A DNA stretch of 64,000 bases from Fimbriimonadaceae bacterium (GTDB taxonomy: Bacteria > Armatimonadota > Fimbriimonadia > Fimbriimonadales > Fimbriimonadaceae): the NCBI GenBank assembly GCA_019638775.1, contig JAHBTD010000001.1, positions 310,001 to 374,000 of the forward strand. The letters run 5' to 3'. Positions 1 to 64,000 of the stretch are shown one piece after another. The position numbers and the translations under genes are program-made. Positions within the stretch are counted from its first letter, which is position 1. Each line of letters starts with the position of its first letter. The notes beneath the pieces were generated by a model, which ran no database searches, was not told the DNA's origin, and saw only the letters and a program-made list of their open reading frames with translations.

Positions 1-476
1 GCTTTGTCGAGCTGGGATTTAGCCGACCGCAACTGCGATTCGGCGGCAGCGACCGCCGCCGCTGTGCGCTGTGGCGCGATAGCCGCATTGGACTTTGCCT
101 GAGAAAGCTGCGACTGGGCTGAGCTGAGCTGCGCGAGAGCCTGCCTGAGCTGTGCGTTTTGAATAGAGGTCTCTTGAACGGCGAGCACCTGTCCTGCCTG
201 GACCGAGTCACCGTCTTTCACGTTGACCGAGGCCAGTCGTCCGGCAACTTTGGCGCCGACAGATGCGGTGTCGGAAGTGACGATCTGACCCGTTATGTCA
301 AGCGTTTCCGACATGGGCATGGACGTCGCGACTGCGGTCGTCACAAGCACTGCCTTATCTTTGATAATCTCTTCGGTGCGTTTGGCTTGTGCCTGAGCGG
401 CACGATTGACACACCCCGGCGTTACCAAGACCGCCGATAGACCAATAATCGTGGCGAAAACCAGCGATCTTTTCAT
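1..476 (-). CDS. Efflux periplasmic adaptor (HlyD/AcrA family), C-terminus cut by window edge
   Basis: This is the membrane fusion protein of a tripartite efflux pump, which links an inner-membrane transporter to TolC across the periplasm. About 158 N-terminal residues are visible. They show an export signal ending in VTPGC, a possible but non-canonical lipobox, then a biotinyl-lipoyl-like segment (AKVAGRLASVNVKDGDSVQAG) and an Ala/Gln-rich coiled-coil arm (LRQALAQLSSAQSQLSQAK). The ATG overlaps the stop of the upstream tolC-like gene (ATGA), so the two are translationally coupled. The rest of the gene, and probably an RND or ABC pump gene, lies beyond position 1. Confidence 0.85.
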   Translation of the reverse strand, partial: MKRSLVFATIIGLSAVLVTPGCVNRAAQAQAKRTEEIIKDKAVLVTTAVATSMPMSETLDITGQIVTSDTASVGAKVAGRLASVNVKDGDSVQAGQVLAVQETSIQNAQLRQALAQLSSAQSQLSQAKSNAAIAPQRTAAAVAAAESQLRSAKSQLDK

Positions 477-1795
477 TGCATTCCCCCTAACACTTCATCA
501 CGCGGACCTTTGGTCACGTCGTCATTGCCGATCGCCTTTTGCAATTGGGCAAAGGCGGTGAGATAGTCGTAGCGTGCGCGGACTTGTGAAGTCCTTGCAC
601 CGATAAGCTGAGTCTGTGCGTCGGTCACTTCGACCGAGATGCCCTCTCCGGCTTGAAGCCGAACGACTGCGAGGCGATAAGTCTCTTTCGCAAACTCGAC
701 TTGCTTGTTGGCGAGGTCGATCCGAGACTTGGCGTTCTGCAAATTTGTGAGCGCTTGGCGAACCTCCAATGAGACTCCGAGTTGCAGTTGGTCTAGCCTT
801 AGCTTGGCCTGCTTCTCATCCTCGGTTGCTGTCTTGACCTTTGCCCTTGTGAGCCCAGAGTCGTAAAGCGGGATCGAGAGCGTGACCACGCCGACCGTTG
901 TGTTGGACTGTGAAGAGAATCCCATCGCGTCGTAGTTGTGCGAATACTGAAGGCTAAACGAGAGCGACGGTTGAAGGCCGCTTCGCTGGGCTTCGCGGAT
1001 GAATCTCAGCGATTCGATCTGATAGCGGACCGCGGCAAGATCCGGGCGAAACTTCATCGCAGCCTCAACGGCCTGACCTTCGGGAACTTGTCCATTCGGC
1101 AATGCGTCGATGTCGACTAACACGACTTCGGTTTCTATCGGCCGCCCCAACGTATTGTTGAAGACCTCTTTGGCGAGTTCGTAGCCATTCGCAACCGTGA
1201 TGAGGTCAGATTCGGCCTGCTTGACCAGCGTTTCGAATCTGAGCACGTCAACCCTTGCAAAGCTTCCCTGCCTCTCGTTCGCTCGTGCGTTTTCTAACCT
1301 CTCCATCGAGAGCTTCAGATTCTCCTCGGCAACGTCGAGCTGTGCCTTGGCCTGCAGAACTTGAAAATAGCCTTGCCGAACCTGGAGCCGCAGAGCATTC
1401 TTCTCTGCTTGGAGCAAAGCCACGCTGGCGTCTTCGACGGCACGGGAAGCCTTGATGCCTCGGCTAATATTGCCGGCGATATCGAGCGGCATGGAAAGGC
1501 TTAGTTTTGATTCCTTGCTGTCGATGGGGCGGGTGACAATGGTTGATGAGCCAAAGCTTGAGGTCAACTCTTTGTCGAATCGGGTGTAGGTCGAGTCCAG
1601 CGTCAGCTTAGGCCCTGCAAGCGCCTTTGCCTGATCAACTTGGTATTTCGTCTTGTCAACGTTCGAAGCGGCGATTCGGACCGAAAAAGCGTTCTTCTCG
1701 GCGATCATTAGCGCTTGATCGAGCGTGAGCGAATTGTCTTGGGTCATTGGGACGAGGGATGCCCAAGCGGCAATCCCCAACGGTAGAAGCACCAA
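473..1795 (-). CDS. TolC-family outer membrane efflux protein
   Basis: A 440-residue protein, the normal length for the TolC/OEP family, which forms the outer-membrane exit duct of tripartite pumps. It has a short hydrophobic leader, then SLTLDQALMIAEKNAF, the classic start of the mature OEP domain, and two long Ala/Gln/Leu-rich helical repeats. The start is TTG, with AAGGAGG placed about 8 bases upstream inside the end of the preceding gene. GTG one codon later is an alternative. It sits between an AbrB-type regulator and the adaptor gene in one operon, so it is probably the dedicated duct of that pump. Confidence 0.9.
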   Translation of the reverse strand: MVLLPLGIAAWASLVPMTQDNSLTLDQALMIAEKNAFSVRIAASNVDKTKYQVDQAKALAGPKLTLDSTYTRFDKELTSSFGSSTIVTRPIDSKESKLSLSMPLDIAGNISRGIKASRAVEDASVALLQAEKNALRLQVRQGYFQVLQAKAQLDVAEENLKLSMERLENARANERQGSFARVDVLRFETLVKQAESDLITVANGYELAKEVFNNTLGRPIETEVVLVDIDALPNGQVPEGQAVEAAMKFRPDLAAVRYQIESLRFIREAQRSGLQPSLSFSLQYSHNYDAMGFSSQSNTTVGVVTLSIPLYDSGLTRAKVKTATEDEKQAKLRLDQLQLGVSLEVRQALTNLQNAKSRIDLANKQVEFAKETYRLAVVRLQAGEGISVEVTDAQTQLIGARTSQVRARYDYLTAFAQLQKAIGNDDVTKGPRDEVLGGMQ

Positions 1796-1796
1796 T

Positions 1797-2084
1797 TTAT
1801 CCTTCCTCCTTCGGCTCTTTTTCGAGCTCTCTCAGACTTCTATCGAAGTCATCAAGGAACTCGCGTACAGACTCCATCTTAAAAATCATCAGGCCTTTGT
1901 GGGCCGGGTGACGCATAACGAGCAGCTTATCGCCGGGGTTAAACCCGTACTCTTGCCTCGCTTCGGCGGGGATGACGATCTGTCCGCGCTCACCCACCGT
2001 AACGGACCCGAGGAAACAGGAGTCCCAGCACATCGGTTTATCAGAATGAGGATTCATACTTTTCATACGCAGTATGCATTTCAT
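1797..2084 (-). CDS. SpoVT/AbrB-type DNA-binding protein, efflux operon regulator
   Basis: A 95-residue protein with an AbrB/MazE swapped-hairpin domain: SVTVGERGQIVIPAEARQEY followed by GFNPGDKLLVM. These proteins bind DNA as dimers and act either as transition-state regulators or as antitoxins. Here it is the first gene of the efflux operon, one base from the tolC-like start, and no toxin gene is adjacent, so a local transcriptional regulator is the likely role (inference). Internal ATGs at 2066 and 2057 are possible starts, because the domain begins only near residue 27. The C-terminus is Lys/Glu-rich. Confidence 0.8.
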   Translation of the reverse strand: MKCILRMKSMNPHSDKPMCWDSCFLGSVTVGERGQIVIPAEARQEYGFNPGDKLLVMRHPAHKGLMIFKMESVREFLDDFDRSLRELEKEPKEEG

Positions 2085-2206
2085 TCAACTCCGCTGAATA
2101 GGCATTCTCCAAGAAAGGGACTATTTTTGATCCTTCCGTTGGGTGCCCTCCTCACTCATCATGCACCGGGTAGGTGATGGTGTATGGGCCACAGGTACTC
2201 TAGGGC

Positions 2207-3127
2207 ATGCCCTCAGCCACTTTAGGCAGGACTAACGTCGCATTCCCCGAGGTCTGGCTGAGCCTTTCGCCGCCTTATGAGCCGCACGAGGGCTGGTTAG
2301 ATGCTTTGGTCGGATCAGCTCTTGAGGGCGGGAGCCCGATTGACGTATCCAGCCAGCCCGGGCTCTGGGGAGGGGCTTTGCGAGGCAAACAGGCTTGCCT
2401 GATGACTATCGGGGATGGGGATGTTGTACGGTCTACCGAAGAGGCTCATGCGACAAGCCTCTTACAGGCGCACCTCATTGAGACACTTTGCGCGTTAGGT
2501 CGTGAGACGATCGACTTCTACTTTCTCAGGGTACGCGAGCCCTTGAAGGAGTATCAAATCACGGGCGCCCTTGCCGCTTTGGAAAATGCCAAGCAGGAGG
2601 GGCATGTGCGCTTTATCGGTCTTTGTGCGGACGGTGAGGGATTGGCAGCGATGAGCGCTTGGCAATTTCACGACGCCTTTGAGGCAGCGCTTATCCCGCG
2701 CAACCCCTACGATTCCTCGGCCTACGATGCGATGAAGAGGTTGGCGGATGAGCGTCGGGTTGGGGTGGTCACCTCGCGACCCTTGAATTGGGGTTATGGC
2801 CTTCCCTTTTCTGCTTTGCCCTCTCCGTGGAAGTTGCGGAACCTTACACAGTCGTTTTATGGGCTCACGATTGCCCAAGCTGTGATCGCATCTTTGGCAA
2901 AGGAGAATCCTGTGCTCGTTGGTGTGCGAACGCCGAAAGAGGTTGAGATGGCTCTGGAAGCGCCTAAGAATACGCTTCCCGATGGGCTTGATGCGATGCT
3001 TGAACCGTTCCTTGAGGCGTTCGACGATGATGGTGTTTGGGAGGATATCGCGAGTGACTCCCGAGCTTGGATGAGGCAAGCCGCTCAGCGTCGGCAAAAG
3101 TCGTTGAGCCGAAGTCTGGCAAAATAG
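2207..3127 (+). CDS. Aldo/keto reductase-like protein, probably catalytically degenerate
   Basis: A 306-residue protein resembling the aldo/keto reductase barrel. ETIDFYFLRVREP corresponds to the ID-x-Y-x-x-H region, ALENAKQEGHVRFIGLC is the typical 'KxGKIRYIG(L/V)S' strand, and AQAVIASLAKENPVLVGVRTP matches the C-terminal cofactor part. The N-terminal section that normally carries the Asp/Tyr/Lys/His tetrad is shortened and I could not find the tetrad; the usual H after 'DFYFL' is R. It may bind a nucleotide without reductase activity. It leads a four-gene operon, with 4 bases to the next gene. Confidence 0.65.
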   Translation: MPSATLGRTNVAFPEVWLSLSPPYEPHEGWLDALVGSALEGGSPIDVSSQPGLWGGALRGKQACLMTIGDGDVVRSTEEAHATSLLQAHLIETLCALGRETIDFYFLRVREPLKEYQITGALAALENAKQEGHVRFIGLCADGEGLAAMSAWQFHDAFEAALIPRNPYDSSAYDAMKRLADERRVGVVTSRPLNWGYGLPFSALPSPWKLRNLTQSFYGLTIAQAVIASLAKENPVLVGVRTPKEVEMALEAPKNTLPDGLDAMLEPFLEAFDDDGVWEDIASDSRAWMRQAAQRRQKSLSRSLAK

Positions 3128-3131
3128 AGCG

Positions 3132-3395
3132 GTGGAAGAGGGATACCGCGCATACGCGCTTGTCACTATGGCGATTGCTGGGCTCCTGATTGTCGTCAAT
3201 CTCTTCCTGTATCCAAAGCGCGGCCCAACCTCTTTGCTGCTTTCGGCGGCTCTTGGCGCGTTTATTCTTTTTCAGTACTCGCTTTACGCAAGCCTTTCTG
3301 ATGGTGTCCGCTACTCGGCAATCGGATTGATGATCGTCCTTTTGATCATCCACTTTATGGTCACTGCCCGCAAAGCCCCGAGGGGTAAACGTTGA
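3132..3395 (+). CDS. Small membrane protein, three predicted transmembrane helices
   Basis: An 87-residue protein of unknown function with a GTG start. Three hydrophobic segments (about residues 8-26, 33-52 and 60-78) and a basic tail (TARKAPRGKR) suggest a membrane protein with a cytoplasmic C-terminus. It is spaced 4 bases from the gene before and its stop TGA overlaps the TTG start of the next gene, so it is clearly part of the operon. I recognise no family. Confidence 0.75.
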   Translation: MEEGYRAYALVTMAIAGLLIVVNLFLYPKRGPTSLLLSAALGAFILFQYSLYASLSDGVRYSAIGLMIVLLIIHFMVTARKAPRGKR

Positions 3396-4669
3396 GGATT
3401 GCGGTGGTCGGGGCGGGGGCAGCTGGTCTTTGGACGGCAACGCTTTTGCAAAGAGCTGGACTCGATGTAGCGGTCTTTGAAGCCCGCAACCGAGTTGGCG
3501 GACGACTTTATACCTTTGAGGATGGGGAGCTTGCGTTTGAAGCGGGCGGCGAGTGGATTGATGCCGACCACGAACGCTGCTTGCAGATCTGTCAGGCGTA
3601 CGAATTGGAGCCGGAGCCTTCGCATGGCTGGCCGGGGCGGGTCGTCTATCAAGGCCAGTGGAGCAACGAAGTTGAGCTTTGGAGCGATGCGCTTGAGGAT
3701 GAACTGCGATTGGACGCGGCAGCGCATGAACTGATCAGGAACCTTGAACCCGAACCGTGGAAGAATTGGCAAGCGGAGGACTTGGACAATACAAGTTTGG
3801 GGGATTTTGTGCGGACGAACTGCCAATCGGAACGGGGCAAATGGTGGCTCACGAACAAGTACCGATCGGACGAGGGCGATGAGCTTGGGAATATCTCCCT
3901 GCTAGGCTGGCTCTGCGGCTACATGCACTATGTGGATCGCGAATCCGATGCGATGAGCGCCTACCGTGTACCCGGTGGGATTCAGCGTCTGCTGGAGAAG
4001 ATCGCCGAGGACCTTCATGGACCGCTTTATCTGGGCAAGACTCTTCGGCGGGTGGACAATCACGATGATGAAGTGATCCTCCATTTCGACGATGGGATCG
4101 TCAAATGCGACCGTGCGGTGCTGGCCCTACCGCCTCGAACATTGGAGCAGATTGTGTTTACCCCGGCTCTCACCACCGGTAAGCGGTGCGCGATTGAAGC
4201 CTGCCCCATGAGCCGTATTGTGAAGATTGCGATGGCCTTTGAATCGCCTTGGTGGGAGGAGTTGGACTGGACGGGAAGGCTACACTGCGACAGCAAACTG
4301 CAACAGATATGGAACGGGACGAGGGGTGAAGTCCCGGTGCTGAATGCGTACATTTGTGGCGATGACGCGGTTTGGTGGGCTCAACAAGACAATGCAGCAC
4401 GAATAGCGGCAGCAAGCCTTGCCGAGTATTTCCCGATTGCCAAGGAGGAGTATGTGCGCGGCTGGACCTTTGATTGGGCGAGCGATCCCTACTGTTATGG
4501 AGGGTTCTCACACATGTCGCCGGGATATGCTCTTGGACACATGAAGCACATTGCGACTTCTGAGGATCGCATTCATTTTGCCGGGGAGCATACAGCTCTT
4601 TGGACCGGCTTTATCGAGGGGGCGTTTGAGAGCGCGGAGCGCGTCGCCGCCGAGGTCATTCATGCGTAA
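3392..4669 (+). CDS. FAD-dependent amine oxidase
   Basis: A 425-residue flavin monoamine oxidase family protein. The N-terminus carries the dinucleotide-binding fold (VVGAGAAGL, GxGxxG at residues 7-12) followed by FEARNRVGGR. The C-terminus carries IHFAGEHTALWTGFIEGA, the second FAD-contact motif of the family, and GGEWID near residue 51 fits the substrate domain. Members oxidise amines or amino acids to imines with O2; the substrate here is unknown. The start is TTG, overlapping the previous stop, and the stop overlaps the amidohydrolase start, so amine oxidation and amide hydrolysis are probably coupled steps of one small catabolic pathway (inference). Confidence 0.9.
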   Translation: MRIAVVGAGAAGLWTATLLQRAGLDVAVFEARNRVGGRLYTFEDGELAFEAGGEWIDADHERCLQICQAYELEPEPSHGWPGRVVYQGQWSNEVELWSDALEDELRLDAAAHELIRNLEPEPWKNWQAEDLDNTSLGDFVRTNCQSERGKWWLTNKYRSDEGDELGNISLLGWLCGYMHYVDRESDAMSAYRVPGGIQRLLEKIAEDLHGPLYLGKTLRRVDNHDDEVILHFDDGIVKCDRAVLALPPRTLEQIVFTPALTTGKRCAIEACPMSRIVKIAMAFESPWWEELDWTGRLHCDSKLQQIWNGTRGEVPVLNAYICGDDAVWWAQQDNAARIAAASLAEYFPIAKEEYVRGWTFDWASDPYCYGGFSHMSPGYALGHMKHIATSEDRIHFAGEHTALWTGFIEGAFESAERVAAEVIHA

Positions 4670-6167
4670 GCTGTATACCAATTTTCGATGGTGGCGCACA
4701 GGTGCGCCTTCTTATATGGCCGTCGCCGACGGTGGAGTGGAGTTTCGTGAGGAGGGAGTGTTCGTCGGGGAGTACGACGGTGAGCGAGTGGACCTTGAGG
4801 GCAAGTTCCTTATGCCGTCGTTCATCGACTGTCACTGCCACATCCTTCCAACTGGGCAGGACCTGCTCAAGCTGCACCTCGGGAACTGCAACAGTCGGGC
4901 CGAGATACTCGATGCGCTAAGGGATTATGAGAAGGGACTGGAGCCTGGGGAATGGCTGCTTGCCGTCCACTACGACCAGACCAAGTTTTCGGACGGCATT
5001 CACCTCACTCGCGACGAGTTAGACGGAATCTCTTTGGGAAGACCGATCTTGCTGCGCCATGTGAGTGGGCACGCGGGAATCGCCAATTCGGCGGCCCTTG
5101 TTGCAGCAGGTATCGACGAATCAACGCCCAATCCAGGTGGAGGTTCGTTTGAGCGCGGACGGGATGGCCGCATGAACGGCGTTTTGCTTGAGGATGCGAA
5201 CAACATGGTGAGCGCGGCGATTCCCGAACCGACGCAGGAGCAGTTGGTCGAGGCGATTTTGGCGGCGGGGGAGAAGATGGCAGGACTCGGCATCGCTTGC
5301 GCGAGCGACATGCTGACGGGCAAGCACGATATCACCAAGGAGATTGAGGCTTACCGCATCGCCAGTGAACAAGGCTGCAAGATTCGGATGAGGCTGTATG
5401 CGATCTGGTCGAAGGTTTTTGGCCCTCGGGGGATTGGCTCTGAGCGGTTGCGTGAGCTGAATGCGTTTATGAACCATGACGCTTGCCGGATCAACGGTAT
5501 CAAAATCTTCGCTGACGGCGCTATCGGGGCAGGGACGGCGGCGATCTACGGCAAGTATGATGCTGCCGAGCTCCCGGAGCATGGCAACTGGTCGGGGCAG
5601 TTAATCTATCAGCCGGACAAGCTGAACGAGATGGTGCGGATTGCGGATGCGGCCGGGTTTCCGGTGTCAATCCACTCGATCGGCGACTATTCGACCGACC
5701 TCGTGATGAACGCCTACGAGCAGACCCCGGACCCGTCGGTGCATCGCATTGAACATGCCATGCTCTTGAGCGATGCGCAGATTGACCGGATGGCAAGGCT
5801 GGGAATCTGCTGCACAATGCAGCCGGAGTTCTTGATGCGGTTTGGACACGCCTATCTTCGTCAGCTTGGGCCGGAGCGGGCTTCGAAGCTAAAGCGTTGC
5901 CGGTCGCTTTTGGATGCGGAGATACCTTTGGCGTTTAGCTCTGATCGTCCAATTGTGCCGGGTGATCCGCTTGATGGCATTCGTTCGGCGGTGAGAAGAC
6001 CCAAGGGGTTTGACTTGGCAGAGAGCGTGTCGCCCGAGGAAGCGATCATGGCTTACACACAAGGCTCAGCGCAGGCCAACGATGACAGCGAGGCGATGGG
6101 AAGCCTTAATTCGGGGCAATTTGCCGACTTTCAGGTGTTGGATGGGGACCCTCTGGAGGGTCTGTAA
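4662..6167 (+). CDS. Amidohydrolase (Amidohydro_3 / YtcJ-like)
   Basis: A 501-residue metal-dependent hydrolase. FIDCHCH gives the HxH metal ligands after strand 1, SIHSIGD and HRIEHAMLL supply later His ligands, and FSSDRPIVPGDPL carries the catalytic Asp of strand 8. The C-terminal FADFQVLDGDPL returns to the small beta domain. The chosen start (MRKLYTNF) overlaps the amine oxidase stop by 8 bases; an in-frame ATG 111 bases earlier lies inside the amine oxidase gene and gives a non-homologous tail. The family hydrolyses N-acyl or cyclic amide bonds; the substrate cannot be read from sequence. It is the last gene of the operon. Confidence 0.9.
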   Translation: MRKLYTNFRWWRTGAPSYMAVADGGVEFREEGVFVGEYDGERVDLEGKFLMPSFIDCHCHILPTGQDLLKLHLGNCNSRAEILDALRDYEKGLEPGEWLLAVHYDQTKFSDGIHLTRDELDGISLGRPILLRHVSGHAGIANSAALVAAGIDESTPNPGGGSFERGRDGRMNGVLLEDANNMVSAAIPEPTQEQLVEAILAAGEKMAGLGIACASDMLTGKHDITKEIEAYRIASEQGCKIRMRLYAIWSKVFGPRGIGSERLRELNAFMNHDACRINGIKIFADGAIGAGTAAIYGKYDAAELPEHGNWSGQLIYQPDKLNEMVRIADAAGFPVSIHSIGDYSTDLVMNAYEQTPDPSVHRIEHAMLLSDAQIDRMARLGICCTMQPEFLMRFGHAYLRQLGPERASKLKRCRSLLDAEIPLAFSSDRPIVPGDPLDGIRSAVRRPKGFDLAESVSPEEAIMAYTQGSAQANDDSEAMGSLNSGQFADFQVLDGDPLEGL

Positions 6168-6326
6168 GCCGGTTTTTTCTTCACCGGTTGAACGTCTACG
6201 TTTAGGTCGAATCTGGGCTGTTCAAGTTCAAATAGGGACCGTCGATAGGACTTTGCATTTTATGCGGAACCGACAGTAAGGTTCGCGCGTTGAATTCAGT
6301 GACGCATATCCTCCTTCCCACCCAGC

Positions 6327-6352
6327 ACGGCCCCTTCCCACCAAGGGGCCGT
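6327..6352. terminator. Bidirectional terminator hairpin
   Basis: A perfect 10-bp inverted repeat (ACGGCCCCTT / AAGGGGCCGT) with a 6-base loop lies between two convergent genes, the amidohydrolase and the PilZ gene. The T-tract is weak on both sides, so termination efficiency is uncertain. Confidence 0.6.
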
Positions 6353-6372
6353 TGCACTTTATCCGGCCCGGT

Positions 6373-7053
6373 TTATGCCTCCACGGCAAATCTCAAACGC
6401 GACCATTGAACCTTGACGGGCTCTTCAAACACGAGGCGGGTGGAGTACATCCCTCGTCCGTCTTCGACTTGTGTTTCCAGCACGGCAGCGTAGGTGGGCG
6501 ATTCGGCCCAGGGCAGTTGGACGGCAACGCGGTCGCCATTTGCAAAGCGGCGTGGCAGGACAGCTTTAGCACCGCCCTCGGAGATGTCGAGCAAGTTACC
6601 TTCAATCGCTTCGACAGTAAGTGAGATCCCATTCAGTCGGAGCCGCTTCTGGCTGCGACGTTCGTGAGCATTGGCCTGCTTGGGCTTTTCGAGGATCAGT
6701 TCGTGAGTTTCGTTCTCGCGTGATATGACATGGGTTCGGAACAACAGCACGCCGTGCTCGGTGGGGCACTCCGCAGTGACGGCTTCGCCTTCTCGGAGGG
6801 GGACATAAACGTCGCGCTTGATGGGGGCTGAGAAAACCCAGCCTTCGGGGGTTTCACGTAGGAATCGGGCTCGATAAATGCCGGAGACGGTTCGGAGCCG
6901 CATTGTCCCGCCAACGGTAGGCGTTGCCTTTTGGCTGCGCTTGCGAAGCGTGACCCACGCATAGGAACCGATGATGCTGCACGAGAGCACCATAGTGAAA
7001 TAGCCGATCATCTCGGCTATCTGGCTAAGTTGGCTCTCCGGTCTGACGCTCAT
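6373..7053 (-). CDS. Membrane-anchored PilZ (c-di-GMP receptor) protein
   Basis: A 226-residue protein with one N-terminal transmembrane helix (about residues 14-36), a YcgR-N-like beta domain, and a PilZ domain. The c-di-GMP motif is intact: RxxxR at R133-R137 and D-x-S-x-x-G at D156, S158 and G161. It should sense c-di-GMP at the inner membrane and pass the signal to a partner. Its start overlaps the TPR gene upstream by 29 bases, so it belongs to the zinc-ribbon/TPR operon, and its output may be that TPR system. A start at residue 15 would delete the front of the helix and is less likely. Confidence 0.85.
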   Translation of the reverse strand: MSVRPESQLSQIAEMIGYFTMVLSCSIIGSYAWVTLRKRSQKATPTVGGTMRLRTVSGIYRARFLRETPEGWVFSAPIKRDVYVPLREGEAVTAECPTEHGVLLFRTHVISRENETHELILEKPKQANAHERRSQKRLRLNGISLTVEAIEGNLLDISEGGAKAVLPRRFANGDRVAVQLPWAESPTYAAVLETQVEDGRGMYSTRLVFEEPVKVQWSRLRFAVEA

Positions 7054-8578
7054 TTGAATATGTCTCTTGGGCCTTTTCGTAGCTCTTCAGAGCTTCTCCA
7101 AGGTTAATGGTGGCGTCGGTTACAATCTCGTCGTTCAGAGTGCCGAACGATCCTTTGACGTCACTTAGACATTGAGCCAGCAATTTTAAGGCCAAAAGTC
7201 GAAGGTCGTTTGAATTCGTGTGAGCCTTGGGGATGGTCAGTTTTGACAGCACCTGGGTGATGGCGTCGGTGCGGTTGAGGAGGATTACACAATCGACGGG
7301 AAGGTTTTGGTCCTTCGGATTTAGGCGGGTTCTTTGAAAGAGCGACCGGATATCGAGGTCCGTTTGCACCATCATCGAATTCACCATTGTGACGACGAAG
7401 GCATAACGTTCGCGGACGGTGGTTTCGGTTGGCGTCGCGTCAAGCTTGGTCGCCTGATCCATATCGGCTTGGCATCCGGCTAAGTTGCCCATCATCGCCT
7501 TAGCAAGAGCCCGTTTATAGTAAGCCTCGGCTGATGGGTTTGCCTGAATCGCGGCGTCGAAATGCTCAATCGCAGACCCATATCGAAGACCTTTCAGGCT
7601 GATTTCACCCATCAAGAGTCGGATTTCGGGGGCGTTTGCGTCTCGCGCTACTGCTTCGTTGATATCTAAAGTTGCCTCGTCGAGGTTCCCGACTTCGAGC
7701 CAGCCACGAGCGGCTAAGACTCTGAACTTCACTTGCTCAGGAAACAGGACAGCGCCTCGGCGAGCCTCGGCTGCGGCGAGGGCGGGTTCTCCGATCTGCA
7801 TCAGCGATCCCACGAGCATGAGCCTACGCTCGGGGTCGAGCGGCTCGGCATCGACGGCGTCGCGAAGGAGATTCACGGCTCCCGATACCCGGCCCACGCT
7901 GAGCATTTGATTGACGTTTGCCCTGAGTTCGGTGTTGTCGACAGTGCGATTGATGGGGGGCGGAACGGTCACATTGCTGTTGTTTTGCATGTGAACATTC
8001 TCTGGATCGGGAGTTCCCTGTCGTGGATTTGCGGGGAGGTCTTTGAGCGGGCCACCGCTCATTTTGAGCGCCCATGTTCGCGCGGCCGAGTGCAACGCGT
8101 TCTCCATGCTGAATTCGATGGAGCCCCCTACGACGACCTTGTTCTTGTCTTTCCAGATTTGCCGACGTCCACGGTAAAGCTCTGCTTCTACCTCTAGCCC
8201 TTCTTGGTTGGTAATGGCGCGGACGAAGAGCACGTACTCGGCTTTGAACTTTCCAAGCACGCTCACGGCATAGTCGAGATTCGGAACATCTGGGGGATTA
8301 ACGATTACATTATCTTCGACAGCTGCTCGAAAAACGGGGTCTGTCAAGCTCCAGACAACCGATTCCAGGCGACCTTCATCGTCCATTTCGGATGCCATGA
8401 TCGAAGCAATCTTGACATTTGGATCGTAATTTTCGAGCGCCTTATCCATCCTTTGGATGATAAGAACGCGAGGGACTTCTGCGGCAAGCGCGGAAGCCCC
8501 AAGAAAAATGGATAGAAGAAGAACCGTATACTTTCGGATGGTTAGCCGCCTCGCAGGACTCTCATCGCCTGCTGACAC
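7025..8578 (-). CDS. Secreted/periplasmic TPR-repeat protein
   Basis: A 517-residue protein with a signal peptide (RKYTVLLLSIFLGASALAAE), an N-terminal domain of about 150 residues I do not recognise, a linker, then TPR-like helical pairs from about residue 220 to 380 (for example NPSAEAYYKRALAKAMMGN). The GTG start lies inside the 3' end of the preceding zinc-ribbon gene (37-base overlap) and no better start is available. It probably acts as an envelope scaffold. The overlaps on both sides tie it to the zinc-ribbon/TPR protein and the PilZ receptor. Confidence 0.75.
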   Translation of the reverse strand: MSAGDESPARRLTIRKYTVLLLSIFLGASALAAEVPRVLIIQRMDKALENYDPNVKIASIMASEMDDEGRLESVVWSLTDPVFRAAVEDNVIVNPPDVPNLDYAVSVLGKFKAEYVLFVRAITNQEGLEVEAELYRGRRQIWKDKNKVVVGGSIEFSMENALHSAARTWALKMSGGPLKDLPANPRQGTPDPENVHMQNNSNVTVPPPINRTVDNTELRANVNQMLSVGRVSGAVNLLRDAVDAEPLDPERRLMLVGSLMQIGEPALAAAEARRGAVLFPEQVKFRVLAARGWLEVGNLDEATLDINEAVARDANAPEIRLLMGEISLKGLRYGSAIEHFDAAIQANPSAEAYYKRALAKAMMGNLAGCQADMDQATKLDATPTETTVRERYAFVVTMVNSMMVQTDLDIRSLFQRTRLNPKDQNLPVDCVILLNRTDAITQVLSKLTIPKAHTNSNDLRLLALKLLAQCLSDVKGSFGTLNDEIVTDATINLGEALKSYEKAQETYSNERQTGEPT

Positions 8579-9801
8579 GAATCAATAAGATTCTGGAGCC
8601 TTTCTTTATTGCCACCGTTTGCCATTTGGGACTGAGCCGCTTGAACGGCGCGGCTGTAGGCTTGGATTGCATCAGAGTCTCGATTCAGCTTTTCGTAGCA
8701 CTGTCCGAGCCTTTGATTTGTTGTCGCAGAATCTGCGCCAGCTCGAAGCGCTTGCTCATAGGTTTTGGCGGCAAGATCGTATTTGCCCGTGAGGTATTGC
8801 TGACGTGCCGTTTGCATCAGCGCCTGCATCTGGTTTTGGTTATTCTCGACCGGTACGCTGCCACCTGCGTTTGGCTTGTTGCCGTTGTCGACGGTGATCT
8901 CAATCACACCCGTCTTCTTCGGGGGCTTGGTCGGAGGATCCACTACGACATCTGGATCGTTCACTCCGCCAGTAACGGGAGGATTGGGGTCGCTAACTAC
9001 TCCGTTGTTTCCGGTGTTTCCGTTGTTGCCGTTGTTGCCGGTGGGTGGGTTGTCCGGCTGAATGCTAATAAGCCCTGGATTCAGTGGTCCGAGAACATTT
9101 GGCATTTCGCCAACATTGGAGTTAGGGGTGATGCGTCCCGTGCCATTGTTGCCTGCACTGTTGTTTGGTTGCTGAACCGTGTCGGTATTCGGCTGCTGAA
9201 TATTGGGCTGTTGCTGGTTGACCGGCTGATTCTGCTGGTTGTTGGGTGGGTTTTGGAAATTCTGGTTTGTAGCCGAGTTCAGATTCGACTGTGGTGTGTT
9301 TTGGGCGAGCCTCTGATCCGGCTTATTCTGGCTTGAGATGAACCCAGCGAGGGCGACGCCTACCGAGATGACCAGGAGAGTCGCGGCGAACGCACCTATT
9401 AGTGCACCTCGACGGCTTGGCTCTGGCGGAGCTATCAGCTTTGCGGCGATCATGTTTCGGAGTTGTGTGATCTTGATCTTGTCGAGGGCGGAGTCGGGAT
9501 TAAACTCCACGATCTTTTCGTAGCACATCAAAGCTTCGTTCAGTTCGCCCGCTCGTTCGTGGCACATGCCCATGAGTGAGAGCGCGTTGGTGTATTCGGG
9601 CAACTCCTCAATGGACTTCTCGGCGATGAGTCGAGCTTCATCGACCCTGCCTTCGTTGAACAGTCGGAAGCCCTCGGCGACCAACTCTTCAATCTTTTGT
9701 TTCTCGGAGGCGACTGCCGTCGCGTCCGCTGCTTCTCCGCAATGCTTACAGAATGCACTGTCCAGACTGTTGCGGGTTTGACACTTGCTGCAAATGACCA
9801 T
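8542..9801 (-). CDS. Zinc-ribbon / TPR single-pass membrane protein
   Basis: A 419-residue protein. A zinc ribbon (CSKCQTRN...CKHCG) at residues 4-21 is followed by two TPR motifs (residues 35-110), one transmembrane helix (about 130-152), a long low-complexity Asn/Gln/Pro/Gly linker (about 155-300) and a C-terminal TPR block (QQYLTGKYDLAAKTYEQALR). The topology implies a cytoplasmic sensor or adaptor half and a periplasmic TPR half. It is the first gene of an operon with a periplasmic TPR protein and a PilZ protein. Its function is unknown. Confidence 0.8.
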   Translation of the reverse strand: MVICSKCQTRNSLDSAFCKHCGEAADATAVASEKQKIEELVAEGFRLFNEGRVDEARLIAEKSIEELPEYTNALSLMGMCHERAGELNEALMCYEKIVEFNPDSALDKIKITQLRNMIAAKLIAPPEPSRRGALIGAFAATLLVISVGVALAGFISSQNKPDQRLAQNTPQSNLNSATNQNFQNPPNNQQNQPVNQQQPNIQQPNTDTVQQPNNSAGNNGTGRITPNSNVGEMPNVLGPLNPGLISIQPDNPPTGNNGNNGNTGNNGVVSDPNPPVTGGVNDPDVVVDPPTKPPKKTGVIEITVDNGNKPNAGGSVPVENNQNQMQALMQTARQQYLTGKYDLAAKTYEQALRAGADSATTNQRLGQCYEKLNRDSDAIQAYSRAVQAAQSQMANGGNKERLQNLIDSCQQAMRVLRGG

Positions 9802-9858
9802 AGCTCAACCTAATTCGACGCCGAAAACGCCCACACGAAGAACCCCAGAATCGCGCAG

Positions 9859-9876
9859 TTGTACCTTCATTGTACC
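9859..9876. promoter_or_regulatory. Direct repeat in divergent promoter region
   Basis: TTGTACC occurs twice, 11 bases apart (starts 9859 and 9870), that is, one helical turn. It lies between the divergent zinc-ribbon operon and the dps gene. On the minus strand it includes TACAAT, a good -10 hexamer for the zinc-ribbon gene. It could be a regulator site overlapping a promoter; this is suggestive only. Confidence 0.3.
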
Positions 9877-10078
9877 AAAGGACTGTCGTGAGGCCGTAAT
9901 GAACTCGTGGACGATGGCGGTTCGTCTTTGATCCTTAGACGTCTTAAGACCACCGCAACTTCTTACTATCCGTTCAAAAAACTACAAAAAGGTGGAATCT
10001 ACAGCCACGATTTCATCAATTCTTGCCTTAGAAAGCTCGTAAATGAACGGGCGTGCGGGTGAACTTTGATAGAATGTC

Positions 10079-10567
10079 ATGAGCATGACCCAGACAAGTT
10101 GCAACATTCTTGGACATGATGTCGCCGGACAGCTTGGCGAACATCTTCAGGCCTCTCTCGTCGATCTTATCGCCATTGCTTCTCAGGCCAAGCAGGCTCA
10201 TTGGAACGTGACCGGACAGAACTTCCGCGAGCTTCATCAGCAGTTTGACGAGCTTGTGGATGTTGCCCGTGATGTGGCTGACGAGATCGCGGAGAGGATG
10301 GCTGCTATAGGAGTTTCGCCCGACGGCAGAGCGGTGACGGTTGTCAACAACTCCACACTGATGGCGATGCCGAACGGATTCCTGAGAGATCGTCAAGCTG
10401 TTGAGGTTTTGTGCGGAAGCTTGGATAAAACCTGCCGCACCCTTCGGTCGAGGATTGAAACTGTTGGTGGGCTCGATCTTGTCAGCCAAGACGTTCTTAT
10501 AAGTGGGCTTCGAGGATTGGAGAAGCAGTTTTGGATGCTTCGGACGAGACTTGAAGAGCCTCGGTAG
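10079..10567 (+). CDS. dps: Dps-family ferritin-like DNA-protection protein
   Basis: A 162-residue Dps. It oxidises and stores iron as a dodecamer and protects DNA from peroxide. The inter-subunit ferroxidase ligands of Dps are all present with the right spacing: H41 (AHWNV), H53, D57, D68 and E72. The N-terminus lacks the Lys-rich tail that binds DNA in Escherichia coli Dps. ATG at 10079 and 10085 are both possible. TAGAAT ends 9 bases before the second ATG and no Shine-Dalgarno is visible, so a leaderless transcript from 10085 is plausible. It is monocistronic. Confidence 0.9.
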   Translation: MSMTQTSCNILGHDVAGQLGEHLQASLVDLIAIASQAKQAHWNVTGQNFRELHQQFDELVDVARDVADEIAERMAAIGVSPDGRAVTVVNNSTLMAMPNGFLRDRQAVEVLCGSLDKTCRTLRSRIETVGGLDLVSQDVLISGLRGLEKQFWMLRTRLEEPR

Positions 10568-10618
10568 AGCTAAAATCGCAACGTCGGGCTCCTAAGATTC
10601 CGTACTGAGAGAAAGCCT

Positions 10619-12013
10619 ATGGACGACTTACAGTTTGGCGATTCTCAGGTTCGGTCAAAACGCCATGGGTGGTTTTGGCTGCTTGTCCTTGGTCTTCCTA
10701 TTGCCGGGGTGGTTATCGGCGTGAGCATGATTGGATTATCGTGTTCACGTTTGCGGTCGGCTGCGGCTGACGTTCACGATGCGATTGCCGACGCACGAAA
10801 GGCTGGCCTCGCGGTCACGAATGAAGATTTGAAGCAGGGCACTGGCCCTCGAGCCCACCTTCAAGCGGCGATTGGGATCACCGAGTCGCTTCGGCCAAAA
10901 GGCGTGCTGGAAGGCTTCATTCTCTTCGACGAATTTGGCATGATCGGGGGAGACAGTGCGCTTAGCGTTGCGGCAGCTTTGGAGCCCGCCATTAAGGAGT
11001 TGCAAGCCCACCTTCAACTTGAACCCAGTGGGATCGATACGAACTGGGATATTGAACCGGAATGGATCAGCTCTTATGGCTCCACGTTCGAGTGGGTCGG
11101 AAGGGCGTTGTGCTTGCGAGGATACGCGAGCATTGGCAATGGTGACTGGACGTCGGGACTTGCAGACTTCGACACCGTTGCAAAATTGGCGCGACGAGCG
11201 GACTCGTGGCCCTGCGAGCAGGGGGTACAGGCCGCAAATTCCTGTTTACGTGATAGTCGGGCGGTGCTCATTGCGCTTGCTCACAAGCATCGAAACAATG
11301 CGAAGTGGCTTGTAAGCCTGCGTGAGGCGATGGCTAAGTTCGATGGAGTTGTGGATCCGACGCAGAGCATTCGGGGAGCGCTCCTGCGCGATCTTACAAT
11401 ACTTCGCAACTTTGATCTTCTTCGACCGTATGGCCCGGCGTGGGAATATTCGTATTCAAGACCCGGCCGTCAAACACTTAGGACAGAGTTCAGGAAGTTG
11501 GTTGACCATTCTGAGGTTCCAAAATTGGATCGTCACAAGGCCTTGATGGCGAGGTATTTGAGGCTGATGCAGCCGTTGTGGGAGCAGTATGAGAAGTCTC
11601 CAGTCACAAGAAGGGACTCTCCGGCAACCTGGCAAGCCGTCATCGATCACTCTAGGCAGAGTAACGACCCGATCGATAGCGCATTCGGGCTGATGGAGAA
11701 TCCGTTCAGCGAAGTTGACTTTGCGATACGGGCACAGACGCGACAGGTTGCATGCCTTGCGATGATCGACTGTTTGATCTATCGGCAAAAGACAGGAGCA
11801 TGGCCGACCACGATTAACGACTTGCCCGAGAAGCATGTGGATCTTTTCCGCGGGATCGCACTGTCGGTGACGAAGAAGAACGGATACTTTCGTGTTTATT
11901 CTTTTGGTCCCAACGGTTTTGATGATGGGGGTCTGGATGCGGCAGAGGCGTCTCGGGCTCGTGCAAGCAGCGACGATATTGTCGTGCTTTATCCTCCTGG
12001 CGGATACCCCTAG
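10619..12013 (+). CDS. Single-pass membrane protein of unknown function
   Basis: A 464-residue protein I cannot assign. It has a short cytoplasmic N-terminus, one transmembrane helix (about residues 19-41) and a large extracytoplasmic helical domain. The C-terminus (TGAWPTTINDLP, then FRVYSFGPNGFDDGG) resembles the 'G-x-WP ... YSxGPNGxDDGG' ending common in pseudopilin-like proteins of Planctomycetes and Armatimonadota. No FTLIE leader is present. It lies 51 bases after dps with no terminator between, so co-transcription is possible. Confidence 0.7.
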   Translation: MDDLQFGDSQVRSKRHGWFWLLVLGLPIAGVVIGVSMIGLSCSRLRSAAADVHDAIADARKAGLAVTNEDLKQGTGPRAHLQAAIGITESLRPKGVLEGFILFDEFGMIGGDSALSVAAALEPAIKELQAHLQLEPSGIDTNWDIEPEWISSYGSTFEWVGRALCLRGYASIGNGDWTSGLADFDTVAKLARRADSWPCEQGVQAANSCLRDSRAVLIALAHKHRNNAKWLVSLREAMAKFDGVVDPTQSIRGALLRDLTILRNFDLLRPYGPAWEYSYSRPGRQTLRTEFRKLVDHSEVPKLDRHKALMARYLRLMQPLWEQYEKSPVTRRDSPATWQAVIDHSRQSNDPIDSAFGLMENPFSEVDFAIRAQTRQVACLAMIDCLIYRQKTGAWPTTINDLPEKHVDLFRGIALSVTKKNGYFRVYSFGPNGFDDGGLDAAEASRARASSDDIVVLYPPGGYP

Positions 12014-12069
12014 ATTCATGGGCAAAAAGCCTCTTTCCGAAAATTGCTGGGTTTTTGACACTCAAGGCA

Positions 12070-12099
12070 TTAACATTTGCTTAACAAAACGCCTACTAT
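12070..12099 (+). promoter_or_regulatory. Pho-box-like direct repeat and -10 of the porin gene
   Basis: TTAACA at 12070-12075 and TTAACA at 12081-12086 are separated by exactly 5 bases, the arrangement of PhoP boxes in Gram-positive bacteria. TACTAT (12094-12099) fits a -10 hexamer ending 6 bases before the ATG. There is no Shine-Dalgarno, so the transcript would begin at or next to the start codon. The downstream gene is an OprP/OprO-like porin, which fits phosphate control. Confidence 0.45.
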
Positions 12100-12105
12100 T
12101 TTTAC

Positions 12106-13500
12106 ATGTCCTTCCCACGCCCATTAGCTGCCCTTGCTTTTGTTGCCGTCTTCTCTTCTTCATACGCTCAGAATGAACCCGTTCCAGCACCACAACAGCC
12201 TCCGGTAACGGTTCTTGACGCCAAGCTCGCCGAGTTGAAGAGACTTGAAGAGAGCGCCGATTCCGTCGTAAAGAAGATCAGTGAGCTTACGACTTCGGGC
12301 GGAGTTACGCAAAGCGACGAAGTGATCGCCCAGCTTAAGCGAATGGTTGACGAGCTTTCCGAGATTCGGTCATTAGTGAAGCGGATTGAGCAGGAAGTGA
12401 TGGACCTTCGCAGCGGTCAGACGACCCAGAAATCCACGACTGACAAGCTGGGACAGGATGTTAGCAACCTCAAGAAAACCCAAATCACCCTTTACTCGCA
12501 GTTTCAGTACCAAGACTCCGACCGCATTTACCCAGCTTCATCCTTGAATACAACGGCGAATGATGCTTTCCGATTTCGGAGAATTCGGCTGGGCGTGAAG
12601 CATCAGGCGGATGAACGCACCGGCATTCGATTGGGAATCGAGTTTGCAAACGGCACCAATCAGAGCCAAGCTCAAATCCGCGATGCGTATGTGATGTACT
12701 CGATCAGACCGATGAAGGGCCAGGAGGGGACGACATTCTTGGCGGGCCAAAGGAACATGCCACTCGGCTATGAGATTGAGCGGTCTTCTTCGGAGCGGGA
12801 GTTCCCTGAGCAAGCGCTTTACAACAGCACACTTTTCAATTCGGAAACGGGAAGAGGGGTTGCTCTCCGGTACGGGATTGACGCCAACCAAACGATGGAG
12901 GTCGGGCTTTGGAACTCCCTTACAATCAACGATCCTGAGCAAAAGGATCTCCCGGCTGGCCCCGGCAACCGTCTTGCGATGGCGGCCCGCTATCGATACA
13001 CCGATGGAGGATTTAGTATGGGTGTTTCGGGGTTTGCTGGAAAACGTCCGGCTTATTCTCAGGTCATCAGCAACGTCTTGACGACTTCACCGGAAGTCGA
13101 TCGGCGGTTTGTCTATCTTGATGCCGCCTACCAAGGTCTTTTTGACAAGAATTTCACTCTGCGTGGTGAGGTGATGAAGGGCAAGGATCGGGTCCCGAGC
13201 TCGACGCCGGGGGCTGGCAAAGTGGCGCATGAGTTGAGCGGGTTCCAGATTCAGGCTGGATATCTTCTGAACGCTCGAAACCGCTTTGATCTGCGCTGGG
13301 AGCAGTTCGATCCGGACCTTGGCAGCGTGGCGAATGCGATCAACGGCTACGGTTTGGCTTGGACGCACTATTTAAACCCGAACATGAAATTCACGTTTGC
13401 TCATGAGTTCTTCTTTGATGAGGCGCGTGATGCAAATGCTAGCGTGAACTTTCAGAAGCGCTATCAGATCAGCACCTTCCGGCTGCAGTTTAGGTTTTAG
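12106..13500 (+). CDS. Phosphate-selective porin O/P family outer membrane protein
   Basis: A 464-residue protein with a signal peptide ending SSYAQ, a coiled-coil of about 100 residues (KLAELKRLEESADSVVKKIS), then a beta-barrel of the OprO/OprP family: RFRRIRLGVKHQADERTG, FLAGQRNMPLGYEIERSSS and a closing aromatic C-terminal strand ending in RLQFRF. The coiled coil probably trimerises and may reach the peptidoglycan. Family members pass phosphate or polyphosphate. ATG 12106 has no Shine-Dalgarno but a -10 box directly ahead, so it is a leaderless candidate. A hairpin terminator follows. Confidence 0.85.
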   Translation: MSFPRPLAALAFVAVFSSSYAQNEPVPAPQQPPVTVLDAKLAELKRLEESADSVVKKISELTTSGGVTQSDEVIAQLKRMVDELSEIRSLVKRIEQEVMDLRSGQTTQKSTTDKLGQDVSNLKKTQITLYSQFQYQDSDRIYPASSLNTTANDAFRFRRIRLGVKHQADERTGIRLGIEFANGTNQSQAQIRDAYVMYSIRPMKGQEGTTFLAGQRNMPLGYEIERSSSEREFPEQALYNSTLFNSETGRGVALRYGIDANQTMEVGLWNSLTINDPEQKDLPAGPGNRLAMAARYRYTDGGFSMGVSGFAGKRPAYSQVISNVLTTSPEVDRRFVYLDAAYQGLFDKNFTLRGEVMKGKDRVPSSTPGAGKVAHELSGFQIQAGYLLNARNRFDLRWEQFDPDLGSVANAINGYGLAWTHYLNPNMKFTFAHEFFFDEARDANASVNFQKRYQISTFRLQFRF

Positions 13501-13508
13501 CAAAGGCG

Positions 13509-13547
13509 GAGAAAACCGTGGGGCCATTTCAACCTTACGGTTTTCTC
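13509..13547. terminator. Bidirectional terminator between convergent genes
   Basis: GAGAAAACCGT / ACGGTTTTCTC, an 11-bp perfect inverted repeat with a 17-base loop, separates the porin from the convergent DUF2330 gene. It overlaps the latter's stop codon. Confidence 0.6.
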
Positions 13548-14494
13548 TGACGCCAGACCACGACCATCGCCGCGGGGATACATAGTAGCCAAAGCCATTG
13601 CGGATCAAGGTTCGTAGAGTTTTTGATAAACACTAAATCCTTATCGAAGCCATATTTGTTCTGATTGTTATCGAACACGAATAACTCAGCTTTTTCTGGC
13701 ATATCGCTTGCTTTGAGCCCTACCTGATCGGCAATGAAGTTCTTCTCGGCGTTTGTCATTGTCGTGAGCACGGTCTGTCGAGCTTCCCACATCTGATAAA
13801 CGCCTTTATATCGGGCATGAATGTGCTGATCGGTGATCACGAACAACTCCATGGGGCGTACGTGCCCATTGGGCCAGGTATCGCTCGGCATTTTGTAGGG
13901 GTAGTGGGGTACGTCTGTCTTGAAACTGAGCCTCACAAGGGTCGTTTCGGTCCGAGTTGATGTGCCACCTGTGTATTTGAAGGCTGAGAAATACCAACCT
14001 TGTTTTGTGTAATAAGAGACCCATTCTTCAACGGCGGGTCGGGCATTGTATCCGTTTGTTCGCAGCCAGTTCGTCATTGCCTTCGGGTCGGTGGCCTTCA
14101 GGACAGTCGCTTCGTAATTCCCGATATTTACCTTTTTGACTTCGGTGACACCACGGCCTCCACCAAAGCCTCCCCCGCCCAAGCTCACAGCATTACGTGA
14201 TGCTTTCTTTTCCCGTGCCTTAATCGTATCGAGCTTTGTCAATGCTCCCATCTCGGCTTTGGAGATCTCGGGTTCGGTAGGCGTGGGGACGATAAAGCCG
14301 AAGTCCTTCGCTTGGCCCTCAAACTTCGCAGTCCTGATAAAGTGCTGCATCTTCGTTTTGGAGTTCCAGACGATGATTGCACGCTCCCCGGCGAGTTCGA
14401 CTTTGTTCTCGCCATAGGCGATGCAACAAGCTGCGGCGATGACGGACGAGAGGGCGAACGTGCCGAAAACTGCTGAACGAGCGACAGACTTCAT
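13535..14494 (-). CDS. DUF2330 exported membrane protein (copy 1)
   Basis: A protein of about 319 residues with a signal peptide (MKSVARSAVFGTFALSS), the DUF2330 hallmark ACC dipeptide near the mature start, then ERAIIVWNSKTKMQHFIR and KDFGFIVPTP. A glycine-rich patch follows near residue 110, and a C-terminal transmembrane anchor (PQWLWLLCIPAAMVVVW) with a basic tail. The biochemical role of DUF2330 is unknown. An upstream ATG at 14530 adds 12 residues and lies in the stem of a hairpin; ATG 14494 gives the better signal peptide. A paralogue lies two genes upstream (15241-16239). Confidence 0.8.
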   Translation of the reverse strand: MKSVARSAVFGTFALSSVIAAACCIAYGENKVELAGERAIIVWNSKTKMQHFIRTAKFEGQAKDFGFIVPTPTEPEISKAEMGALTKLDTIKAREKKASRNAVSLGGGGFGGGRGVTEVKKVNIGNYEATVLKATDPKAMTNWLRTNGYNARPAVEEWVSYYTKQGWYFSAFKYTGGTSTRTETTLVRLSFKTDVPHYPYKMPSDTWPNGHVRPMELFVITDQHIHARYKGVYQMWEARQTVLTTMTNAEKNFIADQVGLKASDMPEKAELFVFDNNQNKYGFDKDLVFIKNSTNLDPQWLWLLCIPAAMVVVWRQRKP

Positions 14495-14527
14495 GTTTGT
14501 CTGACGGTGATACTCAACCCGAGTTTT

Positions 14528-14576
14528 CATGAATGCGTAAGCACAGCCTTTTTAGGCTCAACACTACGCATTCATG
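14528..14576. repeat. 12-bp inverted repeat with nested stem
   Basis: CATGAATGCGTA (14528-14539) and TACGCATTCATG (14565-14576) form a perfect 12-bp stem enclosing AGCC/GGCT (14545-14548 / 14555-14558). It lies between the YciI-like and DUF2330 genes and contains the alternative start codon at 14530. It could be a terminator, a translational control hairpin, or a small mobile repeat. Confidence 0.55.
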
Positions 14577-14588
14577 TCTCGGCTTAAT

Positions 14589-15125
14589 CTACTTACCCGC
14601 CAACTGTGAGGCGGCAAGCGTTCCATCAAGCCCGATATACCAAGCCTTGATATCTGGTACGAGTAAGCCACCTTTGACGGCAGGATCGCCCATAACCAAG
14701 CTTTCTGCCTCTTCGTCGGATTTTGTCACGAGCAGATTCATGCCGCCCGGTTCGTTTCGCCACGGTCCTCCCAGGAAAAATTTGCCAGTGGAGATCACTC
14801 TTTGCCAGTAGGCGATGTGCTCCTGGATTAGGGTTTGTTCCATTACCGACTTCGACGTGTCCCAGTTTTTGCCGGGCGAATAGATGACGGCGTGGGTGGG
14901 ATACGGAATTGACCTCATGTTGCCGCTGCCGCTTGAGCTTGAGCCTGCTAGATGCGAGCCTCCGCTGCGGGCCGAAGCCGAACTAGAGGATTGCTTTGAA
15001 GCGCTTGACGAACTGCTCGACTGCTTTGAGGAGCTGGATGAGCTTTGTGATTGCGTCTGGGCGTAGGCGACGGCTACCAATGCCGAGGCGACAATAAATC
15101 CGGCGATGAAACTTTTGATACGCAT
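14589..15125 (-). CDS. Secreted YciI-like protein with Ser-rich linker
   Basis: About 178 residues. A signal peptide (MRIKSFIAGFIVASALVAVAYA) is followed by a Ser/Gln/Lys-rich low-complexity linker of about 45 residues, then a YCII-related domain (HAVIYSPGKNWD ... HIAYWQRVISTGKFFLGGPW ... DEEAESLVMGDPAVKGGL). YciI domains are ferredoxin-like folds proposed to be enzymatic, and they are usually cytoplasmic, so an exported one is unusual. The start at 15125 has GAGGAC 8 bases upstream; an ATG at 15143 is less likely. It sits between two DUF2330 genes. Confidence 0.75.
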   Translation of the reverse strand: MRIKSFIAGFIVASALVAVAYAQTQSQSSSSSSKQSSSSSSASKQSSSSASARSGGSHLAGSSSSGSGNMRSIPYPTHAVIYSPGKNWDTSKSVMEQTLIQEHIAYWQRVISTGKFFLGGPWRNEPGGMNLLVTKSDEEAESLVMGDPAVKGGLLVPDIKAWYIGLDGTLAASQLAGK

Positions 15126-15240
15126 GGTCTTGTCCTCTATCATCTACGAAGTTATTCGTGATTTGCTACTTGTTCTGACCTTTGCCAAGTTCCAATCCGT
15201 TCGATTGTTATGTTAAAAGTCAATTGCTGACAAGGGTTTA

Positions 15241-16224
15241 TCAGGCAGAAACAACCCGGGATCGTGCTCTTCTTCGGAAGTAGAAGTACGACACGATGAT
15301 AAATCCGATCAACGACCATGAAGCCCAACTGGGCAACTCAAAGCGTGTCTTGAAAGTGAGATCACGATCGTAGCCGTGCTCATTTGTGCTGTTCAGCAGG
15401 GCTGTCACGTGAGTGTTTTCTGGCATGTGCGTCTCATCCAGTTTGAGCAGGGATGCGACGTACTTCGCCTTAGAGGAATCGACCTGATTGTTCCACTCCT
15501 CACGAGCTTCCCAAGCATTGCCATTGCCGACGTATTCGGCGGTGACGGGGCCAGAGGAGATCAGGAAGAGGGTCATCGGGCGAACGTGCCCTTTAGGCCA
15601 GGTGTCGGTCGGCATCTTGTATGGGTAGTGGGGCTCGTCGGTCTTGAAGCTGAGACGGATGGCTTTGGTTGGGGTCACGTTTGCCTTGGCTCCGGTGTAC
15701 TTGAGCGCTGTGAATATCCACGCCTTTTTGGTGTAATAGTCCAGCCATTCGGTCATTGCGGGGCGAGTTTTGTAGCCGTTCTGCTTCAGCCAGTTCATCA
15801 TGGCCTGGCCGTCGGTGGCTTTGAGCACAGTGGCTTTGTGGTCGCCAACCTGGACGACGTCAAGAACTTCAACATCAGACTTGGTGTCGCTCGCTGCTCC
15901 GGCCACTGAGTCTGGGGCACTACATCCAATGTTTCCTTTGTCGCGAGGCTTGAAGCGCGACAGAACTTCAAAGACGGTTTCCTCAACTGCTGCGATCTCC
16001 GGCTGAGTTGGAGTGGGAACGATGAACCCGAAGTCCTTCGCTTCACCTTCAAACGAAGCCTGTCGGATAAAGTGCTCGGTCTTTTGGGCTTCGTTCCAGA
16101 CGATGATGGCTTTTTCGTTGGATAGGAGTATCGGGTCTTCGCCGTAGGCAGTGCAGCAGGCATGTCCAATGGCAGCGGCAAGTATTCCCGCACCTATCCA
16201 AGCAATAGCTTTCGTTCGCATCAT
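15241..16224 (-). CDS. DUF2330 exported membrane protein (copy 2)
   Basis: A protein of about 327 residues paralogous to the DUF2330 gene at 13535-14494. Shared landmarks in the same order are a signal peptide, HACCTAYGE, EKAIIVWNEAQKTEHFIR, KDFGFIVPTPTQPE, PHYPYKMPTDTWPKGHVRP, and a C-terminal transmembrane helix with an Arg-rich tail. The ATG pair at 16224/16221 is preferred to the TTG at 16239, which would add an unrelated pentapeptide. The function is unknown. Conserved cysteines after the signal peptide suggest disulfide or metal binding (inference). Confidence 0.8.
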   Translation of the reverse strand: MMRTKAIAWIGAGILAAAIGHACCTAYGEDPILLSNEKAIIVWNEAQKTEHFIRQASFEGEAKDFGFIVPTPTQPEIAAVEETVFEVLSRFKPRDKGNIGCSAPDSVAGAASDTKSDVEVLDVVQVGDHKATVLKATDGQAMMNWLKQNGYKTRPAMTEWLDYYTKKAWIFTALKYTGAKANVTPTKAIRLSFKTDEPHYPYKMPTDTWPKGHVRPMTLFLISSGPVTAEYVGNGNAWEAREEWNNQVDSSKAKYVASLLKLDETHMPENTHVTALLNSTNEHGYDRDLTFKTRFELPSWASWSLIGFIIVSYFYFRRRARSRVVSA

Positions 16225-16262
16225 GCTAGATGCTAACAAACATTTGCGTTAAATAGGTGCCG

Positions 16263-16294
16263 AAAAAGCCGGGTGTTTCCACATCCGGCTTTTT
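16263..16294 (-). terminator. Rho-independent terminator of the MutL-family gene
   Basis: AAAAAGCCGG / CCGGCTTTTT, a perfect 10-bp stem with a 12-base loop, ends on the minus strand in a run of T. It lies directly after the stop at 16305. Confidence 0.8.
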
Positions 16295-16304
16295 CTAAGG
16301 GCGC

Positions 16305-18191
16305 TTAGTTGGGTAGGGGCAAGCCCATCGCCGTGAGATAGTTGCGGAGGCTGGCAACCCGGTTCGGATCGTTGAGTTCGACGTTGAACGGGCGTCCGCG
16401 GGTGTCGATAATCAATCCGAGTTGGCCTTCGATCAGATTTGTCGTCTGGTTTCGTTTGCCCTTGCTGGTGTCAAATCGCTTGACGTTGACCGACTTGCCT
16501 TTGCCCTCACCCATGTCGAAGTTCTTGGCCGGTTCGATAGTCAGTTCGGGAGTCTTTTCGATATCGATTGGGACAACCTTGATCTGACCAAACGGGACGT
16601 TGACATCAAGCCCGTTGCCCTTCACGCTGACGCAGGGTTCGCCCTCTTTTCCGATGCCCACAGGAGCGATGCTGGTGCCGATGCGGACAATACAGTCGCG
16701 CTCGAACACTTCGCGCGCAGCTTCGTAATGGTGCTCTGAGAGGACTCCGAGGTGGGGCATCATGAAGATGGAGTCAACGGTGAGCATGGTCACGCCTTCT
16801 GGCTGATAGGCGTCCATCATCATCAGTGCAGACTGGGCGCGCTTTGGGGCGTGGGAGAGGACTCCGCCGGACCCGATGACCATATCCAGCTTGAGCATAT
16901 TGACAAGCGTTTCGCCGCCGCCGGTCTGGTCGAAGATTTGGCCAACGTCTCGCTGCTGCTGCATTCCGACGAGCGATCTGGCGAGAGACTTGTGGTGAGC
17001 GAAGGCTAGCCTTAGGGCTTCACGAGCAACGGCCTGTTCGATCAGCAGGTCCTCGTAGGTCTGCGGGATCGTGGTCGGCCGGATCATCTTGTTGCGAAGT
17101 CGGTTTCGAACTTCGCTGGGGTCGATTTCGAACGGCAGCCAGCGAGCGATGTTTTCGATCCCGGTCTCTTTGAGGACGTTACAGATCGAATAGCTCATGC
17201 CGAGGTTCGCGGAAACCGTTCGGTTGTAGATGCCGGAGAAGACGGAAAACACGTCGGTGGTGGCTCCGCCGATGTCAACACCGAGGATGTTGATTCCTTC
17301 TTGGTCGGCGTAGGTCTTCATTAGTTTGCCGACAGCGTTTGGGGTTGCCATGACCTCTTCTGAGGTCCACTCCAGTAGTTTGCTGTAGCCGGGCGCCTGC
17401 TGCATGACGTGCTCAAGAAACATCTCGTGGATCTCGTCGCGGGCAGGGTCGAGGTTCTCTTTGTCGAGCGTTGGGCGGAGGTTATCGACAACTTTAAGAG
17501 CGATATCTTCACCTAAGACCTGCTCTACCGGGGAAGCAGCCTGATCGTTGCCTGCGTAGATGATGGGGAGTTTCATGTCGCCGAAGCGGGGTTTGGGGTC
17601 GGCTCGGCGGACGACTTCGGCCATCTCGGTGAGGTGGTTGACGGTTCCGCCATCGGTGCCACCCGACATGAGAATGATGTCGGGGCGGAGCTTGCGGAGA
17701 CGATCCACCTTTTCATAATCTTTTCTGCCGTCGTCGACGGCGAGGGTATCCATGAGAATCGCGCCGGCGCCGAGGGCCGCGCGCTCGGCAGATTCGGCAG
17801 ACATCGACTTGACCACGCCGGCAACCATCATCTGCAGGCCACCGCCGGCGGATGAAGTGGAGACGTACATGTCGGAGGCTTCGAGGTCGTTGCCGCGATT
17901 ATCAACGACTTTGCCCTCCTTCTGGAGCTTCCAGACTTTGCCGTCCTTCATCAACTTTCGGCGGCCCGTCTTGTAGCCTTCGGGGACGACGGTTTCGGTG
18001 ATCTCCTCAAGCTCGGTGATGGAGTTGAGGACGCCCACGGTGACGTCTTCGAAGGGTCTTTCGACGGTTGTTGGGGCCTCACCACGAGCGACGAGGCGAT
18101 ATTCTCCCTTGTCGTTTTGCTCGATGAGGATGGCTTTGGTCGTCGTGGAGCCGCAGTCGGTGGCGACAATCCGCTTGATGTTCTCAGGCAT
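16305..18191 (-). CDS. Glutamate mutase MutL-family ASKHA ATPase (orphan)
   Basis: A 628-residue protein of the GlmL/MutL family, whose members are thought to reactivate or chaperone coenzyme B12-dependent mutases and aminomutases. Two ATP-binding motifs of the actin/Hsp70 fold are seen: ATDCGSTTTKAILIE at the N-terminus and GVDIGGATTDVFSVF about residue 300. GSGGVLSHAPKRAQ matches the adenosine motif. Family members usually sit beside the mutase they serve. Here the neighbours are an esterase and a DUF2330 gene and no B12 mutase is in the window, so its client is unknown. It has its own terminator. Confidence 0.85.
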   Translation of the reverse strand: MPENIKRIVATDCGSTTTKAILIEQNDKGEYRLVARGEAPTTVERPFEDVTVGVLNSITELEEITETVVPEGYKTGRRKLMKDGKVWKLQKEGKVVDNRGNDLEASDMYVSTSSAGGGLQMMVAGVVKSMSAESAERAALGAGAILMDTLAVDDGRKDYEKVDRLRKLRPDIILMSGGTDGGTVNHLTEMAEVVRRADPKPRFGDMKLPIIYAGNDQAASPVEQVLGEDIALKVVDNLRPTLDKENLDPARDEIHEMFLEHVMQQAPGYSKLLEWTSEEVMATPNAVGKLMKTYADQEGINILGVDIGGATTDVFSVFSGIYNRTVSANLGMSYSICNVLKETGIENIARWLPFEIDPSEVRNRLRNKMIRPTTIPQTYEDLLIEQAVAREALRLAFAHHKSLARSLVGMQQQRDVGQIFDQTGGGETLVNMLKLDMVIGSGGVLSHAPKRAQSALMMMDAYQPEGVTMLTVDSIFMMPHLGVLSEHHYEAAREVFERDCIVRIGTSIAPVGIGKEGEPCVSVKGNGLDVNVPFGQIKVVPIDIEKTPELTIEPAKNFDMGEGKGKSVNVKRFDTSKGKRNQTTNLIEGQLGLIIDTRGRPFNVELNDPNRVASLRNYLTAMGLPLPN

Positions 18192-18236
18192 GAGTGAGAT
18201 TATGGCTCAACAAAGCCCTTTGTCTCCTAGTGTAGG

Positions 18237-18977
18237 TTACTTCACTTCTTTAAAGAACTTCACGATCCGTTTACCGATGTCTTCGGGCAGGGCGTGGCCG
18301 CCGTCGTAGATGTAGGACACCACAGGATACTCTCCGGGATAGGTGGTCATTCCCTTCTCTCCTGGCTGCCCAGCTCCGCAGCCGTTTTTCTTGACCATTG
18401 CATCGGTGAAGAAGCGGATACTGCGGATGGGGACGAGCGTATCGTTGAGCGCGCCGATGATCATGACTGGCTTCTTTGGAGCGTCTTTTGCATACAGTCC
18501 GCCACCGCCACAGGCTCCCGCAAAGGCGGTGAACTTGTCGCCGAGCTTGGTCATTACCACCCAGGTAAAGGCACTGCCGTTGGAATGGCCTGTCGCGAAG
18601 ATGCGTTTGGAGTCGATCTTGTAGGTCTTCTTCGCCCAATCCAGAATGTTTTCGACAAAGTGGATGTCGCGCCCGTTCTGCTGGTCAGGCGTCTTTTGCC
18701 AGCCGGTCTTCTTGCCTTCGGTGTCGGTGATTCCGGGGTTGCCAGTCAGGCCTTGGGGGTAGATGACGACCGCTTCCGGCCATTCGGTGTGCAAGGACAT
18801 GGTTCTTGCGGAATTGCGGCTGTTGCCGCCGTGTCCGTGGAAGGCCAGGACGAGCGGGGCTTTTTTTGACTTTGCCGTGGGGGCGTAGATGAGGGCGGTC
18901 CGTTTTACGCCGTCAACGGTGAATTCTTGGGTTTGAGGTGCGGCGATGGTGAACAGGCAAACGAGAGCGGCGATCAT
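18237..18977 (-). CDS. Secreted PHB-depolymerase-like esterase
   Basis: A 246-residue alpha/beta hydrolase of the LpqC / esterase-PHB family. A signal peptide is followed by APLVLAFHGHGG (oxyanion loop), the nucleophile motif GHSNGSA, a candidate acid in ALNDTLVP and the catalytic His in DGGHALP. The family includes feruloyl and acetylxylan esterases and PHB depolymerases, so the substrate is uncertain. The stop is 45 bases before the MutL-family start, so the two may be co-transcribed. Confidence 0.85.
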   Translation of the reverse strand: MIAALVCLFTIAAPQTQEFTVDGVKRTALIYAPTAKSKKAPLVLAFHGHGGNSRNSARTMSLHTEWPEAVVIYPQGLTGNPGITDTEGKKTGWQKTPDQQNGRDIHFVENILDWAKKTYKIDSKRIFATGHSNGSAFTWVVMTKLGDKFTAFAGACGGGGLYAKDAPKKPVMIIGALNDTLVPIRSIRFFTDAMVKKNGCGAGQPGEKGMTTYPGEYPVVSYIYDGGHALPEDIGKRIVKFFKEVK

Positions 18978-19085
18978 ATACGGTTCAGAACGCAGGTTTG
19001 GGCTTGGTGTTCAGTGAGGGGCAGGGCTTGGCCAGCTTAACTGGCTCACTGCCTCGCCCCGAGCGGTAGAACCTTTCACCCCCAC

Positions 19086-19182
19086 CCCATTCGCTACGCT
19101 CACGGCCTCCCCCCTAAAGGGGGAGGAATTGCGAATCTGTTGTGCTACCCCTCCCCATCCTCGCTACGCTCGGACAAGGAGG
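19086..19182. repeat. Hairpin-rich intergenic segment
   Basis: The 11-mer TCGCTACGCTC occurs at 19091 and 19161. CCTCCCCC/GGGGGAGG (19106-19113 / 19119-19126) forms an 8-bp stem, and CCCCTCC/GGAGGGG encloses the second 11-mer. The segment lies between the end of the PEP-CTERM gene and the start of the esterase gene. It resembles REP-type intergenic repeats and may double as the terminator of the PEP-CTERM gene. Confidence 0.45.
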
Positions 19183-19193
19183 GGGTTTTGAGA

Positions 19194-19883
19194 TTAGCTT
19201 TTCTTTCGTCGTCGGAGGCCAACGACGAGCGCACCGAAACCGAGGACGGCCATCGTCGCAGGCTCCGGAACCGGTGTCGTGCGCACCGTAAAGTTGTCCA
19301 CCCTCTGCGTCAGGCTTGCTCCGTCGAGGAGGTTGTAGCCCGTGATGAAGCCGAACTTCATCTCGCTTCCGGTGTCCGAAAAGTCAGGCGTATCGAACGA
19401 AACCCCGCCTGTATCCCAAAACATGATCCACTGAGCGTCTCCGGCGTTCATCGTCGATGCCGTCGTCCGCCACTGATGAGGCGCGAAGTTATGGACATCC
19501 GCCACACAGAAGGTCTTTCCGTTCTGAATGATCGAGAACCACAGGGACTGGTTGTCCAGTGCATCTTCCGTGTCCAGATAATAGTCGGCGCTGAAACTGA
19601 CCGAGGAGATCGCCCCACTGACCGAAGGGTTATAGGTCAAGACCTGGTTGAAAGCTCCAACCCGACCGAAGCCGATCTCGTTGCTTCCGTCATGCACGAT
19701 CGTCTGGAACATCGCGGCCCCGGGGTTCCCACCGACAGGCGAGCGGTTCGCGCTGGTAGCCGTATGCTGGAAAAAGGCAAGATGAAGATAGTCGCCAACG
19801 GCGAAATCCCCATCGGAAAAGCTGAAGGCGTTTGCAGAGCTTACGACTGCAATTGTGGTGATAGCAAGAATCAGTTTTTTCAT
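19194..19883 (-). CDS. PEP-CTERM sorting-domain secreted protein (copy 1)
   Basis: A 229-residue secreted protein. It has a signal peptide (MKKLILAITTIAVVSSANA), a beta-rich body, and a C-terminal PEP-CTERM sorting signal: VPEPATMAVLGFGALVVG then RRRKKS. Exosortase systems process such tails, usually in exopolysaccharide-producing bacteria; no exosortase gene is in this window. It is paralogous to the gene at 20042-20740, sharing FSFSDGDFAVGDY, PSVSGAISSVSFSADYYLDT and the tail. Each copy is separately terminated. Confidence 0.85.
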   Translation of the reverse strand: MKKLILAITTIAVVSSANAFSFSDGDFAVGDYLHLAFFQHTATSANRSPVGGNPGAAMFQTIVHDGSNEIGFGRVGAFNQVLTYNPSVSGAISSVSFSADYYLDTEDALDNQSLWFSIIQNGKTFCVADVHNFAPHQWRTTASTMNAGDAQWIMFWDTGGVSFDTPDFSDTGSEMKFGFITGYNLLDGASLTQRVDNFTVRTTPVPEPATMAVLGFGALVVGLRRRKKS

Positions 19884-19977
19884 GGCTTTGCTTGGGACGA
19901 AGGACGTAGATATTATGTTCCGAGATTTGTTATTCTTAAAATATATATCTAAATTTCCATCCTAAGATGTCTCGAAA

Positions 19978-20009
19978 AGGTCCTATTGAGAGCTGCACTG
20001 ATAGGACCT
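19978..20009 (-). terminator. Terminator of PEP-CTERM copy 2
   Basis: AGGTCCTAT / ATAGGACCT, a 9-bp stem with a 14-base loop, is followed on the minus strand by TTTTC. It lies 32 bases after the stop at 20042. Confidence 0.65.
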
Positions 20010-20041
20010 CTTTAGTGACGCATCGTGCTAAGACAAGGAGG

Positions 20042-20740
20042 TCAGGCCCGGTTCTTCTTGCGTCGTCGGAGACCAACGGCAAGTGCGCCAAAGCCAAGGA
20101 CGGCCATGGTTGCGGGCTCGGGGACAGGTGCAGTTTGGACGGAGAAGTTATCGACTCGCGTCGTGACCAAGGCTCCGTTCGAAAGGTTATATCCGGTGAT
20201 GAAGCCGAACATCATCTCGTTGCCAGCCGCTGAGAAGTCAGGATTTGCGAAGACGAAATTCCCGCTAATCCAGTCCAGCTTTCTCCAAGCGGAGTTCGGC
20301 ATGGCGTTAAAGGAAGCGTTCAGCCATTGGCCTGGTGTGTAGTCGTCGAAAACGGGCACATAGTATGTGCTTCCATCTTGGATGAGCGAGAAGAAGAGAG
20401 CTTGCCCGCTTAGAACTGCCTCGGTGTCCAGATAGTAGTCGGCTGAAAAGCTGATGGAGCTGAGCGCGCCACTGACAGACGGATTGTAGAGAAAGTTAAA
20501 GTTGTACGATCCAATCTCCCCCGTACCCTGCGCAGCGCCGGCAGGATCGTGCTCGATGATGTGATGCAGCGTCGCATTGGGGTTACCACCAGCAGCGGCG
20601 TTGTTTGTGCTGGTGAAGGCGTTGTCGAAGTAGGCGAAGTGCCCGTAGTCAGCGACAGCGAACTCGCCATCGAAGTAGCTCACGGCGTGAACAGAGCTCA
20701 CGACGGTGAGCGCGGACAAAGCAAAGATTAGTTTTTTCAT
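20042..20740 (-). CDS. PEP-CTERM sorting-domain secreted protein (copy 2)
   Basis: A 232-residue paralogue of the gene at 19194-19883. Signal peptide MKKLIFALSALTVVSSVHA, body with YFDGEFAVADYGHFAYFDN and PSVSGALSSISFSADYYLDT, and C-terminal VPEPATMAVLGFGALAVG with RRRKKNRA. The two differ mainly in the middle, so they are a duplicated pair with diverged surfaces. The upstream region (20741-20830) is very AT-rich and probably holds the promoter. The function of the body is unknown. Confidence 0.85.
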   Translation of the reverse strand: MKKLIFALSALTVVSSVHAVSYFDGEFAVADYGHFAYFDNAFTSTNNAAAGGNPNATLHHIIEHDPAGAAQGTGEIGSYNFNFLYNPSVSGALSSISFSADYYLDTEAVLSGQALFFSLIQDGSTYYVPVFDDYTPGQWLNASFNAMPNSAWRKLDWISGNFVFANPDFSAAGNEMMFGFITGYNLSNGALVTTRVDNFSVQTAPVPEPATMAVLGFGALAVGLRRRKKNRA

Positions 20741-20898
20741 GGCTGTACCTCTGACCGCAGTCTACAGAAATATGTTCACAAAATGCAGAAAATTAAAATA
20801 TATTTACAAATATATAACTTTTTGAACCTAAGAATTGGCACTTCGACTAGGACCACTCGCCCTAGGAACACAGGGATTTGGAAGAGTGCACAAAAAAA

Positions 20899-20926
20899 GC
20901 CCCCGTCTCACAAAAAGGACGGGGGC
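20899..20926 (-). terminator. Strong rho-independent terminator
   Basis: GCCCCCGTC / GACGGGGGC, a 9-bp stem with a 10-base loop, is followed on the minus strand by seven T (20892-20898). It terminates the ABM-domain gene that ends at 20941. Confidence 0.85.
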
Positions 20927-20940
20927 GAAAGATTCGGCTA

Positions 20941-21318
20941 CTAGTTGCAGAGCACGGTGTAGGTCGCAAAGTCTGATTTCATTGGGGGCTCTTGCCCCGA
21001 CTCTTTTGCTTTTCGCACGTCTTCGAATCCTCGCTTGTGGCCCTCGATAAACTCGGGTGAAGATGTCCAGCTTTTGAAGGCCTCCTCTGTGTCCCAGTGG
21101 GAAAGAACGAGATAGGGCTGATCCTCTTTTTGTGGTTTGAGAACCTTCATAAAGCGAAAGCCGGCGATCCGATCGATAGCCATTGCACGCGACTTAAACA
21201 ACTGTTCGAATCGTTCTTTGTAGCACTCGATGCAGGTGATGTAGTTAATGGCGACGAAGCCAAGATCGTCGTTTCCTTCGATGGCAAATGCTTCCGTGTT
21301 TTGATCGTTTTGCGTCAT
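20941..21318 (-). CDS. ABM-domain protein, heme-monooxygenase-like (IsdG/HmoB type)
   Basis: A 125-residue antibiotic-biosynthesis-monooxygenase domain protein. NYITC near the N-terminus, then FEQLFKSRAMAIDRIAGFRFMKVLKP and PYLVLSHWDTEEAFKSWTSSPEFIEGHK, give the Asn/Trp/His trio used by IsdG-type heme-degrading monooxygenases. Two close cysteines (CIEC) are unusual and could bind metal or form a disulfide. It probably frees iron from heme (family knowledge plus inference). It is a single-gene unit with a strong terminator. Confidence 0.8.
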   Translation of the reverse strand: MTQNDQNTEAFAIEGNDDLGFVAINYITCIECYKERFEQLFKSRAMAIDRIAGFRFMKVLKPQKEDQPYLVLSHWDTEEAFKSWTSSPEFIEGHKRGFEDVRKAKESGQEPPMKSDFATYTVLCN

Positions 21319-21512
21319 GTTTCCAGCCTTGGTTTGAATGTGCTTGCCATTCAGAATCTACTTCGACCGCTCGATTGGCTCACATAGTCATTCTCCCTTC
21401 ATCTATACTTTTTTGTCAAGTATCCCTTTCAGATTGCTCATTTTGTTCTAAAGGAAGGAAGAAATCCAGGCTTTGCAGGTTCGCGGGCGTAGATATAGGG
21501 GCCCGGGACCGT

Positions 21513-21518
21513 TATAAT
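21513..21518 (+). promoter_or_regulatory. -10 box of the UgpC-type ATPase gene
   Basis: A consensus TATAAT lies 33 bases before the TTG start. The matching -35 is poor (TAGATA). A short AACCG/CGGTT hairpin lies in the leader, just ahead of the Shine-Dalgarno TTAGGAG. Confidence 0.5.
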
Positions 21519-21550
21519 GCAGAGAACCGTTCGGTTAGGAGTACCCACGC

Positions 21551-22687
21551 TTGGCAGGAGTTAGCTTCAACGGAGTCACCAAGATTTACGGCAAGGATGT
21601 CAAAGCCGTAGACAATCTCAACCTTGAGATTCAGGACAAAGAGTTCATGGTATTGGTCGGCCCTTCGGGCTGCGGCAAGACCACTGCTCTGCGCATGATC
21701 GCAGGATTGGAGGAGATCACCGATGGTGATCTGAACATCGGCGATAAACGGGTGAACGACGTCCCCCCCAAGGACCGCGATATTGCGATGGTTTTTCAGA
21801 ACTATGCGCTTTATCCGCACATGAACGTTTATGACAACATCGCGTTCGGACTTCGGCTGCGCGAACTCAAAGGCTTTTTCTGGCAGATCAGCCACATGTC
21901 TGAGGCGAAGAAGATCAAGCAGGACATCGACAACCGGGTACACGATGCGGCGGAGATGCTGGACATCGATCAGTATCTGCACCGACGTCCAAAGGAGCTT
22001 TCGGGAGGGCAACGCCAGCGCGTGGCTCTAGCTCGCGCAATCGTTAGGAAGCCTAAGGTTTTCTTGATGGACGAGCCGCTTTCTAACCTTGACGCAAAGC
22101 TCCGCATCCAAACTCGCGCTGAGTTGATTCGGCTGCACCGCTCGTTAGGAATCACTACCGTTTATGTGACTCACGACCAGGTTGAGGCGATGACAATGGG
22201 CCAGCGGATTGCGGTCATGAAGGACGGTCTCCTGCAGCAGTGCGACGTACCTGAAGTGGTTTATCGCTACCCGGCGAATAAGTTTGTGGCAGGTTTTATC
22301 GGAGCGCCTCCGATGAACTTTGTCGAAGGGACAATCGAGGACGACGCGATCAACATCGGTTTTGCCAAGATCAGTTTGCCGGAGAATCACCCAGGCAGAA
22401 GCATGAATGGGAAGCAAGTGACATTTGGAATGCGCCCAGAGGACATCTACGACACGAATGCAAATTGTCCAGTGACGCCGAACGATGGCAACACGTTTGA
22501 AGCGAAGGTTGATGTGCTTGAGAAGTTGGGTTCGGAGGATTCGGCGTTCTTGATTGCTAATGGCACACCCATCACGGCGACCCTGGATCCGGCAACTCGC
22601 ATTGAGGTTGGCACCACGGCGAAGTTTGCGGTCGATATTCAGAAAGTGCATCTGTTTGATGCGAATACTGAGCAGGCGATCCGCTAA
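21551..22687 (+). CDS. ugpC: Carbohydrate ABC transporter ATP-binding protein (UgpC/MalK/MsmK family)
   Basis: A 378-residue ATPase of the sugar-importer class. Walker A GPSGCGKTT, Q-loop FQNYALYPHMNVYDN, signature LSGGQRQRVALARA, Walker B VFLMDEPLSNLDAKLR and the H-loop THDQVEAM are followed by a C-terminal TOBE/MalK regulatory domain (GMRPEDI). The loop after the Q-loop carries a longer-than-usual insertion (GFFWQISHMSEAKK). The TTG start has AGGAG 9 bases upstream. No permease or binding protein is adjacent, so it is probably a shared ATPase serving several sugar importers, as MsmK does. Confidence 0.9.
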   Translation: MAGVSFNGVTKIYGKDVKAVDNLNLEIQDKEFMVLVGPSGCGKTTALRMIAGLEEITDGDLNIGDKRVNDVPPKDRDIAMVFQNYALYPHMNVYDNIAFGLRLRELKGFFWQISHMSEAKKIKQDIDNRVHDAAEMLDIDQYLHRRPKELSGGQRQRVALARAIVRKPKVFLMDEPLSNLDAKLRIQTRAELIRLHRSLGITTVYVTHDQVEAMTMGQRIAVMKDGLLQQCDVPEVVYRYPANKFVAGFIGAPPMNFVEGTIEDDAINIGFAKISLPENHPGRSMNGKQVTFGMRPEDIYDTNANCPVTPNDGNTFEAKVDVLEKLGSEDSAFLIANGTPITATLDPATRIEVGTTAKFAVDIQKVHLFDANTEQAIR

Positions 22688-22819
22688 GGCTTTCAGCTCA
22701 CACTTTCACACGGTTGAGCGTTGCGCGCTTGGTGATAGGAAATCAGCGGTCAGATATCCGAGATCAGATTACGACTCTTCGGCATCGCGCATTTTTTTGC
22801 AAAGGAGGAATGCACAGTA

Positions 22820-24289
22820 TCAGCTCTTGTTTACGATCATTTTCGGCTCCGTCATTTCCTCCATCGCAAAGCGGACGCCTTCGCGGCCGAAGCCGCTTCT
22901 CTTCACGCCACCATAGGGCATGTTGTCGAAGCGTAGACTTGGAAAGTCATTGACGATTAGCCCCCCAACCTCAAGCTCTGCATACACCTGGTCGATCACC
23001 GATTGATCGTGGGTGAAGAGCGAGGCGTGGATGCCGTATTGGGAAGCATTCACCTTTGCGATTGCCTCAGAAATCTCGTCGAACGGGGCAAGTGTGAGGA
23101 CAGGCCCAAAAACCTCTTCGCAGCCAAGCGGCACGCTGGAAGGCACGTTTTCGATGAGGGTCGGCCCAAGTACATTCCCTTCCCTTGCCCCCCGCACAAG
23201 GATATCAGCCCCAGCTGACTCAGCCTCGTCAATCCAGCTTATGACCCGGTCTACGGATTCGGAGTTCATCAGCGGCCCACAAACGGTTTCTTCTTGGGCT
23301 GGGTCGCCGGTTGGGCAAGCTTGGGTGGCTTCGATGAGCCGATGTTTGAATTCGTCGTAAACGGACGCATGAACCCAGCAATGTTGAGCCGAGATGCAAA
23401 CCTGTCCAGCATAGCCGTAGGCTGAGACGGCGGTGCGACTGGCGGCCCATTGAAGGTCGGCATCCGGCATGACGATGACGCTGGCGTTTCCTCCGAGCTC
23501 AAGCAAAACTTTCTTCTCCCAGCAGATCTGCTTCAGGTGCCAGCCTACTTTGGGCGAGCCCGTGAAATTGACAACCTTGACTCTGGGATTGAGCGCCATT
23601 TTTTCGGCAACTGGGGCGGGGACGTTGACGCAGTTGAGTACTCCAGGCGGGCAGCCGCATTCGTGGATGATGCGCGCGAGTGTCATGGTGGAGATTGGGG
23701 CAAGGCCCGACGGCTTTAGGATGATCGTATTTCCTGTCGCTAACGCAGGCGCGAGTTTGTGAGCGGTGAGGTTGAAGGGCCAGTTGTAAGGGACGATGCA
23801 AAGCACGGGACCGACAGGGAATCTGAAGAAACTCCCGGAGTAGTCCTTCCCACGGGAGTCGAAGCCGAAATCGAGCGTTTCCGGCTCCCAGTTTAGGGCT
23901 TCGACGGAGGCGAGATCAAAGGTGATGGCAAGTCGGCTCACCTCACCTCTGGCCCAAGTGATCGGCTTGCCGATCTCTGCGACAAGAAGATGGGCCAGTT
24001 CTTCGCCGCGCTCGCGTATCTCCATCGCGATGAGGCCGAGGAGTTTAGAGCGTTCGGATGCCGAGCTCTTTCTCCAAGTGAGGAAAGCCTCTTGTGCGGC
24101 AGAGATAGCGGCGTTAGCCTCGTTCCATCCGCCCTCGGCGACGGTACCGACGATGGACTGATCGTAAGGATTTTTAACGATCTCCTTGCCAACCGCTTGG
24201 TCGCACGGGCCACCGATGAAATGACCGTCAATGAGCATTTCGAGATGGAGCATGGTCTCATTGAACCCTTGAATGCTCGGTTCTCGCAT
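22820..24289 (-). CDS. NAD(P)-dependent aldehyde dehydrogenase
   Basis: A protein of about 489 residues of the ALDH superfamily. PYNWPFN holds the catalytic Asn, LLELGGNAS the general-base Glu and GQVCISAQH the nucleophilic Cys; EEVFGPVL and PYGGVKRSGFGREG are later landmarks. It oxidises an aldehyde to its acid; the substrate is not clear, though the sequence resembles glyceraldehyde-3-phosphate or lactaldehyde-type members. The open frame runs upstream to 24580, but that part overlaps pyrF on the other strand and is not ALDH-like. ATGs at 24298, 24289, 24253 and 24238 are candidates. Confidence 0.85.
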   Translation of the reverse strand: MREPSIQGFNETMLHLEMLIDGHFIGGPCDQAVGKEIVKNPYDQSIVGTVAEGGWNEANAAISAAQEAFLTWRKSSASERSKLLGLIAMEIRERGEELAHLLVAEIGKPITWARGEVSRLAITFDLASVEALNWEPETLDFGFDSRGKDYSGSFFRFPVGPVLCIVPYNWPFNLTAHKLAPALATGNTIILKPSGLAPISTMTLARIIHECGCPPGVLNCVNVPAPVAEKMALNPRVKVVNFTGSPKVGWHLKQICWEKKVLLELGGNASVIVMPDADLQWAASRTAVSAYGYAGQVCISAQHCWVHASVYDEFKHRLIEATQACPTGDPAQEETVCGPLMNSESVDRVISWIDEAESAGADILVRGAREGNVLGPTLIENVPSSVPLGCEEVFGPVLTLAPFDEISEAIAKVNASQYGIHASLFTHDQSVIDQVYAELEVGGLIVNDFPSLRFDNMPYGGVKRSGFGREGVRFAMEEMTEPKMIVNKS

Positions 24290-24407
24290 GGCAACCATCC
24301 CCCGTAAAGATACGTATAGAGGCATCGGAAGGCCATCTGCGTCGTGAACCCCCGGTCCGTCCGATACAATAGAACAAAATATACATGCCGACTGCGAGAC
24401 AACAAGG

Positions 24408-25127
24408 ATGCAAATAAGAAAAGTAATCTGCGCGCTCGACACTTCCGACCTTGATGCTGCTCTGACCATGATCAGGCGGCTTGCACCCCACGTGGGCGCA
24501 TTCAAGATTGGACACGCTCTCACCCTATCGCACGGACTCGGTGTGATCGACTGGCTACGGGAGGCAGGCGCGGAGCGCATCTTCCTCGATCTTAAGTTTC
24601 ACGACATCCCCAACTCGGTCGCACTCGCGGTCCGTGAGGCATCGCGATACGGGGTTTGGATGATGACCCTGCACATCGCGGGAGGCCAAGCCATGATGAG
24701 CGCTGCCGTTGAAGAGGCTCGGGCTTATGCCCCGGATAAGGCTCCCCTGTTGGTGGGTGTGTCCGTCCTTACATCGCTAGATCAAAAGATGCTGACGCAA
24801 GACCTCGGGGTGGACCGTGAGCTTGACGATCATATGCGACGGCTAAGCGAGCTGGCCGTCCAGTCAGGACTTGATGGAGTGGTGTGTTCGGCAAGAGAGG
24901 CACGGATGATCCGAGCCGCGATCGGACATGAGGGGATCATCGTCACTCCCGGCATTCGACCGGCGGCATCGAGCAGCCATCACGACCAGGCGAGAGTGGG
25001 GACCGCGCAGCAAGCGTTGGAAGACGGTGCGAGCTATCTGGTGATCGGACGGGCGCTCTCGGATGCACAAGACATCAATCAGGCTTTGGAAAACCTTGGG
25101 TTCACGGGACTCCAAGAGACGATTTAG
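24408..25127 (+). CDS. pyrF: Orotidine 5'-phosphate decarboxylase
   Basis: A 239-residue enzyme of normal length that converts OMP to UMP, the last step of de novo pyrimidine synthesis. VICALDTSD gives the first phosphate/ribose contact, FLDLKFHDIPNSV is the catalytic Asp-x-Lys-x-x-Asp motif, and VTPGIRP with YLVIGRALSDA form the phosphate-binding end. AAGG precedes the ATG and TACAAT (24364-24369) is a fair -10 box. The mutY gene follows at once. Confidence 0.95.
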   Translation: MQIRKVICALDTSDLDAALTMIRRLAPHVGAFKIGHALTLSHGLGVIDWLREAGAERIFLDLKFHDIPNSVALAVREASRYGVWMMTLHIAGGQAMMSAAVEEARAYAPDKAPLLVGVSVLTSLDQKMLTQDLGVDRELDDHMRRLSELAVQSGLDGVVCSAREARMIRAAIGHEGIIVTPGIRPAASSSHHDQARVGTAQQALEDGASYLVIGRALSDAQDINQALENLGFTGLQETI

Positions 25128-25187
25128 GGGTCCAATCTGAAAGACAAACCCACGCATAAGCTCTCCGGCCCCGATGGCGGATCGCTT

Positions 25188-26198
25188 TTGCGATGGTACG
25201 ACGCTCACAAGCGCGACCTGCCTTGGAGGCGGACCGCCGATCCCTACGCTATCTGGGTCAGTGAGATCATGCTCCAACAAACCCAGGTTGCAACCGTCCT
25301 TCCCTACTATCAGCGTTGGATGGAACGGTTTCCCACCGTCGAAGCACTCGCTCAAGCGGACGAAAGTGACGTTCTGTCGTACTGGCAAGGGCTTGGCTAT
25401 TATCGACGAGCACGGCTCTTGCTCAAGGGAGCTCAGTTTGTTGCTGAGAACGGGATGCCCACTGAACATGATGCATGGCTGAAGGTTCCCGGCGTCGGCG
25501 CATACACCGCCGCCGCTATCTCTTCCATTGCTTACCAAGAACCGGTGTCACTTGTGGACGGCAATGTAGAGCGCGTATACGCACGTCTGACGGGCTCGCA
25601 TTCAAGCGGACAAAGACTTCACTCAGAAGCGAAAGAATGGGCTTCAAAGGCGCTTTTCAAACCGCGGCCTGGGGACTGGAATCAGGCGCTGATGGAGCTT
25701 GGCGCAACCGTGTGCACTCCCAAGACTCCACGCTGCGACATCTGCCCTGTTGCGGAGATGTGCGTCGCCAAGCAGTCTTGGCAAGTTGACATCTTGCCGA
25801 TTGCCGAACCTAAGAAACAGACCGTAAGACTTATTCATGCGGTTTGGGTTCCATTTGACGGATCTGCCTTTGGGCTTCGACAAGTCCCGGAAGGGGAGTG
25901 GTGGGAAGGGATGTGGGAGTTTCCGAGAGTTGCCGTAGGCACGCGTTCTGAGGGCAATTCAGAGATCGACGCTTTGAGGGATTTGACCGGAGCGGGCTGG
26001 CTTGAAGACCTAGGAAGCTTTCAGCACTCCGTCACGCATCACAGGATTGAGGTTATCGCTCGACTTTGCAGAAGCGATGCGCAATCCCCAAGTTTGCAAT
26101 GGTATTTGCGGGATGATCTCGCGGCGCTGGCGATGTCCTCCCCACAACGAAAAGTCCTAAAACTTGCGCTCCGAGCCCTTGGATTGGAGTCTTCTTGA
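25188..26198 (+). CDS. mutY: A/G-specific adenine DNA glycosylase
   Basis: A 336-residue base-excision repair enzyme that removes adenine mispaired with 8-oxoguanine. LPWRRTADPYAIWVSEIMLQ opens the glycosylase domain, VPGVGAYTAAAISSIA is the helix-hairpin-helix, the VDGN Asp is catalytic, and C-x6-C-x2-C-x5-C (CTPKTPRCDICPVAEMC) binds the 4Fe-4S cluster. The C-terminal part is the MutT-like recognition domain. The TTG start trims the first helix. The frame is open back to the pyrF stop without ATG, GTG or TTG, and a CTG at 25137 (17 codons earlier) would restore it. Confidence 0.92.
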   Translation: MRWYDAHKRDLPWRRTADPYAIWVSEIMLQQTQVATVLPYYQRWMERFPTVEALAQADESDVLSYWQGLGYYRRARLLLKGAQFVAENGMPTEHDAWLKVPGVGAYTAAAISSIAYQEPVSLVDGNVERVYARLTGSHSSGQRLHSEAKEWASKALFKPRPGDWNQALMELGATVCTPKTPRCDICPVAEMCVAKQSWQVDILPIAEPKKQTVRLIHAVWVPFDGSAFGLRQVPEGEWWEGMWEFPRVAVGTRSEGNSEIDALRDLTGAGWLEDLGSFQHSVTHHRIEVIARLCRSDAQSPSLQWYLRDDLAALAMSSPQRKVLKLALRALGLESS

Positions 26199-26253
26199 AG
26201 TATTGATGTATCACCTGGCGATCCGGGGGCACAATGAGTAGCAGCCAGAAGAT

Positions 26254-28209
26254 ATGAAGATTTTTAGAGACATTCAAGTGATATTGACCGTGCTCTGCGG
26301 CATTTTTTTGGTGCTCAGCTTTTTCGGTCTGCACGTCTCCATCGCCTATCTCAGTGTTGTCTTTGGCTCTTACTTCGCTTTGAAATCTGCCTACGAAGCG
26401 ATCCGAGAGCGCAGCCTGGATGTCAACTTCCTGATGGTGTTTGCCGCTGCTGGCGCGGTTGCATTGGGACATCCCACCGAGGCTGCGGTCCTCCTCTTCC
26501 TCTTCAGCCTTTCGAGCACGCTTGAAGCCTTCGCAATGTCGCGCACGAAGTCGGCAATTGAGGGACTCATAAAGCTCCGTCCCGATACCGCTCTTAGGAT
26601 CACGGCAAGCGGGGACGAGAAAACCCCTGTTGAAGAGATCGAAGTTGGCGACATGATCCGCGTGGTTGCATTTGAGCTTGTACCACTTGACGGGGTGGTG
26701 GAATCCGGGGAAAGCAGCATTAACCAAAGCGCGATGACGGGCGAGTCAGTGCCTGTCTCCGCCAGTCGGGGTACGCGAGTTTTGGCGGGAACGCAGAACT
26801 TGGATGGGATGCTCACCATCAAGGTAGCAGCGAAGGCTGGCCAAACAACTCTTGAGAAGATCGTGGACCTGGTTCAGGATGCTCAAGAGAATAAGGCGAG
26901 CGGAGAGAGGATCAGCACCTGGTTTGGGCAGCGATACACGATTTTTGTGATCGTAGCGTTCGCAATCTCCCTTGTGGTTCGGCTCCTGCTCGGGCAGGAT
27001 GCCAACGCAGCGCTGTATGCGGCTCTAACTCTTTTGGTGGCGTTGAGCCCCTGTGCTTTGGTGATCTCAACCCCGGCGAGCACGCTTAGCGCTTTGGCTT
27101 GGGCAGCAAGAAACGGGATGCTCATTCGTGGTGGGGAGTTCATTGAACAGGCAGGCAAGGCCGACATCTTGGCGGTGGACAAGACGGGAACACTGACGGC
27201 CGGACGATTTGAACTCGCCGAGATCTGCGTTTGTCAGGGGGTGCCGGAAGTTGTTGGAGGGTCGGGAAGGCTTTGTATGGAGGGGCATGCCTGTTGGTCG
27301 GGGCAAGGCACGATGTCGGATGAGGCCAAGCGGCTGCTCCGGGTCGCGGCGGCGGCAGAGCAGTACAGCACACACCCGATCGCCGAGGCTATTGTTGAAT
27401 CAGCACGTCAACAGGGATTGGACATTCCCGAGGCGACTGAACACCATGCTCACACAGGGCTTGGCGTCACTGCGAACGTTGAAGGAAAAGCGGTCAAGGT
27501 CGGGCAGAGAAAGTTCTTCGACACGGCTGATAGCTCCCTTGACCCGGACTTTGCGGTTCACGCGGAGGAGCTGCAGCACAAGGGATTTACGGTTGTGGTG
27601 CTGGACTATGACGGGATGATGGCGGCTATCGGCCTGCATGACGCCCCGCGGCCATCGGCAAAAACAGTGCTGCGTGATGTTCAAGAACTCGGCATCCGGC
27701 AGACCGTGATGATGACGGGGGACACACGAGAGACGGCGGAGGCGGTTGCGAGTGAGGTCGGGATTACGGACGTCCGTGCAGGATTGTTTCCCGAAGACAA
27801 GGAGAAGATCGTCGCTGAACTTACGGCAAAAGGGGGTGGACTCATCTTCGTCGGCGACGGTGTGAACGATGCCCCGAGTCTGGCAAGGGCCAGTGTCGGC
27901 GTTGCGATGGGTGGATTGGGGAGTGACATCGCGCTTAATGCGGCAGATGTGGTTCTGATGAACGACCGACTTGAGAGCATCCCCCGACTGATCAAGCTCG
28001 GTCGAATGACGAATTCAATCATCCGCGCAAATCTCTACTTTGCGGGATCGGTCATCGTCGTTCTCACGTTGGGGTCAATGTTTTTCGATCAATTCCTTCC
28101 GGATTACAGAAACCTTATTCTTCCGCTTGCAGTAGTTGGGCATGAGGGTTCGACGGTACTGGTCATTCTCAACGGTCTCAGACTTCTCCGCGGACCAGCA
28201 AATCCTTAG
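26254..28209 (+). CDS. P1B-type heavy-metal translocating ATPase, P1B-4 (CoaT/CtpD-like)
   Basis: A 651-residue metal-exporting P-type ATPase. TGES actuator, DKTGTLTAG phosphorylation site, MTGDTRETAEAVASEVG and GDGVNDAPSLARASVGVAMG hinge motifs are all present. The transmembrane signature is SPC (VALSPCALVIS) and the last helix carries HEGSTVLVILNGLRLL; together these mark subgroup P1B-4, whose members export Co2+, Fe2+, Zn2+ or Ni2+. There is no N-terminal heavy-metal-associated domain, as usual for P1B-4. It probably protects against iron or cobalt excess. Confidence 0.9.
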   Translation: MKIFRDIQVILTVLCGIFLVLSFFGLHVSIAYLSVVFGSYFALKSAYEAIRERSLDVNFLMVFAAAGAVALGHPTEAAVLLFLFSLSSTLEAFAMSRTKSAIEGLIKLRPDTALRITASGDEKTPVEEIEVGDMIRVVAFELVPLDGVVESGESSINQSAMTGESVPVSASRGTRVLAGTQNLDGMLTIKVAAKAGQTTLEKIVDLVQDAQENKASGERISTWFGQRYTIFVIVAFAISLVVRLLLGQDANAALYAALTLLVALSPCALVISTPASTLSALAWAARNGMLIRGGEFIEQAGKADILAVDKTGTLTAGRFELAEICVCQGVPEVVGGSGRLCMEGHACWSGQGTMSDEAKRLLRVAAAAEQYSTHPIAEAIVESARQQGLDIPEATEHHAHTGLGVTANVEGKAVKVGQRKFFDTADSSLDPDFAVHAEELQHKGFTVVVLDYDGMMAAIGLHDAPRPSAKTVLRDVQELGIRQTVMMTGDTRETAEAVASEVGITDVRAGLFPEDKEKIVAELTAKGGGLIFVGDGVNDAPSLARASVGVAMGGLGSDIALNAADVVLMNDRLESIPRLIKLGRMTNSIIRANLYFAGSVIVVLTLGSMFFDQFLPDYRNLILPLAVVGHEGSTVLVILNGLRLLRGPANP

Positions 28210-28241
28210 TCAACTATCTTCTCTGATTCTAGTTTCACGCC

Positions 28242-29450
28242 ATGCGCCGAACTCTTCTCAACATTCTAAACGGGCTCTCTAACATTCGCGAGCAGCTTGA
28301 TCGTGCGGCCCTGAGCGCTTTGGGGGTGATGGTGGCCACGGTTGCGATTGTGCTGCTGATGAGCATCGCCAAAGGGGTTGAGCAAGACATTCGCAGCGAG
28401 GTGGACACCCTTGGAGTCAATACGCTCATCGTGCTTCCTGGCCGGTTTGAGGGCAACTCGCTCTTTGCCCCCAGCCTCATGGGCATCAGCTACCTATCCG
28501 ATGCCGACGTGGCGCGAGTAAAGAAGGTCGAGGGCGTTGTCGATGCATCGCCAGTTTCGTTTGTAGGAGCCGGGATCGAATACGGTGGAAAGAAGTCCAC
28601 AACGGCTTTCATTGTTGCCGCCGATCCCGAGTGGTTTGCGATGCGGCGCTCGGAGTTGAAGTCCGGGCGGTTTTTCGGCGCAAAAGATGATGCTGAACCG
28701 ACGATCGTTTTAGGGGATCTACCGGCAACAGAGTTGTTTGGAGAAGTCGATCCCGTGGGCAAGACCGTGCACTACAGGGGGAGCGACTACCGGGTTATTG
28801 GTGTACTGAGGCAACGCGATAATCAGAGTAGCTTGCTTTCTCAGGGGAGCTTCGATAACTTTGTTTACGTGCCATACAGTTACATTCGCAAAACTCAACC
28901 TTCGGCGCAGATCAACCGCATCTTCATCGAGACCGATCCGGGACGTGAACCCAAGCAGCTTGTCTCATCCGTTGAAAAGGCGCTTGGAGAGCGGCTCGAA
29001 AAAGACAACTACTCCGTGCTCACTCAGGAGGATCTGCTTAAGCTCGTATTCAAGATCATGTCGATCCTGACCTGGCTCATTATCGGCCTGACTTCAATCG
29101 CTCTGTTTGTTGGGGGTGTTGGGATTATGGTGGTGATGCTGATGTCGGTCAATGAGCGGACCAAGGAGATCGGCATTCGGCGAACGGTGGGGGCGATGCG
29201 GTCCGATATCTTTTCTCAGTTCTTGGCTGAGTCGGTGTTTATCGCGGTAATGGGAGGCCTAGTCGGACTCTCGCTGAGCTATGTCGTCAGCCTTCTGCTG
29301 GCCTCTAATACGGCGATTAAGCCGCTGATTACTTGGGGCGTAGTTGGGCTCAGCTTTGCGGTGAGTGTTGGGGTTGGCGGGGTTTTTGGCCTTATCCCCG
29401 CCATCCGCGCTTCTCGACGAGATCCCGTCGAGAGCCTGCGTCACGAGTAG
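28242..29450 (+). CDS. MacB/FtsX-type ABC transporter permease
   Basis: A 402-residue permease with one N-terminal transmembrane helix (VMVATVAIVLLMSIAKGVEQ), a MacB-like periplasmic core of about 230 residues, and three C-terminal helices ending in GLIPAIRASRRDPVESLRHE, the typical FtsX-family tail. Such type VII ABC systems drive lipoprotein or peptide movement or efflux rather than import. It follows the metal ATPase by 32 bases, but no ATPase subunit or adaptor gene is adjacent, so its partner is encoded elsewhere. Confidence 0.88.
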   Translation: MRRTLLNILNGLSNIREQLDRAALSALGVMVATVAIVLLMSIAKGVEQDIRSEVDTLGVNTLIVLPGRFEGNSLFAPSLMGISYLSDADVARVKKVEGVVDASPVSFVGAGIEYGGKKSTTAFIVAADPEWFAMRRSELKSGRFFGAKDDAEPTIVLGDLPATELFGEVDPVGKTVHYRGSDYRVIGVLRQRDNQSSLLSQGSFDNFVYVPYSYIRKTQPSAQINRIFIETDPGREPKQLVSSVEKALGERLEKDNYSVLTQEDLLKLVFKIMSILTWLIIGLTSIALFVGGVGIMVVMLMSVNERTKEIGIRRTVGAMRSDIFSQFLAESVFIAVMGGLVGLSLSYVVSLLLASNTAIKPLITWGVVGLSFAVSVGVGGVFGLIPAIRASRRDPVESLRHE

Positions 29451-29453
29451 TTC

Positions 29454-29798
29454 TTATTGGTAAACGTGGGGGAACGTCGCGTCAACGTAGCTGCACGAGG
29501 CAACGGTACCGACGACATCGATGGTATAGACGCCGCTGTTTGGACACTCCGGCTTGTTGCTCTGTCGAATATAGGTGGGCCAGATGTCGTTAATCGTGAC
29601 GGGGGCTCCGTTTTGAAGCTTGTTCTCCATCGCGAACATCTCTTTTGCCGCTTCGATTTGGCGGAGATTGGCGACACATGTTCGTGCTTGCGATTTGGCG
29701 CGAGCCCTCATGAACTGCGGCACTGCAATTGCCAATAGGACACCAATGATCAGCACAACGATCATGATCTCAACAAGAGTAAATGCTCTTTTACGCAT
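29454..29798 (-). CDS. GspG-like type II secretion / type IV pseudopilin
   Basis: A 114-residue pseudopilin. MRKRAFTLVEIMIVVLIIG is a classic prepilin leader: a short basic leader, cleavage before Phe, Glu at +5 and a hydrophobic helix. It continues PQFMRARAKSQARTCVANLRQIEAAKEMFA, then a small C-terminal domain with two Cys. Unlike the large array at 55-62 kb, it belongs to the short GspG/PilE group with the TCVANLRQIEAAK signature. It is a single gene, convergent with the permease 3 bases away. Confidence 0.85.
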   Translation of the reverse strand: MRKRAFTLVEIMIVVLIIGVLLAIAVPQFMRARAKSQARTCVANLRQIEAAKEMFAMENKLQNGAPVTINDIWPTYIRQSNKPECPNSGVYTIDVVGTVASCSYVDATFPHVYQ

Positions 29799-29902
29799 AC
29801 TTCACCATCAACCAAGAATCCACCGCTTCTATGCGGGCTAATTTCCTCATTCCACATATTCGGCAAGTAGCGTGCCAACAAATAGCAAGAAGGCCAAAAA
29901 AT

Positions 29903-29932
29903 AGGAGTGGAATCCTTACGGTTTCCACTCCT
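29903..29932 (-). terminator. Terminator of thrS
   Basis: AGGAGTGGAA / TTCCACTCCT, a perfect 10-bp stem with a 10-base loop, is followed on the minus strand by ATTTTTT. It lies 21 bases after the thrS stop. Confidence 0.85.
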
Positions 29933-29953
29933 GTAGTTGGATGAAGCGTCGAA

Positions 29954-31837
29954 CTAAGACGAAGCTTTTTGGAGCAAACCAACAAACTCCTCGATAGGCA
30001 TCGCTCCAAGATCACCGTCTTCGCGAGAGCGCACACCGACCGTGCCGTTCTCGATATCGCGGTCACCAATGACCATCATGAAGGGCACTTTTTGAAGCTG
30101 ATTCTCGCGAATCTTCTTTCCGAGGGTTTCGCGCCGATCATCGACATGAACTCTGAACTTGTGCCCGGCTGCCCGGACACTCTCTATCTGTGCTCTTACT
30201 TCGGCTGAGGATTCAACCGACTCTTCTGAATGCTCGCGATCCTTCGTCATGAAGCCTTGCAGCGCCTCGGCGATGGCATACGCGTGTTCGATATGACGGT
30301 CGGCAATGGGCAGGATCGCCACCTGAACGGGAGATAGCCAGAACGGGAAAGCACCCGCATACTGCTCGGTGAGCAGTCCGATCATTCGCTCCATTGAGCC
30401 GAACGGGGCGCGGTGGATCATGATGGGGCGGTGGGGCAAGCCGTCATCACCGACGTACTCTAATCCAAAGCGCTCGGGCAGATTGTAATCCACCTGAACG
30501 GTCCCCATTTGCCACTCGCGACCGATGGCGTCCTTAATAATGAGGTCCAGCTTGGGGCCATAGAACGCCGCATCGCCTTCGGAGACGAAGTAATCGATGC
30601 CAATCTGTTTACAGGCCTGTTCGATGGCTTCGGTTGCGGCCTTCCAGTTGTCGTCGTGGCCTACGTATTTATCGCTGTTGGGGTCTTTGGTTCCGAGGCG
30701 AGCCTTCCACTCGGTCAGGCCAAGTTTGTTGAGCACGACCTTCATGAGGTCGACAACACCGATGAACTCTTCGAGGAGTTGATCGGGGCGGACGAAGAGG
30801 TGAGCATCGTCCTGGGTGAACCCACGAGCTCGGAGGATTCCGTGCACTTCCCCGCTCTGCTCATAGCGGTGGACGGTTCCGAACTCCGCGTAGCGGATGG
30901 GAAGGTCTCGATAACTGCGCATCTGAGATGCGTAGATCTCGATGTGGAACGGGCAGTTCATCGGTTTGAGGATGTAGGTTTCCTTCTCCTCGTCCTCCAT
31001 GAACGGGAAGAGCTTCTCCTTAAACGTGATGATGTGTCCCGACTTTTCATACAGCTTGATTGAGGCGAGTTGGGGGGTGATGACCGGTTGATACCCACGC
31101 TTGAGCTGCTCTTCACGCAGGAACTCGGTCATGGTTTCGCGCAGCACCGCCCCCTTGGGCAGCCATAGCGCCAAACCGGTGCCGACTCTCGGCGAGAACA
31201 TGAAGAGGCCAAGCTCTTTGCCAAGGATGCGATGGTCGCGCTTCCGTGCCTCTTCGAGGTTATGAAGGTAGGTTTCCAACTCTTCAGCAGTCTCGAAGGC
31301 AGTGCCGTAGATACGGGTGAGCTGCTTGTTCTTGACGTCGCCACGCCAGTACGCGCCCGCCAAAGACATCAGCTTGTAGTGCTTGATCTCCTTGGTGGAA
31401 TCGACATGAGGACCTCGGCAAAGGTCCAGGAAGCGATGATGATTTCCTTCTCTATCGGTCCGCTTTTGATCGTAGAAGGAGATCGCTTCGCCTTCGGGAA
31501 TGGCGTCAAGGAGTTGCAATTTGTAATCGGCAACGGCTGGGCCCATGCCTGGAATCGAGTCATCCATGATCAGACACCTTGCCTCTTCTCGAGAAACCTC
31601 AGTGCGTTCGATACGCTGATCGAGCTTGCTAAGCTCCTTCATCCGCTTTTCTATTGCGGGCAGCTCTTCCTCTTTTAGGGGAGTGGGAAACTCAATGTCG
31701 TAATAAAAGCCGTTTTCAATAGGCGGGCCGATGGAAAGCTTGGCTCCAGGATAGAGCTCGGTGATCGCTTGGGCCATGAGGTGGGCAGCCGAGTGGCGCA
31801 GGCGATAAAGATAAGATTGCTGATATTCGTTATTCAT
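29954..31837 (-). CDS. thrS: Threonyl-tRNA synthetase lacking the TGS domain
   Basis: A class II synthetase of 627 residues that charges tRNA-Thr. It starts directly at the editing (SAD) domain, YRLRHSAAHLMAQAI, so the N-terminal TGS domain of the usual enzyme is absent. Editing residues HSAAH and the catalytic-domain zinc ligands (NCPFHIEIY, the His of VHGILRARGFTQDDAH, and MIHRAPFGSMERM) are present. The anticodon domain carries an acidic insertion (MTKDREHSEESVESSAEVRA). ATG 31837 is chosen because GGGAGGT lies 9 bases upstream; the TTG at 31846 is inside that spacing. Confidence 0.95.
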   Translation of the reverse strand: MNNEYQQSYLYRLRHSAAHLMAQAITELYPGAKLSIGPPIENGFYYDIEFPTPLKEEELPAIEKRMKELSKLDQRIERTEVSREEARCLIMDDSIPGMGPAVADYKLQLLDAIPEGEAISFYDQKRTDREGNHHRFLDLCRGPHVDSTKEIKHYKLMSLAGAYWRGDVKNKQLTRIYGTAFETAEELETYLHNLEEARKRDHRILGKELGLFMFSPRVGTGLALWLPKGAVLRETMTEFLREEQLKRGYQPVITPQLASIKLYEKSGHIITFKEKLFPFMEDEEKETYILKPMNCPFHIEIYASQMRSYRDLPIRYAEFGTVHRYEQSGEVHGILRARGFTQDDAHLFVRPDQLLEEFIGVVDLMKVVLNKLGLTEWKARLGTKDPNSDKYVGHDDNWKAATEAIEQACKQIGIDYFVSEGDAAFYGPKLDLIIKDAIGREWQMGTVQVDYNLPERFGLEYVGDDGLPHRPIMIHRAPFGSMERMIGLLTEQYAGAFPFWLSPVQVAILPIADRHIEHAYAIAEALQGFMTKDREHSEESVESSAEVRAQIESVRAAGHKFRVHVDDRRETLGKKIRENQLQKVPFMMVIGDRDIENGTVGVRSREDGDLGAMPIEEFVGLLQKASS

Positions 31838-31922
31838 AACTGTCAACCTCCCCTACGAAGGGATCGAATTGTCAGCCTTGATTTTACAACAGGTCGCCTT
31901 GGCGCCCAATCTCAATAAGCAA

Positions 31923-31947
31923 AAAGCCCACGCGAAGCGCAGGCTTT
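31923..31947 (-). terminator. Terminator after the 100-residue ORF
   Basis: On the minus strand AAAGCCTGCG / CGTGGGCTTT pair over 10 positions (two G-U) around a CTTCG loop, followed by TT. It lies between the small gene and thrS, so thrS has its own promoter. Confidence 0.65.
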
Positions 31948-31974
31948 GTTTGCTCACTTGGAAGGTAGTAAGTG

Positions 31975-32277
31975 TTATGCGGCGACCAGTTGCTTGGAGA
32001 CGAACAGGCTGCCAACAATCGACTCAATTTCTGAATCGGAGAGATCGTCGGCACAGGCGACTGAGATGAATCCGTACAGGGCAAGGGTTGTTCGACGACG
32101 CAGAGTTTTTGTTAGGACTTCGGGGCGGCAGGCGCAGACGGCTTGGTCGATCTCGGGAAAGATCGCTTCAAACGCTTCGCGGACTTTGTCCACCTGGACC
32201 GGACCTAACTCCAGAGATGAGCTTTGGCTAAGGGCGGCTCGGCAAAACGGTTCATAGTCGAGAAAAGTGCAATTCAT
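31975..32277 (-). CDS. Small cytoplasmic protein of unknown function
   Basis: A 100-residue protein with no recognisable family. It is mostly helical, with no signal or membrane segment. Four cysteines are scattered (C3, C12 and the pair in VCACRP). GAGG lies 8 bases before the ATG and a good terminator follows, which supports a real gene. Confidence 0.6.
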   Translation of the reverse strand: MNCTFLDYEPFCRAALSQSSSLELGPVQVDKVREAFEAIFPEIDQAVCACRPEVLTKTLRRRTTLALYGFISVACADDLSDSEIESIVGSLFVSKQLVAA

Positions 32278-32513
32278 AACGAAACCTCACAATCACTGTT
32301 AAGTTTCCGCTCAATTCGTCGATTGCGCAATAACCAAGTGTGCCGAAAAAACGACAATTCGAACCCTAAAGAACTTTGAGAAAAGACCGATAGTCGATAG
32401 TGTCAGTCTCTGCCTGCTGGTAATTTTGCTGGGATCATCCTTTATATTGCGCGTATCCTACGGCTTAAGATGCGCGTAGAAAGATTGCAGAGTATCTGCT
32501 TGGTCGTGTAGAA

Positions 32514-32903
32514 ATGGACCCTGGCACCGTCTTCATTACGGCAATGGGCTTCTTCATCTTCGGCGGCATCGCGCTCGCCGTATATGCCTACTGCCTGCAC
32601 CAGATCGGTATGACCCTCGCTCACCGTCAGAAGTGGCAAGGGGAGGTTTGGCGCGCCGCCAGTCGAATCTACTTCTGGTGCCTTCCTATCCTTGGGCTCG
32701 GATTCTTCTTCTCGGTAAGCACTGTGCTTCAGATTGGAATCTCAGTGATCGCCTATATCTTGCACGCCCATCCGTTGAGCGTGGGCTACTGGTCGGAAAG
32801 GGAGAGAATTGAATCGGCAGCCAAGCTAAGGTTTCGAAAGAATGTTGATGATTGGCTTGGGGAGTGGGAGTGCCAGGAGACGAACACTCGCGAAGAGCTA
32901 TAG
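32514..32903 (+). CDS. Small two-helix membrane protein
   Basis: A 129-residue protein of unknown function with two hydrophobic segments (about residues 5-28 and 49-76) and a charged helical tail (ERERIESAAKLRFRKNVDDW). No family is recognised. It lies 75 bases before the marR gene on the same strand, but marR has its own strong promoter. Confidence 0.6.
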   Translation: MDPGTVFITAMGFFIFGGIALAVYAYCLHQIGMTLAHRQKWQGEVWRAASRIYFWCLPILGLGFFFSVSTVLQIGISVIAYILHAHPLSVGYWSERERIESAAKLRFRKNVDDWLGEWECQETNTREEL

Positions 32904-32940
32904 TTTCTACTAGCTTCACTAGTCAATTCTGTCGCAATAT

Positions 32941-32980
32941 TTGGCTTCCGTAGAAATCCTTGCTATAATACGTATCGTAT
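32941..32980 (+). promoter_or_regulatory. Near-consensus promoter and palindromic operator at the marR start
   Basis: TTGGCT (32941-32946), 17 bases, then TATAAT (32964-32969) form a strong promoter only 9 bases before the ATG. The inverted repeat ATACG-TAT-CGTAT (32968-32980) overlaps the end of the -10 box, the start point and the first two bases of the start codon. A MarR dimer bound there would block its own transcription. No Shine-Dalgarno fits, so the mRNA is probably leaderless. Confidence 0.65.
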
Positions 32981-33431
32981 GGCAGCCAAACGATCTCCGG
33001 CACAGCAGAACCTCGCTGCTCAAGTTGCCATTCTGTCCGAACTCGTATCCGAGCAGGTTGAAGGCGGACTTCGCAAACAAGGGCACAGCCTCTCCACCTT
33101 TCAACTCCTCTCGGCAATCAAAGCCTCGGAAACGAATATCACTCAGGCTGAGTTAGCGCAAAGGATGGGGATCACAGCGGCTTCACTTTGCGAGGCATTA
33201 AAGACTGCGAGCAACAAAGGACTTGTCGAGCAGAAACCCTCTGACACCGACCGTCGGGCCAAACGTGTCAGCCTTACCAAACAGGGAAATCGGCTGATTT
33301 CGGAAACCCTAGTTCACCTAGATAATGTGAATTTAAAGATGCTTCATGGGATCGGTTCGTCCGATTTGAAGCAGACAGAGCGAATCCTTTCGAAATGCAT
33401 AGGGAACCTAGCGGGTGAAGATCATGGCTAA
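32979..33431 (+). CDS. MarR-family transcriptional regulator
   Basis: A 150-residue winged-helix repressor. TQAELAQRMGITAASLCEAL is the recognition helix-turn-helix and KGLVEQKPSDTDRRAKRVSLTKQG is the wing with the family's D-x-R-x-K/R-x-V-x-LT signature. MarR dimers usually bind palindromes and release on a small ligand. A palindrome lies on its own start codon. The stop overlaps the start of the next gene, which is therefore probably co-regulated and may be its physiological target. Confidence 0.88.
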   Translation: MAAKRSPAQQNLAAQVAILSELVSEQVEGGLRKQGHSLSTFQLLSAIKASETNITQAELAQRMGITAASLCEALKTASNKGLVEQKPSDTDRRAKRVSLTKQGNRLISETLVHLDNVNLKMLHGIGSSDLKQTERILSKCIGNLAGEDHG

Positions 33432-33894
33432 TCTTGACTTTCTTTCCGAAAAGAACCCGTTATGCCGCTCCAATCTTCGCGATTGTGACGTCCTTTCGTT
33501 CAACGGAGGCCAAAAGGCGGTGCTAAGGATTGTCGGAGTCCAACGAAGCGAAACGCTAGCGCAGGAGTTTATCCTTCTGCAGAATCAGGGGCACCTGCGC
33601 GTTCGTCTCCGTGGACACATCCTGATGAGCGAAGATGCGATTGAGGGCTGCGGACTTTCCGACTCGGCACATGTTATCCGCGAGGATGAGTACATTCCAC
33701 CCGGTCTTTTCGTGTTGGTGAGCACCGGAAAAGGGACTCCTCATTGGGGCAAAACGAAGGATGGCGCTTACGTTTATCACACCTATTTAGGAATGGCAGC
33801 GCCGTTCTGGAATGGTCATCAAGGGACGATTCACATTCTTGCCCCCCACCATTCGTACTGCGAGCGCTCGACAGAAGCGTTTGCGATGCGCTAA
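33424..33894 (+). CDS. Unknown protein co-transcribed with marR
   Basis: A 156-residue soluble protein without signal or membrane helices and of no family I recognise. It is rich in beta strands (FILLQNQGHLRVRLRGHIL), has GLFVLVSTGKGTPHWG in the centre and several His near the C-terminus (HQGTIHILAPHHSYC), which could bind metal. ATG 33424 overlaps the last codons of marR; a GTG at 33415 is possible. Its position implies control by the MarR protein. Confidence 0.6.
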   Translation: MANLDFLSEKNPLCRSNLRDCDVLSFNGGQKAVLRIVGVQRSETLAQEFILLQNQGHLRVRLRGHILMSEDAIEGCGLSDSAHVIREDEYIPPGLFVLVSTGKGTPHWGKTKDGAYVYHTYLGMAAPFWNGHQGTIHILAPHHSYCERSTEAFAMR

Positions 33895-34502
33895 TAGCCA
33901 GAATCGTTGCGATTGACTTCCTGCATGGCGGGCTCCACGCCCTTTTCAAGCACCTTCTCGCACGCGGCAGCGGCGCTTTCGATCATCTCTTGCCAGTCGG
34001 GGCGTTCTTCGGGATGGAACTTCGACAAAACATGATCGCTCGACGCCTCTTCCTTTGGCCTTCCAATGCCGAGCCTTAGACGTGGATACTCCTGGCTGCC
34101 CAGAGAAGCGCTTATGGACTTATGTCCGTTGTGTCCGCCTGAACTGCCTTTGACCCGCAATCGAAGTCGCCCCATCGGCAGATCCATTTCGTCGGAGACG
34201 ACAAGTATTCGGTCTGGCTTGAGTCCGTATTGACGCGCCATTGGGGCGACGGCTTGACCGCTCAGATTCATGTAAGTGAGTGGCTTGACGAGTACGACGG
34301 GTATTCCGTCGATACGTCCGGTGCCGAACCGCGAACGGTGTTTGCTTTGGTTGAGCTTGATCTTGTAGCGCTCGGCGAGCAGTTCGATCACGTCGAAGCC
34401 GACGTTATGCCGTGTGCCCGAATATTCGGGGCCCGGGTTGCCGAGACCCACGATCATCCATTCGGGATCGATGTGCTCTTTGGTCTTCCGGTGTGAAAAC
34501 AT
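33891..34502 (-). CDS. pth: Peptidyl-tRNA hydrolase
   Basis: A 203-residue Pth, which frees tRNA from dropped-off peptidyl-tRNA. IVGLGNPGPEYSGTRHNVGFDVI carries the substrate Asn and catalytic His, PLTYMNLSGQAV a further Asn, VVSDEMDLPMGRLRLR the catalytic Asp, and GSSGGHNGHKSI the lid. The frame is open to 34637, but residues before MFSHRKTK overlap uppP and are not Pth-like. The start lies 4 bases after the uppP stop. The tail ends within the convergent unknown gene by 4 bases. Confidence 0.93.
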   Translation of the reverse strand: MFSHRKTKEHIDPEWMIVGLGNPGPEYSGTRHNVGFDVIELLAERYKIKLNQSKHRSRFGTGRIDGIPVVLVKPLTYMNLSGQAVAPMARQYGLKPDRILVVSDEMDLPMGRLRLRVKGSSGGHNGHKSISASLGSQEYPRLRLGIGRPKEEASSDHVLSKFHPEERPDWQEMIESAAAACEKVLEKGVEPAMQEVNRNDSGY

Positions 34503-34506
34503 GGGT

Positions 34507-35373
34507 TTACTTTTGGGCTGCGGATATATCCGGCTTAGTTGGGAGTCCTTGATCGGGGCTAAGTACTCCGGTGAATAGTAGCCCGAACAGGACGAGGCCA
34601 AGGAGGACCCGATAAACGACGAACACGACCGTGCCATGCTTTTGCAGATAGGAGATCAAGAATGCGATGGCAGCATAGCCGCTGATGAGGGCCGCGATAT
34701 TGGCAACGATTGCAGGCACGAGCAAATCCCCCTGGAATGCGTGGGCATGCTCCTTGAGGCTAAAAATGGCGGCGGCAAAGACGCTCGGCACGGATAGGAG
34801 AAAGCTGAAGCGAGCGGCTGAGGCTCGATCAAACCCGGCGAAGAGACCCCCTGTGATGGTCGAGCCGGAGCGGCTTGCGCCAGGGATGAGCGCGATAGCC
34901 TGAAAGAGTCCAACCAGCAAGCCATCTCCAACAGTCACCCGTCCGACGTCCCGCTGCTTAGTGCCCACGCGCTCGGCGAGAAGTAGCAACAAACCCATAC
35001 CGATCAGAGAGCTGGCGATAACGTGCAGTGAGCGAAGATCGTTTTCGATTCGGTGCTTGAACAACGTCCCGAAGATGACAATGGGGATGGTGCCGATGAA
35101 GATAGCCCAGCCCATTCGGCTTTCGTAAGTGTTGCGGCGACCGGGGTCTACAATGCTTTTCACCCAACCGACGACCGCGTCGATGAGGTCTTTGCGAAAG
35201 TAGATCAGGACAGCGATGAGCGTGCCGAGCTGAATAACGGCGGTAAAGGCCGCTCCTGGGTCGTCCCATCCGAATATTGCAGGAACTATCCGAACATGCG
35301 CGGTACTGGATATGGGCAAGAATTCTGTTAATCCTTGAACAATTCCGAGGATTATCGCCTCGATTATGCCCAC
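34507..35373 (-). CDS. uppP: Undecaprenyl-diphosphate phosphatase
   Basis: A 288-residue polytopic BacA-type enzyme that recycles undecaprenyl pyrophosphate to the monophosphate carrier for peptidoglycan and other wall glycans. GIVQGLTEFLPISSTAH gives the catalytic Glu and (E/Q)-rich motif, and PGASRSGSTITGGL the second phosphate motif. It has a GTG start, overlapping the wecB stop by 10 bases, so translation is coupled with UDP-sugar metabolism genes that use the same lipid carrier. Confidence 0.95.
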   Translation of the reverse strand: MGIIEAIILGIVQGLTEFLPISSTAHVRIVPAIFGWDDPGAAFTAVIQLGTLIAVLIYFRKDLIDAVVGWVKSIVDPGRRNTYESRMGWAIFIGTIPIVIFGTLFKHRIENDLRSLHVIASSLIGMGLLLLLAERVGTKQRDVGRVTVGDGLLVGLFQAIALIPGASRSGSTITGGLFAGFDRASAARFSFLLSVPSVFAAAIFSLKEHAHAFQGDLLVPAIVANIAALISGYAAIAFLISYLQKHGTVVFVVYRVLLGLVLFGLLFTGVLSPDQGLPTKPDISAAQK

Positions 35374-36494
35374 ATCTTCACCTGTTCTGTCTCTATTCTA
35401 AGACTGCTAAGAACAACAGACCGGACACGCGCAGCGGCCTTGCCATCGCCATATGGGCTCTCCGCACGAGCCATTCTGTCGTAGGCTTCTGGATTCGAAA
35501 AGAGTTCGTTTGCGGTCTTGATGATGAGTTCCTTGTCCGTTCCGACCAAGCGGGCGGTTCCGACATCCACGCCTTCTGGACGTTCGGTCGTCTCACGAAG
35601 CACCAGCACGGGTATGCCAAAAGCAGGCGCTTCTTCTTGCACGCCGCCGGAATCGGTGAGGATGAGCTTGCTTCTTTGCATCAGCTTCACGAATTTGGGA
35701 TACTCGGGGGGCTCGATAAGATCGACTCGGGGATGATTGCCAAGGACTCTTTGCAACAGTTCGCGTACTTGCGGGTTCCGATGCATCGGGACGACGAGGC
35801 GCAAATCGGGATGGGCATCAATGATTTCGCGGGCAGCCTCAGCAATCCGTTGCTGAGGCTGCCCCCAGTTTTCGCGACGGTGGGTAGTGAGGAGAATTAC
35901 GTCGTGAGGGTGATCGGAGAGCCACGTTTGGGGTTCTCGTTCAGCGACGGCGAGGACGGCGTCGATACCGGTGTTGCCCGTCACGAAGACGGTTGCGGTG
36001 TCTTTGCCTTCGTTTAGCAGGTTCTTTGCCGCCCACGCAGTGGGCGCGAAGTGGTGCGTGGCGATCAGTCCACTCGCCCGACGATTAAATTCCTCGGGGA
36101 AGGGATCATCCACGGTTGGTGTACGCAGGCCTGCCTCAACATGACCGAAGGGGATTCTCCTGTAAAACGCGGCGAGGCTGCTGCAAAACGTTGTCGTTGT
36201 GTCACCTTGGGCGATCACGTAATCGGGTGGGCTTTGGGTAAACAGCCGGTCCAGCCCTTCTAGACAGCGCGTCGTGATTTCTGCAAGCGATTGCCCGTGC
36301 TTCATGATGGCGAGGTCATGATCTGGCTTAAGCCCGAAGGTGTCGAGGGCTTGGTCAAGCATTTCACGATGCTGTCCGGTTGCGACCAAAACAGTCTCTA
36401 CCGCTTCCCACTTCTTGAGTTCCAAAACTACGGGAGCGCTCTTGATGGCATCTGGGCGCGTCCCGACTACACATACGATACGCGGCCTACTCAT
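35364..36494 (-). CDS. wecB: UDP-N-acetylglucosamine 2-epimerase (non-hydrolysing)
   Basis: A 376-residue enzyme that interconverts UDP-GlcNAc and UDP-ManNAc. VVGTRPDAIKSAPVVLEL is the N-terminal UDP-sugar motif, AQGDTTTTFCSSLAAFY and FGHVEAGLRT hold catalytic Asp/Glu/His residues, LLTTHRRENWG the second His, and LTDSGGVQEEAPAFGIPVLVLR the UDP-binding C-terminal domain. It overlaps the wecA-like gene upstream by 8 bases. Together with that gene and uppP it points to synthesis of a ManNAc-containing envelope glycan. Confidence 0.94.
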   Translation of the reverse strand: MSRPRIVCVVGTRPDAIKSAPVVLELKKWEAVETVLVATGQHREMLDQALDTFGLKPDHDLAIMKHGQSLAEITTRCLEGLDRLFTQSPPDYVIAQGDTTTTFCSSLAAFYRRIPFGHVEAGLRTPTVDDPFPEEFNRRASGLIATHHFAPTAWAAKNLLNEGKDTATVFVTGNTGIDAVLAVAEREPQTWLSDHPHDVILLTTHRRENWGQPQQRIAEAAREIIDAHPDLRLVVPMHRNPQVRELLQRVLGNHPRVDLIEPPEYPKFVKLMQRSKLILTDSGGVQEEAPAFGIPVLVLRETTERPEGVDVGTARLVGTDKELIIKTANELFSNPEAYDRMARAESPYGDGKAAARVRSVVLSSLRIETEQVKMWA

Positions 36495-37530
36495 AAAGTC
36501 TTATCACCGCCACAAGTGTTCCGCACAGCACGATCGCGATGCCATACAGCACCCAGACAGCCTGGCGCTGGGTCAGTCCCCGATTCAAGAGCTGGTGGTG
36601 AATATGTCTCTTGTCTGCCTGAGTGATTGGCACTCCGCTCAGTTTCCGGCGAATGACCACCTGCACCGCATCGATCAATGGCACCCCAAAAACCAGCACA
36701 GGAACGATGATCATAAAGGCTGCGGCTGTCTTCATCGCCCCAACGATGCTCAAAGATGCCAGCACAAATCCTAAGAACTGCGCCCCACCAGTGCCCATGA
36801 TGATCTTCGCTGGGTTGTAGTTGTGCCGTAGAAATCCGATGGAGGCCCCCGCCAAAGCTGCCGCGATCAGCGCCACCCTCGGCTGACCTTGGTAAGTCCC
36901 GATCAGTGAAAGGGTGGCTCCAGCGATGGCGGCGATGCCGGACGCCAGGCCATCGATCCCGTCTATCGTGTCCATCGTTTTCGTCACGATGAAGATGTAA
37001 CAAGCTGTGATTGGAACGGCCCAGACTCCGAACGCTATCCATTGTCCAGACTCGTCGCTAAAGAGCGGCCAGTTCATCCCTGCAATTTGGATGCGACTAC
37101 TTCCACTGAAGATGAATTGAATCACGATGCCAGCAGCCAGCAAGAAGAGCAGTTGAATCTTGGCGCTGTACTGGAACAGATCGTCCAGCGCACCCACTAC
37201 GACCACCAGCGCTCCAACCACGAAGATTCCGATCAGATAAAGTGGGAACGGTTGAAGTGGATAAGCAAACGGAAGGATGGCCAGCATCGCGACCATGAAC
37301 CCGCCGAAGATCGCCATGCCGCCCCAGCGCGGAAGTGGCTCCTTGTGAACTCTTCGGTCATCACGCTTAGGGTCATCTACCGCGCCATACTTGAAGGCCA
37401 TTTTGCGTACAACGGGCGTCAATAGCATGCTGGCGACCATCGCAAGCACTGCTGTCAGCAATGGCGCTCGAAAGCCTGCGAGGGGCTTTGTCGTAGCTTC
37501 GGCGATAAAATAGTGAAGGAGTTCGGTCAC
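36487..37530 (-). CDS. wecA: WecA/TagO-type undecaprenyl-phosphate GlcNAc-1-P transferase
   Basis: A 347-residue MraY-family integral membrane enzyme (about 10-11 helices) that loads a sugar-1-phosphate onto undecaprenyl phosphate. Landmarks are RVHKEPLPRWGG, VGALDDLFQYSAKIQLL (the DDxxD-like Mg site), TMDTIDGIDGLASGIAAI and the HIHHQLLNRG loop typical of WecA/TagO rather than MraY. The GTG start overlaps the dCMP deaminase stop (GTGA). It starts the glycan that wecB and uppP support. Confidence 0.92.
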   Translation of the reverse strand: MTELLHYFIAEATTKPLAGFRAPLLTAVLAMVASMLLTPVVRKMAFKYGAVDDPKRDDRRVHKEPLPRWGGMAIFGGFMVAMLAILPFAYPLQPFPLYLIGIFVVGALVVVVGALDDLFQYSAKIQLLFLLAAGIVIQFIFSGSSRIQIAGMNWPLFSDESGQWIAFGVWAVPITACYIFIVTKTMDTIDGIDGLASGIAAIAGATLSLIGTYQGQPRVALIAAALAGASIGFLRHNYNPAKIIMGTGGAQFLGFVLASLSIVGAMKTAAAFMIIVPVLVFGVPLIDAVQVVIRRKLSGVPITQADKRHIHHQLLNRGLTQRQAVWVLYGIAIVLCGTLVAVIRLYE

Positions 37531-38006
37531 GAGCCGAGGTCCACCTTTTCCAATCGGTCTTCGCGATAAACGAAGACTTCAAGATGAGCATCCCTGAACA
37601 GCTCTAGCGAGAACGGATCAGGATAGTCTCCTTCATAAATGACGCGTGAAATGCCAGCGTTGATAATCATTTTTGCGCAGGTGTTGCAAGGCTGACATGT
37701 GACGTACATCGTTGCGCCTTCGCAAGGGACTCCGATCATGGCTGCTTGGAGCAATGCGTTCTGTTCGGCGTGGAGCGACCGAATACAGTGCCCGGCGCGC
37801 AGACAGCCGTTCGGCCAATCGTTGATATGACCATCAACCGGGCAGTGGGGCAGGCCTCTCGGCGCGCCATTGTAACCGGTTGCGAGAATGCGCTTCTCTC
37901 GCACAATCAACGCCCCGACACTTCGTCGAGGACAGGTCGCACGCGTCGCGACCAGATGGGCGATTTGCATGAAATAGGTATCCCAGCTTGGGCGTTCTGG
38001 ACTCAC
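37527..38006 (-). CDS. Deoxycytidylate (dCMP) deaminase / ComE-like
   Basis: A 159-residue zinc deaminase converting dCMP to dUMP, which feeds dTMP synthesis. The zinc site is H79-A-E81 with C107 and C110 (QPCNTC), and TCPRRSVGALIVREKRILATG plus GYNGAPRGLPHC are typical of dCMP rather than cytidine deaminases. It is the first gene of the dCMP deaminase-wecA-wecB-uppP-pth run and follows a strong terminator. Confidence 0.92.
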   Translation of the reverse strand: MSPERPSWDTYFMQIAHLVATRATCPRRSVGALIVREKRILATGYNGAPRGLPHCPVDGHINDWPNGCLRAGHCIRSLHAEQNALLQAAMIGVPCEGATMYVTCQPCNTCAKMIINAGISRVIYEGDYPDPFSLELFRDAHLEVFVYREDRLEKVDLGS

Positions 38007-38068
38007 TTGAAGCGATTATGACCGAATGCAGGCGTTAGCTTAAAGCGAAGCGGCTGTTCACAACAAAA

Positions 38069-38101
38069 AAGGGCCCAAACCGGACTTCGGTTCAGGCCCT
38101 T
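38069..38101 (-). terminator. Strong terminator after the lysyl-oxidase-like gene
   Basis: AAGGGCC / GGCCCTT plus an inner AACCG / CGGTT stem form a long hairpin. On the minus strand it is followed by TTTTTT. It separates the 38119-39693 gene from dCMP deaminase. Confidence 0.85.
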
Positions 38102-38118
38102 ACCGTCTTTTATTCAGG

Positions 38119-39693
38119 CTACATACCCATTAGTTTGACGTCAACCTCGTCAACATCTCCATCCTCGTCGAAGTCGCAGATCTCATGCCACTCTTCGGGG
38201 ATTTCGAGTCCATTCAGGACGACCTTTCTAACGAGCGCGTATTCGTCTCGGCCGATCCGTCCGTCGAAGTTAAGGTCACCCTTTACGTAGATGACGATTT
38301 GGGCCACTGACCAAGCTTCGGTGTACATACCACCGTCCGTTGCCCTGACCATGATGTAGTGACGTCCAAGCGGTAGGCCAACCGTATTCACGTTGACGTT
38401 GCCCTGGTTTCCACTAAGATTTTGGTAGCCGGGGATGGGAATTGCGCCTGCTGAACTGCCCTGAACCGGTGTCAGGTAGAGGGAAACGAACTTGGGATCA
38501 TCCTCGGGATCGCTACCCTGCCACGCCACGGGGAAGGTTTGATGAGCATATTCCGCGTAACTCTTCTCGTCCGGTATCGTCACGCTCACTTCGGGCGGTA
38601 GGTTGCCGCCTGGTTCGATTTCAATCGAGTAGTTCGGGTTATCTGGGTTGCCTGACGAAGATTTAAAGACTCTCACGTAATAGGTGCCCTGCGCGATTCC
38701 GGCCAATGAGATGTACTCGTAGTTGAACGAAAGCGTCGAGCTTCGAATAACCGAACCTGCTGAGTTCAGGAGTTGGGCAGAGAAATTGCCAAGTCGGTTG
38801 TATGGCGAAGTGACACGAATGTAGTCGCCTTCGCTTGCCGCGTGAATCTTGAATTTGAAGTAATCGTCATCTTGGAGTGACAGGTTGCCGATGCGCTTGT
38901 AGTCCAGCACCAATCCCAAATTCGGGCTATTTAATCCACCCTCAGGAGCGGCATCTACTTGAGCCCGACTGTCATTCTCCTCGTAAGGATCGGGGGTAGC
39001 TGGCGGTGCGGCTCCGATGGCGATCGGGATGCCGACTGTGTTGTTCGTTTCGTCCGATTCAAGAATCTGATTGTCGGGATCAACGGTAGCTTCGAGATAG
39101 TAGGTACCGTCTGCGATTCCTGTCAAGTCGATGAACTGTCCAGCAAGGCCAGCGCTATAGATATCTGCCCAGCCCGGACGAAGTCCCTGCAAGGTGCCAC
39201 AGCTGTTGTAGCCGGGAGGGTCGTTGTGTCCGGGAGCGCTACTGTCATAGTGCAGAAGCTCCAAAATGCAGAAACTCGTTTTCGCACCAGTTCGGAGAAT
39301 AGGTCCGGGCGTGCCGTTCGGATTTAGAACCCGTAGGCGAAACACCGTCCAGTCGTCGAAGTGGATGTGCCCATGCTGCGGGTGATAGGTAAACCACCCT
39401 GCAGGACGTGTCCACGTCGAGCCGTCAGTGCGATAGATGCGCTGATAGACGCGCTGCTGACCGTTGACGATATCGCCGGGGCCGGTACCGCCAAAAATCT
39501 CCAGGCGACCGATGCCCTTATTTACGGAGACTGTCGGAAATCGAAGTGCACGACTTGACCCACTTGGTGGGAATTCGCTTGATGAGGCCGTGCCCATGGC
39601 CGCCTCTGCCAAGTAAGACTCCCAAAGTGTGCAGTCTGGCAATTTGTCGGTAGCGCCCTGAAGCACCATCGCAGTAAGTAAAGTTGTGAGCAT
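38119..39693 (-). CDS. Secreted lysyl-oxidase-like copper protein with PPC-type and dockerin-like domains
   Basis: A 524-residue multi-domain exported protein. A short signal is followed by a lysyl-oxidase domain: YHPQHGHIHFDDWTVFRL has the His cluster (H104, H107, H109, H111) used for copper, then KTSFCILE, YNSCGTLQGLRPGWADIY and a strand ending in ESDETNN. Next come a bacterial pre-peptidase-type beta domain (about residues 240-360), an Ig-like region, and a C-terminal pair of Ca-binding loops (GDLNFDGRIGRDEY, CDFDEDGDVDEVD) like a dockerin. It may crosslink or modify matrix protein through lysine oxidation (inference). It is a monocistronic gene. Confidence 0.8.
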   Translation of the reverse strand: MLTTLLTAMVLQGATDKLPDCTLWESYLAEAAMGTASSSEFPPSGSSRALRFPTVSVNKGIGRLEIFGGTGPGDIVNGQQRVYQRIYRTDGSTWTRPAGWFTYHPQHGHIHFDDWTVFRLRVLNPNGTPGPILRTGAKTSFCILELLHYDSSAPGHNDPPGYNSCGTLQGLRPGWADIYSAGLAGQFIDLTGIADGTYYLEATVDPDNQILESDETNNTVGIPIAIGAAPPATPDPYEENDSRAQVDAAPEGGLNSPNLGLVLDYKRIGNLSLQDDDYFKFKIHAASEGDYIRVTSPYNRLGNFSAQLLNSAGSVIRSSTLSFNYEYISLAGIAQGTYYVRVFKSSSGNPDNPNYSIEIEPGGNLPPEVSVTIPDEKSYAEYAHQTFPVAWQGSDPEDDPKFVSLYLTPVQGSSAGAIPIPGYQNLSGNQGNVNVNTVGLPLGRHYIMVRATDGGMYTEAWSVAQIVIYVKGDLNFDGRIGRDEYALVRKVVLNGLEIPEEWHEICDFDEDGDVDEVDVKLMGM

Positions 39694-39800
39694 CGTTTAG
39701 AACCCCTATAGAGAAGACTTTCTATTGTAAGAATTCTAAGGCATTTTGGACTGAAATAGCAAGAAATCCGAGTTCCAGACTCGCCACCGACGACCGTATA

Positions 39801-40370
39801 TCAGAATTTGACAGGTATCGGTTCCCGCACTTTGATCTCCTCGACCTCGAAAAAGTCGGCAGACTTTCGATTCCCAGCAAGCAAGGACGCTGGAAACGAT
39901 TGGAGATAAGTGTTGAACTCACGGACGTTTCCGTTGTAAAGCCTTCGGGCGGCCGAAATACGATCTTCGGTGTCGATCAGCTCTTGTTGAAGTTGTGCAA
40001 AGTGCTCGCTTGCCTTAAGTTGAGGATAGGCTTCCACCCGCGCCATCAGCATATTCACAGCTGACACCAATTGTTGCTCGTGCTGGACAAGATTCTCGAC
40101 GTTGCCAAGCGCCCCGACTGCTTTTTCTCGGGCCTGCGTTACCCTTTCAAAAACACTGCTTTCGTGCGCCGCATACCCCTTCACTGTCTCTACGAGGTTC
40201 GGAATGAGATCATGCCGTCGCTTAAGTGCGATGTCGATACCCGCCCATGACTCACGAATGAGATTCTGCAAGTAGACGAAACGGTTGTGTGTCGAGACTA
40301 TCCACACGATAAAAACTATCGCGAGCAGACCGAGTGCGACGGGGATGATCATGGAGGAGGAAACTTGCAT
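39801..40370 (-). CDS. lemA: LemA-family membrane protein
   Basis: A 189-residue LemA protein with one N-terminal transmembrane helix and a four-helix body: LIRESWAGIDIALKRRHDLIPNLVETVKGYAAHE is the family signature and EDRISAARRLYNGNVREFNT a second landmark. LemA proteins often pair with membrane proteases or TPM-domain proteins; their role is unclear. Here the upstream partner (3-base gap) is a membrane-anchored protein of unknown family. Confidence 0.92.
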   Translation of the reverse strand: MQVSSSMIIPVALGLLAIVFIVWIVSTHNRFVYLQNLIRESWAGIDIALKRRHDLIPNLVETVKGYAAHESSVFERVTQAREKAVGALGNVENLVQHEQQLVSAVNMLMARVEAYPQLKASEHFAQLQQELIDTEDRISAARRLYNGNVREFNTYLQSFPASLLAGNRKSADFFEVEEIKVREPIPVKF

Positions 40371-40373
40371 CTC

Positions 40374-41159
40374 TCAGCTCATATTATCGAATGGGCTTGC
40401 CCAAGGGGTAGAGATTCCGCGATCTTGCTTGACATAGTTTGGAATCCGCTGAACGAACCCTTCAACGTCGCTAACAATCCGATAGATATCCATCGGTTCG
40501 TAGTAACTCCTCTGATGGAGAATAATAAATGGGCCTGCGATTTGCCAATCGCGAGCAGGAACTGTCAGCAGGTACTCCATCATGCGCGGATGGATCAGAT
40601 CGTATGCAGCGCGTCTGTCGTTACATTGGACGAAGTATCTCTTGTTGAACTCGGCCGACTCAAACTCAATTTCATGCCTGCCGAGCTTCTCCATCACTCG
40701 ATCTGCGAAAGTTTCCGGGCTCATCCGCAAGCCGGGAAGCATCATAGGAATCCTGACGGCTGCAACGCCGAATCGATAGGTGGTTGTCTCGACTTTGTCG
40801 TCGCGCCGGGTGTCCTCTTTATACTCATAGTCGAAAATGAACCAATCAACACCTTCACGCCTTCCGATCAACAAGCTGGATACGTCGCGTCCATAGCCCT
40901 TTCCAAATGGCTCAAAGCCGTCTAACCCATCAAGAAATCGATCTGCGCTCGACACGCCAAAGCCAAGCATCTGCTCAAAAAATCCGCTTCCGCTCTCTTC
41001 TCTGCTCAGGCCGTAGGGCATGAACTGGAGCCCAAGTCTTCCGGCGAGTTCGAACATCGCGACTCGTCGTTCCTCCGCCTTCTTCTTGGCGTACATCATC
41101 GACAGGATCAGGATTAACCCAAATATGATCGCCCCGACGATGAAAACTGCCTGTTCCAT
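40374..41159 (-). CDS. Membrane-anchored protein of unknown function paired with LemA
   Basis: A 261-residue protein with one N-terminal transmembrane helix (about residues 4-24) and a cytoplasmic domain. It reads VAMFELAGRLGLQFMPYG, a pattern like the DUF3137 or 'galanin-type' proteins often seen near LemA, but I am not sure of the family. Later parts are LIGRREGVDWFIFDYEYKE and FIILHQRSYY. It is 3 bases from lemA, so the two are translated together and probably act together. Confidence 0.65.
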   Translation of the reverse strand: MEQAVFIVGAIIFGLILILSMMYAKKKAEERRVAMFELAGRLGLQFMPYGLSREESGSGFFEQMLGFGVSSADRFLDGLDGFEPFGKGYGRDVSSLLIGRREGVDWFIFDYEYKEDTRRDDKVETTTYRFGVAAVRIPMMLPGLRMSPETFADRVMEKLGRHEIEFESAEFNKRYFVQCNDRRAAYDLIHPRMMEYLLTVPARDWQIAGPFIILHQRSYYEPMDIYRIVSDVEGFVQRIPNYVKQDRGISTPWASPFDNMS

Positions 41160-41241
41160 AGATTGAATTCCGCCATCTTAACGACGTGCACGTTCGCTTC
41201 GTTGCAAACGATTTTGCTCAAAAGAGAAGTAATCTTTGTTT

Positions 41242-42951
41242 ATGCCCGAGATACGATTCGACCGCTACTACAATCACGCCGAGATCGGCGAACTCTTGAA
41301 GGCTTATGAGAGCGAGTATCCCAACCTCGTAACCGTTACGAAGATCGGAAGCTCTTACGAAGGACGCGACATTTGGCTTGTTTCCGTGACGGCAAAGGAC
41401 AAGGGCGATCACGCGGACAAACCAGCATTCTGGTGCGATGCGAATATCCATGCCTCCGAGCTCAGCGCTTCGACGGCTGTGCTGCATATGCTCAACAAGC
41501 TCTGCACACAGTACGGCAAAGACAAGCAGATCACTCTTGCGGTCGATACACGGACGTTTTATCTCGTTCCTCGACTGTGTCCGGACGGTGCAGAATGGGC
41601 TTTGGAAACTCCTCCTCGAATCGTACGCTCATCGATTCGGCCCTACCCGTTTGATGAAGAGGACCCATACGGCCTGGAGCGGCAAGACATGGACGGCGAC
41701 GGTCGAATCCTAAATATGCGCATTGAGGATCCCAACGGCGCATGGAAAGTCTGCGATCAGGATGAACGATTGCTTGTTCGTCGCGAGCCGGGCGATTATG
41801 AGGGCAAGTTTTATCGGGTGCTCCCAGAAGGGACTTTCCACAACTTTGACGGTTTGACGATGCGCGCACGCAAAACGAAAGAGGGCCTGGACATGAACAG
41901 GCACTTCCCTTCTTCTTGGAGGCCGGAGCATGAGCAGCACGGCGCGGGGGACTACCCGGCCCGAGAGCCGGAGATTAGGGCGGCTGTTCAGGCCATCGTC
42001 GACCGCCCGAACATCTGCGGAGCCATATGCTTCCACACCTTCAGCGGAGTCCATCTTCGCCCGCCGAGCCGTTACGCAGACGACGAACTGCCCGCCGAAG
42101 ACCTTTGGACGTACCAGGCCCTCGGCGACAAGGGCAAAGAGATGACGGGCTACCCCGCCATCAGCAACTTCCACGAATTCAAGTACCACCCCAAGGAGGT
42201 CATCACCGGCGTCTTCGACGATTGGATGTATGAGCATCTGGGCGTTTATGCTTGGACGACCGAAATCTGGTCTCCCCAGCGACAAGCTGGGATTACCGAT
42301 TACAAATACATCGATTGGTTTAGGGAGCACCCTGTGGAGCACGACCTAATGCTTTTGAAATGGTCGGATGAGAAGTTGGACGGGAAGGGTCACATCGATT
42401 GGTATGAGTTCGATCATCCACAGTTGGGCAAAGTGGAGCTTGGGGGCTGGGATGCTTTGTATGCTTTTCGAAATCCCCCACTCAACTTTTTGGAAAATGA
42501 GGTGGCCCCGCTTGGTGATTGGGCGATATGGCAAGCTCTTTGTTCACCCAAGCTCGAGCTTCACAGCACACACGTCGAGGCCGCGGGGGCAGGCGCTTGG
42601 CGAATCCGGGTCGCCGTGCAGAACACGGGCTGGCTTCCGACTTGTGTGAGCAAGCGCGCTGAGGAGAAGAAAATCGTCCGGGGCGTGGTGGGCGAGATTA
42701 CTCTTGCCGGGGAATCACGCGATCCGAAAGGTGCATCCTCACCAGATTGGCTTGTCAGCGGGGAGTTGAGGCAGGACAAAGGCCAGCTTGTGGGACGAAA
42801 TCACGTCACAGCAGGCGGGTTTGGATGGCAAGTGAATGGCACCGACGATATGGCAGTCTTCGAGTGGGTCGTCGCGAGTGCAGGAACCTATGACGTAGAG
42901 CTCAAGCACCAACGCGCTGGGACGGTCCGTGTGTCTGTTCAGGCTTCGTAA
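41242..42951 (+). CDS. M14-family zinc carboxypeptidase
   Basis: A 569-residue metallopeptidase without a signal peptide, so probably cytoplasmic. Zinc ligands are His and Glu of NIHASE (about H70, E73) and a His in AICFHTFSG; TTEIWSP supplies the catalytic Glu. DMNRHFPSSW matches the substrate Arg/Asn motif (NR). The last 130 residues form a beta-sandwich-like domain (WRIRVAVQNTGWLP). M14 enzymes trim C-terminal residues from peptides. ATG 41242 is preferred over TTG 41236. Confidence 0.85.
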   Translation: MPEIRFDRYYNHAEIGELLKAYESEYPNLVTVTKIGSSYEGRDIWLVSVTAKDKGDHADKPAFWCDANIHASELSASTAVLHMLNKLCTQYGKDKQITLAVDTRTFYLVPRLCPDGAEWALETPPRIVRSSIRPYPFDEEDPYGLERQDMDGDGRILNMRIEDPNGAWKVCDQDERLLVRREPGDYEGKFYRVLPEGTFHNFDGLTMRARKTKEGLDMNRHFPSSWRPEHEQHGAGDYPAREPEIRAAVQAIVDRPNICGAICFHTFSGVHLRPPSRYADDELPAEDLWTYQALGDKGKEMTGYPAISNFHEFKYHPKEVITGVFDDWMYEHLGVYAWTTEIWSPQRQAGITDYKYIDWFREHPVEHDLMLLKWSDEKLDGKGHIDWYEFDHPQLGKVELGGWDALYAFRNPPLNFLENEVAPLGDWAIWQALCSPKLELHSTHVEAAGAGAWRIRVAVQNTGWLPTCVSKRAEEKKIVRGVVGEITLAGESRDPKGASSPDWLVSGELRQDKGQLVGRNHVTAGGFGWQVNGTDDMAVFEWVVASAGTYDVELKHQRAGTVRVSVQAS

Positions 42952-43064
42952 AAACCTGATCGTCTGGAACTGGCACATCTTCCAGGTCCCACAGGGTGTG
43001 GGACCTGGAACCGAATCGACGCGCTGAGTTGTTGACTTTGATACAACCAAGTTCCGTAAATGCC

Positions 43065-43089
43065 AGCCCATGACCCCGTGTCGTGGGCT
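43065..43089 (+). terminator. Terminator of the M14 peptidase gene
   Basis: AGCCCATGAC / GTCGTGGGCT pair (one T-G) with a 5-base loop, followed by TCTTGTTTTG on the plus strand. Confidence 0.6.
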
Positions 43090-43130
43090 TCTTGTTTTGC
43101 GGCGCTGAGTTTGGGGGATCTGCAAAAAAA

Positions 43131-43152
43131 TGGACCGTCCTTTGACGGTCCA
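43131..43152 (-). terminator. Terminator of the P0-L0 unit
   Basis: TGGACCGTC / GACGGTCCA, a 9-bp stem with a 4-base loop, is followed on the minus strand by seven T (43124-43130). Confidence 0.8.
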
Positions 43153-43289
43153 AATGAATCCAAGTAGCCATTCACATGGCTTCTGGTTGTTTTTGCCTTT
43201 CTATACCTTCGGAAGAAAACGTTGTTCGTACAAAGTGTGAGCCGGGCCGTCTTTGGTTTCAGCCCGGCTCAATGTTGCGCTTTGGTCTC

Positions 43290-43475
43290 CTACTCGGTGA
43301 CCGACATGCTCGACGCTCCTCCGGCGGAGTCCACGGGGCGTTGACCATCAGGATTCTCCTTTCGGATCTCCTTGTTGTCAGGCATCGTGCCTCCTGAGGC
43401 TGAGTCTGAGCAGCCAATCAGCGCGAACGGCACGATTGCCAGCGCCAGAGCTAGGATGAGTCTTTTTTGCAACAT
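43290..43475 (-). CDS. Small lipoprotein L0 paired with pseudopilin P0
   Basis: A 61-residue lipoprotein. The signal peptide ends in a canonical lipobox (LIGC, Cys22). The mature part is short and polar, with the motif DN-x-x-IRKENP-x-x-x-RP. The same motif occurs in L1 (56174-56383) and L2 (57626-57808), which also follow a pseudopilin gene directly. It starts 12 bases after the P0 stop. No family is known to me. It probably acts with P0 in the periplasm or at a membrane. Confidence 0.8.
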   Translation of the reverse strand: MLQKRLILALALAIVPFALIGCSDSASGGTMPDNKEIRKENPDGQRPVDSAGGASSMSVTE

Positions 43476-43487
43476 TATTTTTGTCCC

Positions 43488-44372
43488 TTAGATGCCCATC
43501 GGGTTCAGCAGTCTGGAGACATAAATGCCTGCGGTCTTGCTGGGTGACGGGTTGTAGATTTGGCCTCGGAAGTCAACCGATCGAGCGGAGCTGTCCGTCA
43601 TGGTCGCTGTGGAGCGGCCCTGCGGGAGCAGACACTGCGTCGGGTTTGTGTGGAGACCGTTCAGGCCATTGAGCGGGCGTGTCGTCGTCGTGATGACGTA
43701 GCTGAAGTTGCCACCGTTTGCGTTTGCCGCAGCCGGATTCCAGCGCCAGCATGTGCTGAGCGGATTGCCACCCGAAGCGAATGGGAACCAGTTGTCCCAG
43801 TTGGAACCTTCAACGAAGAGGATCGTGTTAGACACGTCGTCAACCTGAGTGTTGCTGTAGGACGTGGCGATCTTTCGGCCAAGCCAGTCTGCGAGGGTCG
43901 GATCAAGATTCACGAGACCACCAACGCCTTCGTAGCGAACGAGCTGACCGGCGTGCGTACCTTGATAGTAGTTGTTTGTGTTTGCTGTCAACGAGACCGA
44001 TACAGCAGCGCGAGCTGGCATGCCCATGTGCTGCAGACGCGTCCAGTACAGGTTCGCATCATTGGCGGGTCGGTTTCGCTTGGGGTTGAGGATCAGCTCG
44101 TAGTTCTTCATGTACGGCTGAGTCAGGTCCTGCCAACCGAGGTCGATGGGGAGAGTCGGGTGACTTGCCATCGTCGGCGAGAAGATGTCGTCGTAGTCGG
44201 CAGCGTAGATCATCTGCGACGTACCGGCTTGCTTGATGTTGCTCAGAAGAGCGGTGTTCTTTGCCGAATCCTTAGCTTGGGCAAAGACGGGGAACAAGAT
44301 AGCGGCGAGAATCGCTATGATCGCGATAACCACCAAGAGTTCAATTAATGTGAATGCTTTTTTGCAAAACAT
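43488..44372 (-). CDS. Pseudopilin P0 (array paralogue, remote copy)
   Basis: A 294-residue prepilin-like protein. A basic leader precedes AFTLIELLVV, with the +5 Glu, and a hydrophobic helix, then FAQAKDSAKNTALLSNIKQA and MIYAADYDDIFSP. The last 45 residues (from QGRSTATMTDSSARSVDFRG to LLNPMGI) are almost identical to those of P1-P6, and the middle is variable. It resembles the DUF1559-type large pseudopilins of Planctomycetes and Armatimonadota. It lies 11 kb from the array on the opposite strand. AGGAAG lies 7 bases before the ATG. Confidence 0.9.
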   Translation of the reverse strand: MFCKKAFTLIELLVVIAIIAILAAILFPVFAQAKDSAKNTALLSNIKQAGTSQMIYAADYDDIFSPTMASHPTLPIDLGWQDLTQPYMKNYELILNPKRNRPANDANLYWTRLQHMGMPARAAVSVSLTANTNNYYQGTHAGQLVRYEGVGGLVNLDPTLADWLGRKIATSYSNTQVDDVSNTILFVEGSNWDNWFPFASGGNPLSTCWRWNPAAANANGGNFSYVITTTTRPLNGLNGLHTNPTQCLLPQGRSTATMTDSSARSVDFRGQIYNPSPSKTAGIYVSRLLNPMGI

Positions 44373-44420
44373 GATTTCACTTCCTAATAATTACTTGTCT
44401 GAATGTCCGAAGACAGGGTG

Positions 44421-44450
44421 ATTGTAATATCACTAACGCGAAACTTACAA
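44421..44450 (-). promoter_or_regulatory. Promoter and 5'-terminal hairpin of P0
   Basis: On the minus strand TTGTAA (44450-44445), 18 bases, then TACAAT (44426-44421). The transcript would begin near 44414, where TGTC-TTCG-GACA (44415-44404) forms a UUCG-tetraloop hairpin at the very 5' end, a feature that can stabilise mRNA. Confidence 0.5.
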
Positions 44451-44841
44451 AATTTATAGGCCAAAGCACTATTGTTATGCTGATATTTGATCAAATGATG
44501 CAGTGCGTTTCTAAACACTTGTTATCAGTTATATTCTTTTAAGTACTTTCATTGAATATAGATAGCTTACAAGTATTCAAATGTACAAAACAGCTTCGTT
44601 TTTGCACAATTTACCCCTTGATTCAGTCTTGTTCCAATTATTGTTTTGAATGGAACTATCGCAGTGATGTCAACGTATTGATCTTGGCTGTTTGAATAAT
44701 CGTGGATTTTTGAATAGGCAAACGCTTGGCAGTATTCGAAGCCTGTAAATAATGCCGGGGCAATTGCTTTGAGAAGTGTGGTTAGTTCGCTATGCGCGAT
44801 TACCCCTGGTCAAAGTTAGTTAAACGATGTACCTTTCGACG
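44451..44841. other. AT-rich gene-free stretch
   Basis: About 390 bases upstream of P0 with no open frame of note and clearly lower GC than the flanks (visibly below 40 percent). It contains imperfect palindromes such as GTTCCA...TGGAAC but no promoter, RNA or repeat that I can name. The pseudopilin leaders in the array are likewise AT-rich. Confidence 0.5.
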
Positions 44842-44848
44842 TTAAGTC

Positions 44849-45184
44849 TTATGACCTAAGCGTTGACTTTTTGACCACGATTGAATCGTAGGCTTCATCG
44901 ATGATTTCCAGGGCAAGTTCCAGCATCTCTTCGCTGTCGACAAGAATCGACACCCAGCCAAATCGGCCCACGTGACTGGCAACCACGATGTTTGGATGAA
45001 GGATGAGCTGAGACTGACGATCGGGTGTGCTCTTGACGGTAAAACGAGCCTCGTTCTCTGATCCAATCGCAAAGATTTTCTTTTTGACCTTCCAGACCAC
45101 GTGACCCCAGGGGTACTCCTCCACAGCATTGGGCTTTGCCAGGCAGTGCGCTCGGACGGATTGATAGACCGCTTGTGGATTCAT
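44849..45184 (-). CDS. MmcQ/YjbR-family protein
   Basis: A 111-residue protein of the MmcQ/YjbR fold, a double-wing DNA-binding-like domain. EEYPWGHVVWKVKKKIFAIG and FTVKSTPDRQSQLILHPNIV match the family pattern, and WVSILVDSEEMLELALEIIDEAYD the C-terminal helix. The role is unknown. It lies 9 bases from recR on the same strand and may be the last gene of the dnaX operon. Confidence 0.85.
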   Translation of the reverse strand: MNPQAVYQSVRAHCLAKPNAVEEYPWGHVVWKVKKKIFAIGSENEARFTVKSTPDRQSQLILHPNIVVASHVGRFGWVSILVDSEEMLELALEIIDEAYDSIVVKKSTLRS

Positions 45185-45193
45185 TACGGAAGT

Positions 45194-45787
45194 TTACATC
45201 TCGCGCCGGAACTCAAGGGCGCTGAGAAGGGTAGCCGAATCGGCGTAGTCAAGTTCGCCGCCTATGGGCATTCCATGAGCGATTCGCGTGACCTTGATAC
45301 CTGCGGGTTTGATGAGCTTGGCGAGGTAGAGGGCAGTGGAGTCGCCTTCGACTGTTGGGTTCGTGGCGAGGATGACTTCAAACACGCCTTCGCTTAGGCG
45401 TGCCAACAACTCACGCACACGCAATTGCTCAGGGCCGATGCCATCCATGGGGTTGAGGACCCCGTGAAGCACATGATAGCGCCCCTTGAATTCGTTGACA
45501 CGTTCAATCGCGCTGATGTCCTTAGGTTCGGCGACGACGCAAATCGTCTCGTCGCTGCGACGGGGATCGAGGCAAATCTCGCAGGTTTCCGACTCGCTAA
45601 AGTTTTGGCAGACGACGCAGAATCGGAGTGATTTCTTGGCAATGGCGATGGCCTGGGTAAGACGCACAACGTCTTCGTCGGGCAGTCGGAGCAGGTGAAA
45701 AGCAAGGCGTTGAGCCGATTTTGGCCCCACGCCAGGGAGCTTTTCAAGCTCGGCAATGAGTTCAGCGAGAGGTCTCGCGTAAAGCAT
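45194..45787 (-). CDS. recR: Recombination mediator RecR
   Basis: A 197-residue protein of the RecFOR pathway that helps load RecA on gapped DNA. LPGVGPKSAQRLAFHLL is the helix-hairpin-helix, CVVCQNFSESETCEIC the zinc finger, and VVAEPKDISAIE through LATNPTVEGDSTALYLAKLI the Toprim domain. It is 1 base from the ybaB gene in the usual dnaX-ybaB-recR order. Confidence 0.96.
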   Translation of the reverse strand: MLYARPLAELIAELEKLPGVGPKSAQRLAFHLLRLPDEDVVRLTQAIAIAKKSLRFCVVCQNFSESETCEICLDPRRSDETICVVAEPKDISAIERVNEFKGRYHVLHGVLNPMDGIGPEQLRVRELLARLSEGVFEVILATNPTVEGDSTALYLAKLIKPAGIKVTRIAHGMPIGGELDYADSATLLSALEFRREM

Positions 45788-45788
45788 T

Positions 45789-46124
45789 CTAGAATTTCAT
45801 ACCCGGAATTTCCGGCATACCCTTCATGATCTCTTGAGTTTTCGCAGCTCGGAGTTCGACAGCCTTTGTGAAGCCATCGCGCACAGCGGAAACGATCAGG
45901 TCCTCAAGCGCTTCGATATCGCTCGGGTCAACGACCGAAGCGTCGATCTTGAGTTCGGCGATCTCGCCAATTCCGTTGAAAACAGCCTTGACCGGGCCCT
46001 TGTCGACGTTGATGCGCTCAGCAGCGAGTTCGGTTTCGAGTGTTTGTGCGCGGGCCATTGCAGCTTGGGCCTGCTGCAACATTCCCGACATTCCTTGACC
46101 GCCAAATCCTTTGGGCAATTTCAT
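45789..46124 (-). CDS. ybaB: YbaB/EbfC nucleoid-associated protein
   Basis: A 111-residue DNA-binding dimer of the YbaB/EbfC family. A Gly/Gln-rich N-terminus (GFGGQGMSGMLQQAQAAMARAQ) leads into the long helix, then KAVFNGIGEIAELKID and VVDPSDIEALEDLIVSAVRDG. It lies between dnaX and recR, its conserved position in many bacteria. Confidence 0.95.
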   Translation of the reverse strand: MKLPKGFGGQGMSGMLQQAQAAMARAQTLETELAAERINVDKGPVKAVFNGIGEIAELKIDASVVDPSDIEALEDLIVSAVRDGFTKAVELRAAKTQEIMKGMPEIPGMKF

Positions 46125-46171
46125 GCGTGTTTCCTTTGGTCGCGGCGTTGCTGAAAGCTGAAACCGCCGCT

Positions 46172-47818
46172 TTAAAAATCTTTGAAGGTCTCCCGCGCAA
46201 GTTCCGCGAGTTCTGTTCCTTCGGCAGCCAATTCTACCGCAGCCGTCTGCATGCTGACTGCGGGTCCCTTCTTCGCGACCTCGTATTGAACGCGCCAGTT
46301 CTCTCCTGCAGCATCGCGTACCATCTTCTCGAAGGAAGCAGCTTTCTTCTCTGGGTTTTTGGCGAAGATGCGGTCGTGGTCGATCTGCCGTTCAAATGCG
46401 ACGAACATTGTATTGTCCGCAAACTTGGACACGTGTGTTGACAGCAGGGCGGTAGCAACGGAGCCACCGTGGGACTTCGCGTCGTTGAGCACTGCGGTCC
46501 AAACCTTTCGGGCGTGATCAAGCGCAGGGTCGCCGGTGGGTTCTGGCTCAGCGATCGGCTCTGGTGCAGCCTTTGCGGGGGCTTCGGGAGCTGGCTTAGG
46601 TGAGCCATTGGTCGGCGCGGCGGCTTGGCTTGATGGGGCAGCAACTGCCCGCTGAGGCGGCTCAGCGCGGGTCGCAGGCTTCTCCTTAGGCAGCGCGGGA
46701 GCCTGCGATGCTTGAGCTGTCTGAGTGCGGGCGGGATTGCGCAGTTCGAGGGAAATCCTAATTAGCTCCGACTCCAGCCATAAGCGGGGGATGGATACAT
46801 CGCGAATGACGCGGTGGGCTTCGGCAAGCGCTCCTCGAATCTTTAAGATTGCATCCGGGCCCAGTCGGGCGGCGGTTTCGTGCAAAGCGGCAGAAACGGT
46901 TGCCTCCTGCTCCTTCCCCGCGCCATAGGCGGAGCGGGTGAGGTCAGCAAGACGATGAATCATGGATTCGACGACCATTCTTGGGTCGCGACCCAGTCGA
47001 TTTGTCTGTTCGAGCAGTTCGACGATCTTGGCGATACTGCCCTCCTTTAGACCGACGAGGAGTTCGTCCACCACCTCTTCGACGACGAGACCAAGTTGGT
47101 CGTAAACATGCGCGACCGTGATACCCTCATCGGTTGTGAGTACGGCCTGCTCTAAGAGAGTGAGGGCATCTCGAAATCCACCATCGGCCATGCGGGCAAT
47201 CGCGGCAAGTGCGGCGGGCTCAAACTTCATGCCTTCAGCGTTGGCGACATGCTCAAGCCGTCCGATCAGGTCAGGCACGCTCCCTCGATGGAACTCATAC
47301 TTCTGGCATCGCGAGCGGATAGTCGGGGGGACTTTGATGTACTCGGTCGTTGCAAGAATGAAAATCAGATGGGCCGGTGGTTCCTCGATGGTCTTAAGCA
47401 GGGCATCGAATGCCTTGGACGACAGATCGTGAACTTCGTCAACGATGAAGACTTTGTAGCGGCAGGTCGAAGGTTGGTATTGGGATGCCTGAACAATCGT
47501 CTCTCTGACGTCCTCGACGCCCGATTCGCTTGCTGCGTCTATCTCGACGATGTCCATGCAGCTGCCATCGGTGATGGAGGTGCAGATGCTGCATTCGTTG
47601 CAAGGTTCGGCAGTCGGGCCTTTTTCGCAGCACAGGGCTTTGGCGAGCAGCCTTGCAGCAGAGGTTTTGCCCGTTCCACGCGGTCCGGTAAAGAGGTAAG
47701 AGTGGGCGATCCTGCCCGTTTCGAGGGCGTTTTGCAGAGTGCGTACGACGTGTTCTTGACCAACAAGGTCAGAGAAGGTTTGGCTTCGATATTTGCGATA
47801 GAGGGATAGATAAGCCAA
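46172..47818 (-). CDS. dnaX: DNA polymerase III subunits gamma and tau
   Basis: A 548-residue clamp-loader ATPase. YRKYRSQTFSDLVGQEHVV starts the domain, GPRGTGKTSAARLLAKAL is Walker A, CCEKGPTAEPCNECSIC the zinc module, VDEVHDLSSKAFDALLKT Walker B and RSRCQKYEF the SRC motif. After residue 365 a Pro/Ala-rich linker leads to a C-terminal domain for polymerase contact, shorter than Escherichia coli tau. I saw no obvious slippery frameshift site. The SRP RNA gene lies just upstream on the same strand. Confidence 0.95.
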   Translation of the reverse strand: MAYLSLYRKYRSQTFSDLVGQEHVVRTLQNALETGRIAHSYLFTGPRGTGKTSAARLLAKALCCEKGPTAEPCNECSICTSITDGSCMDIVEIDAASESGVEDVRETIVQASQYQPSTCRYKVFIVDEVHDLSSKAFDALLKTIEEPPAHLIFILATTEYIKVPPTIRSRCQKYEFHRGSVPDLIGRLEHVANAEGMKFEPAALAAIARMADGGFRDALTLLEQAVLTTDEGITVAHVYDQLGLVVEEVVDELLVGLKEGSIAKIVELLEQTNRLGRDPRMVVESMIHRLADLTRSAYGAGKEQEATVSAALHETAARLGPDAILKIRGALAEAHRVIRDVSIPRLWLESELIRISLELRNPARTQTAQASQAPALPKEKPATRAEPPQRAVAAPSSQAAAPTNGSPKPAPEAPAKAAPEPIAEPEPTGDPALDHARKVWTAVLNDAKSHGGSVATALLSTHVSKFADNTMFVAFERQIDHDRIFAKNPEKKAASFEKMVRDAAGENWRVQYEVAKKGPAVSMQTAAVELAAEGTELAELARETFKDF

Positions 47819-47836
47819 AGCGAGAGGACTCCGAAT

Positions 47837-47934
47837 GCCGGGAATAATGCATCGCGCACCAAGCCGATTTACCGTTGCTCCCTTCCGGGCCTGGCGGGGT
47901 TCACCGTCTGCATGCCGCGCAGTTCCCGGCGAAC
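47837..47934 (-). ncRNA. ffs: Small signal recognition particle RNA (4.5S type)
   Basis: The minus strand holds the universal SRP helix 8 core: GGTGAACCCCGCCAGG, then CCCGGAAGGGAGCA, then CGGTAAATCGGC. The ends pair as GCCGGGAA (5') with TTCCCGGC (3'), giving a hairpin of about 94-98 bases without the Alu domain. TACAAT (47946-47941) is a good -10 box. No T-run terminator follows, so transcripts may run into dnaX and be processed. Confidence 0.93.
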
Positions 47935-47986
47935 TGCTTCATTGTAGCACTCCGCCGGGTGGCATCGGAGTCCGTTTCTATGTATG

Positions 47987-49447
47987 TTACGGCTTTCGTA
48001 TCGGCCGTAAAGTGTTGTCTGCGGGCTTAGGAGCCTCAGGGGTTTTGGCATCGGAGCGTAGTCCTGGAACGAGAATGAGGTCTTCATTCTGTCGGTCTGC
48101 ACTCGTCTGTTCGATATAGTTCGCTGTCTTGAGGATCGGGGTTTCCATTCCAGGTCGGAAGTTCCCTTCGCGCTTGATTTGGTCCCGGGTGATCTCCAAC
48201 CGAGTGAACATGACGCGCTCTCCGGGGCGAACCTCGGTGTTTAGGAAGTTCTTGTCTGTGAACCCTTCGCCCGTATATCCGAACTTATCCTGCATATGAG
48301 CGGGGGCGCTACGCGGGTTGTAGTAGAACTCGATGTAATACTTTTCGGCAGCGAACGGATACATGGTGTAGTCGCGAGACATGTCGATTCTTTTCTTGAA
48401 TCTTCGGCTGCGAACGTAAAGCTGGTCTTGCATGAAAGTCAGCTTTGTCGGCACGGCAAGATCGACTCCCTTGACGTAATCCCAAATCATGGCGGCGGGC
48501 TTCGTCTTGCGTTCGGGGTCGTTTTCGTCTTCGGCATCGCGAAGAATAACACGGACGCGAGTTCCAACCGGAAGGACGTTCCACGTCCCTTCGATCAGCA
48601 TGACTGCAGAGGATTCGACGGTCACCTTCGCGCTAAAGCCAACATCGAATGGGGGCTTCACGTCATAGGGCAGCCTTTCAAAACTGCCATCCTTCCGCTC
48701 TTTCGCAAAATAGCCACGGCTTGCAAGGCGCACAAGGTCTGTGTCGAGATTGTTCTCTCGGGTGTCGCGCAATGTGTTATCGGAGAAGGCGGAGCTTGCG
48801 TCCTTGCCCTCCATAATCTTGTTGGCTTCATCCACCAGATCAAACTCGAGCTTAAGAGCGTCTTCGATTCTTCCCGCTCGATAGTAGGCCATACGCAACA
48901 GATTGCGGCGAGCCCGAAGGATGTCTTTTTTGTCGTGGGCCTTCACGAACCAGTCGACGGCCTTTTCGTAGTCGTCGTCGATTTTGTGATACCAAATCCA
49001 GCCTGTCTCGAAGAAAAGCTCGTAGGTGTCTGGGTTATTGACCGTTCCTTCTTCGCCAAGCGCGAGCGCTTGGGGCACATAACGCCTGTCCGATCGCGAC
49101 TCTTCGTCGGTGAAGTTGTAGGCGATGTGCCACATTCCAGTGGAGTAGACGTCGATCTGGTGAGGGTCTAGCCACGTCACCAATCGTATCATCGGCAAGA
49201 CAGCGTCGTAGTTGCCGGTGTCGAAGAAAGAGTCGGCGCGCACCCACAGAATTCCAGCGATCATCTCTCGGAATCCAGCCACCGCGAGCATCAACTGCGT
49301 CGGGTCAAGCCCGGGCGCGATGCCTTGAGCGCTGTTCTTCGTGCTGTAATTCTTCGTCCATTTATCGTAGATGACACCCTGCTGCAAGCCAGCTTGACCA
49401 ATAAAGCAGACTGCGAGGATCGCCAGAAATGTGGATTTGCCTTTCAC
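47987..49447 (-). CDS. TPR-like membrane-anchored protein
   Basis: A 486-residue protein of unknown function. An N-terminal hydrophobic anchor or signal (STFLAILAVCFIGQAGLQQG) is followed by TPR-like helical repeats to about residue 210 (ETGWIWYHKIDDDYEKAVDWFVKAHDKKD and RRNLLRMAYYRAGRIEDALK) and a beta-rich C-terminal half. It starts 2 bases after the stop of the ABC-2 permease, so it is the third gene of that exporter operon and probably a periplasmic component of it. Confidence 0.7.
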   Translation of the reverse strand: MKGKSTFLAILAVCFIGQAGLQQGVIYDKWTKNYSTKNSAQGIAPGLDPTQLMLAVAGFREMIAGILWVRADSFFDTGNYDAVLPMIRLVTWLDPHQIDVYSTGMWHIAYNFTDEESRSDRRYVPQALALGEEGTVNNPDTYELFFETGWIWYHKIDDDYEKAVDWFVKAHDKKDILRARRNLLRMAYYRAGRIEDALKLEFDLVDEANKIMEGKDASSAFSDNTLRDTRENNLDTDLVRLASRGYFAKERKDGSFERLPYDVKPPFDVGFSAKVTVESSAVMLIEGTWNVLPVGTRVRVILRDAEDENDPERKTKPAAMIWDYVKGVDLAVPTKLTFMQDQLYVRSRRFKKRIDMSRDYTMYPFAAEKYYIEFYYNPRSAPAHMQDKFGYTGEGFTDKNFLNTEVRPGERVMFTRLEITRDQIKREGNFRPGMETPILKTANYIEQTSADRQNEDLILVPGLRSDAKTPEAPKPADNTLRPIRKP

Positions 49448-49449
49448 GG

Positions 49450-50238
49450 TTAAACCTCTCTTCGATCAAAGATCAGAATCGCCCCGACCAGCAAAATTCC
49501 GATATAGAGGAGACCGTATCCGGTCACCGCGATGAAGTAGTGCTGTTCGTTTTGAATGACTTGGCCTGGGTTGATGATCGGGTTTTGAACGTTGTAATTC
49601 GCAAAGTTTGGAATTGCGACGTTCAACGTTTTAAACAACATCAGCAGAACCGGGGGCAGTTCCTTGTTCTCGGTCATCGTCTGCATGAACGGGTTGAAGA
49701 CCGATCCAACCAAGAACAAGCCGCCAGTAAGGAAGAAGTTCACAATCGGCGATACGAAAGTCGAGAAGAAGACGCCCACTGCGGCCAAGAGGCACATCTG
49801 GACATAGAACATCATGATGCCCTTGACCAATGCCAGCGACTCGGAAGTGATTCCACTCTGACGATAGATGAACAGGATAACAACGACCACTGCCATCAGG
49901 GCCATCATCAGGCCAAGCGCGAGAATTGCGCCCATGAACTTCCCAACGAGGAATTGCCAGCGTTGGACGGGCTTAGACAGAATCGTATAGATCGTTCGGC
50001 GTTCCACCTCGTTCGGGATCATGTAAACCGTAAGCACAATCGCGATGACGGCGCCGGTGATCTGTACCATACCGAGCATGAACGACTTGAGAACGGTCAT
50101 CTCTTGCCGCGCCGAGAGGACGGTCAACGCAGGAGCGATCATGGTGAGGAACACACCGATAAACAGAATAATAAGCAGCACTCGACGTCGGATCGCTTCA
50201 CCGATCGTCGTTGCGGCTAAAGACCAGATAACTCTCAC
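49450..50238 (-). CDS. ABC-2 type transporter permease
   Basis: A 262-residue permease with six predicted transmembrane helices. VIWSLAATTIGEAIRRRVLLI and VERRTIYTILSKPVQRWQFLVGKFMG, where the elbow helix meets the Q-loop, are typical of NosY/YhaP-like ABC-2 permeases. It overlaps the ATPase gene by 4 bases (ATGA). The substrate is not apparent. Confidence 0.88.
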   Translation of the reverse strand: MRVIWSLAATTIGEAIRRRVLLIILFIGVFLTMIAPALTVLSARQEMTVLKSFMLGMVQITGAVIAIVLTVYMIPNEVERRTIYTILSKPVQRWQFLVGKFMGAILALGLMMALMAVVVVILFIYRQSGITSESLALVKGIMMFYVQMCLLAAVGVFFSTFVSPIVNFFLTGGLFLVGSVFNPFMQTMTENKELPPVLLMLFKTLNVAIPNFANYNVQNPIINPGQVIQNEQHYFIAVTGYGLLYIGILLVGAILIFDRREV

Positions 50239-51167
50239 TTCTTCCCTCCAGGGCCAGGGGCTGCGCTGCTTACCGTTTCTACGAAGAGGTCTTCGAGGTA
50301 TTTGCGGCGTCGGACTACCTGCACGATTTTGCCCTTCTGGGTTCTTATGCTGTCGATGACGGCGTTGTGATCGTGAGTGTCGTTCAATTCGATGAGGACC
50401 CCGTCCGATTCAAACGGAAGAACTTTTGCTCCGTTTAATCCGAGGCCACCAACCCAATCGACGCTTACGCCTTCGGCGGTGATCTCAACGAGTTCGCCTC
50501 GAAGAAGGTCTGAGAGTTTGCCTTGGCGCTCAATGCGTCCGTGGTTAATGATGGCAACACGGTCGCAGATGCGCTCAACTTCGCTCATTTCGTGTGACGA
50601 GACAAAGACAGTGCGGCCCTCTCCCTTGAATTGGAGAATGAGGTCACGAATCTCTTTGTGCGCGATAGGGTCGAGACCACCGGTGGGCTCATCCAAGAAG
50701 AGGAGCTTGGGGTCGTTGAGCAGGCTTTGCGCCAAACCGACGCGTTGCTGCATACCCTTCGAGTACTGCGAGATGGTTTTGGTCATATCCTTATGCAGGT
50801 TGACCTTTTCTAAGAGACGCTTACAAAGATCGATATCATGGATTCCGAACAGTGAGGCATAGAATCTCAGCAGCTCAAGGCCCGTCATATATTCGTAATA
50901 ATACGGGCGCTCGGGCAGGTAGCTGATCAGTTTGTGGACATCTATGTCTCCGATCTCTTTTCCAAGAACGAAGGCCTCTCCTGTCGTGGGATAAATGATG
51001 CCGAGCAGCATCTTGATCGTAGTCGTTTTACCCGCACCGTTCGGGCCAAGGAATCCAAAGATTTCTCCTTCCTCGACCTCCAAGTTGAGATTGTCGACGA
51101 CGTTGATCTTTCCGGCTCGGGTTCGATAAGATTTTGTAAGGTTGATCGTTTCGATGGCAGCGGCCAA
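50235..51167 (-). CDS. ABC-2 type exporter ATP-binding protein
   Basis: A 310-residue ATPase. Walker A GPNGAGKTTTIKML, signature YSKGMQQRVGLAQSLLN, Walker B LLFLDEPTGGLDPIAH and switch SSHEMSEVERICDR are intact, followed by a C-terminal domain of about 80 residues typical of the CcmA/NatA exporters. It is the first gene of an operon with the ABC-2 permease and a TPR protein. Its start is 197 bases from the divergent ncRNA. Confidence 0.92.
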   Translation of the reverse strand: MAAAIETINLTKSYRTRAGKINVVDNLNLEVEEGEIFGFLGPNGAGKTTTIKMLLGIIYPTTGEAFVLGKEIGDIDVHKLISYLPERPYYYEYMTGLELLRFYASLFGIHDIDLCKRLLEKVNLHKDMTKTISQYSKGMQQRVGLAQSLLNDPKLLFLDEPTGGLDPIAHKEIRDLILQFKGEGRTVFVSSHEMSEVERICDRVAIINHGRIERQGKLSDLLRGELVEITAEGVSVDWVGGLGLNGAKVLPFESDGVLIELNDTHDHNAVIDSIRTQKGKIVQVVRRRKYLEDLFVETVSSAAPGPGGKK

Positions 51168-51328
51168 AAGTAAATGACCTCCTATGAGTCAATGACGGCA
51201 GATTATACCAAGGCAAGCTTTGGGCCAAAGCCCGTGCCAGCTCTTGAAAGCCAAACGCGATTGCTCCTTTTTTGGTTCCCAGCGCGAACTTTGTGCAAAA
51301 CATCGCCCTAAAACTCAGCAAACAACTT

Positions 51329-51357
51329 GTGACATTCGCTTCAATCGTGTATATAAT
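51329..51357 (+). promoter_or_regulatory. Promoter of the plus-strand ncRNA
   Basis: GTGACA (51329-51334), 17 bases, then a consensus TATAAT (51352-51357). No open frame of note follows; a structured RNA and a strong terminator do. Confidence 0.6.
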
Positions 51358-51361
51358 CATT

Positions 51362-51485
51362 CAAGCGCCAAGAGACCCAAACTTCCGGTTTGGACTCGAA
51401 AGGGTCCTCGCGAGAGAGGTTAGGCCTTGGAGGAAAGCTTGCGAGAAGGTTCTTTGCTCTCCTTTCAGCCTTCTCGCATTTTTTT
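51362..51485 (+). ncRNA. Unassigned structured small RNA, about 124 nt
   Basis: A transcript of about 124 nt from the promoter at 51329-51357 to the terminator at 51440-51485. Visible pairings are CAAGC (51362) with GCTTG (51437) and CCAAG (51368) with CTTGG (51426) as closing helices. Inside, GACCC (51374) pairs with GGGTC (51402), AAAC-TTCCG-GTTT forms a hairpin, and CCTC/GAGG a second arm. It is not SRP, tmRNA, 6S or RNase P RNA by length and motif. It converges on trpF and could be an independent sRNA or act on the trp mRNA end. Confidence 0.6.
51440..51485 (+). terminator. Strong rho-independent terminator of the ncRNA
   Basis: TGCGAGAAGG / CCTTCTCGCA, a perfect 10-bp stem with a 19-base loop, is followed on the plus strand by seven T. 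The minus strand has no T-run, so it does not serve trpF. Confidence 0.85.
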
Positions 51486-51508
51486 ATTTGTCCTGAGCAT
51501 TTCTGCGA

Positions 51509-52096
51509 TTAGGCCCCTTTTGCGGCTTTTATAAACGCACGCAACTTTTCTCGATCTTTTATGCCGGGCGAAGATTCCACCCCTGAGCTCACATCGACAA
51601 AGTGAGGACGGACGGCGTTGATAGCCTCCGCTACGTTTTCGGGGGAAAGTCCACCCGCCAGCCCAACTGGGATGCTGCTCTGGGTCACTATCCTCGCGGC
51701 TAGATCCCAATCCGCTCGGTGGCCCGTTCCTCCAAAAGCCCCTTGATGGTAAGCATCAATGAGGAGTTTCTGGGCGCCGGAGGCGCTTTCAAGAACTTCT
51801 TGAACTGTATTTTGAGGCTTGAGGCGTACGGCTTGCCAGCGAGATTGCGGGCTTGATAGCCACTCCACCGATTGCACGATGTCGAAGCCTTTTGGCAGAT
51901 GGGCGAGATTGCAGACCCCGAACACAGCAACCTTTTTGGCAGCAAGCTCACTTATCCAATCTGGGATTTGTGAGGGGTCACCAAAGCACCTCGGCGAGGA
52001 TGGCTCGAACACAAAGCCCAGGTAATCGGCTCCGCAGTCACGGGCAAATTCAGCATCTTCTCGTGTACGAAGCCCGCATATTTTGACCTCTACCAG
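51509..52096 (-). CDS. trpF: Phosphoribosylanthranilate isomerase, probable CTG start
   Basis: A 195-residue enzyme of tryptophan synthesis (PRA to CdRP). The first strand VKICGLRTREDAEFA and DYLGFVFEPSSPR are essential parts of the barrel, but they lie upstream of the first usual start codon (GTG 52012, in GFV-FEP). In frame, the only sensible initiator is CTG at 52096, which overlaps the trpC stop and has AGAGGTG 7 bases upstream. DAYHQGAFGGTG and LAGGLSPENV are the active-site and phosphate-binding motifs. It is the last gene of trpDCF. Confidence 0.9.
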   Translation of the reverse strand: MVEVKICGLRTREDAEFARDCGADYLGFVFEPSSPRCFGDPSQIPDWISELAAKKVAVFGVCNLAHLPKGFDIVQSVEWLSSPQSRWQAVRLKPQNTVQEVLESASGAQKLLIDAYHQGAFGGTGHRADWDLAARIVTQSSIPVGLAGGLSPENVAEAINAVRPHFVDVSSGVESSPGIKDREKLRAFIKAAKGA

Positions 52097-52872
52097 CGCA
52101 TCACCTCTTTCACTTTCGCTCCAATATCTTCAGCTGCGCAGAAGGTTGTTCCAATAAGGACAGAACGCGCACCAGCAGAGCTCACGAGCTGGACATCATC
52201 GCTCGTTGCCAGCGAACTCTCGCTGACCGTGTGGGCAAAGGCCTTGATTTGGGGGAGCAACCGAATGGAGGTTTCAATGTCGGTTTGGAAGCTCGAAAGG
52301 TCGCGGTTGTTTATGCCGATCAAATTTGCCTTTGCCTCAAGAGCCCTTTCTGCCTCCTGTTCATCATGAATTTCGACAAGGACATCCATGCCGAGCTGCC
52401 ACGCAAGGGCTTGCAAGTCACGGAGGCGAGACTGTTCGAGAGCAGCGACGATAAGAAGTATTGCGTCGGCCCCCCATGAGCGGGCTTCGTACACTTGATA
52501 GGGATCTTCGATGAAATCTTTGCGAAGAACTGGGATCGACGTGGATTCTCTCGATTTGATAAGGTTTTGAGGCGATCCTTTAAAATATTCGACATCTGTG
52601 AGGACACTAAGGCAGTGTGCGCCTGCTGATTCGTAGGTTCGTGCCACTTCAACCGGGTCAAGATTTGGACGGATAGAACCCATTGATGGGCTTGCCGCCT
52701 TTACTTCTGCAATGAGAGTTACCGGCTGCTCAGCTTCTGCCAGTGCCTTACGAAACCCGCGCACAGGATCGGCATCTCGGGCCTTTGCACGCACCTCATC
52801 CAAAGAAAGTTCGGCTTTGGCGTCGGCGATCTCTCGCCGTTTAGTTTCGAAGATGCGGTCAAGGTAGCTCAT
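52090..52872 (-). CDS. trpC: Indole-3-glycerol phosphate synthase
   Basis: A 260-residue TIM barrel converting CdRP to indole-3-glycerol phosphate. LIAEVKAASPSMGSIR contains the catalytic Lys, SVLTDVEYFKGS and LRKDFIEDPYQVYEARSWGADAILL are classic strands, and LIGINNRDLSSFQTD and SAGARSVLIGTTFC complete the phosphate site. It overlaps trpD by 4 bases (ATGA) and trpF by 7. Confidence 0.96.
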   Translation of the reverse strand: MSYLDRIFETKRREIADAKAELSLDEVRAKARDADPVRGFRKALAEAEQPVTLIAEVKAASPSMGSIRPNLDPVEVARTYESAGAHCLSVLTDVEYFKGSPQNLIKSRESTSIPVLRKDFIEDPYQVYEARSWGADAILLIVAALEQSRLRDLQALAWQLGMDVLVEIHDEQEAERALEAKANLIGINNRDLSSFQTDIETSIRLLPQIKAFAHTVSESSLATSDDVQLVSSAGARSVLIGTTFCAAEDIGAKVKEVMRW

Positions 52873-53885
52873 GCGTTACTGCTCACCTCAATAAGCTCCT
52901 CAAGCTTGGCGATGGCTTTGCCACTCTCCAACGCATCCCTTGCTTCAGACGCGCTGTCGATAAGCGCTCCTCCACGAACGAGCCAGAGCGCGGCAGCGGC
53001 GCTCGGGATAAGGGCTTGGCTCCTTGGATGAGCTCCGGTGAGCGCTTCTCGGAGAATGGATGAATTTTCTTCGACAGTGCTGCCGGGCAGAATCTGGCTT
53101 GGGCTGAGGCCATCGATACTGAAGTCTTTCGGATCGTATTTTCCTTCTGTGAGTTCTCGACCATTTACAAACATGTATTCAGTGGATGCGCAAGGGCTGA
53201 TCTCATCAAGCCCGTCGGTTCCACGAACGACGAGCCCGCGCTTGATGCCAAGCATTGCCATTGCTTCGGCTGTGGGACGAATGAGCGTACGGTCGTAGAC
53301 GCCTATGACTTGTGAGGAGGCGCCAGCAGGGTTCGCGAGTGGGCCGAGTTGGTTGAAGACCGTTCGCACCTGAAGCTCCTTCCTTACTTTCCCAATCGCT
53401 TTGAGGGCTGGGTGATAACTGGGAGCGAAAAGGAACGCGATACCGACCGTATTGAGCAGATGGAGGGCGCTTACGGAGTCGTTGGTGATACGGACTCCGA
53501 GCGCTTCGAGCACGTCCGCGCTTCCGCAAGAGCTTGTGACAGCACGATTTCCGTGCTTTGCGACCTTCACACCACAAGCGGCAAGGACAATTGCCGCACC
53601 GGTGGAGATATTGAACGACGCAGAGCCACCACCTGTCCCGCAGGTATCGACGACATCATAGGGGGCTTGAAAGCCGACAGAATGCTCACGCATCGCAGTG
53701 GCAAACCCGGCAAGCTCCTCACCGCTCGCGCCCTTGCCGGCGACTGCGATAAGCAAACCGGCAATCTGTGCTTCGGTTAGCTTTTCGGAAAGGGCCATTG
53801 ACATGACATGATGTGCCTCGTCGGCGGACAGGCTTTTTTGTGCGATAAGATTGGCAAGCGCTTCCCGAAATTCCATCCGGTTCAT
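52869..53885 (-). CDS. trpD: Anthranilate phosphoribosyltransferase
   Basis: A 338-residue enzyme joining anthranilate and PRPP. DVVDTCGTGGGSASFNIST is the PRPP loop, VAKHGNRAVTSSCGSADVLEALG the second substrate site, and NQLGPLANPAG a further landmark. The frame is open upstream to 54266, but that tail overlaps nuoA on the other strand and is not TrpD-like; ATG 53885 (or 53876) begins the true domain. It is the first gene of a trpD-trpC-trpF operon; trpE, trpG, trpB and trpA are not in the window. Confidence 0.95.
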   Translation of the reverse strand: MNRMEFREALANLIAQKSLSADEAHHVMSMALSEKLTEAQIAGLLIAVAGKGASGEELAGFATAMREHSVGFQAPYDVVDTCGTGGGSASFNISTGAAIVLAACGVKVAKHGNRAVTSSCGSADVLEALGVRITNDSVSALHLLNTVGIAFLFAPSYHPALKAIGKVRKELQVRTVFNQLGPLANPAGASSQVIGVYDRTLIRPTAEAMAMLGIKRGLVVRGTDGLDEISPCASTEYMFVNGRELTEGKYDPKDFSIDGLSPSQILPGSTVEENSSILREALTGAHPRSQALIPSAAAALWLVRGGALIDSASEARDALESGKAIAKLEELIEVSSNA

Positions 53886-53993
53886 TTTAGCTTCAAGCCG
53901 AAGGAATGGACAGGCCAGATGCGAAAGCTGAACAGTCTGTGTTAGGGTTGAAGCACCAAGAGCCCGGGCAGGGTGGGTAGAATCGGGGAACTT

Positions 53994-54461
53994 ATGGGCC
54001 AGTATTGGGGCATCATCATCGCGGTTTTGCTTGCGGCGGGAATCAGCGCAGCAATGGTTACTTTGAGTTGGGTCCTCGGCCCGAAGAAGGTGACCCCTTA
54101 CAAGTCGGCTCCGTACGAATGCGGTGTCTCGCCCGCGGGCGATGCGAACGAGCGCTTCCCTATCAAGTTTTACTTGGTTGCGATCTTGTTCGTCCTCTTC
54201 GATATTGAAGTCGTTTTCCTTTGGGGATGGATGACTTCGTTTAAGGGCGGTGGACAAGATTATCAAATCTTCAGTTTCGCTGTTTTGATGGTCTATATGG
54301 CGCTGTGGGTCTTGGGAGATGTGTACGCTCTACGAGTTGGAGCCATCGACTGGGACGAAGCGACATCGCTGCATCCGGCGAAGCTCGGCGATACCGAGTT
54401 TGACGATGGAGAGCTTCCGGTTTCGTTGCAGCCAGCCCTTCAAGGCGGAGGTGGCGAGTAA
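53994..54461 (+). CDS. nuoA: NADH-quinone oxidoreductase subunit A
   Basis: A 155-residue complex I membrane subunit with three transmembrane helices. PYKSAPYECGVSPAGDANERFPIKFYLVAILFVLFDIEVVFLWGW is the family hallmark; the Cys-containing loop and helix 2 with its FDIE acidic site are intact. The C-terminus has an extra tail of about 40 residues. GGGGA precedes ATG 53994; an upstream GTG/ATG frame at 53973 is less likely. The stop overlaps the nuoC start (TAATG). Confidence 0.95.
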   Translation: MGQYWGIIIAVLLAAGISAAMVTLSWVLGPKKVTPYKSAPYECGVSPAGDANERFPIKFYLVAILFVLFDIEVVFLWGWMTSFKGGGQDYQIFSFAVLMVYMALWVLGDVYALRVGAIDWDEATSLHPAKLGDTEFDDGELPVSLQPALQGGGGE

Positions 54462-55063
54462 TGTCCACACCTACAGTCGGCAATGAGCGCCTTGAACTCG
54501 TGCGCATCCGTGAATCGTTTCCCGACGCGATCCTTGGCTCCAAGGAGTATCGAGGGGACACTTGGATTTTTATTAAGAGGGAGAACCTGGTCGAGGTCGC
54601 GAAATTCCTCAAAGAGGACCCTGAACTTCAATACAAATACTTTGCCGAGTGCGTTGGTGCCGACTATTCCACCTGGACACACGAGCGTGATTTATCTGAG
54701 CGCTTCGAGGTCGTTTATAACCTGATGTCGCTCAAGCACTCTTCCCGGCTGTTCTTAAAAGTAGGGGCGAACGACGGGGACAAAATTCCAACACTCAAGC
54801 ACGTTTGGCTTGGCGCAGAGTATCCGGAGCGAGAGATTTGGGATCTCTACGGTGTGGTGTTCGAGGGCAATGAACAGACGGAGCGGTTCTTGCTCCCGGA
54901 TGACTGGGTGGGCTTTCCACTCCGTAAGGAATTTCCTCTCGGCGGTGAGGATGTTCTCTTTGATCAGAGCACTCGCGGCCCTGCCGTTGAGGACATTCAG
55001 ATGCCTCATGCCGGTGAAAGTTTTGACGGCAAAACCGGATCGGATGAGATCAGCGGTCGCTGA
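54461..55063 (+). CDS. nuoC: NADH-quinone oxidoreductase subunit C
   Basis: A 200-residue peripheral complex I subunit (30-kDa homologue). YFAECVGADYSTW, FEVVYNLMSLKHSSRLFLKV and WLGAEYPEREIWDLYGVVFEG are the family core and LPDDWVGFPLRKEFPL the conserved end. It follows nuoA directly, with no nuoB between them as would be usual. No terminator follows. The next complex I gene, nuoD, is 7.7 kb away beyond the pseudopilin array. Confidence 0.94.
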   Translation: MSTPTVGNERLELVRIRESFPDAILGSKEYRGDTWIFIKRENLVEVAKFLKEDPELQYKYFAECVGADYSTWTHERDLSERFEVVYNLMSLKHSSRLFLKVGANDGDKIPTLKHVWLGAEYPEREIWDLYGVVFEGNEQTERFLLPDDWVGFPLRKEFPLGGEDVLFDQSTRGPAVEDIQMPHAGESFDGKTGSDEISGR

Positions 55064-55252
55064 TTTTGGACCAAATCAACCCTTTTGTAACGCGTCTGCA
55101 TTGTGCTTTGAACATACGATGCGGACTTTATTCGTTTTGAAGCGAATGAAGCTATCTTCCTCCAAAACGGCCACTTTCTTGAAATATCATTGACGATTGT
55201 GGGTGGTTGTCAGAGACCACTTATAGTCTGGAATTTTAATAAAATTCCCCTG

Positions 55253-55267
55253 TCCTCAAATGGAGGA
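55253..55267 (+). promoter_or_regulatory. Shine-Dalgarno-masking hairpin ahead of P1
   Basis: TCCTC (55253-55257) can pair with GAGGA (55263-55267), the ribosome site of P1, around a 5-base loop. A GGAATTTT/AAAATTCC palindrome lies just upstream (about 55230-55248). Confidence 0.4.
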
Positions 55268-55271
55268 ATGC

Positions 55272-56159
55272 ATGTTGAAGAAAGCATTTACACTTATAGA
55301 ACTCTTGGTTGTTATTGCAATCATCGCAATCCTTGCCGCCATCCTGTTCCCTGTCTTTGCACAGGCGAAGGATTCGGCTAAGAACACCGCTCTTTTGAGC
55401 AACGTCAAGCAGGCTGGAACATCGCAGATGATCTACTCGGCTGACTACGACGACATCTTCTCGCCGACGATGGCAAGTCACCCGACTCAGCCCATCGACC
55501 TCGGTTGGCAAGACCTTTGTCAGCCGTACATGAAGAACTACGAACTGGTTCTGAACCCGAAGCGAACACGTCCTGCCAACAACACTTGGCTGTACTGGAC
55601 CCGTCTGCAGCACATCGCCCTTCCGGCACGTGCAGCAACCTCGGGCAACGCTACGGTTCTTACTCAGAACTACTTCCAGGGCGCTCATGCTGGCCAGAAC
55701 GTTCGATATGAAGGCGTCGGCGGTTTTGTAAACCTCGACACAACCCTTCCCGACTGGCTTGGCCGATCGGTCGCTACGTCCTACAGCAACACTCAGGTTG
55801 ACGACGTGTCCAACACGATCCTTTACGCTGAGGGTTCGAACTGGGATGCCTGGTTCTCGCTCATCGCAGGCGATGGCGTTACCCTTGGACCGCTTAGCTA
55901 CTGTGTTCGCTGGAACCCGGTTCCGGATGCAAACGCTAACGGTGCAAACTACAGCGCTCCGATCACGACGACCACACGACCGCTTAACGGTCTGAACGGT
56001 CTGACAGCTGCTTGCTTCATCCCGCAGGGCCGCTCCACAGCGACCATGACGGATAGCTCCGCTCGATCGGTTGACTTCCGCGGACAGATCTACAACCCGT
56101 CACCCAGCAAAACTGCAGGCATTTATGTCTCGAAGTTGCTAAACCCGATGGGCATCTAA
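55272..56159 (+). CDS. Pseudopilin P1 (array copy 1)
   Basis: A 295-residue pseudopilin. MLKKAFTLIELL is the prepilin leader: KKA, Phe+1, Glu+5, then one helix. FAQAKDSAKNTALLSNVKQA, MIYSADYDDIFSPTMASHP and the last 45 residues are shared with the other copies. Variable parts are residues about 105-140 (NNTWLYWTRLQHIALPARAA) and 185-225. ATG 55272 is chosen because GGAGG lies 5 bases upstream; the ATG at 55260 lies inside that site. Lipoprotein L1 follows 14 bases later. It lies in the nuo operon, after nuoC. Confidence 0.92.
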   Translation: MLKKAFTLIELLVVIAIIAILAAILFPVFAQAKDSAKNTALLSNVKQAGTSQMIYSADYDDIFSPTMASHPTQPIDLGWQDLCQPYMKNYELVLNPKRTRPANNTWLYWTRLQHIALPARAATSGNATVLTQNYFQGAHAGQNVRYEGVGGFVNLDTTLPDWLGRSVATSYSNTQVDDVSNTILYAEGSNWDAWFSLIAGDGVTLGPLSYCVRWNPVPDANANGANYSAPITTTTRPLNGLNGLTAACFIPQGRSTATMTDSSARSVDFRGQIYNPSPSKTAGIYVSKLLNPMGI

Positions 56160-56173
56160 GGTATCGTAATCGA

Positions 56174-56383
56174 ATGTCAATTCGCATCAAGTCAATACTT
56201 GCATTGACAGCACTCGTGATGTCGATAGCACTCGTAGGCTGCGGTGATGGATCCGGCGGCGGATCCACCATGCCCGACAATGACCAGATTCGGAAAGAGA
56301 ATCCGACCAGCGAACGCCCAAGCTTGAGCGCGGGTGGAGAAACTGGGGGAGCAACTCCGAATACTCAGCTCGGAAAAGAGTAA
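56174..56383 (+). CDS. Small lipoprotein L1 paired with P1
   Basis: A 69-residue lipoprotein with lipobox LVGC (Cys23) and a short polar mature part with Gly/Ser runs, then DNDQIRKENPTSERPSLSAG. The core DN-x-x-IRKENP-x-x-x-RP is shared with L0 and L2. Its place directly after a pseudopilin gene, seen three times in the window, implies a functional partnership: for example an assembly factor, anchor or periplasmic cap (inference). Confidence 0.82.
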   Translation: MSIRIKSILALTALVMSIALVGCGDGSGGGSTMPDNDQIRKENPTSERPSLSAGGETGGATPNTQLGKE

Positions 56384-56404
56384 TTTCCTTTTCGAGAAAG
56401 CAAT

Positions 56405-56430
56405 AGCGGGCCGTCGTTTGACGGCCCGCT
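56405..56430 (+). terminator. Terminator of the P1-L1 unit
   Basis: AGCGGGCCGTC / GACGGCCCGCT, an 11-bp perfect stem with a GTTT loop, is followed by TTGTTTTTTG. Confidence 0.88.
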
Positions 56431-56734
56431 TTGTTTTTTGTGACTGCCCTCTTATTGATCCTGATTTGAAGATTGAGGTTGTGGATGCCTTTGATTTGTA
56501 GATCTGAAGTGTTTTTGTTTGTTGTTAGCACCATGGCTTGATGGGTCTTTGTACTAGGTCCATAGGAGCTACTCAGGCTCAATTGTCAAGTTCGACGTCC
56601 CATCCGATTGAAACATTTGGTGGGACCTGTGATGACCGGCAGGTTGAGCACGTCAAACTGTCGTACCTGTGGCCGCGAGTAGCGATCACGGTGTTGACCA
56701 ACCATTACAAAGCATGCTTTGTGGGAAATTTCAC
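56431..56734 (+). other. Gene-free leader region of P2
   Basis: About 300 bases without a convincing gene. It holds a stem GTCCCA...TGGGAC and, directly ahead of P2, the 16-bp perfect palindrome ACAAAGCATGCTTTGT (56707-56722), an operator candidate. No Shine-Dalgarno precedes the P2 ATG. Confidence 0.5.
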
Positions 56735-57613
56735 ATGTCTAACAAGAAAGCATTTACACTCATTGAGCTTCTCGTTGTGATCGCCATCATTGCGATCCTT
56801 GCCGCCATTCTGTTCCCTGTCTTTGCCCAAGCCAAGGATTCCGCTAAGAACACCGCTTTGCTGAGCAACATCAAGCAAGCTGGAACTTCGCAGATGATCT
56901 ATGCATCGGACTACGACGATATCTTCTCGCCGACGATGGCCAGCCACCCGACGCTGCCTATCGACCTCGGTTGGCAGGATCTCGTTCAGCCGTACATGAA
57001 GAACTACGATCTGATCCTGAACCCGAAGCGAACCCGCCCTGCCAACGATCCGGCTAACCTGTTCTGGGTTCGTCTGCAGCACATGGGTCTCCCGGCTCGC
57101 GCAGCAACCTCGCTGAACACGACTGTCCGCACGAACAACTACTATCTTGGAACACACACCGGCCAGCCCGTTCGCTACGAAGGCGTTGGTGGTTTTGTGA
57201 ACCTCGACACGACACAGCCCGACTGGCTCGGCCGCACCGTGGCTACGTCCTACAGCAACACTCAGGTTGACGACGTGTCCAACACGATCCTGATGGTTGA
57301 GGGTTCGAACTGGGACAACTGGTTCTCGCTCGCTGCTTCCGGTTCCCCGCTGACTGGCTGTTTCCGCTGGACCCCCGCCGCTTCGAACGCGAATGCAGGC
57401 AACTTCAGCGCTCCGATCACAACGACCACACGACCGCTCAACGGCGCTAACGGTCTTACAGCAACTTGTCTCGTTCCTCAGGGCCGCTCCACAGCGACCA
57501 TGACAGACAGCTCCGCTCGATCGGTTGACTTCCGAGGCCAGATCTACAATCCGTCGCCCAGCAAATCGGCAGGCATCTATGTCTCCAAGTTGCTGAACCC
57601 GATGGGTATCTAA
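56735..57613 (+). CDS. Pseudopilin P2 (array copy 2)
   Basis: A 292-residue pseudopilin. The leader is MSNKKAFTLIELL. It is the only copy with the shorter central loop SLAASGSPLTGCFRWTPAA, close to P0 (GGNPLSTCWRWNPAA), so P0 and P2 form one subgroup. Ends are as in the other copies, with KSAGIY for KTAGIY. ATG 56735 is taken because the upstream frame adds a non-prepilin tail. Lipoprotein L2 follows 12 bases later. Confidence 0.92.
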   Translation: MSNKKAFTLIELLVVIAIIAILAAILFPVFAQAKDSAKNTALLSNIKQAGTSQMIYASDYDDIFSPTMASHPTLPIDLGWQDLVQPYMKNYDLILNPKRTRPANDPANLFWVRLQHMGLPARAATSLNTTVRTNNYYLGTHTGQPVRYEGVGGFVNLDTTQPDWLGRTVATSYSNTQVDDVSNTILMVEGSNWDNWFSLAASGSPLTGCFRWTPAASNANAGNFSAPITTTTRPLNGANGLTATCLVPQGRSTATMTDSSARSVDFRGQIYNPSPSKSAGIYVSKLLNPMGI

Positions 57614-57625
57614 CTGGAGAGATTT

Positions 57626-57808
57626 ATGAGTCTTAAACTAAAGAGCATCTTTGCAGTTGTGGCAGTAGCCGCTTCGATCGCCCTTGTGGGTTGTGGCGCG
57701 GATAGCGGCACACCGGCTGCGGACAACGATCAGATTCGGAAAGAGAATCCTACCGACCAGCGCCCGTCGCTGGGAGATGGACCTGCTGAAACTCCTGCCA
57801 AAGAGTAG
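57626..57808 (+). CDS. Small lipoprotein L2 paired with P2
   Basis: A 60-residue lipoprotein, the shortest of the three. The signal peptide ends LVGC (Cys22), followed by GADSGTPAADNDQIRKENPT and QRPSLGDG. The motif DN-x-x-IRKENP-x-x-x-RP is intact. GGAGAG lies before the ATG. It is followed by a strong terminator. Confidence 0.82.
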   Translation: MSLKLKSIFAVVAVAASIALVGCGADSGTPAADNDQIRKENPTDQRPSLGDGPAETPAKE

Positions 57809-57836
57809 ACGCTCTCTAACTCAGACCATTAATCTA

Positions 57837-57866
57837 AGACGGACTGCCTGAAAAGGCAGTCCGTCT
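57837..57866 (+). terminator. Terminator of the P2-L2 unit
   Basis: AGACGGACTGCCT / AGGCAGTCCGTCT, a 13-bp perfect stem with a GAAA tetraloop, is followed by TTTT. The stem core AGACGGACTGC recurs in the hairpin after P5. Confidence 0.9.
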
Positions 57867-58040
57867 TTTTGTTTAAGTCTATTCCCGCACAGAATATACA
57901 AACCAATGACTTGATCTTTGCATGATATGCCTTATATTGATAGTTGTTAGCATCTATGCAACAACTCAACCTATTTATCCGTGACAACCTTACTATTTTG
58001 GGATTATGGGAATTTTGGCTTCTTAATAGCAGTCGTGTAG

Positions 58041-58078
58041 TTGTCTGCAGACAAAGCACTTATCAATCTCTATAAGAG
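58041..58078 (+). promoter_or_regulatory. Palindrome and ribosome-site hairpin ahead of P3
   Basis: TTGTCTGCAGACAA (58041-58054) is a perfect 14-bp palindrome. CTCT (58068-58071) can pair with AGAG (58075-58078), which is part of the P3 Shine-Dalgarno. Confidence 0.4.
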
Positions 58079-58084
58079 GTCATC

Positions 58085-58975
58085 ATGCATTACAAAAAAG
58101 CCTTTACATTAATTGAACTTCTGGTTGTCATTGCTATCATCGCGATTCTTGCAGCGATTCTATTCCCGGTTTTTGCCCAAGCAAAAGACTCGGCGAAGAA
58201 TACGGCTCTGCTAAGCAACATCAAGCAGACCGGAACGTCTCAGATGATTTATGCAACCGACTACGACGATATCTTTTCTCCAACTATGGCGAGCCATCCC
58301 GTTCAGCCAGTGGACCTTGGCTGGCAAGACTTGGTTCAGCCCTATATGAAGAATTACGAGCTTGTGCTCAATCCAAAGCGCACACGCCCTGCCAACAACA
58401 CGTTCCTGTATTGGACACGTCTTCAGCACATGGGTATGCCCGCTAGGGCCGCAACGTCGGCAGTTGCCCAAGTTCGCACTCAGGGCTATCTGCAAGGAAC
58501 ACATGCAGGACAAAATGTCCGATATGAAGGTGTCGGCGGATTTGTGAACCTCGACACCACTCTTCCCGATTGGGCTGGTCGCTTTGTCGCGTCTTCATAC
58601 AGCAATACTCAAGTTGACGATGTGTCCAATACGATCCTGATTGTCGAGGGGTCAAGCTTTGACAACTGGTTCTCGATGAATGTTGGTGATGGCGTCACTC
58701 TTGACCCGATGCGCTATTGCCTTCGCTGGAACCCAGTTCCCGACGCTAATGCGAACGGTTCTGAGTACAGCGCTCCGATCACGACGACGACTCGACCACT
58801 CAACGGCCTGAATGGACTCGTGCCGGGATGCTTTACTCCACAGGGCCGGTCGACGGCGACCATGACCGACAGCTCAGCTCGATCGGTTGACTTCCGAGGA
58901 CAAATCTACAACCCATCACCCAGCAAGACTGCGAACGTTTACGTTTCCAAATTGCTGAACCCGATGGGCATCTAA
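58085..58975 (+). CDS. Pseudopilin P3 (array copy 3)
   Basis: A 296-residue pseudopilin with leader MHYKKAFTLIELL. By nucleotide sequence it is the most divergent copy of the array, with many synonymous changes where P4-P6 agree, although the protein ends stay the same. The centre has GSSFDNWFSMNVGDGVTLDP. AAGAGGT lies 5 bases before the ATG. No lipoprotein gene follows; a large hairpin and a terminator do instead. Confidence 0.92.
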   Translation: MHYKKAFTLIELLVVIAIIAILAAILFPVFAQAKDSAKNTALLSNIKQTGTSQMIYATDYDDIFSPTMASHPVQPVDLGWQDLVQPYMKNYELVLNPKRTRPANNTFLYWTRLQHMGMPARAATSAVAQVRTQGYLQGTHAGQNVRYEGVGGFVNLDTTLPDWAGRFVASSYSNTQVDDVSNTILIVEGSSFDNWFSMNVGDGVTLDPMRYCLRWNPVPDANANGSEYSAPITTTTRPLNGLNGLVPGCFTPQGRSTATMTDSSARSVDFRGQIYNPSPSKTANVYVSKLLNPMGI

Positions 58976-58986
58976 AGATAACGACC

Positions 58987-59058
58987 GTTAAAGGGACGAT
59001 GTAGGAGGGCAAAATCCGCAAATCTTCAACATGCATTTCCTCCGCATCGCCCTTTAAC
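58987..59058 (+). repeat. 19-bp interrupted inverted repeat after P3
   Basis: GTTAAAGGG-CGATG-GGAGG (58987-59008) pairs with CCTCC-CATCG-CCCTTTAAC (59039-59058), with one bulge and a small internal loop, around a 30-base loop. It holds a ribosome-site-like AGGAGGG and a stray 8-codon frame. It lies where L1 and L2 sit in other units. Confidence 0.6.
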
Positions 59059-59060
59059 AA

Positions 59061-59086
59061 CCCCGAGTCGCGACTACGACTCGGGG
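59061..59086 (+). terminator. Terminator of P3
   Basis: CCCCGAGTCG / CGACTCGGGG, a 10-bp perfect stem with a 6-base loop, is followed by TTTCTT. Confidence 0.8.
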
Positions 59087-59271
59087 TTTCTTAATTCTTG
59101 AGGTCATACATTCAGGCGTAAAAGAACTCGAATTTCCGGGTTCTATTGTTCGGTGATCTTCTACTGTTTGCATGAAACAATCGATTGCAATGTTACGCTG
59201 GGCAACTATTGTCTCTCGAAGAGTTTTGATGGAGTTGAAAATGATCCATTTTCGCTACATCAATACAAAAA

Positions 59272-59285
59272 CTCCGTTGATGGAG
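59272..59285 (+). promoter_or_regulatory. Shine-Dalgarno-masking hairpin ahead of P4
   Basis: CTCC (59272-59275) faces GGAG (59282-59285), the ribosome site of P4, and ATCAA/TTGAT (59259-59263 / 59277-59281) offers a competing stem. A GAAAATG/CATTTTC inverted repeat lies upstream. The remaining stretch from 59087 is otherwise free of genes. Confidence 0.35.
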
Positions 59286-59292
59286 AGATATC

Positions 59293-60177
59293 ATGTCAAA
59301 TAAGAAAGCATTCACATTAATTGAACTTTTGGTTGTAATCGCGATCATCGCGATCCTTGCCGCTATCCTGTTCCCCGTCTTCGCACAGGCGAAGGATTCG
59401 GCTAAGAACACCGCTCTTCTGAGCAACATCAAGCAAGCCGGTACATCGCAGATGATCTACTCGGCAGACTACGACGACATCTTTGCACCGACGATGGCAA
59501 GCCACCCGGTTCAGCCCATCGACCTCGGTTGGCAAGACCTGACTCAGCCGTATATGAAGAACTACGAGCTGATCCTCAACCCCAAGCGAAACCGACCCGC
59601 TAACGATGCCTTCCTCTACTGGACGAGGATGCAGCACATTGGAATGCCTGGGCGTGCGGCGACAGCAGCCAGCGCCACGGTTCGTAATCAGAACTACTAC
59701 CAGGGAACACATGCAGGACAGCCTGTCCGTCACGAAGGCGTCGGCGGTTTTGTAAACCTCGACACGACCCTTCCCGACTGGCTTGGTCGCTTCGTGGCTA
59801 CTTCCTATAGCAACACTCAAGTTGACGACGTGTCCAACACGATCCTCTTCGTTGAGGGTTCTAACTGGGATAACTGGTTCCCGATCGTGCCGGGAGACGG
59901 AGTCACGACGGACCCGATGCGATTCTGCATCCGCTGGATTCCAGTCCAGTTCAATGCGAACGGTGGCAGCTTCAGCTCGCCGATCACGGCTACGACTCGA
60001 CCGCTTAACGGACTTCACGGTCTGACAGGCTGCGTGGTTCCGCAGGGCCGCTCCACGGCGACCATGACGGACAGCTCCGCTCGATCGGTTGACTTCCGTG
60101 GGCAGATCTATAACGCTTCGCCCAGCAAGACGGCAGGAGTCTACGTCTCCAGACTCTTGAACCCGATGGGCATCTAA
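59293..60177 (+). CDS. Pseudopilin P4 (array copy 4)
   Basis: A 294-residue pseudopilin, leader MSNKKAFTLIELL. It is a clear mosaic: bases 59485-59597 are identical to P6 (61891-62003) and bases 59713-59860 are identical to P5 (60928-61075), while each partner differs from P4 outside its block. It has APTMASHPVQ in place of the SPTMASHP of P0-P3, shared with P5 and P6. GGAGAG lies 6 bases before the ATG. There is no lipoprotein gene. Confidence 0.92.
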   Translation: MSNKKAFTLIELLVVIAIIAILAAILFPVFAQAKDSAKNTALLSNIKQAGTSQMIYSADYDDIFAPTMASHPVQPIDLGWQDLTQPYMKNYELILNPKRNRPANDAFLYWTRMQHIGMPGRAATAASATVRNQNYYQGTHAGQPVRHEGVGGFVNLDTTLPDWLGRFVATSYSNTQVDDVSNTILFVEGSNWDNWFPIVPGDGVTTDPMRFCIRWIPVQFNANGGSFSSPITATTRPLNGLHGLTGCVVPQGRSTATMTDSSARSVDFRGQIYNASPSKTAGVYVSRLLNPMGI

Positions 60178-60205
60178 CCGGTCACTTGTGGCTGGTGAGA
60201 GTATG

Positions 60206-60231
60206 GGCGGGCCGCTTATTGGCGGCCCGCC
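60206..60231 (+). terminator. Terminator of P4
   Basis: GGCGGGCCGC / GCGGCCCGCC, a 10-bp perfect GC-rich stem with a 6-base loop, is followed by ATTTTC. Confidence 0.8.
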
Positions 60232-60507
60232 ATTTTCAATATTTGGGAAACTTGAACTCGCAAGGCTCTGGGTCGCATCACACTATAGAAGCCGATCTGA
60301 GTCTTTGTTAGCCAAACGTAGATACTGTATAAGCAACGATGTAATTTTGTATAATTTTTTTATTTTGGAATTATTTCTACTGATATTTGAACAATTTGTG
60401 TTATTCTGTACATTGACGGTTCTCGGTGCATGAGAGCGTTCGGCGCTCGTATTGCCGAGAGAATCGGGCCCCGCAAGGGGAAAGAAATATATACATTGGA
60501 GACACAA
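60232..60507 (+). other. Gene-free AT-rich region and structured leader of P5
   Basis: The region has no gene. TTGAAC (60387-60392), 16 bases, TACATT (60409-60414) is a moderate promoter. The leader then folds as TCTCGG/CCGAGA enclosing GAGCG/CGCTC, followed by CCCC-GCAA-GGGG and an A/T-rich run to GGAG. The last 25 bases resemble the P6 leader (AAATATA, ACATT, GGAGAC). Confidence 0.45.
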
Positions 60508-61392
60508 ATGTCACGCAAGAATGCATTTACACTTATTGAACTTCTGGTTGTGATTGCGATTATCGCGATCCTTGCCGCCATCCTGTTCCCTGTCTTTGCC
60601 CAAGCTAAGGATTCGGCGAAGAACACTGCTCTTCTGAGCAACATCAAGCAAGCCGGTACGTCGCAGATGATCTACGCTGCCGACTACGACGATATCTTCG
60701 CACCGACGATGGCAAGCCACCCGGTTCAGCCCATCGACCTCGGTTGGCAGGACCTGACTCAGCCGTACATGAAGAACTACGAGCTGATCCTCAACCCCAA
60801 ACGAACCCGACCCGCCAATGATGCCTACCTGTATTGGACGAGAATGCAGCACATCGGTATGCCGGGACGAGCCGCAACCGCAGCTAATGCACTTGTTCGC
60901 TCGCAGAACTACTATCAGGGAACGCACGCAGGACAGCCTGTCCGTCACGAAGGCGTCGGCGGTTTTGTAAACCTCGACACGACCCTTCCCGACTGGCTTG
61001 GTCGCTTCGTGGCTACTTCCTATAGCAACACTCAAGTTGACGACGTGTCCAACACGATCCTCTTCGTTGAGGGTTCCAACTGGGATAACTGGTTCCCGAT
61101 CGTTCCCGGCAACGGTACGACCCTTGACCCAATGCGATACTGTATTCGCTGGATCCCGGTCCAGTACAACGCGAACGGTGGCAGCTACAGCTCGCCGATC
61201 ACGGCTACGACCCGACCGCTTAACGGACTTCACGGTCTGACAGGCTGCGTGGTTCCGCAGGGCCGCTCCACAGCGACCATGACGGACAGTTCCGCTCGAT
61301 CGGTTGACTTCCGAGGCAACATCTACAACCCGTCACCCAGCAAGACAGCAGGCGTTTACGTCTCCAAGCTGCTGAACCCGATGGGCATCTAA
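60508..61392 (+). CDS. Pseudopilin P5 (array copy 5)
   Basis: A 294-residue pseudopilin with leader MSRKNAFTLIELL; Asn replaces Lys two residues before the cleavage site. Its closest relative is P4, with a 148-base identical block and the shared HGLTGCVVPQG and RFVATSYSNTQ stretches. RGNIYNPSP replaces RGQIYNPSP. ATG 60508 has GGAG 6-7 bases upstream; the open frame from 60430 adds a tail that is not prepilin-like. A hairpin follows and there is no lipoprotein gene. Confidence 0.92.
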   Translation: MSRKNAFTLIELLVVIAIIAILAAILFPVFAQAKDSAKNTALLSNIKQAGTSQMIYAADYDDIFAPTMASHPVQPIDLGWQDLTQPYMKNYELILNPKRTRPANDAYLYWTRMQHIGMPGRAATAANALVRSQNYYQGTHAGQPVRHEGVGGFVNLDTTLPDWLGRFVATSYSNTQVDDVSNTILFVEGSNWDNWFPIVPGNGTTLDPMRYCIRWIPVQYNANGGSYSSPITATTRPLNGLHGLTGCVVPQGRSTATMTDSSARSVDFRGNIYNPSPSKTAGVYVSKLLNPMGI

Positions 61393-61430
61393 ATCGTTCT
61401 CGGCTAAGAAAACGCGAGATCAACATGCAA

Positions 61431-61457
61431 AGACGGACTGCATTTTGCAGTCCGTCT
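61431..61457 (+). terminator. Hairpin after P5
   Basis: AGACGGACTGCA / TGCAGTCCGTCT, a 12-bp perfect stem with a 3-base loop. A T-run is missing on the plus strand. The stem core matches the terminator after P2-L2. Confidence 0.6.
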
Positions 61458-61565
61458 CCACAAAAAGTAAAAAACCTACAATTCCAAATCTCGTTCAATT
61501 CAATCCGCAAGTATGTTCAAAAACGAGATTAAGATTGGAATTGCAGAACATTTTTTGTAATTTTT

Positions 61566-61594
61566 TTGTCATTTGGCGCAAAGAATGCTATGAT
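61566..61594 (+). promoter_or_regulatory. Promoter of P6
   Basis: TTGTCA (61566-61571), 17 bases, TATGAT (61589-61594). The leader of about 98 bases has CCACG/CGTGG and CTTCC-GATT-GGAAG hairpins. The preceding bases from 61458 hold no gene. Confidence 0.6.
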
Positions 61595-61698
61595 GGTTAT
61601 GTGCGGCTCCTCAGGATTCGCACACCACGTCTGACGATTGTCGTTGGCGTGGAGCGCTTCCGATTGGAAGAAAATATACATTAGGAGACTCATTTAGA

Positions 61699-62586
61699 AT
61701 GTCATACAAGAAAGCGTTTACGCTCATTGAACTTCTGGTTGTTATTGCCATCATTGCAATTCTCGCAGCTATCCTATTCCCTGTCTTTGCACAGGCAAAG
61801 GATTCGGCTAAGAACACTGCTCTTCTGAGCAACATCAAGCAAGCCGGTACATCGCAGATGATCTACTCGGCAGACTACGACGACATCTTCGCACCGACGA
61901 TGGCAAGCCACCCGGTTCAGCCCATCGACCTCGGTTGGCAAGACCTGACTCAGCCGTATATGAAGAACTACGAGCTGATCCTCAACCCCAAGCGAAACCG
62001 ACCTGCCGCAAATGCGTACCTGTACTGGACGCGACTGCAGCACATCGGTATGCCGGGACGAGCTGCTACCGCTGCTAACGCTACGGTTGTCGCTCAGAAC
62101 TACTACCAGGGAACGCACGCCGGACAGAACGTCCGACACGAAGGCGTCGGCGGTTTTGTAAACCTCGACACGACCCTTCCGGACTGGCTTGGCCGTGCAG
62201 TCGCTACGTCCTACAGCAACACTCAGGTTGACGACGTGTCCAACACGATCCTCTTTGCTGAGGGTTCCAACTGGGACAACTGGTTCCCGCTAATCCCCGG
62301 CGATGGCGTCACCCTCGACCCGCTTCGCTACTGCATTCGCTGGATTCCGGTCGAATACAATGCGAACGGTGGCAACTACAGCGCCCCGATCACGACGACC
62401 ACACGACCGCTCAACGGTTTGAACGGTCTCACAGCTGGATGCTTCATCCCGCAGGGCCGCTCCACAGCGACCATGACGGACAGCTCCGCTCGATCGGTTG
62501 ACTTCCGAGGCCAAATCTACAACCCGTCACCCAGCAAGACTGCAGGCGTTTACGTCTCCAAGTTGCTGAACCCGATGGGCATCTAA
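61699..62586 (+). CDS. Pseudopilin P6 (array copy 6)
   Basis: A 295-residue pseudopilin, leader MSYKKAFTLIELL. The first half matches P4 at nucleotide level, while the second half (VATSYSNTQVDDVSNTILFAEGSNWD and TAGCFIPQG) is nearer P1, so it too is mosaic. AGGAG lies 13 bases before the ATG, rather far. It is the last array gene, 185 bases before nuoD. Confidence 0.92.
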   Translation: MSYKKAFTLIELLVVIAIIAILAAILFPVFAQAKDSAKNTALLSNIKQAGTSQMIYSADYDDIFAPTMASHPVQPIDLGWQDLTQPYMKNYELILNPKRNRPAANAYLYWTRLQHIGMPGRAATAANATVVAQNYYQGTHAGQNVRHEGVGGFVNLDTTLPDWLGRAVATSYSNTQVDDVSNTILFAEGSNWDNWFPLIPGDGVTLDPLRYCIRWIPVEYNANGGNYSAPITTTTRPLNGLNGLTAGCFIPQGRSTATMTDSSARSVDFRGQIYNPSPSKTAGVYVSKLLNPMGI

Positions 62587-62638
62587 AGTCAAAGAGACAG
62601 CGCAGCGCAGCTATGCGGCGAAGCGTTACTCTCAAAGA

Positions 62639-62666
62639 GCGGCCTGCCTCACTTGAGGCGGGCCGC
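62639..62666 (+). terminator. Terminator of P6
   Basis: GCGGCCTGCCTC / GAGGCGGGCCGC pair over 12 bp (one T-G) and are followed by TTTTCTG. It separates the array from nuoD. Confidence 0.82.
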
Positions 62667-62771
62667 TTTTCTGTGACGATTGGTCTCTTCGTGAGCATGT
62701 AGATGTCTCGGGTTCTTCTACCGAATGAACTCAACGGGTAACATGATTGGGTCTTTGATAGAAGGAAAGTA

Positions 62772-63989
62772 ATGAGTTCTCACACCTTCATGCCCACCAC
62801 GGAAACCGTCTTTCAGAAGACGGGTGAAAGTACGATGGTCGTCAACATGGGTCCCCAACACCCGTCGACCCATGGCGTTCTTCGGCTCATTCTTGAGCTT
62901 GAAGGGGAGACCATTATTCAGTGCAAAGCGGTGATTGGCTACCTGCACACCGGGATGGAAAAAGAGGCCGAATTCCAGAGCTATATGAAATGCGTCGTCA
63001 TGACTGACCGCATGGATTATCTCAATGCAAACGGAAACAATCTGGCTCACGCGCTCGCGGTGGAGAAGCTTCTGGGCTGCGAGATCCCCAAGCGGGGGCA
63101 GTATCTCCGTGTCATTTTGGCTGAGTTGAGCCGCGTTGCATCGCACTGTGTTTGGCTTGGAACAAGCGCACTCGACCTTGGCGCGATGACCCCGTTTTTC
63201 TACATCATGCAGCAACGCGAAAGCATTCTTGATATGTTCGAGATGTTCTCCGGTGTGCGAATGATGCCTAGCTGGATCGTTCCTGGAGGATTGCGGGGCG
63301 ACATGCCCGAGGGTTTTGACAAGAAGCTGAATGCATTCTTGATGGAGTTTCCGAAGGAGCTTGACGTTGTCGAAAATCTCCTGGTCGAGAACCCAATCTG
63401 GAAAGAGCGAACCTATGATGTTGGCGTATTAACTGGGGACGAGTGCCTGGAGCTTGGTTGCTCTGGACCGATTGCGCGGGCGTCGGGCATTGCTTGGGAT
63501 TTGCGCAAGAGTAACCCATATTGCAGCTACGAAGATTTCGACTTTATGATTCCTGTCGGCTCACGAGGCGACGTTTATGATCGATTCTTGGTGCGACTTG
63601 CCGAGATGAAGGAGAGTTGTAAGATCCTCCGGCAAGCGCTTGATGGACTTCCCGAAGGTCCGTTCCAGACTCTCGACCGCAAGATTGCTCCACCGCCTCG
63701 CGAAGAGCTTGATAGTTCTATGGAGTCACTTATCCACCATTTTAAGCTCTGGACAGAGGGGTTCCGACCACCGGTAGGCGAAGCCTATGCTGGAATTGAG
63801 GGGTCGAAGGGTGAGCTTGGATTCTATATTGTCAGCGATGGTACGAACACTCCTTACCGCTGGCACGAGCGTCCGTCATCCTTTATGAACCTAAAAGCGT
63901 TGGAAGTTTTGGCTCGAGGAAGATTGATCGCTGACCTTATCGCGATCATTGGTTCGGTGGATATTGTGCTTGGCGAAATTGATCGTTAG
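62772..63989 (+). CDS. nuoD: NADH-quinone oxidoreductase subunit D
   Basis: A 405-residue complex I subunit (49-kDa homologue) that forms the quinone pocket with NuoB. VNMGPQHPSTHGVLRLILEL gives the quinone-site His, GYLHTGMEKEAE and TDRMDYLNANGNN follow, and the C-terminus ends in the usual SVDIVLGEIDR. It is complete. GAAAG precedes the ATG. It lies beyond the pseudopilin array from nuoA and nuoC and follows a terminator, so it needs its own promoter or readthrough; more nuo genes probably follow past 64000. Confidence 0.96.
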   Translation: MSSHTFMPTTETVFQKTGESTMVVNMGPQHPSTHGVLRLILELEGETIIQCKAVIGYLHTGMEKEAEFQSYMKCVVMTDRMDYLNANGNNLAHALAVEKLLGCEIPKRGQYLRVILAELSRVASHCVWLGTSALDLGAMTPFFYIMQQRESILDMFEMFSGVRMMPSWIVPGGLRGDMPEGFDKKLNAFLMEFPKELDVVENLLVENPIWKERTYDVGVLTGDECLELGCSGPIARASGIAWDLRKSNPYCSYEDFDFMIPVGSRGDVYDRFLVRLAEMKESCKILRQALDGLPEGPFQTLDRKIAPPPREELDSSMESLIHHFKLWTEGFRPPVGEAYAGIEGSKGELGFYIVSDGTNTPYRWHERPSSFMNLKALEVLARGRLIADLIAIIGSVDIVLGEIDR

Positions 63990-64000
63990 CAACTAGAGTA

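Follow-up and report, generated by a model that had tools for sequence, protein, structure and literature searches.

A predicted small RNA family of Armatimonadota with an almost invariant terminator loop as proposed anti-Shine-Dalgarno seed

Conservation of base-pairing small RNAs (sRNAs) is usually limited to close relatives. The LhrC family of Listeria monocytogenes comprises multicopy Hfq-binding sRNAs whose C/U-rich single-stranded sites, including sites in loops, pair with ribosome-binding regions (PMC4132741). RepG of Helicobacter pylori pairs with tlpB, a chemoreceptor gene, through the C/U-rich loop of its intrinsic terminator (PMC8295292). In Campylobacter jejuni, the sRNAs CJnc230 (FlmE) and CJnc170 (FlmR) are controlled by the flagellar sigma factor, and CJnc230 contains a putative anti-Shine-Dalgarno motif (PMC11187230). 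A literature search found no published work on small RNAs in Armatimonadota. Here we describe an sRNA locus in a stretch of 64,000 nucleotides from a Fimbriimonadaceae bacterium, hereafter the window. By analogy, its RNA would work like LhrC and RepG, although we do not claim membership by sequence.

The gene lies on the forward strand. The promoter scan revealed a sigma70-type promoter, GTGACA-17-TATAAT, at 51329-51357, as noted in a preliminary description of this DNA. The -35 box (GTGACA, 51329-51334) and the -10 box (TATAAT, 51352-51357) are separated by a spacer of 17 nt and match the consensus at 11 of 12 positions. With a start near 51364, inferred from the -10 box, and an end at the T-run, the predicted small RNA (51364-51485) is structured and about 120 nt long. 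No long ORF was found on the forward strand at the locus, and it was already recognized that no coding sequence follows on this strand. The presence of its own promoter, the absence of an ORF, and a GC-rich stem followed by a T-run indicate a stand-alone sRNA gene with a predicted transcript.

Promoter-like sites are expected by chance at 1.6 per 3 kb in the promoter scan, the fold of the single sequence gave z = -1.2 to -1.8, and the single sequence by itself is not beyond chance. The locus stands above chance because it is conserved. A DNA search detected homologues in 25 of 61 relatives and a single copy in the own genome, and when 291 Armatimonadota genomes were searched with a covariance model of the hairpin, 101 of them, about a third, gave a match. 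Among the 33 homologues of the long form, the form found in the window, 24 had the -10 box at an unchanged distance, compared with a mean of 4.0 after shuffling. The terminator stem and the helices of the 5' domain are conserved as well, as described below. Rfam release 15 gave no match at the gathering threshold, either at the locus or in the long and short homologue loci, which agrees with the earlier view of a structured noncoding RNA outside known families; relaxed thresholds yielded solely microRNA-like chance matches below the cut-off at the locus. When the collection was scanned with a 16-mer, the loci passing the stem and T-run filter were, among the matches listed, almost all either labelled as Armatimonadota or recognizable as such. 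Judged by this conservation, the sRNA gene is real and its transcript is predicted.

The terminator stem in the window consists of 10 perfect base pairs between the 5' arm TGCGAGAAGG (51440-51449) and the 3' arm CCTTCTCGCA (51469-51478), and is followed by seven T (51479-51485) that may also provide an Hfq-binding tail; both stem and T-run had been described correctly. Double-sided changes were observed at 11/11 pairs of the stem, of which 96.8% remained paired (0/500 shuffles), and this covariation signal collapsed when one arm was slid. The 5' domain is composed of helix P1, formed by CCAAG (51368-51372) and CTTGG (51426-51430), helix P2, formed by AACTT (51380-51384) and AGGTT (51417-51421), and a variable tip. 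P1 was 84.9% paired in 21 homologues (0/1000 shuffles; 0/500 in an arm-swap test), and the inner helix P2 had 28 cells changed on both sides and was 80.6% paired (0/1000 shuffles), where the per-pair counts are from an alignment without hand editing and 0/1000 refers to the fraction paired. P1, P2, and the terminator stem do not overlap and are mutually compatible. Covariation among relatives, which the preliminary description had proposed as a check, was thus found for all three.

CCAAG/CTTGG was one of two nested helices in that description, and it pairs and covaries as P1. The outer one, between CAAGC (51362-51366) and GCTTG (51437-51441), is complementary and does have two bases (51440-51441) in common with the terminator arm, as had been pointed out, but it is not conserved in relatives. 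Since the -10 box sets the start near 51364, its CAAGC arm is located mostly or wholly outside the transcript. We therefore dropped the suggested switch between two folds, because the outer helix begins at or before the likely start, is absent from relatives, and is followed by no gene downstream on this strand. A riboswitch or attenuator was rejected on the same evidence.

It is very improbable that the hairpin is just a terminator or 3'-end element without an independent RNA, which ends upstream transcription or insulates trpF. The hairpin is a good intrinsic terminator close to a convergent gene, but there is no upstream gene on the forward strand, the -10 box is conserved at a fixed distance, and the 5' helices covary. 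Moreover, termination does not require an invariant loop. The apical loop of the hairpin (CTTTGCTCTCCTTTC, 51452-51466), whose 15 nt are predicted to be unpaired in the fold, is almost invariant across homologues as CUUUGCUCUCCUUUC, while the stem turns over with compensation. A freely varying stem with a constant loop is a typical pattern of a seed or binding site, and not of a plain terminator. It has CTCCTTTC in common with the 3' tail of 16S rRNA and matches the anti-Shine-Dalgarno tail over CUCCUUUC; the 16S tail GGAUCACCUCCUUUC is present in the own genome. This unpaired C/U-rich loop is complementary to the Shine-Dalgarno sequence, as expected for an anti-Shine-Dalgarno sRNA, and would serve as its pairing seed. 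An Hfq gene was detected in 20 of 21 genomes and the sRNA ends in T7, which is consistent with an Hfq-dependent sRNA with predicted binding of Hfq.

The gene anatomy, structure, loop invariance, spread, and multicopy siblings described here are direct observations, and the function that we propose is an interpretation of them. We consider it probable that the RNAs form a trans-acting sRNA family with an anti-Shine-Dalgarno seed in the terminator loop, which probably uses Hfq and may repress translation. The sigma70-type promoter would produce the RNA of about 120 nt, with the 5' domain preceding the terminator hairpin, and the apical loop would remain open. The loop could then pair with AAAGGAG-type ribosome-binding sites and their flanks, for which the ideal site is GAAAGGAGAGCAAAG. 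Hfq would probably bind to the U-tail, and the translation of several mRNAs would be blocked.

Pairing statistics were obtained from 208 genes called with a home-made ORF caller in a 400-kb sample of the own genome. The CUCUCCUUUCA half of the loop paired more strongly at ribosome-binding sites (-5.99 kcal/mol) than in coding sequence (-4.74 kcal/mol). For the whole loop, the pairing excess at ribosome-binding sites was small, within about one standard deviation of shuffled loops. The GCUUUG half is equally conserved and showed no preference for ribosome-binding sites. Because this half is conserved without favouring them, anti-Shine-Dalgarno pairing alone is insufficient to explain the full invariance of the loop, and there is therefore room for a protein-binding role.

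In the own genome, at least 10 perfect pairs are possible at 11 non-self sites, three of which are located at start codons: those of a methyl-accepting chemotaxis gene (12 nt paired), a pilP-like gene that belongs to a pilNOP operon (13 nt paired), and a small-protein gene (at least 10 perfect pairs). Conservation of these sites was not found in relatives, and the pilP-like site was not kept in orthologues; thus, the targets stay candidates. When the 14-mer AAAGGAGAGCAAAG was used as a target probe with one mismatch allowed, most of its matches fell in the sRNA genes or within ORFs, and it was rejected. A recurrent 12-mer site in family f2 was also rejected as a target, as it belongs to a separate conserved noncoding element and not to a common gene start. 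This element (L345, L347-L354) has the form GGATGGAGAGCAAAGCCTGCCCTCATAAGGAGGTTGCGACC...CTTATGAGGC with a hairpin CCTCATAAG/CTTATGAGG, gave no Rfam match, and is possibly a leader or riboswitch-like motif.

CsrB-type RNAs titrate the protein CsrA. By a comparable decoy or scaffold action, either a dedicated RNA-binding protein or a ribosome-associated one whose normal binding partner is the 16S 3' end would bind the invariant loop and be titrated, an explanation that we regard as unlikely. It would account for the invariance of all the approximately 15-16 loop bases, including GCUUUG, as well as for the similarity of the loop to the 16S 3' tail and the failure to find a conserved mRNA partner. 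However, the motif is not repeated within one RNA, no candidate protein was identified, and most short siblings have a second C/U-rich single-stranded stretch, as in base-pairing sRNAs.

These siblings occur in other families than that of the window, where the long form is a single copy at a fixed place. They are present at 2-6 copies per genome and combine the common terminator loop with different short 5' parts to give RNAs of about 65-75 nt. Many of them have a C/U-rich 5' tail, for example UUCACCUUCCUUCCUU, and one type carries GAUCCUCCUUUC (loop written GCUUUGAUCCUCCUUUCGA), which is closer still to the 16S tail. A third sibling type, found in family f2 (L183, L184, L188, L189, and L190), has a long 5' hairpin, TGGAAAGC...GCTTTCCA or TGGAATGCCC...GGGCGTTCCA, and the loop GCTTTGATCCTCCTTTCGA, and it recurs almost unchanged at several positions of a single genome.

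A strict sigma28-type promoter, TAAAG-N-GCCGATAA, was found at 7 of 23 short loci compared with 0.01 expected. Such sigma28 (FliA/WhiG)-like promoters are located upstream of the hairpin in L038, L053, L079, L123, L192, L193, and L198, and many other short loci have the near-variant GCCATAAT. A FliA/WhiG-type sigma factor was encoded, above the curated cut-off, in 14 of 14 genomes checked. Alongside these promoters of the siblings, the candidate sites at chemotaxis and pilus genes are suggestive. A broader reading, which we offer tentatively and with more doubt than belief, is that the family is ancient, extends through much of the phylum, and joins a fixed loop module mimicking the 16S 3' end to interchangeable 5' domains and promoters, the latter being sigma70-type in the long form and sigma28-like in some short siblings. 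The RNA would then compete with or mimic the anti-Shine-Dalgarno sequence of the ribosome, and would be a global regulator whose targets include motility and surface functions.

On one side of the long form in the window is a divergent ABC transporter ATPase gene (50235-51167, minus strand; Pfam ABC_tran, 2.5e-27), followed by an ABC permease gene (49450-50238; ABC2_membrane_2). On the other side, the RNA converges on trpF (51509-52012, minus strand, covering the C-terminal part of the listed ORF; PRAI, 2.5e-23), as previously stated, and the end of the terminator is 23 nt from the trpF stop codon. The divergent ABC-2 ATPase gene is present beside nearly all checkable long-form loci. The convergent trpF is present beside about two thirds of the long-form homologues and is missing beside about 11 of them and beside all short siblings. 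The ATPase gene has an apparent conserved TTG start after GGGAGGTGCGCAGC (AGGAGG in the window) at window position 51167 and in homologues, and a TATAAT-like box of its own upstream. The main short sibling (L056, L031, L043, L058, L063, and others) lies divergent from the gene of an ABC permease that is MacB/FtsX-like, a name given from sequence inspection, and is a second case of the RNA family adjoining an ABC export gene. The minus strand of the window also encodes a bacterial small SRP RNA, at 47833-47931 (RF00169, 59.7 bits).

The nearly complete ABC-2 transporter synteny of the long form, the frequent presence of trpF as the other neighbour, and the position of the main short sibling beside another ABC-type gene could reflect a local action, in cis or on neighbours, through which the RNA regulates either the ABC transporter operon that diverges from it or the trp operon that converges on it. 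We consider this improbable, since the sRNA and trpF do not overlap, several siblings are located elsewhere, and the ABC start region (GGGAGG...TTG) has no extended loop match in relatives, for which the ABC transporter leader was rejected as a target. Pairing with the trpCF mRNA, which had been raised earlier, is likewise disfavoured, because trpF does not adjoin the short siblings or about 11 of the long-form homologues, and because the conservation falls on a loop of a general anti-Shine-Dalgarno-like type.

These bacteria also have 6S RNA (RF00013), another structured RNA with a stand-alone gene. Rfam did not detect it in any of 25 searched genomes of the window's family (f1, including the window's own genome, G000) and detected it in three sister families, in some of their genomes. 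The lack of a 6S match in the window's family would fit a diverged 6S RNA missed by the Rfam model, but the sRNA is too short, has no 6S-like central bubble, and gives no match to RF00013. In addition, at least one relative (G038) has a 6S match and the sRNA together. This reading is thus largely refuted, and we give it almost no weight.

The proposed trans-acting sRNA family resembles LhrC in its multicopy siblings and C/U-rich single-stranded sites, with predicted pairing and Hfq binding in Armatimonadota. LhrC belongs to another phylum and has UCCC motifs and three redundant sites per RNA, whereas the Armatimonadota sRNA has one almost invariant terminator loop, sometimes a C/U-rich 5' tail, and targets that are candidates. 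It resembles RepG in the proposed terminator-loop seed and in that one predicted candidate target is a chemoreceptor. RepG, for its part, recognizes a G-repeat in a single leader, and no sequence relationship is claimed. To our knowledge, H. pylori has no Hfq. The control of CJnc230 and CJnc170 is comparable to the sigma28-like promoters found at short siblings, but the Campylobacter RNAs are unrelated in sequence, and the sRNA in the window has a sigma70-type promoter.

The sRNA family is thus undescribed, although its functional kind is apparently a known one; its conservation is unusually deep and its mechanism putative. A loop of about 15 nt has been kept across several families of the phylum despite full turnover of the stem, and in multicopy siblings too. 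Because of this deep conservation and the siblings, the family offers a good starting point for studying post-transcriptional regulation in a phylum that has few model systems, and it provides a test case for whether anti-Shine-Dalgarno loops can be conserved as modules.
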